Below are positions 1-39,354 of a stretch of 39,354 bases of DNA, piece by piece. The notes below the pieces were generated by a model. It searched no databases, was not told where the DNA came from, and was given only the letters and a program-made list of their open reading frames with translations. The number at the start of each line of letters is the position of its first letter. The stretch's first letter is position 1. The translations under genes and the position numbers were made by a program. The DNA comes from Candidatus Kapaibacterium sp. (GTDB lineage: Bacteria; Bacteroidota; Ignavibacteria; Kapaibacteriales; UBA4661): positions 1-39,354 of the forward strand of contig JANYIG010000299.1 in the NCBI GenBank assembly GCA_025358765.1, written 5' to 3'.

Positions 1-88
1 ACGTTTCCAGCGTAATTTTCAGTCTCGTTATTCGTTTACAGTTGTAAACTCATCTCAATAGTTCAACGTCAACCATTTATTATGTATT

Positions 89-574
89 ATGGCTGAATTC
101 TCGATTGAAAGCAATGGTAGCCTTGAAAAAACGGCGATTTATTACAACGGCGAGCAGCTTGCCGGTGTCCGTCAGCTTGTGTTACATATTAGTGAAGAAG
201 GTGATTTCGACACTATTCTCGTCTATGAAGGCACAGACAAGAATATTTATACAAAAAATATCTTTGCCGACTATCTTGATAATATTAAAAAAGTTCCGCC
301 CACCTTTACCGAAGAAGAAAGCCAATCTTTGCGGTACCTCAGCGTTCAGAGCGATGGAACTCTTGAAAACACATTTGTGCTGATTGATGACGAACCGCAA
401 GATGGGATTGTTGATTTGTTAGTCCAGATTGAACGTGCCACACCGACTCAAAAAACTGGTTTTGCCTTATTTGGTAAAAAAGATGAAGTGTCCAGCGGGA
501 CTGGAAGCGTTTTCCGAGCCGAAGTTCAATACCGAAACCAAGACGACTCACTCTCCACCGAAAATATCTTTTAA
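89..574 (+). CDS. Hypothetical protein with an internal duplication
   Basis: Unrecognised 161-residue acidic protein with no signal peptide or membrane segment, so probably cytoplasmic. It is made of two similar halves. Residues 5-59 begin S-x-x-S-N-G-S-L-E-x-T and end TKNIF; residues 84-161 begin S-V-Q-S-D-G-T-L-E-x-T and end TENIF at the C-terminus. The second half carries an insertion around residues 118-140 (PTQKTGFALFGKKDEVSSG). The ATG at 89 is the first usable start; an ATG at 82 runs into a stop at once. There is no clear ribosome binding site, as is common in Bacteroidota. It lies 18 bp before the next gene and is probably cotranscribed with it. The function is unknown and no family name is offered. 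Confidence 0.75.
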   Translation: MAEFSIESNGSLEKTAIYYNGEQLAGVRQLVLHISEEGDFDTILVYEGTDKNIYTKNIFADYLDNIKKVPPTFTEEESQSLRYLSVQSDGTLENTFVLIDDEPQDGIVDLLVQIERATPTQKTGFALFGKKDEVSSGTGSVFRAEVQYRNQDDSLSTENIF

Positions 575-579
575 TACAA

Positions 580-585
580 AGGAGA
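580..585 (+). promoter_or_regulatory. Shine-Dalgarno site of the gene at 593
   Basis: AAGGAG lies 7 bp before the ATG at 593 (AAGGAGAACCCACGATG). It is one of the few strong Shine-Dalgarno sites in this window and fixes that start. Confidence 0.7.
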
Positions 586-592
586 ACCCACG

Positions 593-1264
593 ATGAAATT
601 CCTCATAAGAAAAAAATATAGCCAGTATGGCGTTGGTGCAGCCTTGATTCTGTTCGTGCTAACAAGTTTTTTGTTCGCGCCGTTGTTGGAAGCACAGCGC
701 CGTGGCAGTAGTTTTGGTGGTTCGCGCGGCGGTTCGACATTCCGCAGTTCCCCCAGCCCTTCATCGTCTCGACCATCATACGCACCGTCTTCTCCGGCTG
801 CCCCTCGTGGCAATAGTTTTGGCGGTTCGCGTAGCGCTGCTCCGGCTCCAAGTAGTGCAATGGGTTCGGGTGCATCCATGAACTATCGCAAATCCTACGG
901 ATTGCCGCGCAAAAGTGAACCGATGAATGCCGCAAGTCCTTCTTCTTCGTATTATTCATCCTCTCCGTACATGGTACACAGCTACGGTGGCTATGGTGAT
1001 GGGTTGATGATGGGGTACATGATGGGGCGGACTTCTGCAATGTGGTCTACGCCGTTTCATCCGGCATATTATTACTCACAACCAACGATTATCCGCAACC
1101 CCGACGGTTCCATCGCAGAGGCATATCCACCAACATTTTCTTTTTTCAAGTTTTTTATAACGTTGGCGGTTGTGGTGTTAATAATTTGGCTTGTGATGCG
1201 CTTTATTCGCCGCCGCAGAGGTGGTGGTGGCAGTGATAACATGTCGCAGTCGTCGTTTGCGTGA
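593..1264 (+). CDS. Ser/Gly/Pro-rich membrane-anchored protein
   Basis: A 223-residue protein with a hydrophobic N-terminal segment (about residues 13-32) that looks like a signal peptide ending near LLEAQ. A low-complexity region follows, rich in Ser, Gly, Pro and Arg, with repeats such as SSFGGSRGG and NSFGGSR. Next comes a Tyr/Met/Gly-rich stretch (GGYGDGLMMGYMMG). One transmembrane helix spans about residues 185-205 (FFKFFITLAVVVLIIWLVM) and is followed by RFIRRRRGGGG. The expected topology is a periplasmic low-complexity domain anchored by the C-terminal helix, with the basic tail in the cytoplasm. It is probably an operon partner of the small protein just upstream. No family is recognised; the composition recalls envelope proteins of many FCB bacteria. 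Confidence 0.75.
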   Translation: MKFLIRKKYSQYGVGAALILFVLTSFLFAPLLEAQRRGSSFGGSRGGSTFRSSPSPSSSRPSYAPSSPAAPRGNSFGGSRSAAPAPSSAMGSGASMNYRKSYGLPRKSEPMNAASPSSSYYSSSPYMVHSYGGYGDGLMMGYMMGRTSAMWSTPFHPAYYYSQPTIIRNPDGSIAEAYPPTFSFFKFFITLAVVVLIIWLVMRFIRRRRGGGGSDNMSQSSFA

Positions 1265-1292
1265 TTCGGGTGCAATAGTGAACAAACTCTCA

Positions 1293-1328
1293 AGCCCACG
1301 AAGAAAGCATTTATGCGCTTCGTGGGCT
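1293..1328 (+). terminator. Intrinsic terminator-like hairpin
   Basis: Perfect 11-bp stem AGCCCACGAAG (1293-1303) with CTTCGTGGGCT (1318-1328). The loop holds a nested GCAT/ATGC hairpin. Only a short T-run (ACTTTATG) follows, so termination may be weak. It lies 29 bp after the gene ending at 1264. Confidence 0.6.
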
Positions 1329-1374
1329 ACTTTATGACGAATCGATTTTATCGAAAAATTTTACCAAAAGAACA

Positions 1375-2142
1375 ATGCAAATTCATCAGTTTGAGCGCGG
1401 ATTACAAGACAGAATAGCTATCGTCACGGGAGCTGCCGTCGGCAACGGACGAGCTTTTTGCGAACGTTTGGCGCAAGAAGGCGCTATTATCGTCATTGCG
1501 GATATTGCCGATGCTTCGGATACATTGAAGGCGATTCAGGATGTGGGCGGCACGGCAATTAGTCTTCACGTGGATGTGACAAGTCCCGATGATGTGCAGA
1601 TGATGGTTGAAAAAACGATTGAGAAATTTGGGCGGATAGATATTCTTGTTCACAACGTTGGTATTTACGAAGAAGAGCCGTTTGAGCTTATTTCTTATGA
1701 GCAATGGCAACGTATGATGAATGTGAACCTGAATGGTTTATTTTTGGCGGTGAAAGCCGTGTTACCAGCGATGAAAGAGCGCAGTTTCGGGCGTATTATT
1801 GCCTTGTCGTCGGATACAGTTTGGCTTGGAACGCCATATTTGGTGCATTATGTGACGACGAAGATGGGTGTTATTGGTTTTGTGCGGTCACTTTCAAGCG
1901 AGGTCGGCAAATATGGCATCACGGCAAATGCGATAACGGTGGGCTTGACGGCAATTCAACGTATGGAAAGTGGCAGTCGTGTGAGCAGCTCAATTCTGGA
2001 GCATATTTTACCTGCGCAGTCTGTTCAACGTGCAGATGAGCCAGAAGACATTGCGAACGTCGTGGCATTTTTGGCATTGCCCGCATCCGGCATTATCAAT
2101 GGGCAGACGATTAACGTGGATGGTGGTGTGGCGCGGCATTGA
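1375..2142 (+). CDS. Short-chain dehydrogenase/reductase (SDR family)
   Basis: NAD(P)-dependent oxidoreductase of the classical SDR family, 255 residues, the usual length. The cofactor-binding motif TGAAVGNG is at residues 18-25 (family pattern TGxxxGxG) and D68-V follows at the adenine site. HNVG at 93-96 replaces the usual NNAG. The catalytic residues are S146, Y159 and K163 (YVTTK). The C-terminal INGQTINVDGG matches FabG-like members. The substrate cannot be told from sequence: FabG-type 3-oxoacyl reductases, glucose dehydrogenases and other alcohol dehydrogenases share all these motifs. An acidic residue after the second strand (IADIAD, D43) suggests NAD rather than NADP. The gene stands alone between two terminator-like hairpins. 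Confidence 0.9.
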   Translation: MQIHQFERGLQDRIAIVTGAAVGNGRAFCERLAQEGAIIVIADIADASDTLKAIQDVGGTAISLHVDVTSPDDVQMMVEKTIEKFGRIDILVHNVGIYEEEPFELISYEQWQRMMNVNLNGLFLAVKAVLPAMKERSFGRIIALSSDTVWLGTPYLVHYVTTKMGVIGFVRSLSSEVGKYGITANAITVGLTAIQRMESGSRVSSSILEHILPAQSVQRADEPEDIANVVAFLALPASGIINGQTINVDGGVARH

Positions 2143-2189
2143 GATAGCCTTGGGTTTTATTAATACCTTTTCCGAAGCACTACACCACG

Positions 2190-2228
2190 AAAGCGGCAGT
2201 ACGTCTTGAAGTCGTGCGGTCGCTTTTT
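2190..2228 (+). terminator. Intrinsic terminator after the SDR gene
   Basis: Imperfect hairpin: the left arm 2190-2205 pairs with 2211-2226 with two mismatches and two G-T wobbles. It is followed by TTTTT and, after GCAC, a second TTTTT. Confidence 0.6.
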
Positions 2229-2287
2229 GCACTTTTTGACATGATTCGGTAATTCTTGATTCTTTTCATTTACTTCTCGGAGGTTTT

Positions 2288-5239
2288 ATGATTTTTCGTG
2301 TTGCGACTATTTTGTGTTGCTGTTTGATGTTTTTCCCATTTGTGTCGTCAGCGGCAAGTCTTGTTTCAAGTGGCTTCGAGTCTCATTTATCACCCGATGG
2401 TCAGTACAAGTATGTAGTTGCCAAAAACGATCCGATGAAAACACGCATTTATACGCTCCCTAACGGCTTGACGGTCTATCTCTCGGTGAACAAAAGCGAG
2501 CCCCGTGTTTACACTTCGATTGCCACAAGAGCAGGCAGCAAGAGCGACCCAGCAGACGCTACCGGGCTGGCGCATTATCTGGAGCATATGTTGTTTAAGG
2601 GTACAGACAAATTCGGTACGCTGGATTTCAGCAAAGAAGCGCCTGAGTTGGATAAAATAGAGCAATTGTACGAAGTATATCGCAAAACGACAGATACAAA
2701 CGAACGTAAGTCTCTCTACAGGCAAATTGACTCAGTATCCGGCTATGCTGCGAAGTTTGCCATTGCTAATGAATATGACAAAATGATGACTTCCATCGGC
2801 GCAAAAGGCACAAATGCGTACACGTCGTTCGAGCAGACGGTTTATGTGAACGATATTCCCTCGAACCAGCTTGAAAAGTGGCTTTCCATTGAAGCGGAGC
2901 GTTTCCGCAAGCCGATTCTGCGTATTTTCCATACGGAGCTTGAAGCTGTCTATGAGGAGAAAAATATCGGCATGGATACCGACCAGCGCCTTGTTTGGGA
3001 GACCGTTGCCGATGCACTATTCCAGAACCACAATTATGGTAAGCAGACAACAATCGGAACGGTAGATCATCTGAAGAACCCGTCCATCAAAGCTATCAAG
3101 GAATATTACGACAAATACTACGTTCCGAATAACATGGCTATCTGCCTTGCGGGTGATTTTGACCCCGACGAGGTGATTAAATGGATTGATACGAAATTTA
3201 GTTTCATGCAACCCAGACCCGTTGTATCCTATACATTCCAACCAGAACGCGAGCAGACTGCGCCTATCGTGCGTGAGATTATTGGTCCTGATGCTGAGTC
3301 CGTAACGATTGGCTTTCGTTTGCCGGGCGCTCCTACTCCTGAATCCAAGTACATCCAGATGATAAGTGGAATGCTGTTCAACCGAGTGGCAGGTTTGATT
3401 GATTTGAATTTGAACCAACAACAAAAAGTTCTGACAGCATTGAGTAATACGTGGGATTTGAAAGATTATTCGATGCATATGCTTGTGGGCAGGGCAAAAA
3501 AGGGGCAGCCGTTGGAAGACGTATCAAAGCTGCTTCTGGAGCAACTTGACCTTATTAAGCAAGGCAAATTTGATGATGGGTTGATTAAAGCCGTTGCCAA
3601 TAACGAGAAGAGTGAGGCAATTCGCGGGCGTGAGCAGAACTTTGGTCGTGTGAGTGCAATGGTCGAGGCATTTGTCACCGACCAAAACTGGGAAAAATAT
3701 TCAGCATTGGTGGATGAGATGAGCAAAATTACCAAAAAAGAGGTTGTAGATTTCGCAAACAAGTATTATCGCCAAAACTATGTGGTTGTTTATAAGCGCA
3801 CGGGCGCTCGCCCAAGCGTTGCGAAAGTTGTGAAACCGCCGATTACACCGGTGGAAACAAATCGTGACTCGCAGTCACCGTTTTTGAAAACCATCACGAG
3901 TACCTCTGTCAGTCCTATGAAGCCACGTTTTCTGGATTATACTAAGGATATTCAGGAAAGTAAGCTGAAAAGCGGCATTCAGGTGTTGTCACTCAAAAAT
4001 GATGAGAATGAGCTTTTTCGTTTGTATTATTTGCTTGATATGGGTCGCCAGCACGATAAGAAAATGGCACTTGCCGTTCAGTATTTGCAATATCTCGGTA
4101 CGGATAAACTCAGCGCCGAAGATGTAAAAAAACGTTTTTTTGCACTTGGCTGCAAATTCACTGTGTTTTCGGCGCAAGACCAGATGTATGTTTTGTTGGA
4201 AGGGTTGCAGAAAAACTTTAACGAAGGGGCGTTGCTCCTTGAAGACCTTCTCAAAAACGCAAAGCCCGACACATCCGCATTTTCTTCACTTGTGGGGCGT
4301 GAACTTAAAGCTCGCACTGATGCAAAGAAAAATAAAGGTGTGATTTTACGTGCGGCGATGATGAATTATGGCTTATATGGCAAAATGAATCCGTATCGTG
4401 ATGTGTTATCAGAACAGGAACTTCGTGCTACAAAGGCGGAGGAATTAGTAGGAAAAATCAAAGGATTGACTTCATATCAGCATCGTGTTTTGTATTACGG
4501 TCCGGCAAGCACCAAAGAGCTGGTTGCGTCGCTTGACAAACTCCACAAAACGCCGAAAGATGCGAAGCTCGTTCCGACAAATAGCCCGTACAGCTATCAA
4601 GACACAAAAGAAAACACCGTCATTTTTGTGGATTATGATATGGTGCAGGCGGAGATTATGATGCTCTCGAAATCCGCTGCCTACAGTCCACAGCTTTCAC
4701 CGCAAGTAAGTCTTTTCAATGAGTATTTTGGCGGCGGAATGTCTTCGCTGGTGTTCCAGACGATTCGGGAGTCAAAAGCGCTTGCGTACAGCGTTAGCTC
4801 GTTATTTGTGCCGCCGCAAAAGCACCAAGACCCGTTTGTGATGCGCTCGTATGTTGGCACACAGGCGGACAAATTTAATGAAGCAATCGCCGGAATGTCG
4901 GACTTGCTGAATAATATGCCCCGTGCAGACAAGAATTTTGAGCAAGCAAAAATCGGCTTGAAAAATTCTATCGAAACGGAGCGTATCACGCGGGAAAACA
5001 TTTTGTTTAGTTATGAACAAGCAAAAAAATTAGGGGTGAAGGAAGACATCCGTAAAGTGGTCTATGATAAAGCGCCTACAATGTCTTACGACGATATGGC
5101 AGGCTTTTATAGCCAATTCATTAAGGATAAACCTTACACGATGCTTGTTCTCGGCTCTAAAAAACGCTTGAAGCCAGAAGATTTGGCGAAGTATGGCAAA
5201 GTGCAAGAACTCACGCTCGAAGAGGTCTTTGGGTATTGA
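2288..5239 (+). CDS. M16 family zinc metallopeptidase, secreted, two-unit
   Basis: Pitrilysin/insulinase-type (M16) metalloprotease of 983 residues, the length of members that carry both halves in one chain. A signal peptide occupies about residues 1-22 (ends VSSAA), so it acts in the periplasm or is exported. The zinc motif HYLEH is at residues 96-100 (inverted HxxEH). The third ligand is expected in the pair ELEAVYEE at 217-224, after an insertion of about 45 residues compared with short members. The second half (from about residue 550) has no HxxEH and is the usual inactive partner unit; the C-terminal part keeps the family-like GGGMSSLVFQTIRE segment. The start is fixed by a good Shine-Dalgarno (CGGAGG, 4 bp upstream). 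Likely role: degradation of peptides in the periplasm. Confidence 0.93.
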   Translation: MIFRVATILCCCLMFFPFVSSAASLVSSGFESHLSPDGQYKYVVAKNDPMKTRIYTLPNGLTVYLSVNKSEPRVYTSIATRAGSKSDPADATGLAHYLEHMLFKGTDKFGTLDFSKEAPELDKIEQLYEVYRKTTDTNERKSLYRQIDSVSGYAAKFAIANEYDKMMTSIGAKGTNAYTSFEQTVYVNDIPSNQLEKWLSIEAERFRKPILRIFHTELEAVYEEKNIGMDTDQRLVWETVADALFQNHNYGKQTTIGTVDHLKNPSIKAIKEYYDKYYVPNNMAICLAGDFDPDEVIKWIDTKFSFMQPRPVVSYTFQPEREQTAPIVREIIGPDAESVTIGFRLPGAPTPESKYIQMISGMLFNRVAGLIDLNLNQQQKVLTALSNTWDLKDYSMHMLVGRAKKGQPLEDVSKLLLEQLDLIKQGKFDDGLIKAVANNEKSEAIRGREQNFGRVSAMVEAFVTDQNWEKYSALVDEMSKITKKEVVDFANKYYRQNYVVVYKRTGARPSVAKVVKPPITPVETNRDSQSPFLKTITSTSVSPMKPRFLDYTKDIQESKLKSGIQVLSLKNDENELFRLYYLLDMGRQHDKKMALAVQYLQYLGTDKLSAEDVKKRFFALGCKFTVFSAQDQMYVLLEGLQKNFNEGALLLEDLLKNAKPDTSAFSSLVGRELKARTDAKKNKGVILRAAMMNYGLYGKMNPYRDVLSEQELRATKAEELVGKIKGLTSYQHRVLYYGPASTKELVASLDKLHKTPKDAKLVPTNSPYSYQDTKENTVIFVDYDMVQAEIMMLSKSAAYSPQLSPQVSLFNEYFGGGMSSLVFQTIRESKALAYSVSSLFVPPQKHQDPFVMRSYVGTQADKFNEAIAGMSDLLNNMPRADKNFEQAKIGLKNSIETERITRENILFSYEQAKKLGVKEDIRKVVYDKAPTMSYDDMAGFYSQFIKDKPYTMLVLGSKKRLKPEDLAKYGKVQELTLEEVFGY

Positions 5240-5269
5240 TTACTCCGTTCAGAATTTGAATCTATAAAC

Positions 5270-5308
5270 AAAAAAGCCCATCATTCCTTCTGAATGGTGG
5301 GCTTTTTT
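5270..5308. terminator. Bidirectional terminator between convergent genes
   Basis: GCCCATCATTC (5275-5285) pairs with GAATGGTGGGC (5291-5301) with one wobble. It is flanked by an A-run on the left and a T-run on the right, so it can stop transcription of both the M16 gene and the DUF4197 gene. Confidence 0.85.
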
Positions 5309-5327
5309 AAGATTGAATTCGGGAGCA

Positions 5328-6194
5328 TCAGAACTTGAAGTCAAACACTTTCTTCAAAATATCCGTCGTGCGAGCAAGAGGATTTTTGCGAATTTCTTTT
5401 TCTTCCTGCGCGACCATGGTAAACAAACCATCAATCGCTTTTTCCGTCACATATTGCGATAAATCAGGGTTCATTTTTTTTACGAACGGCACTTGATTAT
5501 ATGCGCCCATCACCGCACCCCAATATTTTGTGGCATCTACTTTCTCAAGCGAAGTTTGAATGATAGGTTTGAATTTCTCCGTAAGCTGCTTTACGGTTGT
5601 GCGCTGAAGAAAGTCCGTTGCCGCACGTTCATTCGTGCCTTGCACGATAGCAAGAGCATCATTGAGTGTGAGACTTTTAATCGCATCGCCGAAAATCGGC
5701 AATGCGCCTACAGCAGCATTTTCCGCCGCCCGATTGAGTGATTCGATGGCTTCATCTACTTTGCTCCCAGCACCAACTTTTCGCAAGACGCTCTCGACAT
5801 CTTGTGCCTCAGATGGAAACGGGATTTTAATCAATGGGTTTTTGAAATAACCATCGGTCTTGGAAACAACCTCCACGGCTTTGCCAATGCCTTTAGAGAG
5901 CGCATCGCGGATACCGTCAGCGGCATCGCCTTGAGAAAGCTGTGCAGGTTTTGCTGGCTCTGCTGGTGTTACAATCGGTTTTGGCGTTGCTATAGGCGTT
6001 GCTGGTACCGTTGCCGAGGTTGCTGCTGCTGGCGTAGAAGCTGTTTGTGTGGTTTTAGCTTTACTGCTGCTCGATGATTTGGTCGTGCTGGTTTTTTTAC
6101 TGCTGGACGACGATTTTTTTGCACTGGACGTTTGTGCCTGTACGCTGAATGCTGTAGCGCACAGGAGTACGAGACAGATGAGAGATTTTTGCAT
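5328..6194 (-). CDS. DUF4197 domain protein, exported
   Basis: 288 residues: signal peptide (about 1-20, ending VQA), then a long Ser/Thr/Lys and Ala/Pro/Thr-rich linker to about residue 88. The rest is a helical domain that I assign to DUF4197 from its characteristic segments: GIRDALSKGIGKAVEVVSK, YFKNPLIKIPFP, VESVLRKVGAG, AVGALPIFGDAIKSLTLNDA and YVTEKAIDGLFTMVAQEEKEIRKNP. The family has no established biochemical role; members are periplasmic or outer-envelope proteins, often lipoproteins. Here no lipobox is seen. The low-complexity linker is longer than in most members and may space the domain from the envelope. It stands alone, convergent with the M16 peptidase gene. Confidence 0.88.
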   Translation of the reverse strand: MQKSLICLVLLCATAFSVQAQTSSAKKSSSSSKKTSTTKSSSSSKAKTTQTASTPAAATSATVPATPIATPKPIVTPAEPAKPAQLSQGDAADGIRDALSKGIGKAVEVVSKTDGYFKNPLIKIPFPSEAQDVESVLRKVGAGSKVDEAIESLNRAAENAAVGALPIFGDAIKSLTLNDALAIVQGTNERAATDFLQRTTVKQLTEKFKPIIQTSLEKVDATKYWGAVMGAYNQVPFVKKMNPDLSQYVTEKAIDGLFTMVAQEEKEIRKNPLARTTDILKKVFDFKF

Positions 6195-6289
6195 AAAAAA
6201 TGGGAGTGTTAATTGGTAAAATATTGATGAATTGTAATATTACGTCATTTGGTTTCGTCATGGTGCTTCATAGTCATTTGCTCTGGAAA

Positions 6290-6311
6290 CCACCCGTCTT
6301 TTAGCGGGTGG
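6290..6311. repeat. Left-end palindrome of the mini element
   Basis: CCACCCG (6290-6296) pairs with CGGGTGG (6305-6311) around the loop TCTTTTAG. Confidence 0.75.
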
Positions 6312-6385
6312 AGGAAAGAGCAGCGAAATAGGCGCAGTTTTGCAAGGCTTTGGGAGCAAAGATGCGGCTTTTTGCTTTCTTCCGG

Positions 6386-6415
6386 TTGTTGTTCGTATAT
6401 CGTTTGTTATCTTTG
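6386..6415 (+). promoter_or_regulatory. Promoter-like signal inside the mini element
   Basis: TTG (6386-6388), 19-bp spacer, then TATCTTTG (6408-6415) exactly fits the Bacteroidota vegetative promoter TTTG/TTG-N19-20-TAnnTTTG. Transcription would run rightward through the element into the 3' end of the UDG gene, antisense to it. Confidence 0.5.
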
Positions 6416-6421
6416 TACCAA

Positions 6422-6705
6422 GCGAATAATTCAATGTTCTTTGACAGATATACGGTTGCTGCCAAATGTGCTTGGCAGCGTAAAATCTGTATGCCACATT
6501 CCCGAAATCTTGTGTTGAAAGGCACGATTGGCACTTGCCAAAGATACGGTTTCAAGCAACACCGCGTTGAATCTCAACGTGCGGCAAAAAAGATTTCGAG
6601 ATACAAAATGTGGGCTTTCGTCAAGAAGCCTATGGTCTCGAACAGGGCGATACGCCACTCGTCACGTTCAGGGACAAGCCACCCTGCTTTAGCGGGTGGT
6701 ACTTG
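6422..6705 (+). ncRNA. Candidate structured RNA of the mini element
   Basis: Inferred transcript from the promoter-like signal at 6386-6415 to the right-end palindrome. No convincing ORF lies in it. It contains an 8-bp perfect hairpin GCTGCCAA/TTGGCAGC (6458-6479) and a second hairpin TTGGC/GCCAA (6528-6541). Because both use the same TTGGCA/TGCCAA words, the arms can also pair across hairpins. It ends in the bulged hairpin at 6679-6699. The layout (structured RNA ending at a transposon right end) resembles reRNA/omega RNA of TnpB-type elements, but no guided nuclease is encoded here. This is a hypothesis. Confidence 0.3.
6679..6699. repeat. Right-end palindrome of the mini element
   Basis: CCACCC (6679-6684) pairs with GGGTGG (6694-6699). 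A bulged T (6685) is followed by the inner pair GC/GC around TTTA. It contains the stop codon of the UDG gene (6689-6691). Confidence 0.75.
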
Positions 6706-7444
6706 ACAATTTGCTTTCATCATAAAGTCTCCGCAAGGTTTTTATATCTTCCCATGCTGCTCGCTTCCATTCCGGATTGCGAAGAAGCGCGGCAGGGTGA
6801 TACGTCGTAATCATCGGTACGCCGCGAAACGACAATTGTTTGCCGCGAATGTCGCCCATTTTGAACTTTGCTTTGAGTAATGTTTCAACGGCAGTCAAAC
6901 CAAGAGCGAGGATAAATTTTGGTTTGATAAGGTCAATTTGCTTGTATAGATATGGCTCACAGTGCGCGGTTTCATCGGCTTCTGGACGGCGGTTGCCGGG
7001 CGGACGACATTTGATGATGTTAGCGATATACACATCTTCACGTTTGAGGTCAATCGCTTCCAGAATTTTGTTCAGCAATTGTCCGGCACGCCCTACAAAC
7101 GGTTCTCCTTGAGCATCCTCGTCTGCGCCCGGAGCTTCGCCGATGACCAAAATATCGGCATCTGGATTGCCTACACCGAACACGAATTTTGTGCGTGTTT
7201 CCGCAAGGCGGCATTTAGTGCAGGTGTGAATCTGCTCATAAAGCACGTCTAATGTTGGAGCCATTTGCCATTGCTCAATCGCAGCCGTACTGGAAAGGCT
7301 TTTGTTGTTGGCTTGTATCGGTTTCTTTTTCATCGGTAATTGCTTCGTATCTATTATCTGTTCCGTGAATAGAATATTGCCAACAAGCGCTTGCTGTTGT
7401 TCAAGATACCGTGCGGCTTTCGAGAAAATATCATTGCTGGTCAT
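6689..7444 (-). CDS. Uracil-DNA glycosylase, family 4 (Fe-S)
   Basis: Type-4 uracil-DNA glycosylase, which removes uracil from DNA to start base excision repair. The 251-residue protein has the four Fe-S cysteines C75, C78, C146 and C162. The active-site motif GEAPGADED is at 102-110, FVGRAGQLL at 116-124 and the DNA-binding motif TYHPAALLRNP at 214-224. The N-terminal 65 residues are an extra low-homology extension (contains QQQALVGN and a Lys-rich patch) found in longer members. It is the last gene of the minus-strand run from dapB, 45 bp after the DUF2254-like gene. Its last residues (about STTR) and stop codon are read from the end of the mini mobile element, so its natural C-terminus was probably replaced; the catalytic core is untouched. 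Confidence 0.93.
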   Translation of the reverse strand: MTSNDIFSKAARYLEQQQALVGNILFTEQIIDTKQLPMKKKPIQANNKSLSSTAAIEQWQMAPTLDVLYEQIHTCTKCRLAETRTKFVFGVGNPDADILVIGEAPGADEDAQGEPFVGRAGQLLNKILEAIDLKREDVYIANIIKCRPPGNRRPEADETAHCEPYLYKQIDLIKPKFILALGLTAVETLLKAKFKMGDIRGKQLSFRGVPMITTYHPAALLRNPEWKRAAWEDIKTLRRLYDESKLSSTTR

Positions 7445-7489
7445 TTACTTTGTCATTGTGCGGTTTGTACTGTACATTTCACCTGTTAT

Positions 7490-9157
7490 TTAGGCAAGAA
7501 ATTTGTAATCATCTGCCGTGAGTGGGTTATTCTGCGGAATATCAGGCTGAATGCCTTCCATCAGCATGAATTGAAATTCTGGAATTTGTTCTTTATATGC
7601 GGAGTAATAGATGTTGTTATTGCCTCGGTCAGTATCTTCCCAAAATGTCGGGACGGCTGTTTCAAGTCGTTTGCAGATATTGTCTATTATGCCAATGGCT
7701 CGTACCGTATCAATATTTTTCAAATCCATAGCAATATCGCGCACAATCATCGCTGCGAGCGTGTACTGCTTGCTTTTGATGTAAAAAAGTGCTAGACCTG
7801 CTTGCAGTGTGCGAACACCGGAATGAAATGTCTGGTCGGATGACGAAGGTACGTTGCTGGATGGGATAATCATAGGATTATCCATTTCGAGCAGTTCTAA
7901 CAGCAGTTGTTTTTGTATCTGCTCGTCCCACTGCAATTCGGCAATTAGCGTCAACACTTCTTTCATCTCGAACGTAAACACGTCGTTGATGAAATAAAGA
8001 GCTTGCTGCGTTTGACTGTTGCGGAACACTTCGCTGCCGTAATTCCGCAGATACCACATTGCCTTGCGAACGAGTTCTGTTCTGTTGTTGAGAGCAAGTA
8101 ACTTGATATATGTGCTGTAATGAAATGCGAGATTATAAAGATTGCGAGCTTCTTGATTCGCTACACCATGTTTAAAGGCAGAGCGCATCATTGTATTAAA
8201 CCGCACCAAAATTGCCTCCATCAAATACTCGTCTTCGACTTGAATAGCCGCTTCGCCGACTAGGTTCATCTCCGATCCGCAGAGTGAGGATAAATCGAAG
8301 GCATTTTCATTCAAAAATTTGTTATACGAATCACCTAAAAGACGAAAGCATTTTTGCTCGTAAAACGTGCGCGATTCTTCAATTTCCTGAAACTGAATTT
8401 CGAGCGTTTGGAAAGAAATATCACCCATAACAGCACGGCTCAGAGTGAAAAATTTCGGATTGATAATATGCTCTTTGACCCGAATGTATTCACGTAATAA
8501 CGCGCTGATGTTTATAATGGTTTGCGCCTGTAATTCTTTGAACGAGACATAGTTGAAAATGCTATCTAACTGATTCAGGTGTTTGAAAAGCTCTTTTTGA
8601 CAATAGGTCGTGTTTTTTTCGTCTTTTCTGAGCCATTGACGCATGCGCGGTGCGGCAAGTTCATGGATAAGCGAGAGGCTATCTTTGAAAATTTTGCTGA
8701 TGATGGTGTTCGGTTTTGTGTAGCCCAAAATATAATACAGGTATGGGAAGGCAAACAGAATACAAACAGGCATAAACACGACAACGTTCAGCAGGACACT
8801 GGAGGTACGTGTTGGGGCAAGTTTGCTAAAAACAACGGCGTGTGAGGCTGATAAAATCAAACCCCACGCATAGAGTAAACTTCGCCAATCACCCATATAC
8901 ACATCAATAATGCGCGGAATCACCTGCGAGGCAATCGTGATAATCACCACCAGCGTTCCCACCACTAATCCTGTGATTGATAGCCAGACTTCTGGCGCAA
9001 ACGACATGTCTGGTGCGGCATTTGCCGGGAAAACCAATCCCACGAGTTCAAATGCTATAATGTCCGAAAGAAAAATCCCGACCACAATGAGAATAAATGA
9101 TAAACCCATCCTATGTCGTTCGGTAAAGAGCTTAATAGTGTAATATAGGCTGTTCAT
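7490..9157 (-). CDS. DUF2254-like membrane protein
   Basis: 555 residues with four N-terminal transmembrane helices (about 17-44, 57-80, 93-113 and 120-145). A helical soluble part of about 400 residues follows. The pattern of paired N-terminal helices, a conserved ITGLVVGTLVVIITIASQVIPRI segment and a long cytoplasmic tail resembles the DUF2254 predicted membrane proteins, but the match is by eye and tentative. The tail contains many aromatic and charged helices and no recognisable catalytic motif. It lies between the WGR-RDD membrane protein (43 bp upstream) and the UDG gene (45 bp downstream) in one minus-strand run. The function is unknown. Confidence 0.7.
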   Translation of the reverse strand: MNSLYYTIKLFTERHRMGLSFILIVVGIFLSDIIAFELVGLVFPANAAPDMSFAPEVWLSITGLVVGTLVVIITIASQVIPRIIDVYMGDWRSLLYAWGLILSASHAVVFSKLAPTRTSSVLLNVVVFMPVCILFAFPYLYYILGYTKPNTIISKIFKDSLSLIHELAAPRMRQWLRKDEKNTTYCQKELFKHLNQLDSIFNYVSFKELQAQTIINISALLREYIRVKEHIINPKFFTLSRAVMGDISFQTLEIQFQEIEESRTFYEQKCFRLLGDSYNKFLNENAFDLSSLCGSEMNLVGEAAIQVEDEYLMEAILVRFNTMMRSAFKHGVANQEARNLYNLAFHYSTYIKLLALNNRTELVRKAMWYLRNYGSEVFRNSQTQQALYFINDVFTFEMKEVLTLIAELQWDEQIQKQLLLELLEMDNPMIIPSSNVPSSSDQTFHSGVRTLQAGLALFYIKSKQYTLAAMIVRDIAMDLKNIDTVRAIGIIDNICKRLETAVPTFWEDTDRGNNNIYYSAYKEQIPEFQFMLMEGIQPDIPQNNPLTADDYKFLA

Positions 9158-9199
9158 TATGTTACCCTTAAAAAAACTTCTGCACTAAGAAATATTTAG

Positions 9200-10147
9200 T
9201 CACTTCAGAAAATCGGAAAAATGGTATTCAATACGCCCCGCGTCGTTGATTTCTATACGACAAATGCCTCGATTTGCCATGCGTTGGAGTTCCGTATTCG
9301 CCTCATCAAGAGAAATTGGTGTTTCTACCGTGAGTACCATTGGTGTGAGAATACCGCCATGCCGTTGTGCGGCTTGCAGAATAGCTTTTTCCGTGAACAC
9401 AGCAAATACTTGAGAGCCTTGCTCAAACTCAGCTTTGGAATAGACAAGCGTACCAACTATAATATCATGCAATGCCTGTTTGCGCTGCGTGAATGCTGCG
9501 ACCAAAACGCCTAAACCGCCTGTCACCGCATATTCTATTTGTCGGACAAACCAGCGTATAAATGCCTTTGGGATCGAGAGACGTTTGCCGTCCATATCCG
9601 TCACAATAAGTCCCATTGCACGTTTGCCGGGTGTTGCTCGGTATTCCGAACTTTCAAAATACACGGAATACACAGCGGATACGGCAAAAAATGTGATGCC
9701 CCAAATCTGGTCGTTATTGCCAAGAACCCCTGTCATTGCGCCGCCTGCTGCTGCCCAGGTAGCTCCCTTGAGCGTCCAGTCAATCACCGTCGCAATGGCG
9801 CGTTTACCAAAATCTCCATATGGTGGCTCGTGCAAGGCTGGATGCGGATTAAACGCGGTTATTCCCGGTATCTGAACCGAAGGGTGCGGTGCCGTCCGTT
9901 TGTTGGCATGTTGTGGAACCTGTGCTGAAAGTGAGGTGTTTAGCTGCCCTTGGAGTTCTGATGTTTTTAGCTCTGCGTATCTTCGTGCTTCGTCGTTACT
10001 ATCAAAAATCGTTGCCTGTGTAACGCCCTGTGTGCCGATGCGCCCGTAGCGGATGGTCACAATGGTGGCTTCCGTTGTGATTTCGTAGAAGGTTCGCTCA
10101 CCGCTTGCGGCATGGCTTTCTTCCCAATATATTCGTTCGGTTTGCAT
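9200..10147 (-). CDS. WGR-RDD fusion membrane protein
   Basis: I start it at the ATG at 10147 (315 residues), not at the longer frame that would overlap dapB; this ATG is 4 bp after the dapB stop, typical of coupled genes. Domains in order: a WGR-like domain at about 1-68 (RIYWEE, ITIRYGRIGTQG with W replaced by Y), a linker to about 108, and an RDD-family membrane domain at about 111-238. The RDD part has R116, D123, ATPGKRAMGLIV at 171-182 and QALHDIIVGTLVY at 224-236. A C-terminal domain of about 70 residues (250-315) may be a winged-helix fold. WGR is best known from nucleic-acid-associated proteins such as PARPs; RDD proteins are membrane proteins, some linked to ion or compound export. 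The joint function is unknown. Confidence 0.8.
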   Translation of the reverse strand: MQTERIYWEESHAASGERTFYEITTEATIVTIRYGRIGTQGVTQATIFDSNDEARRYAELKTSELQGQLNTSLSAQVPQHANKRTAPHPSVQIPGITAFNPHPALHEPPYGDFGKRAIATVIDWTLKGATWAAAGGAMTGVLGNNDQIWGITFFAVSAVYSVYFESSEYRATPGKRAMGLIVTDMDGKRLSIPKAFIRWFVRQIEYAVTGGLGVLVAAFTQRKQALHDIIVGTLVYSKAEFEQGSQVFAVFTEKAILQAAQRHGGILTPMVLTVETPISLDEANTELQRMANRGICRIEINDAGRIEYHFSDFLK

Positions 10148-10151
10148 AGCC

Positions 10152-10916
10152 TCAGGCGTTAGGAATCTCGTGCAATGTGCTAAAAATCTCGCTGAATTCG
10201 TAGAAGCCTTTCCTGCTCGCAATCCACCGTGCTGCACGGAGAGCACCAATCGCAAAACCGCTTCGGTTGCGGGCACGGTGCGTAAGTTCGAGTGTGTCGG
10301 CGGCAGAATCCAGATAGACGGTATGTGTGCCGGGTACATCGCCCACGCGGGTGGAGCTCAGATGCAAGGCATCGGGTGCTATCTGTCCGTGTGATGCATC
10401 CACAAGAAATGATGATTTTCGCTCTATTTCGGTTTCGAGAATATGTGCCAACGAAAGCGCCGTACCGCTTGGCGCGTCGAGTTTGCGGCGGTGATGCAGT
10501 TCGTGAAGCGCCACGTCGTATTCATCATAACGGTTGACAAGTTCTGCCGCCAGACGAATAATTTGAAAAAACATCTGCACACCGACGGAAAAATTTGCGC
10601 TATAGACCGCACCAATATTGTGCTGCTCCACGATTGCCCGTATAGCATTGCTTTGTGCCGACCAGCCCGTTGTGCCGATAATAACGTGTTTTCCGGCTTG
10701 CGCCAAAACGTGCGTATTTTCAAGCACTGCAGCTGGTACGGAAAAATCAATTGCTACATCGAAGTTTGTAGAAACCGCGCCATCAATGGTAAGCGGACGT
10801 TTTATGTCAAATATTTCTGTAACCACGCAGCCACATTGCGCCGATAGACGTTCTAATTCTTTGCCCATTGCTCCATAGCCAACAAGCGCAATTGGGGTTT
10901 GGGTTGATAATTTCAT
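10152..10916 (-). CDS. dapB: 4-hydroxy-tetrahydrodipicolinate reductase
   Basis: Reduces 4-hydroxy-tetrahydrodipicolinate to tetrahydrodipicolinate with NAD(P)H in the diaminopimelate/lysine pathway. From the ATG at 10916 the protein has 254 residues, normal for the family. The nucleotide-binding GYGAMG is at 13-18 and GTTGWS at 81-86. The catalytic signature ELHHRRKLDAPSGTA at 139-153 gives H141 and K145, matching E. coli H159 and K163. The C-terminal HRARNRSGFAIGALRAARW is also typical. A TTG start at 10931 would add five residues and is less likely. It heads a minus-strand run with the WGR-RDD gene 4 bp downstream. The other lysine-pathway gene in the window, aspartate kinase, is 16 kb away. 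Confidence 0.95.
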   Translation of the reverse strand: MKLSTQTPIALVGYGAMGKELERLSAQCGCVVTEIFDIKRPLTIDGAVSTNFDVAIDFSVPAAVLENTHVLAQAGKHVIIGTTGWSAQSNAIRAIVEQHNIGAVYSANFSVGVQMFFQIIRLAAELVNRYDEYDVALHELHHRRKLDAPSGTALSLAHILETEIERKSSFLVDASHGQIAPDALHLSSTRVGDVPGTHTVYLDSAADTLELTHRARNRSGFAIGALRAARWIASRKGFYEFSEIFSTLHEIPNA

Positions 10917-10948
10917 AGCAGAGTACGCCAAATTGTCTAAAAACGGAA

Positions 10949-10978
10949 CTGGCGCGAATGCTCATCACATCGCGCCAG
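10949..10978 (-). terminator. Terminator after the DUF4412 gene
   Basis: Perfect 9-bp stem CTGGCGCGA (10949-10957) with TCGCGCCAG (10970-10978). On the minus strand it is followed by TTCCGTTTTT. It would separate the DUF4412 gene from dapB. Confidence 0.65.
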
Positions 10979-11017
10979 CCACAAAAGAACAATATTACAA
11001 TAATCGAATGGGGAAGA

Positions 11018-11824
11018 TTACTTGCCAGTGCCGGGCATAGACATTCTCTGATAGCCTGAAGGGGTTGTAAACAACGCATCTTCCAACGCTTTTTTCTCAA
11101 TGGATAGTACTTCCAACCTCGTGATTTCTCTGCCAGTTTTATCGCGCTCCACGAGCAAGAGTGGGAAGTAATTACCTTGTTTCAGGAGTTTTCTCATGCT
11201 TGCCGATGGAATCAAGCCATCGCCCATTTGTCCTTCGGGAATGTAGATTTTACCCATCTCGCCGTTCGTCCAAAGTTCAACCTCACCATTGAAGGTTTTA
11301 TCAATCCATTGTTCGCAGTCGTAACCAGCAATCTTTTGGGTTTTGGTGCTTTTCGTCGGCAATTTAGCTTCCGGTCCTTTGGTCACCATTTTTTCCATTT
11401 GCAAGTCCATGATCATCTTTTCTTTGTCCATAACCATATAAATCATCTTTTTCGTAGCATCCACGATAATTTTCTGCTGAATTTTATCACCTTTTTCGTC
11501 TGCTAAGAATTTATCACCTTTGATATACATCGCAACGGTTGAGCTTAGTTTGCTGGATGCCGCACCTTTTTTAAAGGTCACAACACCTTCAAAACTATGT
11601 TGTTGTGGGGCTGATTTAATTTCCGCTGCTACAGGAGGCTTTTGTGTAGATGTTCGTACCGCGCCCAAAAATTTTGGTTCTGTTTCTGTTGGTGGTTTAA
11701 CCTCTGTTGCCGGAGGCGTAGTTACAGGCGACTTCTGTGCCAATGCCGAGTAGTGAATTGTACCCAAACAAAGGGCTGCCATTATTATCGTAGGTAGAAG
11801 ACGAGTCCATACAGGCGTTTTCAT
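11018..11824 (-). CDS. DUF4412-like exported protein
   Basis: 268 residues from the ATG at 11824. I prefer this to the ATG at 11833 because GAAGGT lies 9 bp upstream of it but only 1 bp from the first. A signal peptide ends near residue 27 (HYSALAQ) and a Pro/Thr/Glu linker follows. The domain reads FEGVVTFKKG, MYIKGDKFLAD, KKMIYMVMDKEKMIMDL, KIAGYDCEQWI and VELWTNGEMGKI. This order (a beta strand pattern, methionine-rich lines about a stored variable, and a G-Y-x-C motif) is that of DUF4412, a family of periplasmic or lipoprotein-like domains of unknown function that resemble outer-membrane-lipid-binding folds. It is the only Cys after the signal peptide. A hairpin terminator follows. Confidence 0.75.
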   Translation of the reverse strand: MKTPVWTRLLPTIIMAALCLGTIHYSALAQKSPVTTPPATEVKPPTETEPKFLGAVRTSTQKPPVAAEIKSAPQQHSFEGVVTFKKGAASSKLSSTVAMYIKGDKFLADEKGDKIQQKIIVDATKKMIYMVMDKEKMIMDLQMEKMVTKGPEAKLPTKSTKTQKIAGYDCEQWIDKTFNGEVELWTNGEMGKIYIPEGQMGDGLIPSASMRKLLKQGNYFPLLLVERDKTGREITRLEVLSIEKKALEDALFTTPSGYQRMSMPGTGK

Positions 11825-11899
11825 AGTGTGCATACCTTCATGAAGAATGTGTAACCAGATGTGATTATACTACTGTGATAAGATAAGCAAAAATACGGT

Positions 11900-11964
11900 T
11901 TAAAAAAAAGCCTTCTGCCCAAGAAAAATCCTCGTTTAATGTATACCGATGAGGATTCTATCTT
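11900..11964 (-). terminator. Probable terminator after ccmF
   Basis: On the minus strand AATCCTC and GAGGATT (plus-strand arms near 11928-11934 and 11950-11957) form a 7-bp stem, followed by TTTTC and, 14 bp on, an uninterrupted run of eight Ts. Confidence 0.45.
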
Positions 11965-11982
11965 CCGTGTGGAGCAAACATG

Positions 11983-14403
11983 CTACGCTTCTATCACTTC
12001 TGTATCTACGGTTTCTTTGGAAGATACAGTCTCGATATTGTGTTCAGCAGGACTTATCGTGTCGCTTCGTTTAAGTTCGCGACGACGACGGAAGACGGAA
12101 ACAAAGAACCCCAGCGTCATCAGCATCACGCCTGTCCACACCAAACTCATAAGAGGTTTGCGCGAGACTTCGACAGTAAAGACCTCACGGGGTTGCATTT
12201 CTGGCTTACTGGCATCGGCGAATGTCATCAGTGCTTGAGATTGTGAAAGGCTTTGTTTGTTTGGCAAAATGCGCTGTAAGGCGATGTAGTATGTTGTGCC
12301 GGGAATATTAAACGGCTCACGTTTTTGTGCCGTTGCTATGCCCGCAATGCCATCTTTGCCGATAAATGTTGTATAAATATTTTGGGTTGTTTTTTCGCCC
12401 TTGTGTTCAAGCTCAATCACCACGCCAAGTTTGAGGTTTTCTGCATTGCCGGATTGTGCCGCTGTGATGGCGTTAGACATGTCGAAACTCAATAGAGTGA
12501 TTGTATAGGTGGAGTCAAACGGCAGCGGTGTTGGTATGTTTTTAGCGATGGTCGCTGTTGGCGCTTCGCCTTCTAATTCAATACCCTTCGGCGAAACGTA
12601 GATATCCTGCGTAGCAGACCATTTGATGCCGGGTTCAAGGAATGCGGACTGGCGTTTATTGAAATCGCTCCAATACAGTATAGGTGCTACGACAGCGAGC
12701 TGTTTGCCATCTTTTTCAAGTTCAACATAGTACTTATACTTTTCACGATCGTTGTATTCTTTGTCAATTTGTTCGCGTCCAACGAACATTATTTTATACC
12801 CTAAAGCATTAACAGCAACACCCTGAGGAAGCCGCACATGTTCGGTTACAGAATAGCGAGACGTTGCGACAATTCCTAGCATTAATAACGCCACCCCAAA
12901 ATGTGCAATATACGGACCGGCGTGGCTTGGACGCGCTTTCAAAAGCCGACCTGCAAGTTCGACATTCACAAATAACGTGAATAGCGCACCAAACGTCAAG
13001 CCTAAATATGCTGCATCCTGTACGCCAACAAAAGCTGCTGCACCTGTTGCCAGAAGTGCCAATCCTAGTGGAATCCACAACCGACGCGTGAATTCCCGTG
13101 CAGGTGTGGAGCGCCAGCGAAGCAGAAGCGATGAGCCATTGACGAGCGTGATTATAATGGCGAGGGGCAAGTGCATCGTGTTGTAATACGAAATATCAAT
13201 CGCCACTTTCGGTTTTTTGAGCAGTTCGCAGATGAGAGGCCAGCTTGTTCCAATCACTACAATCATTGCGCTTGCCATTGTCAGTGCTGCACCGATGGCG
13301 AGTGCGAATTCGCGCGAAGTTGGGTTAAAATTCGCCTTCGCCGCAGCAATATCCTCGCGTCGCCAGAGAATTGCACCAATACCTATAACGCTGAACACCA
13401 ACATAAAGGCAAGGAGCAAGATATACGCAAAAAATCCTGGATCAACAAACGAATGTACGGACGTGTCCCCCAGAACACCGCTTCGCGTCAGGAACGTGGA
13501 GTACAGAACGAGCAGAAAACACAGCACTGCCAATACGAGGTTTGTTTTCACCAAGCCTTTGGTTTTTTTCTGTGTGAGCATCGTGTGAACAAGCGCTACC
13601 GATACAAGCCAGGGGATAAGCGAGGAGTTTTCCACCGGATCCCAACCCCAGAATCCGCCCCATCCTAACGTTTCGTATGCCCAGAATCCACCGAGCATAA
13701 TACCGAAACCCAGCACACCCGTTCCAAACAGAATCCACGGAAGTGATACGTTCACCCAATTATGGTAGTCGCGGCGGATGAGTGCTGCCATTGCAAATGC
13801 AAACGGCACGGACATCGAAGCAAAGCCAGTGAAGAGAATCGGTGGGTGAATTGTTATCCATAGATTATGTAGAAGCGGGTTCAAACCTTTTCCGTTAGGC
13901 GGCATAAAATCTGGTTGCACACCATCTTTGGCGAAAGATTCCCACACGAGCGCAAACGGGCTTTTCGCCACGAGCATTAGTAACAAGAACACAAGGATTA
14001 AACCGTAAAAACCCATCACCTCTGCTTCGTAGCCGTGCTTGCGAACGTAAGGCAGAAGGCTTATCCCAATTGCTGAAACAAGAAGCGTCCAAAGCATAAA
14101 ACTTCCTTCCTGTCCTGCATAAAACGTTGCCATCAAAAGCGGCGTGGAAAGTTCCCGCGAGGAATGTCCCCACACGTAGGTATAGCTGAAGTTGTGTGTG
14201 AGGATGTTATACATCTGCATACCCGCCACAACGAGCATTCCGCCAAACACAACAAAAAATAAGATGCGCCCGATTGTCCGAAAATCCATCGTTGTCGTGC
14301 TTCCGTCTCCATTGCGGAGCGAAAGTCGTACAGACCAAAAATAAGCGCCGGAGGAAACCACCGCCGCCGCAAAGAGCAGGTTGATAAATACTTGCCCAAT
14401 CAT
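11983..14403 (-). CDS. ccmF: Cytochrome c maturation heme lyase subunit CcmF
   Basis: Polytopic membrane protein that transfers heme to apocytochrome c in the periplasm (system I maturation). It has 806 residues, longer than the usual 630-680. The tryptophan-rich WWD heme-handling motif WGGFWGWDPVENSSLIPW is at about 248-265. Conserved histidines lie on either side: H186 in ITIHPPIL and H273 in LVHTML. Many hydrophobic helices follow, with a large periplasmic domain at about 540-740. The extra length is partly an extended C-terminal tail (after the last helix near 755-775: RRRRELKRSDTISPAEH), rich in Ser, Thr and Glu. None of ccmA-E, G or H is in the window. It lies downstream of the GH2-like gene, 132 bp away. 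Confidence 0.93.
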   Translation of the reverse strand: MIGQVFINLLFAAAVVSSGAYFWSVRLSLRNGDGSTTTMDFRTIGRILFFVVFGGMLVVAGMQMYNILTHNFSYTYVWGHSSRELSTPLLMATFYAGQEGSFMLWTLLVSAIGISLLPYVRKHGYEAEVMGFYGLILVFLLLMLVAKSPFALVWESFAKDGVQPDFMPPNGKGLNPLLHNLWITIHPPILFTGFASMSVPFAFAMAALIRRDYHNWVNVSLPWILFGTGVLGFGIMLGGFWAYETLGWGGFWGWDPVENSSLIPWLVSVALVHTMLTQKKTKGLVKTNLVLAVLCFLLVLYSTFLTRSGVLGDTSVHSFVDPGFFAYILLLAFMLVFSVIGIGAILWRREDIAAAKANFNPTSREFALAIGAALTMASAMIVVIGTSWPLICELLKKPKVAIDISYYNTMHLPLAIIITLVNGSSLLLRWRSTPAREFTRRLWIPLGLALLATGAAAFVGVQDAAYLGLTFGALFTLFVNVELAGRLLKARPSHAGPYIAHFGVALLMLGIVATSRYSVTEHVRLPQGVAVNALGYKIMFVGREQIDKEYNDREKYKYYVELEKDGKQLAVVAPILYWSDFNKRQSAFLEPGIKWSATQDIYVSPKGIELEGEAPTATIAKNIPTPLPFDSTYTITLLSFDMSNAITAAQSGNAENLKLGVVIELEHKGEKTTQNIYTTFIGKDGIAGIATAQKREPFNIPGTTYYIALQRILPNKQSLSQSQALMTFADASKPEMQPREVFTVEVSRKPLMSLVWTGVMLMTLGFFVSVFRRRRELKRSDTISPAEHNIETVSSKETVDTEVIEA

Positions 14404-14535
14404 GGCATTATTCCTTGATAGTAATGATGATACGATGCTTTATGTGGTTCATAATCTCTTCAATTTCAAAATACGATGTAGGGATTGGCTTCGTCTGTGC
14501 AAGAATATTCCGTGACGCTCTGTAAATGCTCTTTA

Positions 14536-17184
14536 TCAGTTGTATAGCACCGAAAAGAAATAATTGACGTAGGCAAATGTGGCGTAGGATGAGTTGTAAT
14601 AAAGTGCAATGCCCGTTGCCACAAGAAGCATGAAGGCTATGCCTAATAAATAAATTCTTGTCGAGCGAACATCGTAAATCACAGATGTTCCGCGCAGTAC
14701 ACGATACAAGCACCAAATCAGGATACCCACAATCATCACCAATGAAATCTGTGTATATACCTGTCCCGCTAAGAGTTTGTACAAGCCCATCGTCATCGGC
14801 AGCAAAAACACAAGTGGAATGCAAGCCCATACGGCAATCACGAACGCATCACTCATTAAAATACGAGCTTTGACGAAGAGCGAACCTGCGCGGATAATCA
14901 ATGTCACAATACCGACGAGTACCATAAAAACAAGCGTCGCCACAATAAACGATGCCCAAGGAATCCAAATAATCGTGTTGACGAATTCTTTGATTGTGTC
15001 GGATGGAATTAGATGCGTCAGGATATAATCAAGTAAAAAATTAAACCGCAGGAAATATAAGACAGAGGAAAGCAAAATTCCGAGTGTGCCAGAGAGAATC
15101 AGCGCCAATGTGAACGTACCAGCATTCGAGAGAATACGTTGGTCGCGGATGTCGGTATAAAAATTATATGGTCGTAAGAGTGCCCGAATAACATCTTCGC
15201 GAAAACGCCGCGATGTATTGATGAGGATGAAAAATGTGATGAGCAGAAAGATGCTAACAATGGTATAAAGTGCTGGAGAATCGGGGAGGTAGTTGCCTGT
15301 TTCCAATATCGGCTCTTTTTCATCATTCAAAAGCGCTTTGAACATTTGGTAGGAAACTCGTGTATCGCGTATGCGTGATACCAAGCCGGTTGTAATCGTA
15401 AATTGGTCTTCGTTATTGACAGTAAGCATTGGTCGTTCTGCTTGATAGTCATTAAACGACGTGATAATAATATTGTTCGAGATTTTATGCTCTTGAAGCG
15501 TACGAAAGCAGGTTCGGATGAATTTTGCTTGTGCTTCTATGGACAATGGGTCAGAGTATCCGTTATGATTATTCGGGTAAATAATTTTACCAAAGCTAAA
15601 GAGTGTGACGGTCTTTTTGCTCAGGTTTTGCAGTCGTTCTGCTTCAGCCCGAAAACTCTGAGCATTCTCACGATTTATGGCAAAGATGATGAAATCCAAT
15701 CCGTCCGTTTCTACTGTCAGCGCACCATCGCGCACCGTTTTATAGATAAGTTTCGAGGAATTGGGACGGATGATTTCATGCAAGCGCTGTGAATACGTGG
15801 CAAATTCAGGTGCTCCTTCTGCAAAACTATCGCTGATGCCCCATGCGAGCGTTGAAGGGTGATTTTCATACGCTTGCATCATTTCTCGGAGGATGAGCTG
15901 AACCGAAACGATATAATTATCTCTGCCAATAATAGTTGCTGGAACACCGTTCAGTGGGAGTTCCACCATAATAAATAAGCCGTATTTATCGCATAGATAT
16001 GACAAATATGGATGTGGCGTATTATAGCGTACACGAATCATATTCGCACCCAATGTTTTAATGGCGATGATGTCTTTCTCATATTCCGCCATATTGAGCG
16101 TTTGGCGGTTTACTTCTGAGTCTTCAACATAATCCAAAGCCTTTACTGTAATAGGTTGGCCGTTGAGAAGAAGAATTTGTTTTTCGTCAACAATAGCTTT
16201 TTCTACGTTGTAGAGTCCGAGCTGAATCGTATAATCGTCTATGACTACACCATTTTTACGAATTTGAGCAACAAATGTATAGAGAGATGGAGAAGATGGC
16301 GACCAGAGTTTAAGCGAGGAAATGGGAATAGTGAGTTTCAGGGAAACATTTCGATTCGCTTCAATTTCTGCAACGATGGGTATAGCACGCGAAACAACGG
16401 TTGAATCTTCTGATGAGCGCAATTCCGCGCCAATTTCAACAGATGTTTTATATTGCGGCGCATTCTTCTTAATATTTGACGAATCACCTTCAGCAAGAAG
16501 GAGATTCCGTAGATTGCCGGCAGAAATGGTTGCTGTGACCTGCACACTACCGGATGAAAAATCTGTTCCCTGAAATGCTGTATGAGTTTCGACGCTAGTG
16601 AAATAGATATCTGAAGTGCCAACTAAAAATAACTCACGATAGATGCCGCCGTATATTTTCGCGTGATGCGGAGAACGACGGACAGGAATAGTACTTAATG
16701 CATCTAATTCGTTGTTGACAACAATCTCAAGAGTGTTATTGCCGTTTACTAAGTATTGATCAGGGATGCGTATCTGAAATGGGGTGCTACCGCCAGCATG
16801 GCTTTGGAGATATTGACCGTTAACGAAAACCTGGGTTTTGTAATTGGAACCCAAGAACTGTAACTGCCATTCATAACGATTAATAAGGTCTTGACTAATG
16901 TTGAACGTCCGGCGGTAGTGAAATTCGCCTGTTACCGATTCAGAAAATGGCAGCGTCACAGTGCGTATTTCCGACTCACTGCCCGTAACAAAACGCTGCC
17001 AGTCCCCGGCAAGCGTGTACAGAAGGCGCTGAGAAGAATGCGTGACCACTTTTACCTGTTCTGGTGTAAGCGGTGTGTAGCGGCTTCCAGCTGCGTGTGT
17101 GTTGGAAATAGCAACAAGTACTCCAACAACAAAAAGCAAAAGAAATGCGCTGGTACGTGGACGAACATTCATACGGGCTAGCAT
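14536..17184 (-). CDS. GH2-like membrane protein, probable pseudoenzyme
   Basis: 882 residues: signal or anchor helix (11-29), then a glycoside hydrolase family 2 layout. This is a jelly-roll sugar-binding domain (about 55-200, with GEFHYRRTF, FLGSNYKTQVFVNGQYL and HHAKIYGGIYRELFL), an immunoglobulin-like domain (about 210-330) and a TIM-barrel-like domain (about 335-625, LNGQPITVKALDYVED, LGANMIRVRYNTPHPY). Five or more transmembrane helices follow (about 636-656, 690-715, 735-765, 780-805, 850-875). In GH2 enzymes the acid/base Glu sits in HPSxxxWSxGNE; here HPSTLAWGISDSF (442-454) has no such Glu. The nucleophile region (normally SEYG or TEYG) reads ITSFNDYQAE (574-583), again without it at the expected place. 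The start may also be the ATG at 17172. Probably a carbohydrate-binding or sensing protein rather than a hydrolase. Confidence 0.8.
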   Translation of the reverse strand: MLARMNVRPRTSAFLLLFVVGVLVAISNTHAAGSRYTPLTPEQVKVVTHSSQRLLYTLAGDWQRFVTGSESEIRTVTLPFSESVTGEFHYRRTFNISQDLINRYEWQLQFLGSNYKTQVFVNGQYLQSHAGGSTPFQIRIPDQYLVNGNNTLEIVVNNELDALSTIPVRRSPHHAKIYGGIYRELFLVGTSDIYFTSVETHTAFQGTDFSSGSVQVTATISAGNLRNLLLAEGDSSNIKKNAPQYKTSVEIGAELRSSEDSTVVSRAIPIVAEIEANRNVSLKLTIPISSLKLWSPSSPSLYTFVAQIRKNGVVIDDYTIQLGLYNVEKAIVDEKQILLLNGQPITVKALDYVEDSEVNRQTLNMAEYEKDIIAIKTLGANMIRVRYNTPHPYLSYLCDKYGLFIMVELPLNGVPATIIGRDNYIVSVQLILREMMQAYENHPSTLAWGISDSFAEGAPEFATYSQRLHEIIRPNSSKLIYKTVRDGALTVETDGLDFIIFAINRENAQSFRAEAERLQNLSKKTVTLFSFGKIIYPNNHNGYSDPLSIEAQAKFIRTCFRTLQEHKISNNIIITSFNDYQAERPMLTVNNEDQFTITTGLVSRIRDTRVSYQMFKALLNDEKEPILETGNYLPDSPALYTIVSIFLLITFFILINTSRRFREDVIRALLRPYNFYTDIRDQRILSNAGTFTLALILSGTLGILLSSVLYFLRFNFLLDYILTHLIPSDTIKEFVNTIIWIPWASFIVATLVFMVLVGIVTLIIRAGSLFVKARILMSDAFVIAVWACIPLVFLLPMTMGLYKLLAGQVYTQISLVMIVGILIWCLYRVLRGTSVIYDVRSTRIYLLGIAFMLLVATGIALYYNSSYATFAYVNYFFSVLYN

Positions 17185-17197
17185 AATTCGTTGGGAA

Positions 17198-17239
17198 AGC
17201 TGGAACGTTATAGCTGAAAGGTGACAGCTGAAACGCGAC
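17198..17239. repeat. Three 14-bp tandem repeats, AGCTG-type
   Basis: AGCTGGAACGTTAT, AGCTGAAAGGTGAC and AGCTGAAACGCGAC lie end to end, 14-26 bp upstream of the two possible GH2-like starts, in its leader. A related pair, AGCTGTTC and AGCTGTTG, is at 17296-17311. Confidence 0.8.
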
Positions 17240-17429
17240 AGTAATTTTATTAGAGATTTTCAATTAGGATTGTGCAATGACAGAACAACAAAGTTAGCTG
17301 TTCAGCTGTTGATTTTCAAAGAATTGTTGCATAAGACAAAAGATTCTCAAACCGTTGTCTTACCTTCCATACGTTGCCGTCAACAAAAATACTATGCTTT
17401 AGCCCCCTAAAAAAGTGAGTACCAAATCG

Positions 17430-17437
17430 TATATTTG
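17430..17437 (+). promoter_or_regulatory. TATATTTG box before the small ORF
   Basis: Fits the -7 element TAnnTTTG, but no good TTG element is found 19-20 bp upstream, so only half of a promoter is visible. Confidence 0.3.
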
Positions 17438-17464
17438 CAGCTCTATTTTTGAAAGAATATCGTT

Positions 17465-17545
17465 ATGGAAGCAAATGCATATAGCGCAACTCAAAAGGCA
17501 TCAGTTGTGCAAGAAGCCCGCGAAAAGGGTCGTGCAACACTATGA
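17465..17545 (+). CDS. Candidate small ORF, 26 codons
   Basis: An ATG at 17465 opens a frame that begins MEANAYSATQKASVVQ, has an amphipathic helix-like make-up (Ala, Glu, Gln, Lys, Arg) and stops at TGA 17543-17545. A TATATTTG promoter box lies 27 bp upstream. The peptide is not recognised. It could be a real small protein, the start of a gene broken by the IS1 insertion 50 bp downstream, or chance. Confidence 0.25.
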   Translation: MEANAYSATQKASVVQEAREKGRATL

Positions 17546-17595
17546 ATCCGATACTCTTGTGATGCACAACAATTATTCCAGCAATATATCGATTT

Positions 17596-18418
17596 TTGGT
17601 AATGGCAAAACCATACATGAAAGAGTTACACTGCAGGACAACCGACTAAATTTAGAGTAGCCATCATTTATTCTCTGTACCAACAATGATACAAACAACA
17701 ACCACGCACCACTGTAGCAAGTGCGGCAGCACCAATATCCTGCTCAATGGACACAATCGCTATGGCAAGCAACAATACGTGTGCAAAGATTGTCGCTGTT
17801 GCCGCGTGCTTGAGCCAAAGGCGCGTGGTTACAGTGAAGAAGCGAAAGAACGCGCCCTGCGCGTGTATCAGGAACGCGACAGTCTGCGCGGTGCCGAACG
17901 GGCTTTGGGTATCTCGCGGCAGACCATAGCAAGCTGGATAAAAAAAGTCCAATCGCTTCAACCGATAGCCCAGAGCATCGCCCGGGCGAAGGATGATGAT
18001 GTGCTGGAGCTGGATGAAGTCTGGTCATTTGTCCAGAGACGCTCCAACAAACGATGGCTGTGGACGGCTCTGTGCCGCAGAACACGACAGATTGTTGCCT
18101 TTGTCATTGGCGACCGCTCGGAGGCAAGCTGTCGGCGATTGTGGGAAGCTATCCCGGAATCGTACCGACGCTGTCAGAGTTACAGCGACCTCTGGGAGGC
18201 ATATGGCGCAGTTTTCGATGCCAAGACGCATCATCAGGTTGGCAAAGAAACAGGGCAAACGGCGCATATCGAGCGATGGAACAACACGCTGGGTCAGCGC
18301 AACGGACGCTCTGTTCGCAAGACGCTTTCATTTTCCAAGACTGATGAGTGGCATCACCGAGTGACGGCATTGTTCGTCCATACCTACAATCAATCATGTA
18401 GCATTTGACCATTACCAA
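17596..18418 (+). mobile_element. IS1-family insertion sequence, single ORF
   Basis: About 823 bp. The ends read TTGGTAATGG on both strands (17596-17605, and complement of 18409-18418). After a short indel both continue with AAA and TACATGA, giving imperfect inverted repeats of about 26 bp. IS1-family ends start with GGT, as here. One transposase ORF fills the element. No exact target duplication is seen: the left flank ends in ATCGATTT and the right begins CTTTTTTA. The boundaries may be off by about 2 bp. Confidence 0.85.
17686..18408 (+). CDS. IS1-family transposase, full-length single frame
   Basis: DDE transposase of 240 residues that cuts and joins the IS ends. An N-terminal zinc finger has C10/C13 and C33/C36 (CSKC, CKDC). 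A helix-turn-helix follows at about 66-86 (LRGAERALGISRQTIASW). The catalytic residues are D110 (LELDEVWSF), D168 (YSDLWEAY) and E196 (HIERWNNTL), followed by the family-typical QRNGRSVRKTLSFSK. Classical IS1 makes this protein by a -1 frameshift between insA and insB; here both parts are in one frame, as in a known minority of IS1-family elements. The reading frame is intact, so the element may still be active. Confidence 0.93.
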   Translation: MIQTTTTHHCSKCGSTNILLNGHNRYGKQQYVCKDCRCCRVLEPKARGYSEEAKERALRVYQERDSLRGAERALGISRQTIASWIKKVQSLQPIAQSIARAKDDDVLELDEVWSFVQRRSNKRWLWTALCRRTRQIVAFVIGDRSEASCRRLWEAIPESYRRCQSYSDLWEAYGAVFDAKTHHQVGKETGQTAHIERWNNTLGQRNGRSVRKTLSFSKTDEWHHRVTALFVHTYNQSCSI

Positions 18419-18430
18419 CTTTTTTACTCC

Positions 18431-18494
18431 ACGTTTGTTTGTGGTGCTACCGACCTGTTCGCATCGGGCTTTTTTTAGTATATTGCTCGTAAAA
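18431..18494. repeat. Dispersed repeat, copy 1 (also at 38080)
   Basis: A 23-bp word (ACGTTTG, T, TTGTGGTGCTACCGA) matches 38080-38102 at 22 of 23 bases. In both copies CTCGTAAAA follows further on (18486-18494 and 38115-38123). Between them here lies CCGA-10nt-TCGG followed by GCTTTTTTT, a weak terminator-like hairpin. The copy sits 12 bp from the IS1 right end. Confidence 0.6.
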
Positions 18495-18511
18495 CTCCAT
18501 AAAGCTATGCC

Positions 18512-21500
18512 ATGACCCCAACCCGCGAACAACTTCTTGCCCAAAGCGCTGACCGCCAGCTTGCCGTTACTGCCGGAGCCGGAGCCGGCAAAACCACCGT
18601 ACTAGTCGAACGCTTTATCCATTTGCTGATGGACAAACATGTGGATGTGCGTGACATCACGGCTATAACCTTTACGCGGAAGGCTGCGAGCGAGATGGTG
18701 AGTCGTGTGGCGGCAAAAGTGGAAACAATGCTCGCTGACGAAACGCAGAAGGCAGACTGGGAGCGCATCAAACGTATCCGCGAACGCTTAACGAGCGCCA
18801 ATATCTCCACTATTCACAGCTTTTGTACACGATTGTTGCGTGAGTACCCTATTGAAGCAGGTGTGAATCCGAATTTTACCGAGATGCAGGAACACGAAGC
18901 TGCGCTGCTCAAGGAACGAGCGATTGTGCGGACGCTGGAGGATTGGTTGGAGCCAGAGGAACAACCTCAAACACAACGTGCGAGCCACGAAACAGATGCG
19001 AGGCAAGTCTGGTCAACATTCGGCAAACACGGGCTGCAAGAGATATTGACGACGATTCTGAACAGCGCCGAGACGTTCGAGCAACTGCAAACGCTCTATG
19101 CCAACAAAACAAATATCGAACTCCTTGCTGAACGTGACAAAATCTTGCTTCCAGAGCTTATGCGTGATGTTCGCACGTACCTTGTGACGTTGAACGAAGC
19201 ACTTACCAATATTGACCGTGCGGCATTAAAACCGACAAACAAAACCACGCAACACCTCAACGAGGCAGATGGTGCGGTTGTCGTGCTTCTGCGTCAAATC
19301 AATGATACACGTTGGGAAACGCTTGTACATAATATTTCGCAGATTGAATTCGTCAAAAAGTTAGTTTGCAATACAGATGGTGCGTTAAAAAAAACAGGTC
19401 TTGGCGACGCTAAACGTGATGCAACACTGTTTGAGCGCTTGAATATCGCTCTGAAAGAAGCTTACGAGGCATTGAGTGGATTGGAAACGATTATTGCCAA
19501 TCGAGAATACGATGTGGAAATGATAGGTGTGGCGCGAATCCTTGTCGCCATTGCCGCCGATGCCCACAATTACGTGCAGCAGGAGAAAAACCGTCTTGGC
19601 GCTTTGGACTTTGATGATTTGCAGATGAAAGCCGACAAACTCCTTGATAATCCTGTGGTCTGCGCTAATCTTCGTCGCCATTTGCACTATTTGATGATTG
19701 ATGAGTTCCAAGACACGAACGAACTGCAATACCGCATTGCGCGGAAGATCATTGGTCATTGGTCATCTGTCATTGGTCAGTCTGATGGTGGACGCACAAC
19801 ACAACCCACCTCGCAGAGCAATCTGTTTATTGTCGGCGACCCGAAACAAAGTATTTACCGGTTTCGTGGGGCGGATGTACGCGTGTTTGCGCGGGCGAAG
19901 GAGGATATTCAAGCCACAAACCACGCTTTGCTTGATGCCGAACAGCTTTCTGGCATATTCCAAACCCCGCACGGTGCGGTTGATGCCGAAAACGATGTTC
20001 AGCGGGCGGGCAGTATCAGCCTTTCCGCCACGTTCCGCCTGTCGCCTGTGGTAGCAGCGTTTGTCAATCGAGTGTGCGGAGCGATAATGAGCAAACGCGA
20101 ATCGGAGTTCGATGTGGAGTATGAGGAAATTATTTGTGGCGTGGCAAGCGCAGCGACAGTGGAGGGCAGCGTGACGATGCTGATGGCACGAGGCGGGCGA
20201 CAGGATTCAAGCATCAAGCAACAAGGTTCAAGTGATGACGAACCAACCAATGACCAATCAACGAATGACCAATCAACGAATGACGAACCAACCAATGATG
20301 CAACACTCACCGACGGACTCTCCGAAGCAGAGCTGCTCGCGCAACATATTCGCCACATTATCCAGAAGGAGCCAGTGTTGGTGCGGAGCAAGAGCGGCGT
20401 TCGCGCTGCGGAATATGGCGATGTGTTCGTCCTTGCTCGTAGCCGAACGGGGTTCGACGAACTTACAGCAGCGTTTCGCCGTACCGATGTACCATTCGCG
20501 GTGAGTGGCGGGCGGGGGTTTTACGAGCGGCAGGAAATTTTAGATATGCGCCTATTCCTTCTGTTTCTGCAAAATACGGGAGATGATATTGCCTGTGCGG
20601 CGGTTCTGCGGTCGCCATTTTTTACTATTACAGATACGGAACTCTACCGCATCAGTCGTTCAAAAGGTAATGGTTTTTGGGAACGAGCGTGTTCGTATTA
20701 CGCTGAACACCATAAATCAACCACTTTACAAGGTTGTTCGCAGGATTTTCTGCGGGCGTACGAAATTTTAACAACATTGCTTCCGCTTGCTGCACGGCTT
20801 ACAATCCCGACGCTTCTGCGTACCATCATTGAGCAAACGGGCTGGCGCGGCATGATTGCAGCCGATGAGCGTTTCGAGCAGATTGAAGCGAATATCGAAA
20901 AACTTCTTGGTTTAGCACGAGAGTTCGAGAACAAAGGCTTTCGTAACCTCTATGATTTTGCCGAAGAGCTGCGTGTGTTAGCAGAGTACAGCTTGAAGGA
21001 GGGAGAAGCGGACGTGACCGTCGGCAAAAACGCGGTGACGATGATGACTATTCACGCCTCGAAGGGCTTGGAAGCGCCGATTATCGTGTTGTACAATAGC
21101 AGCACGGGATCATCAGCAGGAAGCAAGGTTTACACTGATAGTCGCTTGGGGCTTGCGTTCGAGCATCAACGCTTGAATGGGGACGGAATCTATACTAGTT
21201 GCCATACACCCCTATTTATGCTTGCATCACGCCGAGACGATGCCGCCGAATATGCTGAAAGTAAACGACTTTTGTACGTCGCACTCACCCGTGCGCGTGA
21301 CCACATCATCGTTTCCGGCAAAATTCGGGAAAATAAAGGCGGCATAATGGGCAAAGCAACAGGTTTTCTGAAGATGATTTTGGAAGGAATGGATTGTGGG
21401 ACCGAAAATATGCTCGTGACAACAGGCGTACCTCTCAATGACTTGCTCAAAATGCTTGAAAATGCTGTTGTCGCTGAACGGGCTGTCGCTTACACGGTTC

Positions 21501-22396
21501 CGGTCAAACACGCGAAACAATTTAGCCTTGACTATTCAACCTTAGCCAAAAACGAAGACCATCGGCAAGCATCCATTGTCAAGCATCCATTATTACTCGA
21601 CTCTCTCCACGTTTCGATTGATGGCGATTATTATTCTGCATCGCAGTTGCGATTGTTTGAGCACGATCCGCAGGAATATGAGCGTGTATATCGGTTAGGA
21701 TTGCAGCCGTCGGAAGATACACATTTTCAAGGCTCGGCAGCAACGGTGGAAGATGATGATGACGCTGTACTTGGTACGGACGCAGGGAAACAGATTCATG
21801 GGGTTTTGCAACATCTTCCCCTTTGGCTTGATGCAAGCGGAATAATCAACGAAGCCAAATTTAAAGGGGTGTTGGAGTACACCCTCCCACAGAGCCGACG
21901 CATCATATCAGATGCTCTCCGCAACCGCATCATTAATGAAGCACATACTGTAGCTCGAACATCGCTTGTAAAGGGTATTGCGGGACGATTTGCCACAGCA
22001 CGGTTTGAATATGCGCTCACTATGCCGCTTGGGGCGGACTTCCTGACAGGAACATTGGACGTACTCGTGTACAACGAACACAACGAATATGAAATTTGGG
22101 ATTGGAAAACAAATCGCGTCGCTTCAGCGACAGACATGGACAGGCTTCTGAGCGAATATCATCTCCAGTTGGAAGTCTATGCGTATTTCCTTGCTAAACT
22201 CAAGCCAGAACAAGACCAATTCACTGCACGATTACTTTTCACACGCGGAGCGTATAAAGCCGTGTACGAACACGATTGGACGCGGAGCGTGACGTTTACC
22301 CGCGACGACATCAAAACCGTTGAACAGAAGATTTTACGACTGATTGCAGGTATTCGAGCTATAAGTTATGGCGTGAGCGATGAGGTTGTTACGTAA
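18512..22396 (+). CDS. AddA-type UvrD helicase with C-terminal nuclease
   Basis: ATP-dependent 3'-5' helicase/nuclease of 1294 residues, the size of AddA. Walker A AGAGAGKTT is at 21-29, motif Ia TFTRKAASEM at about 53-62, and ISTIHSFCTRLLREYP follows. Motif II is IDEFQDTN (about 396-403), motif III VGDPKQSIYRFRGAD (about 440), and motif VI VALTRARDH (about 927). The C-terminus has a RecB-type PD-(D/E)XK nuclease: GTLDVLVYNE and EIWDWKTNR (about 1179-1202). In AddAB the enzyme processes double-strand breaks for RecA. No addB is in the window. Two in-frame insertions made of ATTGGTCATTGG-like words (19745-19800 and 20215-20310) lie between helicase motifs. The start is the ATG at 18512; another ATG is 7 bp upstream but out of frame. 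Confidence 0.9.
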   Translation: MTPTREQLLAQSADRQLAVTAGAGAGKTTVLVERFIHLLMDKHVDVRDITAITFTRKAASEMVSRVAAKVETMLADETQKADWERIKRIRERLTSANISTIHSFCTRLLREYPIEAGVNPNFTEMQEHEAALLKERAIVRTLEDWLEPEEQPQTQRASHETDARQVWSTFGKHGLQEILTTILNSAETFEQLQTLYANKTNIELLAERDKILLPELMRDVRTYLVTLNEALTNIDRAALKPTNKTTQHLNEADGAVVVLLRQINDTRWETLVHNISQIEFVKKLVCNTDGALKKTGLGDAKRDATLFERLNIALKEAYEALSGLETIIANREYDVEMIGVARILVAIAADAHNYVQQEKNRLGALDFDDLQMKADKLLDNPVVCANLRRHLHYLMIDEFQDTNELQYRIARKIIGHWSSVIGQSDGGRTTQPTSQSNLFIVGDPKQSIYRFRGADVRVFARAKEDIQATNHALLDAEQLSGIFQTPHGAVDAENDVQRAGSISLSATFRLSPVVAAFVNRVCGAIMSKRESEFDVEYEEIICGVASAATVEGSVTMLMARGGRQDSSIKQQGSSDDEPTNDQSTNDQSTNDEPTNDATLTDGLSEAELLAQHIRHIIQKEPVLVRSKSGVRAAEYGDVFVLARSRTGFDELTAAFRRTDVPFAVSGGRGFYERQEILDMRLFLLFLQNTGDDIACAAVLRSPFFTITDTELYRISRSKGNGFWERACSYYAEHHKSTTLQGCSQDFLRAYEILTTLLPLAARLTIPTLLRTIIEQTGWRGMIAADERFEQIEANIEKLLGLAREFENKGFRNLYDFAEELRVLAEYSLKEGEADVTVGKNAVTMMTIHASKGLEAPIIVLYNSSTGSSAGSKVYTDSRLGLAFEHQRLNGDGIYTSCHTPLFMLASRRDDAAEYAESKRLLYVALTRARDHIIVSGKIRENKGGIMGKATGFLKMILEGMDCGTENMLVTTGVPLNDLLKMLENAVVAERAVAYTVPVKHAKQFSLDYSTLAKNEDHRQASIVKHPLLLDSLHVSIDGDYYSASQLRLFEHDPQEYERVYRLGLQPSEDTHFQGSAATVEDDDDAVLGTDAGKQIHGVLQHLPLWLDASGIINEAKFKGVLEYTLPQSRRIISDALRNRIINEAHTVARTSLVKGIAGRFATARFEYALTMPLGADFLTGTLDVLVYNEHNEYEIWDWKTNRVASATDMDRLLSEYHLQLEVYAYFLAKLKPEQDQFTARLLFTRGAYKAVYEHDWTRSVTFTRDDIKTVEQKILRLIAGIRAISYGVSDEVVT
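19753..19781. repeat. ATTGGTCATTGGT-type repeat inside the helicase gene
   Basis: Three imperfect copies of TTGGTCA/TCATTGG words (ATTGGTCATTGGTCAT, then CTGTCATTGGTCAG). They encode IIGHWSSVIGQSDGG between motifs II and III of the helicase. Confidence 0.7.
20232..20303. repeat. ATGACCAATCA-type tandem repeats in the helicase gene
   Basis: Five copies of a unit like AATGACCAATCAACG or AATGACGAACCAACC, encoding repeats of (D/E)-(P/S)-T-N-D from DEPTND through QSTNDQSTND to EPTND. The words are the reverse complement of those at 19753-19781. Confidence 0.8.
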
Positions 22397-22410
22397 AACA
22401 TTGCATTCTA

Positions 22411-25400
22411 TCACTCTTTCGCTTTCTGTTGTGAATGTACAAGTTTTGTCAAGCGGCGCTGCTGTCGTTGGAAGAAATCCAAAATCCGCTCTCTCAGCGC
22501 CAGCAAAAGCAGCGCCAAGGCACTGGCGAAGGCTGTAATTCCAACGAGTATAAGCCCGTTAAAATATACCGAAGCTGTCTGGCGCGTTGAAAAGGGAAGC
22601 CGTTTTTGCGGCATCAAAATCGGGTAGTGCGTGAGCGGCAGCACCTCTGGGTGCTGGACGTTGCTGGAATCTCGTTCTCCTTGTTTTTTGAGAATGTCTT
22701 TGAATTTATCTCGTGCTTCGCTGATTTGACGGTGAATTTCTTGATTACCGTATTGTTCCTGTGTTGCGGTACGGTGCGCTTCGATGAGCGAGTCTATCGC
22801 AGGGCGATTTTTATCAAAATCTGCGATTTGCCGCGTTGTGCGTTCGACAATTTGATTTAACTCATTCACACGTCCAGCGTTGATGCCGCTATTGGCACTG
22901 TCGGCAAGAAGTTCGTCGCGTGTTGTTTTGGCTGCTTCATGTTCATCGTGCATTTTCAACACCGCTTTGGATGCGGCTTGCAATGAGTCGTCAAGCGGCT
23001 GGAAGGAATTGAAGGAGTCTTGCATCGTCATCAACCCCTCGTATGCCCAGCGCGACGGAATAATCTGGCAAACTTCTGGTATTTCCGCATGAGCGTCGAA
23101 TTTCAGGTGATCCATCTCACTATAGGGAATGAGAGCACCGCCGAAGATAATTTGTGGAATAAGAATAAGCGGAACAATATTGAATGCAGCTTTGGCGGAA
23201 AGATTCGGAATGGACGACACCAGCAAGCCTAATGCCACGCCGTTGATAGACACGATAGACAAAAAGAGCCAATACGGTACGAATAACTCATGCAACTGCA
23301 ACACCGGAAACGCAACCGCCAAAAAGAGCGCATTTTGTACAAGCGAAAATACTGTGAGCGTGATAAACTTCGAGGCGTAATAACTGGTGTTGCGGATATT
23401 GAGCATCCGTTCGCGAAGCAAAATAGCCGCATCTTTGATAATCTCATCAATGCTATTCGTAATTGCCAAAAATGTTGCAATAATGACCGCCAGAAAGATA
23501 AAAATGTTCACGTTGTCGTTTTGGAAGAACGTATAACCCACATCTTTCACTGACGTATGCCGCAAAATAAAGCTCACAGCCAGTGCCAGCACAGGTGCTT
23601 CAAAGAATGTGATGATAAGATTTGAGCGATCGCGCAGCTTATTCAGGAAATTCCGGCGTAGCAATACCGTGAATTGGCTCCACTGCTCTTTGAGCGAAGG
23701 TTCGCGGGGAGGAGGAAGTGAGACTTTTTGGCTATCCTCAATCATTAAACGATGCACTGCCGAACGAAATATTTGATAGCGATTTTTCCAGTAATCTGGT
23801 GAATACTTGCGTTTAGGGAGCGGAATGCCATCAATGTCGCGTAGTGGTTCTTCTAATGTTGCAAGTAGAATGTCCGGCTCTACCTGTTCATTCACGAGTA
23901 CGGCTGCTTCCTCGGTGATGTTTAGAATAGATGGGTCAATGTGCTGCATTTTGCTGTGTGTGCGGAAATACGCCAGTGCTACGTGTACATCACCAAAAAA
24001 TGCCATTTTACCACCCTTGTCTAAGAACAAGATTTTGTCGAACATTTTATAAATCTTGCTCGAAGGCTGGTGAATCACGACAAAAATAATCTTGCCTTTG
24101 AGCGTTAGGCGCTGCAATAGCTCAATGATTTTCTCCGAATCTTTCGACGATAAGCCACTCGTTGGCTCATCCAGAAAATACACATCCGCATCGGAGAGCA
24201 ATTCCAAGCCGATATTCAGGCGTTTACGCTGTCCGCCTGAGAGCGTGCGCTGTGTGGGGCTTCCCGCCTTGATGTTCCGCTTTTCCGCAAGGTCAATATC
24301 CACAATCGTCTGTTCGACGAGCGCATTAATTTCCGCTTCCGTTTTTTCGGGGTGGCGGAGTTTTGCGTTGTAATACAAGTTCTCGAAGACCGTCAGATTC
24401 TCGAACAGCAAGTCGTCTTGCGGCACATAGCCGAGGTAATCCTTGAGCGCCGAGTATTCGCGGTGCAGATTGTACGAATTGAGTTCAATTGCGCCTTCGT
24501 TTGGCTTTGTGTAGCCGTTGATGATGTTTAGCAGTGTAGATTTGCCAGAACCGGACGGACCGATGACGCACACAAGGTCGCCGTAGTCAATCTCGAACGA
24601 GATATCGTCGAGCGCAAGCGAATTGTCTTGGAAACGGAAACGAATCTGCCGCGCAATAAAATCTTTGAAGCGGAACGGTTCAATCCGACATATTCCAGCA
24701 AGAAAGCTCAGTTGCAACACGCTTTTGCCAATGACGACATTGCATTCGTCTGCCAGCACAACGGGATGTTTGACGTTCTTGGATTCGTAGGCGATGCGAT
24801 ACGGACAGCCTTTGGGGTCAAGCGAGTGCTGGTATGTACCGTCTGCTCTTTGCTGGCGTGTAATCTGGCATTTCCAAAACGAATCCATATCGTCGGCAAG
24901 CACAATATCCGATTCAGGATGGTTCCCAATGATGTAACGCCCACTGTCCGTCTCAAGTTTGAATACTTCGCTTTCCATGCCGTATTGGAAGGCGAGTTTA
25001 CGGAGATTGATTGGACAGTTATCAATCACGACGTTATCGTTAAGGTTCACATAAACTTGACCATCAATCGTTTGCCCGTTCACAAGGAGTTTTGCACCAT
25101 CGGCATCAAGCGGTGTCAGGAGAATAAAAAGTTTCGTGAATTCAATAAGCAAAATATCGTCCATACTCGGCATTTGCGAAAGGACGTATTCCGGCGTACC
25201 AGTATTCTCCTGCACTCTACGTGACACAAACAGCGCAAAACCGAGCAAGAGTTTGGTTTTTAATGAGAAATAATAGTTAAGGTCTTCAAAATTGATGGTG
25301 TAATTGTTAATGAGGATGCCTTCATTATGCTGAATTTTTGTGGCGTTTAGGAGATTTGGCATCCCCTCGCCTGCAAGTTGTGTACCAGCAACGGATATCC

Positions 25401-25989
25401 TGTTCTTGTTATTTTTGGGCAGAACGACGTAAATGGAGTTGATTTTGTAAATCTCGATATCTAAAAACTTGAAAGGCAGAACAATGTCGGCAAATGCTGT
25501 CGCATCGCTGATGCGGATTACGTGAATAGAGGATTGTTGGGCGGTTTCGAGCGTTACACCTGTTGGTAGGTCGTACACCGTCTCAATAAAACTAACATCC
25601 TCAATGTTTACGCCAATCAACCCACCAATACGTCTTGCCGTCTCACGTTCAGCATCATCCACCGAATCGGAAGCCGCCAACTCGTACACTTTCATCAAGA
25701 TGAACACGCGATTCTCGTACGAAAAGCCTTGCCGAATCTGTGTTGCAGCTTGTACCTCGTCAATATCCTCGCGGACGAAGTGCTCAAACTGCGCGAAAAG
25801 GTAGCTCGCAACCGGTTCGTGGTAAATAGTGTTCAAATAATTGCGGACGTACTCCAATTCTGCTTGACTGACCTGATTATCAGACTTAGCAAGAACGCTG
25901 AACAACTTGACCGTGTTGATAAGAAGCGTATTCTGCAAACTCTCCTGCAAGGAGAGATTTTGGGACAAGTCAGGTAGGGTATTTGCCAT
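22411..25989 (-). CDS. ABCG-type transporter with TerB-like and FHA-like domains
   Basis: One chain of 1192 residues from the ATG at 25989 (a TTG at 26007 would add six). Order: a TerB-like all-helical domain at about 20-140 (acidic, KSDNQVSQAELEYV, ASDSVDDAERETARR); two short beta repeats (INNYTINFEDL, IDNCPINLRKL); an FHA-like domain at about 340-432 (RYIIGNHPESDIVL). The ABC ATPase has Walker A GPSGSGKST at 477-485, signature LSGGQRKR at 583-590 and Walker B VYFLDEP at 603-609. Six C-terminal helices form an ABC2 membrane domain like ABCG exporters. The last outer loop carries about 120 residues of predicted coiled coil (SKAVLKMHDEHEAAK onward). FHA domains read phosphothreonine, so control by a Ser/Thr kinase is possible. 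Substrate unknown; probably an exporter. Confidence 0.85.
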   Translation of the reverse strand: MANTLPDLSQNLSLQESLQNTLLINTVKLFSVLAKSDNQVSQAELEYVRNYLNTIYHEPVASYLFAQFEHFVREDIDEVQAATQIRQGFSYENRVFILMKVYELAASDSVDDAERETARRIGGLIGVNIEDVSFIETVYDLPTGVTLETAQQSSIHVIRISDATAFADIVLPFKFLDIEIYKINSIYVVLPKNNKNRISVAGTQLAGEGMPNLLNATKIQHNEGILINNYTINFEDLNYYFSLKTKLLLGFALFVSRRVQENTGTPEYVLSQMPSMDDILLIEFTKLFILLTPLDADGAKLLVNGQTIDGQVYVNLNDNVVIDNCPINLRKLAFQYGMESEVFKLETDSGRYIIGNHPESDIVLADDMDSFWKCQITRQQRADGTYQHSLDPKGCPYRIAYESKNVKHPVVLADECNVVIGKSVLQLSFLAGICRIEPFRFKDFIARQIRFRFQDNSLALDDISFEIDYGDLVCVIGPSGSGKSTLLNIINGYTKPNEGAIELNSYNLHREYSALKDYLGYVPQDDLLFENLTVFENLYYNAKLRHPEKTEAEINALVEQTIVDIDLAEKRNIKAGSPTQRTLSGGQRKRLNIGLELLSDADVYFLDEPTSGLSSKDSEKIIELLQRLTLKGKIIFVVIHQPSSKIYKMFDKILFLDKGGKMAFFGDVHVALAYFRTHSKMQHIDPSILNITEEAAVLVNEQVEPDILLATLEEPLRDIDGIPLPKRKYSPDYWKNRYQIFRSAVHRLMIEDSQKVSLPPPREPSLKEQWSQFTVLLRRNFLNKLRDRSNLIITFFEAPVLALAVSFILRHTSVKDVGYTFFQNDNVNIFIFLAVIIATFLAITNSIDEIIKDAAILLRERMLNIRNTSYYASKFITLTVFSLVQNALFLAVAFPVLQLHELFVPYWLFLSIVSINGVALGLLVSSIPNLSAKAAFNIVPLILIPQIIFGGALIPYSEMDHLKFDAHAEIPEVCQIIPSRWAYEGLMTMQDSFNSFQPLDDSLQAASKAVLKMHDEHEAAKTTRDELLADSANSGINAGRVNELNQIVERTTRQIADFDKNRPAIDSLIEAHRTATQEQYGNQEIHRQISEARDKFKDILKKQGERDSSNVQHPEVLPLTHYPILMPQKRLPFSTRQTASVYFNGLILVGITAFASALALLLLALRERILDFFQRQQRRLTKLVHSQQKAKE

Positions 25990-26133
25990 AAATAACGGGT
26001 TCCGCAAAAACGATGAGCGAACAAAAAGGATTGGGCTTTAAGCAACAGCAAGTATAATCGAAACCAGCATTAGAAGCAAGCAGGACTTTTACCTCAGGAT
26101 AAAATTGTCACAAAGATAGAGCTAAATGCCTCA

Positions 26134-27060
26134 TTAATTCATCATCTTTTTGACTTTGCGTTTGATGCGGTATGGAATTGTCCATCGTAGCAATTTTTCC
26201 CAGATGTAATTGTCGAATTGCATTTCGCGTATCATATACGGCGGGTGCGTGATTGGAAAGGACATTGCTTCGGTCGGCACGTTTGCGGTCGGATGTTCGG
26301 CATCGGCGATATGCGTTGCTTCGCCGCCAAAACCGATGTTGGTAATCTGGTTGTAATTCGGAATCACCGAAAGCATATTTTGCGTCCACACAGCAAACGT
26401 TAGTTGGTAATCCCACGTGGTTTCCTTGCCTTCGTAGGCAGATTGAAAAATTTTTGTCCAATAAGTAACGGCGTTTTTATCACCAAGCATTTCTGCCAAA
26501 AGGCCATTGTTGCGGACGTGGGGGAAATTCTTCATTTCAAGGTCATAATATTGCCATACCCGCTTCCACGTTGCCCAACCGGTAATAGGATGATACCGCG
26601 AGAAAAAGTAACTGTGGCGGTCTTCTTCGCGTTTGCATCGGAAATTTGCCCCAGAAATCACGCCTATGCGGTTGTCGTGGCGATAATATTCGAGCATTTC
26701 CTGACAATATCGAAAGAAGGTAGAGTGCGGCACACAGTCATCCTCAAGGATAATTGCCTCTTCCACGTTCTGAAATACCCATTGCAAGCCGCTTGCCACG
26801 CGCCCTCGGCAACCCATATTTTCCGGCGCATAGTTCGTAAGCACTTCGCAATCCCAATCCACACCGTTTTCGATGATAGCTCGTGCTGCACGAATACGTT
26901 CTGGTTCTTCGGGACGATGCGAGCGTACACCATCAGCAATGATAAGTAATTTTTTAGGCTTGGCGGCGCGGATTTGCTCAAAGACAGCAATGGTTGTTTC
27001 GGGGCGATTGAAGATAATAAAGGCAACAGGAGTGGTCAGTTCAAAAGTGTTCATAGACAT
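26134..27060 (-). CDS. Glycosyltransferase, GNT-I/GT2-like
   Basis: Probable glycosyltransferase of 308 residues with a GT-A fold. The N-terminus (PVAFIIFNRPETTIAVFEQI, residues 11-30) is the nucleotide-sugar-binding start of GT2/GT13-like enzymes. IILEDDCVPHS at 103-113 holds the metal-binding acidic triad (EDD), and GWATWKRVW at about 160-168 is typical of this group, as in the HlpA-like proteins. It would add a sugar to an unknown glycan, probably for surface polysaccharide or protein glycosylation. The ATG at 27060 is used; ATG at 27054 would give two residues less. The upstream promoter signals are on the same strand. It stands alone and convergent genes are absent. Confidence 0.85.
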   Translation of the reverse strand: MSMNTFELTTPVAFIIFNRPETTIAVFEQIRAAKPKKLLIIADGVRSHRPEEPERIRAARAIIENGVDWDCEVLTNYAPENMGCRGRVASGLQWVFQNVEEAIILEDDCVPHSTFFRYCQEMLEYYRHDNRIGVISGANFRCKREEDRHSYFFSRYHPITGWATWKRVWQYYDLEMKNFPHVRNNGLLAEMLGDKNAVTYWTKIFQSAYEGKETTWDYQLTFAVWTQNMLSVIPNYNQITNIGFGGEATHIADAEHPTANVPTEAMSFPITHPPYMIREMQFDNYIWEKLLRWTIPYRIKRKVKKMMN

Positions 27061-27104
27061 TCGATAGAATCAATAAAATTTCGTAAAAATACATTATGAA
27101 AGCA

Positions 27105-27133
27105 CAAAAATACAATACTACAAAATTAGGAAA
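27105..27133 (-). promoter_or_regulatory. Probable promoter of the glycosyltransferase gene
   Basis: On the minus strand TATTTTTG (27105-27112) fits TAnnTTTG. An imperfect TTT lies 18-19 bp upstream near 27131-27133. A second box, TAATTTTG, lies a little further upstream. Confidence 0.35.
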
Positions 27134-27136
27134 CTT

Positions 27137-28504
27137 TCAAGCATCCACGAGTAGATTATGAAGCACTGCAAGCACGTTCGTTGAGTGTGCGTGCGGAACA
27201 GCAATACGCGAGACGGTTTGAAATAGTCCAAGCTCGATAAACACGTTTCCTTCGTCATGGTGGTTGTAGGTGGTGAAGAGTGTGCTCAATGATGTCAGTG
27301 CAGCCAGTTTTATTGTCGGAATATTGAACAGAGAAATAAGGTCGTAGCCTTCGTGCTGAGCCAAAGTAAGCTCCGGTGCGTATTGCCGAAACCGCTCTTC
27401 ATTGGCTGCTTGCGTGGCAATGACGGAGAAAGAATCATTCCGATATGTTGCTGAGAGCGCTTGTTCTGCCGAAAACAAGTCTCGCACGACGCTTGCTGCA
27501 TCAATATGGGCGTGTTCCGTTGTGAATTGCCCATGTAGCAGAGTAACATTGCGCTGTACGGACAGCATAGGCGGCACCGTCGAGGATTCTTTTTTTGAAA
27601 ACTCTTCGTTAGAAATGCGTGTAAATGCACCGTCTGGAGTAAAAGCAGACCGAAACTCTAACGCTATTCTTGCTCGGTGCAACGGTTCAACCATTGATGG
27701 GTCGAGTGGTTTAACACCGTTCGATGCCGCAATATATGCTTGCGAATAGGACAAATGCGGCACGGGGCGTGTGGACTTGAGCAATTTTGGGTCTGCCGTA
27801 CGAATGCCTTCCACATCCGTCCAAATCACAACGTCCCGTGCCTCCACAAGTTCACCTAACAGCGCCGCCGTGAAATTTGAGCTTTCTCGCCCCATCGTTG
27901 TAATCTCGCCATTTTCTGCACGTCCGACAAACCCCTGCGTAAGCACAATTTTCCCTGTCTGCATGAGCGGAATGAGTTTTTCAGTAACGTTCAACGCGGT
28001 TTTGGCGTAGAGTGGTTTGGCAGCAAGGTGCTGTGCGTCGGTAACAATAATGGATGTGGCATCAGCAAACGAAACCGTAAATCCTTGCTCTTGTAAATAA
28101 TGACGTACTATGTGAACCGCACAATATTCACCATAACTCAAGGCTGCATCAAGTGTTCGTGTAGTCAGTTCTTGCGTTATTGATACGCCACGAAGAAAAT
28201 TTTTTAGATTTCGTTCACTATCGTTGATTAAGGCTTCCAATGCTTCGCGGGTTGAGGCATCTCGTAAAAGCTGGTGCGCAAAGGAGCGATGTTGATCCAG
28301 CACGGCTTCCAGCGCTGTAAGTGCGCCCGATTCGTTGCCACTTTCGGCAAGGAGCATGGAACGCTCCAAATCTCGTGTCGCCGTTGCAAACGCCGATACC
28401 ACCAGCAAAAGAGGCTCGTGAAGCGAACGTTTGAGAATGTCTGTCATTGCGGCAAAGCCCGCACTATTGGTCAACACCAAACCGCCAAATTTCATCACGC
28501 GCAT
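27137..28504 (-). CDS. Aspartate kinase, divergent
   Basis: Catalyses phosphorylation of aspartate, the first step to lysine, threonine and methionine. It has 455 residues, about the family length. Family features: KFGG at 5-8, SYGE at 123-126, WTDVEGIRTADP at 228-239. Several conserved positions differ: KFGGTS reads KFGGLV, the GRGGSD loop reads GRESSN (205-210), and the AKVLHP segment reads VKPLDP (264-269). The C-terminal 140 residues should hold two ACT domains for feedback control; I can see only weak hydrophobic patterns there (VSRIAVPHAHSTNVLAVLH). It may be a normal but fast-evolving enzyme, or altered in regulation. No lysine-pathway neighbour lies beside it. Confidence 0.8.
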   Translation of the reverse strand: MRVMKFGGLVLTNSAGFAAMTDILKRSLHEPLLLVVSAFATATRDLERSMLLAESGNESGALTALEAVLDQHRSFAHQLLRDASTREALEALINDSERNLKNFLRGVSITQELTTRTLDAALSYGEYCAVHIVRHYLQEQGFTVSFADATSIIVTDAQHLAAKPLYAKTALNVTEKLIPLMQTGKIVLTQGFVGRAENGEITTMGRESSNFTAALLGELVEARDVVIWTDVEGIRTADPKLLKSTRPVPHLSYSQAYIAASNGVKPLDPSMVEPLHRARIALEFRSAFTPDGAFTRISNEEFSKKESSTVPPMLSVQRNVTLLHGQFTTEHAHIDAASVVRDLFSAEQALSATYRNDSFSVIATQAANEERFRQYAPELTLAQHEGYDLISLFNIPTIKLAALTSLSTLFTTYNHHDEGNVFIELGLFQTVSRIAVPHAHSTNVLAVLHNLLVDA

Positions 28505-28836
28505 AGAGGTAAGAATAGATAGATTGGAGATTTTTATAAAATTCGGCGTTTCTGGTACGGTTTTTGTGAAAATGAGGCAATACTCACAATACTATGTACA
28601 GCCTCTTCTGCTGTTTTTTTATGCACCGTCTGTAAGCACGGTGAATACTAATGATTCCTTTATTAGAGAATCCCTGAGCATTCACCTGGCATATACAAAG
28701 GTCGCACGGAAGCATGCTGCGGTAGAACTGTAATTTAGAGAGACTTCGCACAGCAACAAAAGAAAAATCGTGCGAGGCAGGGTACTTTATATCTTCCCGT
28801 TTATCGTTAGTATGCAATGTTCTTCAACGCTCATTG
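28505..28836. other. Intergenic stretch between aspartate kinase and xerD
   Basis: No gene is supported. It contains a 6-bp hairpin CACCGT/ACGGTG (28624-28643) without a T-run behind it, and would hold the aspartate kinase promoter on the minus strand. Nothing else is seen. Confidence 0.5.
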
Positions 28837-28868
28837 TTTCAACGCCGCATCTATACACGATATATTTG
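28837..28868 (+). promoter_or_regulatory. Probable promoter of xerD
   Basis: TTTC (28837-28840), a 20-bp spacer and TATATTTG (28861-28868) fit TTTG-N19/20-TAnnTTTG with one change in the first element. It leaves a leader of about 65 bp before the ATG at 28937. Confidence 0.45.
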
Positions 28869-28936
28869 TGACGACGGAAGGAGAGAAGTGCCTTAAAGGG
28901 TAAGAGTATCACACGTTTCAACAGGATGAATGCACT

Positions 28937-29887
28937 ATGATGACACGAACTACAAGCCTGTTCAATACAGGGTTCCCGATGGTTCTTCCAACGCCGATGC
29001 AACGCGAATTCAAGCAATTTCAACATTATATCGCGCTTGAACGGGGATTGTCAGAAAACACGTCGTCGTCCTATGGGACAGATTTGACACGCTTTGCAGA
29101 ATTTTTATCGTCGAAAGGTACAACGTCGTATCTGCAAGCTCAATCAACTGATATTACGAGGTTTCTCGGAACGCTTGAGGAAATCGGCCTGGTACCGACC
29201 ACGCGGGCGCGTTATCTGTACTCCATTCGGGCAATGTATAAATTCTTCTTCGGCTCTGGAATGGCGCACGACAACATTTCCGAGACGATTGACCTACCCA
29301 AAGTTCGGCGTGTGCTGCCAAACGTTTTAACCTATGTGCAAATTGCCAATATACTTGAAGAACCGAACACTGCGAAGCATGATGGCTTACGCAATCGTGC
29401 TATGCTCGAAACGCTCTATGCGTGCGGCTTGCGGGCATCGGAAGTGTGCGGCTTACGACAGCGCGACATTCTCGCGGACGTAGAAGTGGTACGGGTATTC
29501 GGCAAAGGTTCTAAAGAGCGCGTGGTTCCTATTGGGCAATCGGCATTGCGCTGGATTGGTGATTATCAACGCCTTGTGCGTCCTGTCTTCCTCAAAAAAA
29601 CCGTTGATGCCGATGATATTTTATTCCTGAACCAACGCGGCAGCAAGCTCTCGCGGATGTCTATCTGGAACATCGTCAATGATGCCGCACGGCAGGCGGG
29701 CATTGAGGAAGTTCATCCGCATTTGTTTCGGCATTCATTCGCAACACATTTGCTCGAAGGAGGCGCGGATTTACGCGCTGTGCAGGAAATGTTGGGTCAT
29801 GCGGACATCGCAACCACGCAGATTTATACACATATTGACCGCGAATATATCAAGGAAGTTCACCGAACATTTCATCCGAGAGCGTAA
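28937..29887 (+). CDS. xerD: Tyrosine recombinase XerD-type
   Basis: Site-specific recombinase that resolves chromosome dimers at dif, normally with XerC. It has 316 residues. An N-terminal SAM-like DNA-binding domain spans about 22-110 and the catalytic domain about 125-316. The catalytic set is complete: R166 (GLRASEV), K190 (FGKGSKERVVP), H262 (HPHLFRHSFATHLL), R265, H288 (LGHADIATT) and Y297. The C-terminal HIDREYIKEVHRTFHPRA matches XerD proteins. The first 21 residues are extra; the ATG at 29000 would give a more typical N-terminus. An AGGA 11 bp upstream favours 28937 weakly. It could be a mobile-element integrase, but no element surrounds it, and the XerD-like tail supports a housekeeping role. 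Confidence 0.9.
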   Translation: MMTRTTSLFNTGFPMVLPTPMQREFKQFQHYIALERGLSENTSSSYGTDLTRFAEFLSSKGTTSYLQAQSTDITRFLGTLEEIGLVPTTRARYLYSIRAMYKFFFGSGMAHDNISETIDLPKVRRVLPNVLTYVQIANILEEPNTAKHDGLRNRAMLETLYACGLRASEVCGLRQRDILADVEVVRVFGKGSKERVVPIGQSALRWIGDYQRLVRPVFLKKTVDADDILFLNQRGSKLSRMSIWNIVNDAARQAGIEEVHPHLFRHSFATHLLEGGADLRAVQEMLGHADIATTQIYTHIDREYIKEVHRTFHPRA

Positions 29888-29973
29888 CAATGGAATCTCA
29901 CTGAAGAGAGGAAACATCACGGCATGATTAAACGTTTTAGACCGAAATTTCTTCTAATTTCCAGTAAACGCTC

Positions 29974-30004
29974 TTGTGCCAATAGCATAAAAGTTGTAAC
30001 TTTC
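29974..30004 (+). promoter_or_regulatory. Probable promoter of the gene at 30084
   Basis: TTG (29974-29976), 20-bp spacer, TAACTTTC (29997-30004). Seven of eight bases fit TAnnTTTG. Confidence 0.45.
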
Positions 30005-30083
30005 ATTCTTTACAATTTCACGTTTAACAACAACTTTTACGACTCTTAACTCCATTTTCACATTCATTTTTGTGAGGACACGT

Positions 30084-30857
30084 ATGAAATTATTTTCGAA
30101 GTTCGCTGCCACTCTCCTTCTGGCATCAGTTGCTGGCGGAGCCGCTGTGAACGCACAGCCTATTGAAACCAAGGTTTATGTTCCTCCTTCATCGCTTGTA
30201 TTTCGCAATTTGGACAGTTTATCGAAGGCAAAAGTAACATGGAAGGGGCTGTCTTCTTACAGCCAAAAAAGTACATACGCGAACAAATATACGATAGCAC
30301 TCAATCTCGGTACGCGCGTTTGTGACTCATTCGTGGCGGTGCAGGCAAAAGACAAAAGTAATTTTTCGCCGATGGCAATGACCGTTTCTGGTCTGAGCAA
30401 CAAACTTGGTGCGGATATTGAGCAGACGTTGAACGAAAAGATGTTTGACCTCGTGAAAAAAGACAAATGGAACGATGTACGCGACATGCTTGATGCACAG
30501 CAAAACACGATTAAAGAGAAACTCAACAAACTTGATAAAGACGCAGCCGTACTCGTAACAATTGGGGGTTGGCTACAAGGACTTCATATTGTGAGCAAAG
30601 CACTAAACGCAACGTATAATCCCGATGCCACTTCCGTGATTCGCAATGCAAAACTTGTTGAGTATTTGATAGCAGAACTTAATGGTTTGAGCGCACAGGC
30701 AAAGGGTAATGATTTAGTGAAAAAAATCAGTACACAATTGCCAGAAGTCAAAACGCTCGTGAACGTTGAAAAGAACAAACCTATTCCACAAGAAAGCGTG
30801 AAGAAAGTTTATCAAATCACGTCAGGACTTGTGAAGGATATTGAAAGCGCGAAGTAA
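30084..30857 (+). CDS. Secreted protein of unknown function
   Basis: 257 residues from the ATG at 30084. The start is chosen because GAGG lies 7 bp upstream; a GTG at 30072 would add four residues. The signal peptide is residues 1-25 (KFAATLLLASVAGGAAVNAQ). The mature part is predicted to be mostly helical and rich in Lys, Asn and Leu, with no cysteines except C near residue 76 (RVCDSF). It has segments such as LSNKLGADIEQTLNEK, MLDAQQNTIKEKLNKLDKD and VTIGGWLQGLHIVSKAL. No family is recognised. The GGWLQGLHI pattern recalls helical bundle proteins of FCB bacteria. It has its own promoter and a strong terminator, so it is transcribed alone. Confidence 0.75.
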   Translation: MKLFSKFAATLLLASVAGGAAVNAQPIETKVYVPPSSLVFRNLDSLSKAKVTWKGLSSYSQKSTYANKYTIALNLGTRVCDSFVAVQAKDKSNFSPMAMTVSGLSNKLGADIEQTLNEKMFDLVKKDKWNDVRDMLDAQQNTIKEKLNKLDKDAAVLVTIGGWLQGLHIVSKALNATYNPDATSVIRNAKLVEYLIAELNGLSAQAKGNDLVKKISTQLPEVKTLVNVEKNKPIPQESVKKVYQITSGLVKDIESAK

Positions 30858-30871
30858 GAATAAACAGAATG

Positions 30872-30924
30872 CTAAAACAATAAAGGGTTGGAACCATAAT
30901 GGTTCCAACCCTTTATTGTTTTAG
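30872..30924. terminator. Bidirectional terminator, 24-bp perfect stem
   Basis: CTAAAACAATAAAGGGTTGG and AACC (30872-30895) pair perfectly with 30901-30924 around the loop ATAAT. Each arm ends in a run of A or T, so it works for both convergent genes. The length is exceptional for an intrinsic terminator. Confidence 0.85.
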
Positions 30925-30949
30925 TTCTATTATCACATTGATCCCTACT

Positions 30950-31711
30950 TTACTGCCTCACAGTGACAAGTTCAACCTCGAAGATAAGCGTTGCGTTTGC
31001 GGGAATCGTTGGTGGAAAGCCATTGGAGCCGTATGCAAGTTCTGAAGGGATGGTCAGCCGACGTTTACCGCCCTCTTGCATGTTCAAAAGACCGATATCC
31101 CATCCTTTGATGACCTGTCCGATGCCAATGCGGAAGGTAAATTGGGCGTTATCAATAGTGCGGTCGAACACTGTGCCATCGGTGAGTTTCCCTACATATT
31201 TCACCGAGAGGGTATTGTTCGATTTTACAGAGGTTCCAGTGCCGAGTACGAGGTTTTCGATAATCAAGCGTTGCAAACCGAGTAACTCGATTTCATATAT
31301 AACAGTGGAATTTGGCGGGACTGAGCCAAATTGCTGTATGCCAAAACCAAGGCGAGGCGGAATCGTTATTTTTCGCTTGCCGCCTATACGCATTCCACGC
31401 ATTCCTTGCTCTATTCCTTCAATCACTTGCTCAGCACCAAGCGCTGCATATGTAGGTTTGCCCGTTGTCGAGGAATCAAACGCTGTACCATCCGTGAGCT
31501 TTCCTCTGTATGCGATTGCAACTTGAATGACGCTATCTGCGGGAATCTTCTCGCCCGTACCTATAGTAAGGTCTTCAATGATGAGGTCGCCACTTTGGTC
31601 GAGTGTGATGGCATTGCTACTACAGGATTGAAGAGTAAGGACGCTGCAAAAGCAGCAGAGAAGCACAGCCAAACAGAGATATTGGTGAATGGTAGTAACC
31701 AATTGTTTCAT
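30950..31711 (-). CDS. Tandem FKBP-type peptidyl-prolyl isomerase lipoprotein
   Basis: Speeds cis-trans isomerisation of prolyl bonds of exported proteins. 253 residues: lipoprotein signal with lipobox LQSC (C30), then two FKBP domains. Domain 1 (about 45-138) has [34 protein letters not shown] and [20 protein letters not shown]. Domain 2 (about 155-250) has [36 protein letters not shown] and [22 protein letters not shown]. The active-site residues are better kept in domain 2 (GWDIGL, the classical W) than in domain 1, where the tryptophan is replaced (EGIEQGM), so one domain may be weak. It lies 49 bp downstream of the histidine kinase gene and may be cotranscribed. Confidence 0.93.
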
Positions 31712-31760
31712 GGGTTTTATGGGTAACGTGGAAATAAATGGTCATGCCCTCACAAAGCAC

Positions 31761-33674
31761 TCAAGGTTCATCTGTGCCAGGCAATTCGACAATGAACATA
31801 GCGCCGTGTCCAAGCTCGCTTTCGCACCAAACATTGCCTTTCATCGCCTCGACCATACGTTTAACAATAGATAGACCAAGTCCTGTCGAATGCTCGCCGC
31901 CAGTTGGCTGCGCCGAAAGACGTGCAAATTTCCCAAATAATTTTTTCATATCTTCTTCATTCAAACCGGGACCTTCGTCTTTGACCTCGCAACGAACTTT
32001 ATTGTCCACCGTTCGCACTGTCACATACACATTCTTGCCGTGCGGCGAATATTTAATGGCATTGGAAATAATATTATCCAATACTTGGATAGTTGCATTG
32101 GGGTCGGCAAAGGCATACCACATAGGCTGCACAGTCTCAAACTGTAGATTGATTTCCTTTGCCTCGGCGCGGGTGCGGTAATTTTCGGTGATAGCCATTG
32201 CAATACCATCAAACTCAAACGGTGTCAGATGCACCTTAATTCCGCCGCGTTCAATGGCATTGATATCGAGCAAGTTTGTGATCAGGTCAAACATTCGAGC
32301 TGATGCGTTCAAAATTTCACCCGACAATTCCCGTACTTCGTCGGCAGAAATGGTACCAATCTCGTCATGGATAACTTTGGACAACATCTTAATACCAGAA
32401 AGAGGATTCTTCAAATCGTGTGCAACGATGCCTAAAAATTCATTTTTTTCGTTATTAAGCTCCACAAGGTGGCTGTTGAGCGAAGCAATTTCCGCGCGGG
32501 CATTTTCTGTCTCGGCAAACGCTGTGGCAAGATAGGAATAGGCGTAAATGTTATCAATAGCCGTTGCTGTGTAGGTTGCAATCGTGCGGAGCATATCAAC
32601 TTGATAATCCGAGTATGCCTTGGAAGTAAGGCTCTGTACGGTCATAATACCGACAACCTTGCCTTTGACAATAAGGGGAAAATAAACAAGCGATTGCGCC
32701 TTAAATTCCTCCATCCGAAGCGATTGGACGTATTGATGATACTGTTCTTGAACGTTATTGAGAATAAGCTCTTTGCGGTTTTTAATACAGTGAACGGCAA
32801 GGCTGTTAGGGTCGTCCAATGCAAGTGTAGGATGATAACCCTGTTCTTCCTGTTCGGCAAAGAAAAGATAGGCAAGTTCATTATCCACGACGCGCACCAC
32901 GGCAACACCAAAAACGGATGTGTTCTCCATCAGTTCCGTTACGCTTTGATAGACCGCACTTAAGATAGTCTCATAATCAAGGGTCGAGGTTATTTTTTGC
33001 CCCATCGCACTGAGCGTCGAAATATCCTGATTGATTTTCTTCATCTTTTCGTTGAGTTCTATCAAACTCTGATTCATAACCTCCATCTCTGCGGCTGCAT
33101 TGGCAAGCCGCGAGTAGGAGTTCAGGTTGTCAATAGCAATTGCAGTATAGGAGGCAATAGTTTTGAGGATATCTACATGTACAGTAGTGTAGGCATGCAG
33201 CTGAAAACTTTGTACCGTCAGAAGACCGATTGGTTGGTTCTTAGCAATAAGCGGGAAATACATCTGTGAAACACTTTTGGATTCCTCCGATCGTAGTGTT
33301 TCGACATAGTTACTAAATTCTTTTTCTCGATCGCTAACCACAACTTCGCGCAGATGAGTGATTGACCACGCAGCAAGGCTGTTATTCTCCGAAAAGATAG
33401 CCGATGGCATATACTCGAATTTATCATGCTCAACGTAATACAAGAATTCAAGCTCACTATCCATGCCTTCATATTCACGATAGAAAGCAATACCGAAGAT
33501 ACCAGTATCCATAAGCTCTTTGACGTTATTATGGACAGTGGTCAAAATAGTCTCCAAATCTAAACTGGAGGTAATTTGCTGACCGATAGCGCCAAGTTTA
33601 GCGATGTCGTTGTTATAATCTTGTTGTGTCCGTGCTGAGGATTGTACGCTGTCTGCCATACGTGTCGCGCTCAT
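31761..33674 (-). CDS. Sensor histidine kinase with two GAF domains
   Basis: Cytoplasmic-type sensor kinase of 637 residues from the ATG at 33674; a GTG at 33713 would add 13 residues. It has two related GAF domains (about 37-185 and 227-377), each starting LGAIGQQITSSLDLETIL or LSAMGQKITSTLDYETIL and ending IASYTAIAIDNL or IATYTATAIDNI; this is a clear internal duplication. The dimerisation/phosphoacceptor region has H419 in VAHDLKNPLSG, and the ATPase has N534/N538 (VLDNIISNAIKYS), G1 DEGPG (566-570) and G2 TGLGL. No membrane segment is seen, so the signal is probably intracellular, as for GAF sensors of small molecules or redox. No response regulator lies beside it. Confidence 0.92.
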   Translation of the reverse strand: MSATRMADSVQSSARTQQDYNNDIAKLGAIGQQITSSLDLETILTTVHNNVKELMDTGIFGIAFYREYEGMDSELEFLYYVEHDKFEYMPSAIFSENNSLAAWSITHLREVVVSDREKEFSNYVETLRSEESKSVSQMYFPLIAKNQPIGLLTVQSFQLHAYTTVHVDILKTIASYTAIAIDNLNSYSRLANAAAEMEVMNQSLIELNEKMKKINQDISTLSAMGQKITSTLDYETILSAVYQSVTELMENTSVFGVAVVRVVDNELAYLFFAEQEEQGYHPTLALDDPNSLAVHCIKNRKELILNNVQEQYHQYVQSLRMEEFKAQSLVYFPLIVKGKVVGIMTVQSLTSKAYSDYQVDMLRTIATYTATAIDNIYAYSYLATAFAETENARAEIASLNSHLVELNNEKNEFLGIVAHDLKNPLSGIKMLSKVIHDEIGTISADEVRELSGEILNASARMFDLITNLLDINAIERGGIKVHLTPFEFDGIAMAITENYRTRAEAKEINLQFETVQPMWYAFADPNATIQVLDNIISNAIKYSPHGKNVYVTVRTVDNKVRCEVKDEGPGLNEEDMKKLFGKFARLSAQPTGGEHSTGLGLSIVKRMVEAMKGNVWCESELGHGAMFIVELPGTDEP

Positions 33675-33999
33675 GGTTATGGATTTGGAACGTGAGAATT
33701 GAGACTGTAACACTTTATCGATACACAGTTATCAAATCTGATACCAACGTCCCTAAAAAATATTAATGCTCTCGTCATTTCGCCGAAGGAACATACTTGG
33801 TATGAAAAAAGGAGTTTAACGATAGACTACCACATTACGAAAATTTACGCACCTTTGCAAATTTGATAAGCATTCAAATAATCACTGCGATTTCCGTATT
33901 TTAGTGCAATGATAAAATTCTTCACACCGCACTTGCATTGTGCAGATGCGTGACAACGCTGACGGTGTCTTTTTTCCTTGTAATGATTGATAATACTCT
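33675..33999. other. Intergenic stretch between HK and FNR-like gene
   Basis: Divergent promoter region of about 325 bp. AT-rich, with a TATTTTAG-like box near 33895 that could serve the plus-strand gene, and no clear ORF. Nothing more can be supported. Confidence 0.4.
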
Positions 34000-34794
34000 A
34001 TGATCGAACGTCCTAATTTTGTTCGTGCCACGTTGTTGGAACGTATTGACTTTTGTCCTCAAGTGGCGGTTTTTCGCTTCAAATCTGATACGCAGCTTGA
34101 ATTCACGCCCGGGCAGTATGCCACGATTGGCATGGAGGATGGCGAAAAATTTATTCAACGCCCGTATTCCCTTGTGTCTTCGCCACACGAAACCATAGTG
34201 GAACTTTATGTTGATCTTGTTCCCGAAGGATTGTTCACGCCGCGTTTGTGGGATTTGAAGCCGAATGATAGCTTATATCTGAAGAGCAAAGTTATCGGTA
34301 CATTTGTTCTCCAAGAAAAAACCGGCATGAAAAACCATATAATGGCTTCTACAGTGACGGGAGTGGGACCGTCCATCAGCATTGCCCGTACACAAAAACG
34401 CGACCTCGAAAGTGGCAAAATTAAAGCAGCGGACGCACACAACCTTTTGGTGCTACATGGTGGAAGCTGTTCGTGGGAACTTGGCATATACAAAGACGAA
34501 ATGACTGAACTCGCCAAAGAAGGCTGGCTGACTTACGTGCCGACCATAAGCCGACCATGGGAAGATCCAGAGTGGGTGGGTGAAACAGGTCGTGCGGAAG
34601 AGCTTATTCGTAAATATGCTGATGGTCTTAGCTGTAATCACACAAACGCCGTTGGTTATGCGTGTGGTCATCCACAGATGATTGAAAATGCAAAAGGAAT
34701 TTTTTCGCGGATGCGTCTGCCAAAAGAGCAAATTAAGGAAGAAAAATATTTTGTTGTGAAACCAACACCGAAACCGATAACGACAACAACGTAA
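34000..34794 (+). CDS. Ferredoxin-NADP reductase-like flavoprotein
   Basis: NAD(P)H-dependent oxidoreductase of the FNR family (Fpr-like), 264 residues. The FAD domain holds RPYS at 54-57 and GQYATIG. The NAD(P) domain holds TGVGPS at 120-125 (usual T-G-x-G-x-A), HGGSCSWELGIYKDEM at about 149-164 and the terminal CGHPQM at about 219-224, which contacts the nicotinamide. It moves electrons between NAD(P)H and ferredoxin or flavodoxin. The protein looks complete, with the usual length of about 260. It lies 6 bp before the T9SS cargo gene, so the two may be cotranscribed, though their roles look unrelated. Confidence 0.9.
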   Translation: MIERPNFVRATLLERIDFCPQVAVFRFKSDTQLEFTPGQYATIGMEDGEKFIQRPYSLVSSPHETIVELYVDLVPEGLFTPRLWDLKPNDSLYLKSKVIGTFVLQEKTGMKNHIMASTVTGVGPSISIARTQKRDLESGKIKAADAHNLLVLHGGSCSWELGIYKDEMTELAKEGWLTYVPTISRPWEDPEWVGETGRAEELIRKYADGLSCNHTNAVGYACGHPQMIENAKGIFSRMRLPKEQIKEEKYFVVKPTPKPITTTT

Positions 34795-34800
34795 TTCCGA

Positions 34801-37800
34801 ATGTATCACCACCACCACCACCATCTGCCGCGCCAATGCCCCTCTGCATGGTTGATTGCCGCCCTCGTGCTGGTAGCAGTATGGGGTACACAGCATACCA
34901 ATGCCTATGCTCAACGCGTGACGGACAACACGCGTGGTAGTCGTGGCAAGGAGTTCCGTTTTGCATTCTTACCAAACTTTCATGGGGGAAACGACGTTAA
35001 TTCCCGCAACCTGAATGATTCGCTCTACATCTTCGTCACCTGCGATAAACCCACAAACGGTACGATTTCTTACCGCAACCGCACGGGTCAACAATTCTCC
35101 CAATCGTTTCAGATTGCCGACCCTATGCAAATTTTTACGTTTGCGCTCAAGTTTCAAGGCTTCGAGATAGAAGGTGTCAATAACGGGCAGCAGGGGAATC
35201 CAAGTTCGCAAAATGAAACTCCAGCGCTGCAATCATTCCGCGTGACGGCGGATGAAGATGTTACCGTCTATGGTTTGAACCAAGCACGCTACTCAAGCGA
35301 TGCGTTTTTGGCACTCCCCGTACGGTCGCTTGGCAAGGAATATGTCGTGATGGCGTACAACAGCGATGGACAGGGACTTTCCTTCAACATTAACGCACCA
35401 AACACCAGTACGCCATCCCAATTTGCTATTGTTGCAACGGAAAATGATACACAGGTTCGTATTACTCCGAGCGCTCCCACGCTAACGAATGCAACGGCAG
35501 GAACCCGCACCATTCTGCTGAATCAAGGCGAAGTGTATTTGGTGCAAGCGGATTTACGAATTCAGGGCGGATTGGCAGATTTGACTGGTTCACGTATCAA
35601 AGCAGACAAACCGATAGCCGTATTTGGCAGCCATCAGCGAGCCACAATTCCAGTACGTCAGCGTGACCAGCTAAACTCCCGCGACCATCTTGTGGAGCAA
35701 CTCCCCGGATTGGAAACATGGGGCAAAAAAGCCTTCATCACGCCATATGCGCCACCCCGTGATGAAAAACCGATTGGAACAGATTTATATCGAGTGTTAG
35801 CTGCGTACGACACTACGAAAGTTTTCTTGAACGGCGTAGTAATCACGACGCTTAATGCCGGACAGTACTACGAAGCAGCGCTGAACGCGCCCGGCTGGAT
35901 TACGGCAACCGATCAGATTTTGGTAGCACAGTTCAAGAAAACCTCGAATACCGGCAGCAATGGGGCTATTATGAACAACGGCGACCCATTTATGATGATT
36001 ATTCCAACTGTTGAGCAATATGACAATAGCTACCGTTTTATTAACGTGGAAGTGCTGGATCCAACACTTTCAACGGTGGTTCCAAGCGCACAAGTCTTTG
36101 AAGAGCACTTTGTAACGATCGTGATTCCTACGCTTGGCGCGGCTGGGTTATTGCTGGATGAAAAACCTGTTCCCACAAGCGCTTTCCAACCCATTGTCAA
36201 TTCTGGATTTTCGTTTGCAAATCTTTCTGTAGCGGGTGGTGTTCACACGGCGCGGGCAGATTCAGCGTTTGGGATTTATGTCTATGGCTACGGTTTGGCA
36301 AATTCATACGGCTATATCGGCGGTGGAAAGCTTCGCATCATCGCTCCCGACCGCGATGCGCCCTTATTACGTGGGATGAATAATTGTTTTTCGCTTGTCG
36401 GTACAGCATATGACACGCTTGCAACGGATTCACGCATCGCCTCGGTGCAACTTCAGCCTACAACGGTTGCAAACATACACCTATCGTTGGATGAGTTTAC
36501 GCCGTTTGTGGATTCGGTAAATTTTCGTGCGGACTTGGTGAACATCTATCAAGATGGTGGCTTTACGGCTACTGTGCGGGATTCAATCGGTTTCATCACG
36601 CGACGTACGTTTCCTGTATATGGCTTTACTGTTGGATTAGAAGGTCAAGGTGCGAACTTATCCGCTCAACGGCGTGATTTCAGCATCAATACAGGCCGCA
36701 GTCGTAGTTTCCCCGTGACACTTGTGAATTATGGTGCTGCAACGCAGACGATTTCAACGCTCTCCTTCGCAAATAATACAGTTGGTTTTTTCGTGCAGGA
36801 GCAATTACCCATTATTCTCGCGCCGAGCAGTCGTGCGACCTTGAATATCCGTTTTACAGCAATGCGTGACGGCACATTTGTGGATACGTTGATTATAGGT
36901 ACTACTTGTGCAAGCCGCTCTGTGGCTATAGTTTCCATCGCAGCAGGTAAGGATACAATTACACCAACAGCAGCAAGAGTAACCGATGAATGCGCACGAA
37001 CGGTAATGCTGAATTTCACCGATGTGGGTTTGTATGCGACGGGTATTGCCCGCTTGGAGGCGGAAACATTGGTAAATTGCACTGTTCGTTTTGATGCAAT
37101 TATGAATTCTGATATAGTGCGGGGTGTGGTGAATATTCTTGATCCCAGAAAAGATGCCATCTATAGCCTACGGGTGCAAGATTCATCGGGGAATATCCTC
37201 AGACTGCGTGATACAGTGCAAGGATTGACGGTACGCCTCGTGAACCGCGATACGGTGAGTGCATTTGGTGGACAGCCGATTACAACGTTGCCTTGCAGAA
37301 CGCTTGTTTACAGAAATATTGGGCTACAGCCTTTTGTGATTGACCACCTAACTCCGCGTGGCAACATATATTTCTCTCTTCCATTCACACAATTTCCGAT
37401 AACATTAGCTCCGGGGGAATCGCGTGGCATACAGGTATGTTTTGCCCCACTCGAAAGCCGTGATTACCGCGACACCCTCTTGCTCGAGCGTTTTTGCACG
37501 GCAGATACACTTGTGCTTACAGGTTCTGGTGTACCCAGCATTGCGCTTGGAACTACGCGTTGCAACGCCGAAGTGCAGATCACAACGTCCTCCGCGCCGC
37601 GTGATTACTTTATGGAACAAAACTTCCCCAATCCCACATCAGGGCTCACACAAATCACTTTTGGTATGCAAGCACAAGGCTACACAACCCTTCGGCTCTA
37701 TAATGCCCTTGGGACGCTCATAGCAAATATTATGGAAGGCGTTATCCCTTCGGGCATAGGCACCGTGACGCTCGACACATCTACGTTGGAGAGTGGTGTC

Positions 37801-37863
37801 TATTTTTACGAACTGCAAAGCAACGGAAAGCGGCTCGTAAAGTTGATGTATGTTGTTCGGTAG
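34801..37863 (+). CDS. T9SS cargo with IgGFc-binding-like domain
   Basis: Secreted 1020-residue protein. It starts M-Y then six His, then a signal peptide (about 14-38, ending NAYAQ). An IgGFc-binding N-terminal-like domain follows, about 45-430 (FRFAFLPNFHGGNDV, FRVTADEDVTVYGLN, GSHQRATIPVRQRDQL, FMMIIPTVEQY). The middle (about 500-930) holds repeated beta domains resembling CARDB/ASPM-like modules of surface proteins (FSINTGRSRSFPVTLVNYG, LTFRNIGLQPFVI-like pattern). The C-terminal 85 residues (FMEQNFPNPTSGLTQI, TTLRLYNALG, GVYFYELQSNGK, KLMYVVR) form a type-A T9SS sorting domain, so the protein is exported and probably anchored to the cell surface or released. No T9SS machinery genes are in the window. 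No Shine-Dalgarno is visible. Confidence 0.88.
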   Translation: MYHHHHHHLPRQCPSAWLIAALVLVAVWGTQHTNAYAQRVTDNTRGSRGKEFRFAFLPNFHGGNDVNSRNLNDSLYIFVTCDKPTNGTISYRNRTGQQFSQSFQIADPMQIFTFALKFQGFEIEGVNNGQQGNPSSQNETPALQSFRVTADEDVTVYGLNQARYSSDAFLALPVRSLGKEYVVMAYNSDGQGLSFNINAPNTSTPSQFAIVATENDTQVRITPSAPTLTNATAGTRTILLNQGEVYLVQADLRIQGGLADLTGSRIKADKPIAVFGSHQRATIPVRQRDQLNSRDHLVEQLPGLETWGKKAFITPYAPPRDEKPIGTDLYRVLAAYDTTKVFLNGVVITTLNAGQYYEAALNAPGWITATDQILVAQFKKTSNTGSNGAIMNNGDPFMMIIPTVEQYDNSYRFINVEVLDPTLSTVVPSAQVFEEHFVTIVIPTLGAAGLLLDEKPVPTSAFQPIVNSGFSFANLSVAGGVHTARADSAFGIYVYGYGLANSYGYIGGGKLRIIAPDRDAPLLRGMNNCFSLVGTAYDTLATDSRIASVQLQPTTVANIHLSLDEFTPFVDSVNFRADLVNIYQDGGFTATVRDSIGFITRRTFPVYGFTVGLEGQGANLSAQRRDFSINTGRSRSFPVTLVNYGAATQTISTLSFANNTVGFFVQEQLPIILAPSSRATLNIRFTAMRDGTFVDTLIIGTTCASRSVAIVSIAAGKDTITPTAARVTDECARTVMLNFTDVGLYATGIARLEAETLVNCTVRFDAIMNSDIVRGVVNILDPRKDAIYSLRVQDSSGNILRLRDTVQGLTVRLVNRDTVSAFGGQPITTLPCRTLVYRNIGLQPFVIDHLTPRGNIYFSLPFTQFPITLAPGESRGIQVCFAPLESRDYRDTLLLERFCTADTLVLTGSGVPSIALGTTRCNAEVQITTSSAPRDYFMEQNFPNPTSGLTQITFGMQAQGYTTLRLYNALGTLIANIMEGVIPSGIGTVTLDTSTLESGVYFYELQSNGKRLVKLMYVVR

Positions 37864-38019
37864 GCATGGTAACGTATCAAGCCCAACACCCAATAAGTGT
37901 ACATTCATGGTGTTAGTAATTGCAAACATTCTGCTTCCAAAACACCACGTATGACTTGCGGAGGATGATTCCAGCACGTTATGGAGCTTTCTATCAAAAT
38001 CGCATACTGTGAGTGTATG

Positions 38020-38076
38020 CCACCAAGCTCTCCGATACTTGCGCCAAAGACAACACAACTTATACGAGCTTGGCGG
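38020..38076. repeat. Inverted repeat in the gap after the T9SS gene
   Basis: CCACCAAGCTC (38020-38030) and GAGCTTGGCGG (38066-38076) pair with one mismatch over a 35-bp gap. Just upstream is a smaller hairpin GCATAC/GTATGC (38002-38020). Confidence 0.55.
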
Positions 38077-38079
38077 ATA

Positions 38080-38123
38080 ACGTTTGATTGTGGTGCTACC
38101 GAGTTGATATGCTACTCGTAAAA
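38080..38123. repeat. Dispersed repeat, copy 2 (also at 18431)
   Basis: Matches 18431-18453 at 22 of 23 bases, with CTCGTAAAA again further on (38115-38123). Here CGAGT/ACTCG forms a 5-bp hairpin before TAAAATTTTTT, which could terminate the T9SS gene. Confidence 0.6.
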
Positions 38124-38127
38124 TTTT

Positions 38128-38895
38128 TTATAAGCCTGCGTAGTAGTCGTAGCCCTGTTCTGCCCAGTAATCCGGCGGGCGTTCATTACTGATGGCAATC
38201 GTGCCGATGCGTTTGAGGTTTTTGATGCCATATTTTACCGGAATTACGAGGCGAAGTGGATAGCCCTGCTCAGATGAAATCGTTGTGCCATTGGACTCGT
38301 ACGCCAAAATAGTTTGCGGGTGCAGAGCGCTCGCCATGTCCAATCCGATGTAATATTCTTCATCGGGCGTTGTCATGCCAACGTAGTGGTAATTCTGCTG
38401 TAGATTGTAATGATGAAAAAAATCAATCAGCCGTACACCGCTCCAATACTGAATCTCGCTCCATCCTTCCACGCATTTGAATTCAAACACAATGTCGGTT
38501 TTTGGAAGCGCTTTGATGTCATCGAGTGTCGCTGAAAGCGGTGTCATAGCGGTTGGATGCTTCACGTTTAGCTTCCATTCAGCGATGTCAACATCTGAAT
38601 CCAAACCAACATCTCCATTGGTACGCGGCTCTGTGGCAGCAGATGAACGTGGGTATTCTGGTGCTGTATGTGTTTCGCTAAACACGACGGATTGGTTGAC
38701 AGAGCTGTTCGTTTCCAACATCGTGCGAAGCGGAGCCAACGCTCCATCTACTTCCGATTGCCCGTGGAGCCACCGCCAGCCTAAATATGAGCCAACTGCA
38801 CCAACCCCAAGTGTTGCAAAACTTAGAAACGTCCGGCGCGTAATCGTTTTTTCAATGCTCTGTTCTTGTTCAGGATTATTTTTTACTTGTGACAT
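38128..38895 (-). CDS. Sulfite oxidase/YedY-like molybdoenzyme, Tat-exported
   Basis: Periplasmic molybdopterin oxidoreductase of 255 residues. The N-terminal twin-arginine signal is TRRTFL (residues 19-24) followed by a hydrophobic segment, so it is exported folded with its cofactor. The molybdenum-ligating cysteine is C141 in FKCVEGWSE, and the family motif HHYNLQQNYHYVGM and PLRLVIPVKYGIKNLK follow. The layout fits the sulfite oxidase superfamily, YedY/MsrP-like subgroup (reduces methionine sulfoxide in proteins), though the chain is shorter than YedY (334). It is followed by a cytochrome b gene (29 bp away) that would supply electrons from the quinone pool, as YedZ does for YedY. Confidence 0.85.
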   Translation of the reverse strand: MSQVKNNPEQEQSIEKTITRRTFLSFATLGVGAVGSYLGWRWLHGQSEVDGALAPLRTMLETNSSVNQSVVFSETHTAPEYPRSSAATEPRTNGDVGLDSDVDIAEWKLNVKHPTAMTPLSATLDDIKALPKTDIVFEFKCVEGWSEIQYWSGVRLIDFFHHYNLQQNYHYVGMTTPDEEYYIGLDMASALHPQTILAYESNGTTISSEQGYPLRLVIPVKYGIKNLKRIGTIAISNERPPDYWAEQGYDYYAGL

Positions 38896-38924
38896 GATAG
38901 CTCACTTTTTTGGTTAATTTTTGG

Positions 38925-39354
38925 TTAAACGGTGGGCATAGATGAATCAGCAATAACGGGCGTTTCAGGCTCTTGGATTTCTTCAACCTCGAAGCCTGCA
39001 ACCATTGCACGGAAATTATTCCAACCTGCACGAACGACCTGAGCAATATGCACAAAAAAGAAACCGCAAAAACCAATTGTTAAGCAAAAATGCTCTACGC
39101 GAGCCGCTTTGTAGCCACCGAGCAGTGCCGTCAGCCAGCCGATTTGAATAGGTTTGTAAATCGCAAGCCCCGTCAGTAGCGAACCTATACCCATAAAAAT
39201 TATACTGGTATAAGCAATTCGTTGTGCGCCATTGAATTTTTCATCTGGATGCTGGTATTTCCTGATACCCAAATCGTTCAATGTTACCTTCAAAGCCTCG
39301 CTAAACGAGGAACGAAGCGGAACTAACACACGCCATTCGCCGGAAAAAAGCACA
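38925..39354 (-). CDS. Cytochrome b membrane subunit, partial
   Basis: The 5' end lies beyond the window; the last 142 codons are visible. The segment has two transmembrane helices (about IAYTSIIFMGIGSLLTGLAIY and FCLTIGFCGFFFVHIAQVV). H109 in VEHF and a further H in FFVHIAQ are likely heme ligands, as in cytochrome b561/Ni-Fe-hydrogenase-type b cytochromes. The C-terminal tail is acidic (FEVEEIQEPETPV). Position directly upstream of the YedY-like gene on the same strand suggests it is its membrane electron partner. The family assignment rests on two helices and the context only. Confidence 0.7.
   Translation of the reverse strand, partial: VLFSGEWRVLVPLRSSFSEALKVTLNDLGIRKYQHPDEKFNGAQRIAYTSIIFMGIGSLLTGLAIYKPIQIGWLTALLGGYKAARVEHFCLTIGFCGFFFVHIAQVVRAGWNNFRAMVAGFEVEEIQEPETPVIADSSMPTV

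Follow-up and report, generated by a model that had tools for sequence, protein, structure and literature searches.

A TerB-ABCG transporter with FHA-like modules, a predicted helical outer loop and a probable exported partner in Candidatus Kapaibacterium

Bacterial ABCG-type transporters, membrane pumps of a kind that moves lipids or drugs, remain poorly characterized next to their eukaryotic counterparts. A described bacterial example with N-terminal FHA-fold modules is Rv1747 of Mycobacterium tuberculosis, a membrane protein of FHA-FHA-ABC-ABC2 architecture whose gene lies with that of the kinase PknF. FHA folds are also found on the membrane ATPase EssC of type VII secretion, where the FHA domains lack phosphothreonine-binding residues and have so far been shown to contribute only to protein stability (PMC4925161). 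In MacB and FtsX, periplasmic helices are known to carry out mechanotransmission (PMC5985334, PMC7668044). A different type of control is provided by the Sia switch of Pseudomonas aeruginosa, in which SiaB phosphorylates SiaC at T68 and SiaA dephosphorylates it (PMC7647112). This switch is known so far for the control of a diguanylate cyclase. Searches of the open-access literature yielded nothing relevant on TerB-ABC fusions or on SiaC encoded beside ABC transporters.

The window analyzed here is a stretch of 39,354 nucleotides from a Candidatus Kapaibacterium genome (contig JANYIG010000299.1 of assembly GCA_025358765.1), in which no RNA families were found. Positions 22411-25989 on the minus strand encode a protein of 1192 residues, which the reading frame, Pfam, AlphaFold2 and Foldseek describe as a TerB domain followed by three modules with varying FHA likeness and an ABCG-type half-transporter. 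The reading frame starts at an ATG at 25989, and an in-frame TTG is located at 26007. The ABC ATPase domain (residues 443-680, positions 23950-24663) lies N-terminal to an ABC-2/ABCG membrane domain (residues 766-995, positions 23005-23694), as is the case in ABCG-type ABC transporters. Pfam matches ABC_tran at residues 460-611 (E 2.5e-30) and ABC2_membrane at residues 772-988 (E 6.6e-22). Invariant columns and the sequence itself retain the full set of ATPase motifs, including Walker A (GPSGSGKST), the Q-loop, the LSGGQ signature, Walker B with its glutamate (E608) and the H-loop (H640). By sequence, ABCG and PDR transporters are the nearest proteins of solved structure. The best Foldseek matches are all ABCG proteins or the related Cdr1, including ABCG5/G8, ABCG25 (AtABCG25) and ABCG2. 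The first-pass annotation had placed an ABC ATPase and an ABC2 membrane domain in one chain, and both Pfam matches, the intact motifs and the ABCG folds agree with this.

The full-length AlphaFold2 model (mean pLDDT 79.9) predicts TerB helices at about residues 8-140, three beta modules, the ATPase, the membrane domain and helices in the outer loop. A second model of residues 1-440 alone has the same layout, at the moderate confidence expressed by a pTM of 0.52 from six sequences. The TerB domain spans residues ~22-140 (positions 25570-25926, minus strand) and matches PF05099 at residues 26-132 with an E-value of 1.8e-11 and 44.8 bits against a curated cut-off of 24.4. PG1108 (2h5n) is among the structure matches of this region (probability 0.98-0.99, E about 0.2). 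Across the family, 29 of 45 members match the TerB profile at E 0.01. Among the acidic columns of the two helical repeats of TerB, D37 is present in 30/45 members and D108 in 27/45, with the columns partly acidic otherwise, and E44 is present in 21/45. Most short forms are unaligned at the E114 column. In the Delongbacteria homolog L034, TerB gives way to a GAF domain (E 5.8e-15), which suggests that the N-terminus is an exchangeable sensor.

The three beta modules differ in how clearly they resemble FHA domains. They cover residues 155-233 (positions 25291-25527), 254-327 (25009-25230) and 341-437 (24679-24969), all on the minus strand. We compared each module by hhalign with the genuine FHA domains of four true FHA-ABCG proteins from the same phylum (L006-L009). 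Module 3 (residues 345-436) matched with 96.7% probability (E 3.5e-10) and module 2 (residues 250-345) with 89.5% (E 2e-6). Module 1 (residues 145-255) reached an insignificant 7%. Control comparisons gave 0.1-0.2% for the TerB and ABC domains and at most 1.4% for reversed FHA sequences (0.3% in the case of module 2). Three separate FHA domains were thus not retained as a description, since sequence comparisons speak for modules 2 and 3 alone and module 1, possibly FHA-like, is represented by predicted strands. No homology was detected by hhalign among the three modules or between them and the beta domain of the short forms. Foldseek searches with the N-terminal arm returned FHA structures for nearly all top matches, including KIF1A and the EssC tandem, with a modest best E-value of 3.5e-4.

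Conventional FHA signatures are missing. The protein has no Pfam FHA match, the sole hint being Yop-YscD_cpl at residues 343-367 (E 0.076), and none of the 45 family members match Pfam FHA at E 0.01. PF00498 has no match in the genome of the window organism. Among seven long-form members, the phosphothreonine-site residues of module 3 are retained as Arg in none, Ser in one and Asn in none. Asn occupies the Arg position in six of the seven, and most have CP in place of the NG motif. Judged from sequence and structure comparisons, module 3 has an FHA-like fold, as does module 2 with less clarity, and module 3 has lost the phosphothreonine site. FHA folds in transporters need not imply phosphothreonine recognition. 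Pfam, hhalign and AlphaFold2 together uphold the domain list first proposed for this protein (TerB, beta repeats, an FHA-like fold and an ABCG core). The TerB-like domain is confirmed by its curated profile match and by the helices in the model. The FHA-like domain persists as a fold and in profile-profile comparison, and not as a Pfam match or a binding site.

The predicted structure contains a long helical outer loop. Helices at residues 997-1030, 1037-1080 and 1083-1106 form a hairpin (residues 997-1106, positions 22672-23001, minus strand), and a last helix follows at residues 1140-1191 (positions 22417-22572, minus strand), which includes the last transmembrane segment. The loop before this last helix measures 149 residues in the window copy and 267 in a paralog, with a family median of 198, against 32 residues in the FHA-ABCG relative L006. 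Likewise, the tail past the conserved SRW-E motif has a median of 252 residues in TerB-ABCG proteins versus 56-95 in four FHA-ABCG proteins. A coiled coil of about 120 residues had been proposed at this location. A large helical insertion is indeed predicted there, but the heptad coiled coil was dropped for the window copy, as its loop shows no excess of heptad periodicity over shuffled sequences (p 0.225). The paralog does show periodicity above shuffles (p 0.008). Helical hairpin is hence the safer name for the modeled insertion of ~110 residues.

Genome scans recovered at least 80 homologous loci in Candidatus Kapaibacterium, Delongbacteria, Cloacimonadota, Chlorobiota and many Bacteroidota, and the family and neighborhood analyses cover the best 80 of these. 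Two other Candidatus Kapaibacterium genomes carry a homolog at 63% identity, and the paralog (58% identity) is located on another contig of the window genome. The window copy, its paralog and five further homologs (L032-L034, L036 and L061) are long forms, which have Walker A at about residue 450-490 and extra FHA-like modules. The Bacteroidota forms are shorter, with Walker A at about residue 280. In a tree of the core, the window protein falls in a long-form clade (96) of Kapabacteria, Delongbacteria and Cloacimonadota, whose sister group is the Bacteroidota forms (100), and FHA-ABCG proteins stand apart (SH-aLRT 100). True FHA-ABCG proteins occur in the same phylum. On this phylogenetic and sequence basis, the window protein is a member of a TerB-ABCG family that is separate from the FHA-ABCG transporters.

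Nearly all of the transporter-carrying genomes tested also encode a member of one family of exported proteins. The window encodes a secreted member of 257 residues at positions 30084-30857 on the plus strand, recognized by the partner-family profile (hmmsearch, E 5.9e-10) and by BLAST, with 26% identity over 258 residues (E 2e-16) to the product of the gene that immediately follows the Cloacimonadota transporter L061. In Bacteroidota and Cloacimonadota, homologs of this secreted protein are lipoproteins whose genes adjoin those for TerB-ABCG transporters. The family is unnamed in Pfam and NCBIfam, and a search for solved relatives found none. A lipoprotein of this family lies within 2.5 kb of the transporter, often only tens of bases away, in 34 of the 51 well-flanked loci among the best 80 (3 kb or more on each side), and adjacency is the usual arrangement in Bacteroidota. 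The window's partner gene lies on the opposite strand at a distance of 4.1 kb from the transporter and shares no operon with it. The window genome as a whole encodes two TerB-ABCG transporters and two partners.

Co-occurrence extends to genomes where the two genes are unlinked. Across 198 genomes of the phylum, the partner profile matched in 5/5 TerB-ABCG carriers and 0/193 non-carriers (Fisher p 4e-10, uncorrected for phylogeny). Each of the five genomes with long-form relatives encodes the partner, which is unlinked in Kapabacteria and Delongbacteria. Another 14 carriers, whose TerB-ABCG locus lacked an adjacent partner copy or clear match, yielded 10 strong matches, one marginal match and three without a match. 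The four carriers lacking a clear match form one derived Prevotella/Cacconaster clade. Overall, strong matches were found in 20 of 24 carriers tested, a count that overstates independence given the shared ancestry of Bacteroidota, though the link still spans several phyla. The earlier guess of a periplasmic partner thus gains a concrete candidate, which follows the transporter across genomes and adjoins it at most well-flanked loci. The transporter and this unstudied exported partner probably form one uncharacterized transport system. Having such a consistent, unnamed partner makes the coupling between the two proteins directly testable.

Gene neighborhoods also revealed a phosphorylation context in Bacteroidota. 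Neighbor clustering and Pfam identify a recurrent operon encoding a CheB-like protein, a GAF/PAS-SpoIIE phosphatase, a DUF6272 (SiaB-type) protein, SiaC, the TerB-ABCG transporter, the lipoprotein of ~300 residues and a secreted protein of ~149 residues. Among the well-flanked loci, SiaC lies within 2.5 kb of the transporter in 26/51, SiaB in 25/51 and SpoIIE in 20/51. In 37 of 38 sequences the phosphorylation site of SiaC is Thr, and the site lines up with the NTSS motif in the solved P. aeruginosa SiaC. The catalytic Glu of SiaB is present in 35/35 sequences, and an Asn is also invariant. The window itself contains no gene for SiaB, SiaC, SpoIIE or the 149-residue secreted protein. SpoIIE, SiaB and SiaC genes are also absent beside the transporter at the Kapabacteria loci L032 and L033, and the SiaABC link is absent in the Delongbacteria and Cloacimonadota genomes. 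The window genome has seven places encoding SiaC-family proteins, including three SiaB-SiaC pairs, and none adjoins a TerB-ABCG gene. One of these pairs is found with a CHASE8-HAMP-SpoIIE protein and a nucleotide cyclase. Sia-type input to the window copy is possible, and gene linkage lends it no support. A link to phosphorylation, as suggested in the first-pass annotation, therefore survives for the operons of Bacteroidota relatives but not in the surroundings of the window gene.

We suggest that the protein is an ABCG-type exporter that works with a periplasmic partner via its outer loop and is regulated through the TerB/pseudo-FHA arm, a reading to which we assign a probability of roughly 0.6. 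The half-transporter of type V fold would act as a homodimer and probably uses its membrane core to export a substrate that is amphipathic or lipid-like. Lying between the last two transmembrane helices, the helical hairpin would project into the periplasm and dock the partner. This secreted or lipid-anchored protein (here 30084-30857) might receive the substrate or couple the ATP cycle to the envelope. The cytoplasmic TerB and pseudo-FHA modules may serve as a docking and sensing arm gating the ATPase. The input in Bacteroidota is probably a Ser/Thr partner switch of SiaA/SiaB/SiaC type encoded in the same operon, where SiaC could relay the signal, and in the window organism the input to the arm would not be operon-linked.

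The main rival explanation is that the protein moves no substrate and acts as a mechanotransmitter like FtsEX-EnvC or MacB, with ATP binding shifting periplasmic helices to toggle an envelope partner. The large periplasmic helical extension, the dedicated periplasmic partner and the MacB/FtsX precedent are all compatible with this scenario. We nevertheless consider it unlikely, because the membrane domain has the ABC2_membrane/ABCG fold rather than the four-helix MacB/FtsX type. To our knowledge, the ABCG proteins with known function are transporters. An ordinary ABCG exporter, in which the additional domains merely stabilize the protein and the neighboring genes reflect operon history, would fit the stability role described for EssC. 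Such a scenario seems rather improbable, given the co-occurrence of the partner even where the genes are unlinked and the exchange of the sensor domain in L034.

Phosphothreonine-dependent gating by a Hanks kinase, as for Rv1747 and PknF in M. tuberculosis, would make the protein a classical FHA-ABCG transporter, and gating by phosphorylation was part of the original proposal. A tandem FHA-like fold does precede the ABCG core, and one of the true FHA-ABCG proteins in the phylum has an adjacent kinase gene. However, no Hanks kinase was found by phmmer near the best 80 homologous loci, where a search for Ser/Thr kinases had been proposed. Detection relied on one query, and the same search found the kinase beside the FHA-ABCG gene L007. 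The window organism has two Hanks kinases elsewhere in its genome. Together with the lost phosphothreonine residues, the lack of Pfam FHA matches across the family and of PF00498 in the genome, and the tree separating TerB-ABCG from FHA-ABCG, the neighborhoods largely refute this mechanism, and we regard it as very improbable.

Returning to the exporter with a partner and a regulatory arm, a broader generalization can be tentatively drawn. A two-part envelope system, composed of a TerB/pseudo-FHA ABCG transporter and a partner bound to its loop, might be conserved in Bacteroidota including Kapabacteria, Delongbacteria, Cloacimonadota and Chlorobiota, and in Bacteroidota it might be a direct effector of a SiaABC-type switch. 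We put the chances of this combined proposal at slightly below even. If true, an ABC transporter would be a new kind of output for a SiaABC-type Ser/Thr phosphoswitch, and the operons already point to a second kind of output.

Known systems share individual features with the window protein. Rv1747 likewise has N-terminal FHA-fold modules on an ABCG-type half-transporter. Unlike Rv1747, the window protein begins with TerB, lacks both a phosphothreonine site and a linked Hanks kinase, and has a long helical loop on the outer side and a secreted partner family. ABCG/White half-transporters (ABCG1, ABCG2, ABCG5/G8 and AtABCG25) share the order of ATPase and membrane domain as well as the sequence and fold of both. 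Compared with these, the window protein adds a cytoplasmic N-terminal arm of ~440 residues and the family a helical insertion of ~110 residues or longer in the loop preceding the last helix. The EssC tandem, recovered among the structural matches, is also an FHA fold without phosphothreonine residues on a membrane ATPase, although EssC is an FtsK-type secretion ATPase and not an ABC transporter. MacB and FtsEX-EnvC also have an ABC ATPase, a helical extension into the periplasm and a partner protein there, but they have another type of membrane domain and no TerB or FHA-like arm. The Bacteroidota operons resemble SiaABCD of P. aeruginosa in having a SpoIIE-type phosphatase, a SiaB-type kinase and a SiaC with a phosphothreonine. 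The diguanylate cyclase SiaD of P. aeruginosa is replaced in these operons by the TerB-ABCG transporter and lipoprotein, whereas a Sia-type operon of the window genome adjoins a nucleotide cyclase and not the transporter.

The genome of the window organism carries Sia-type genes elsewhere. At locus L124 (G000:C200), genes for a CHASE8-HAMP-SpoIIE protein, a SiaB-type protein, SiaC and a nucleotide cyclase lie at 5644-9310 and apparently form a single operon. The cyclase paired with this Sia-type switch is of class III, other than GGDEF. Two further loci of this genome encode SiaC domains with about 190-205 additional N-terminal residues (L128:5232-6158 and L129:2126-3118), which are apparent SiaC fusions.

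The 308-aa protein encoded just upstream of the transporter gene (26134-27060, minus strand) has no match in Pfam or NCBIfam, and by eye looks like a glycosyltransferase-type protein. The gene of the secreted partner (30084-30857) is directly followed by a terminator-like hairpin with a 20-bp stem (30875-30921), which suggests that its transcript ends there. The window also encodes a protein (34801-37863, plus strand) in which an IgGFc_binding domain is combined with HYDIN-type Ig repeats and whose C-terminal tail is of the Por secretion (type IX) type. Next to the paralogous TerB-ABCG gene, and divergent from it, lies the gene of another long protein, apparently an outer-membrane protein of the OmpA type (L031:4628-6937).

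In a Delongbacteria relative (L034:9446-12901), a GAF domain (E 5.8e-15) replaces TerB on the same FHA-like/ABCG chassis. The linker between ATPase and membrane domain contains a CxxC motif (ECxxCGNVNPE) that is nearly invariant across the transporter's family, and is lost from both the window transporter (22411-25989, residues ~690-705) and its paralogue. The motif occupies the position that the NPxDF motif holds in ABCG proteins.
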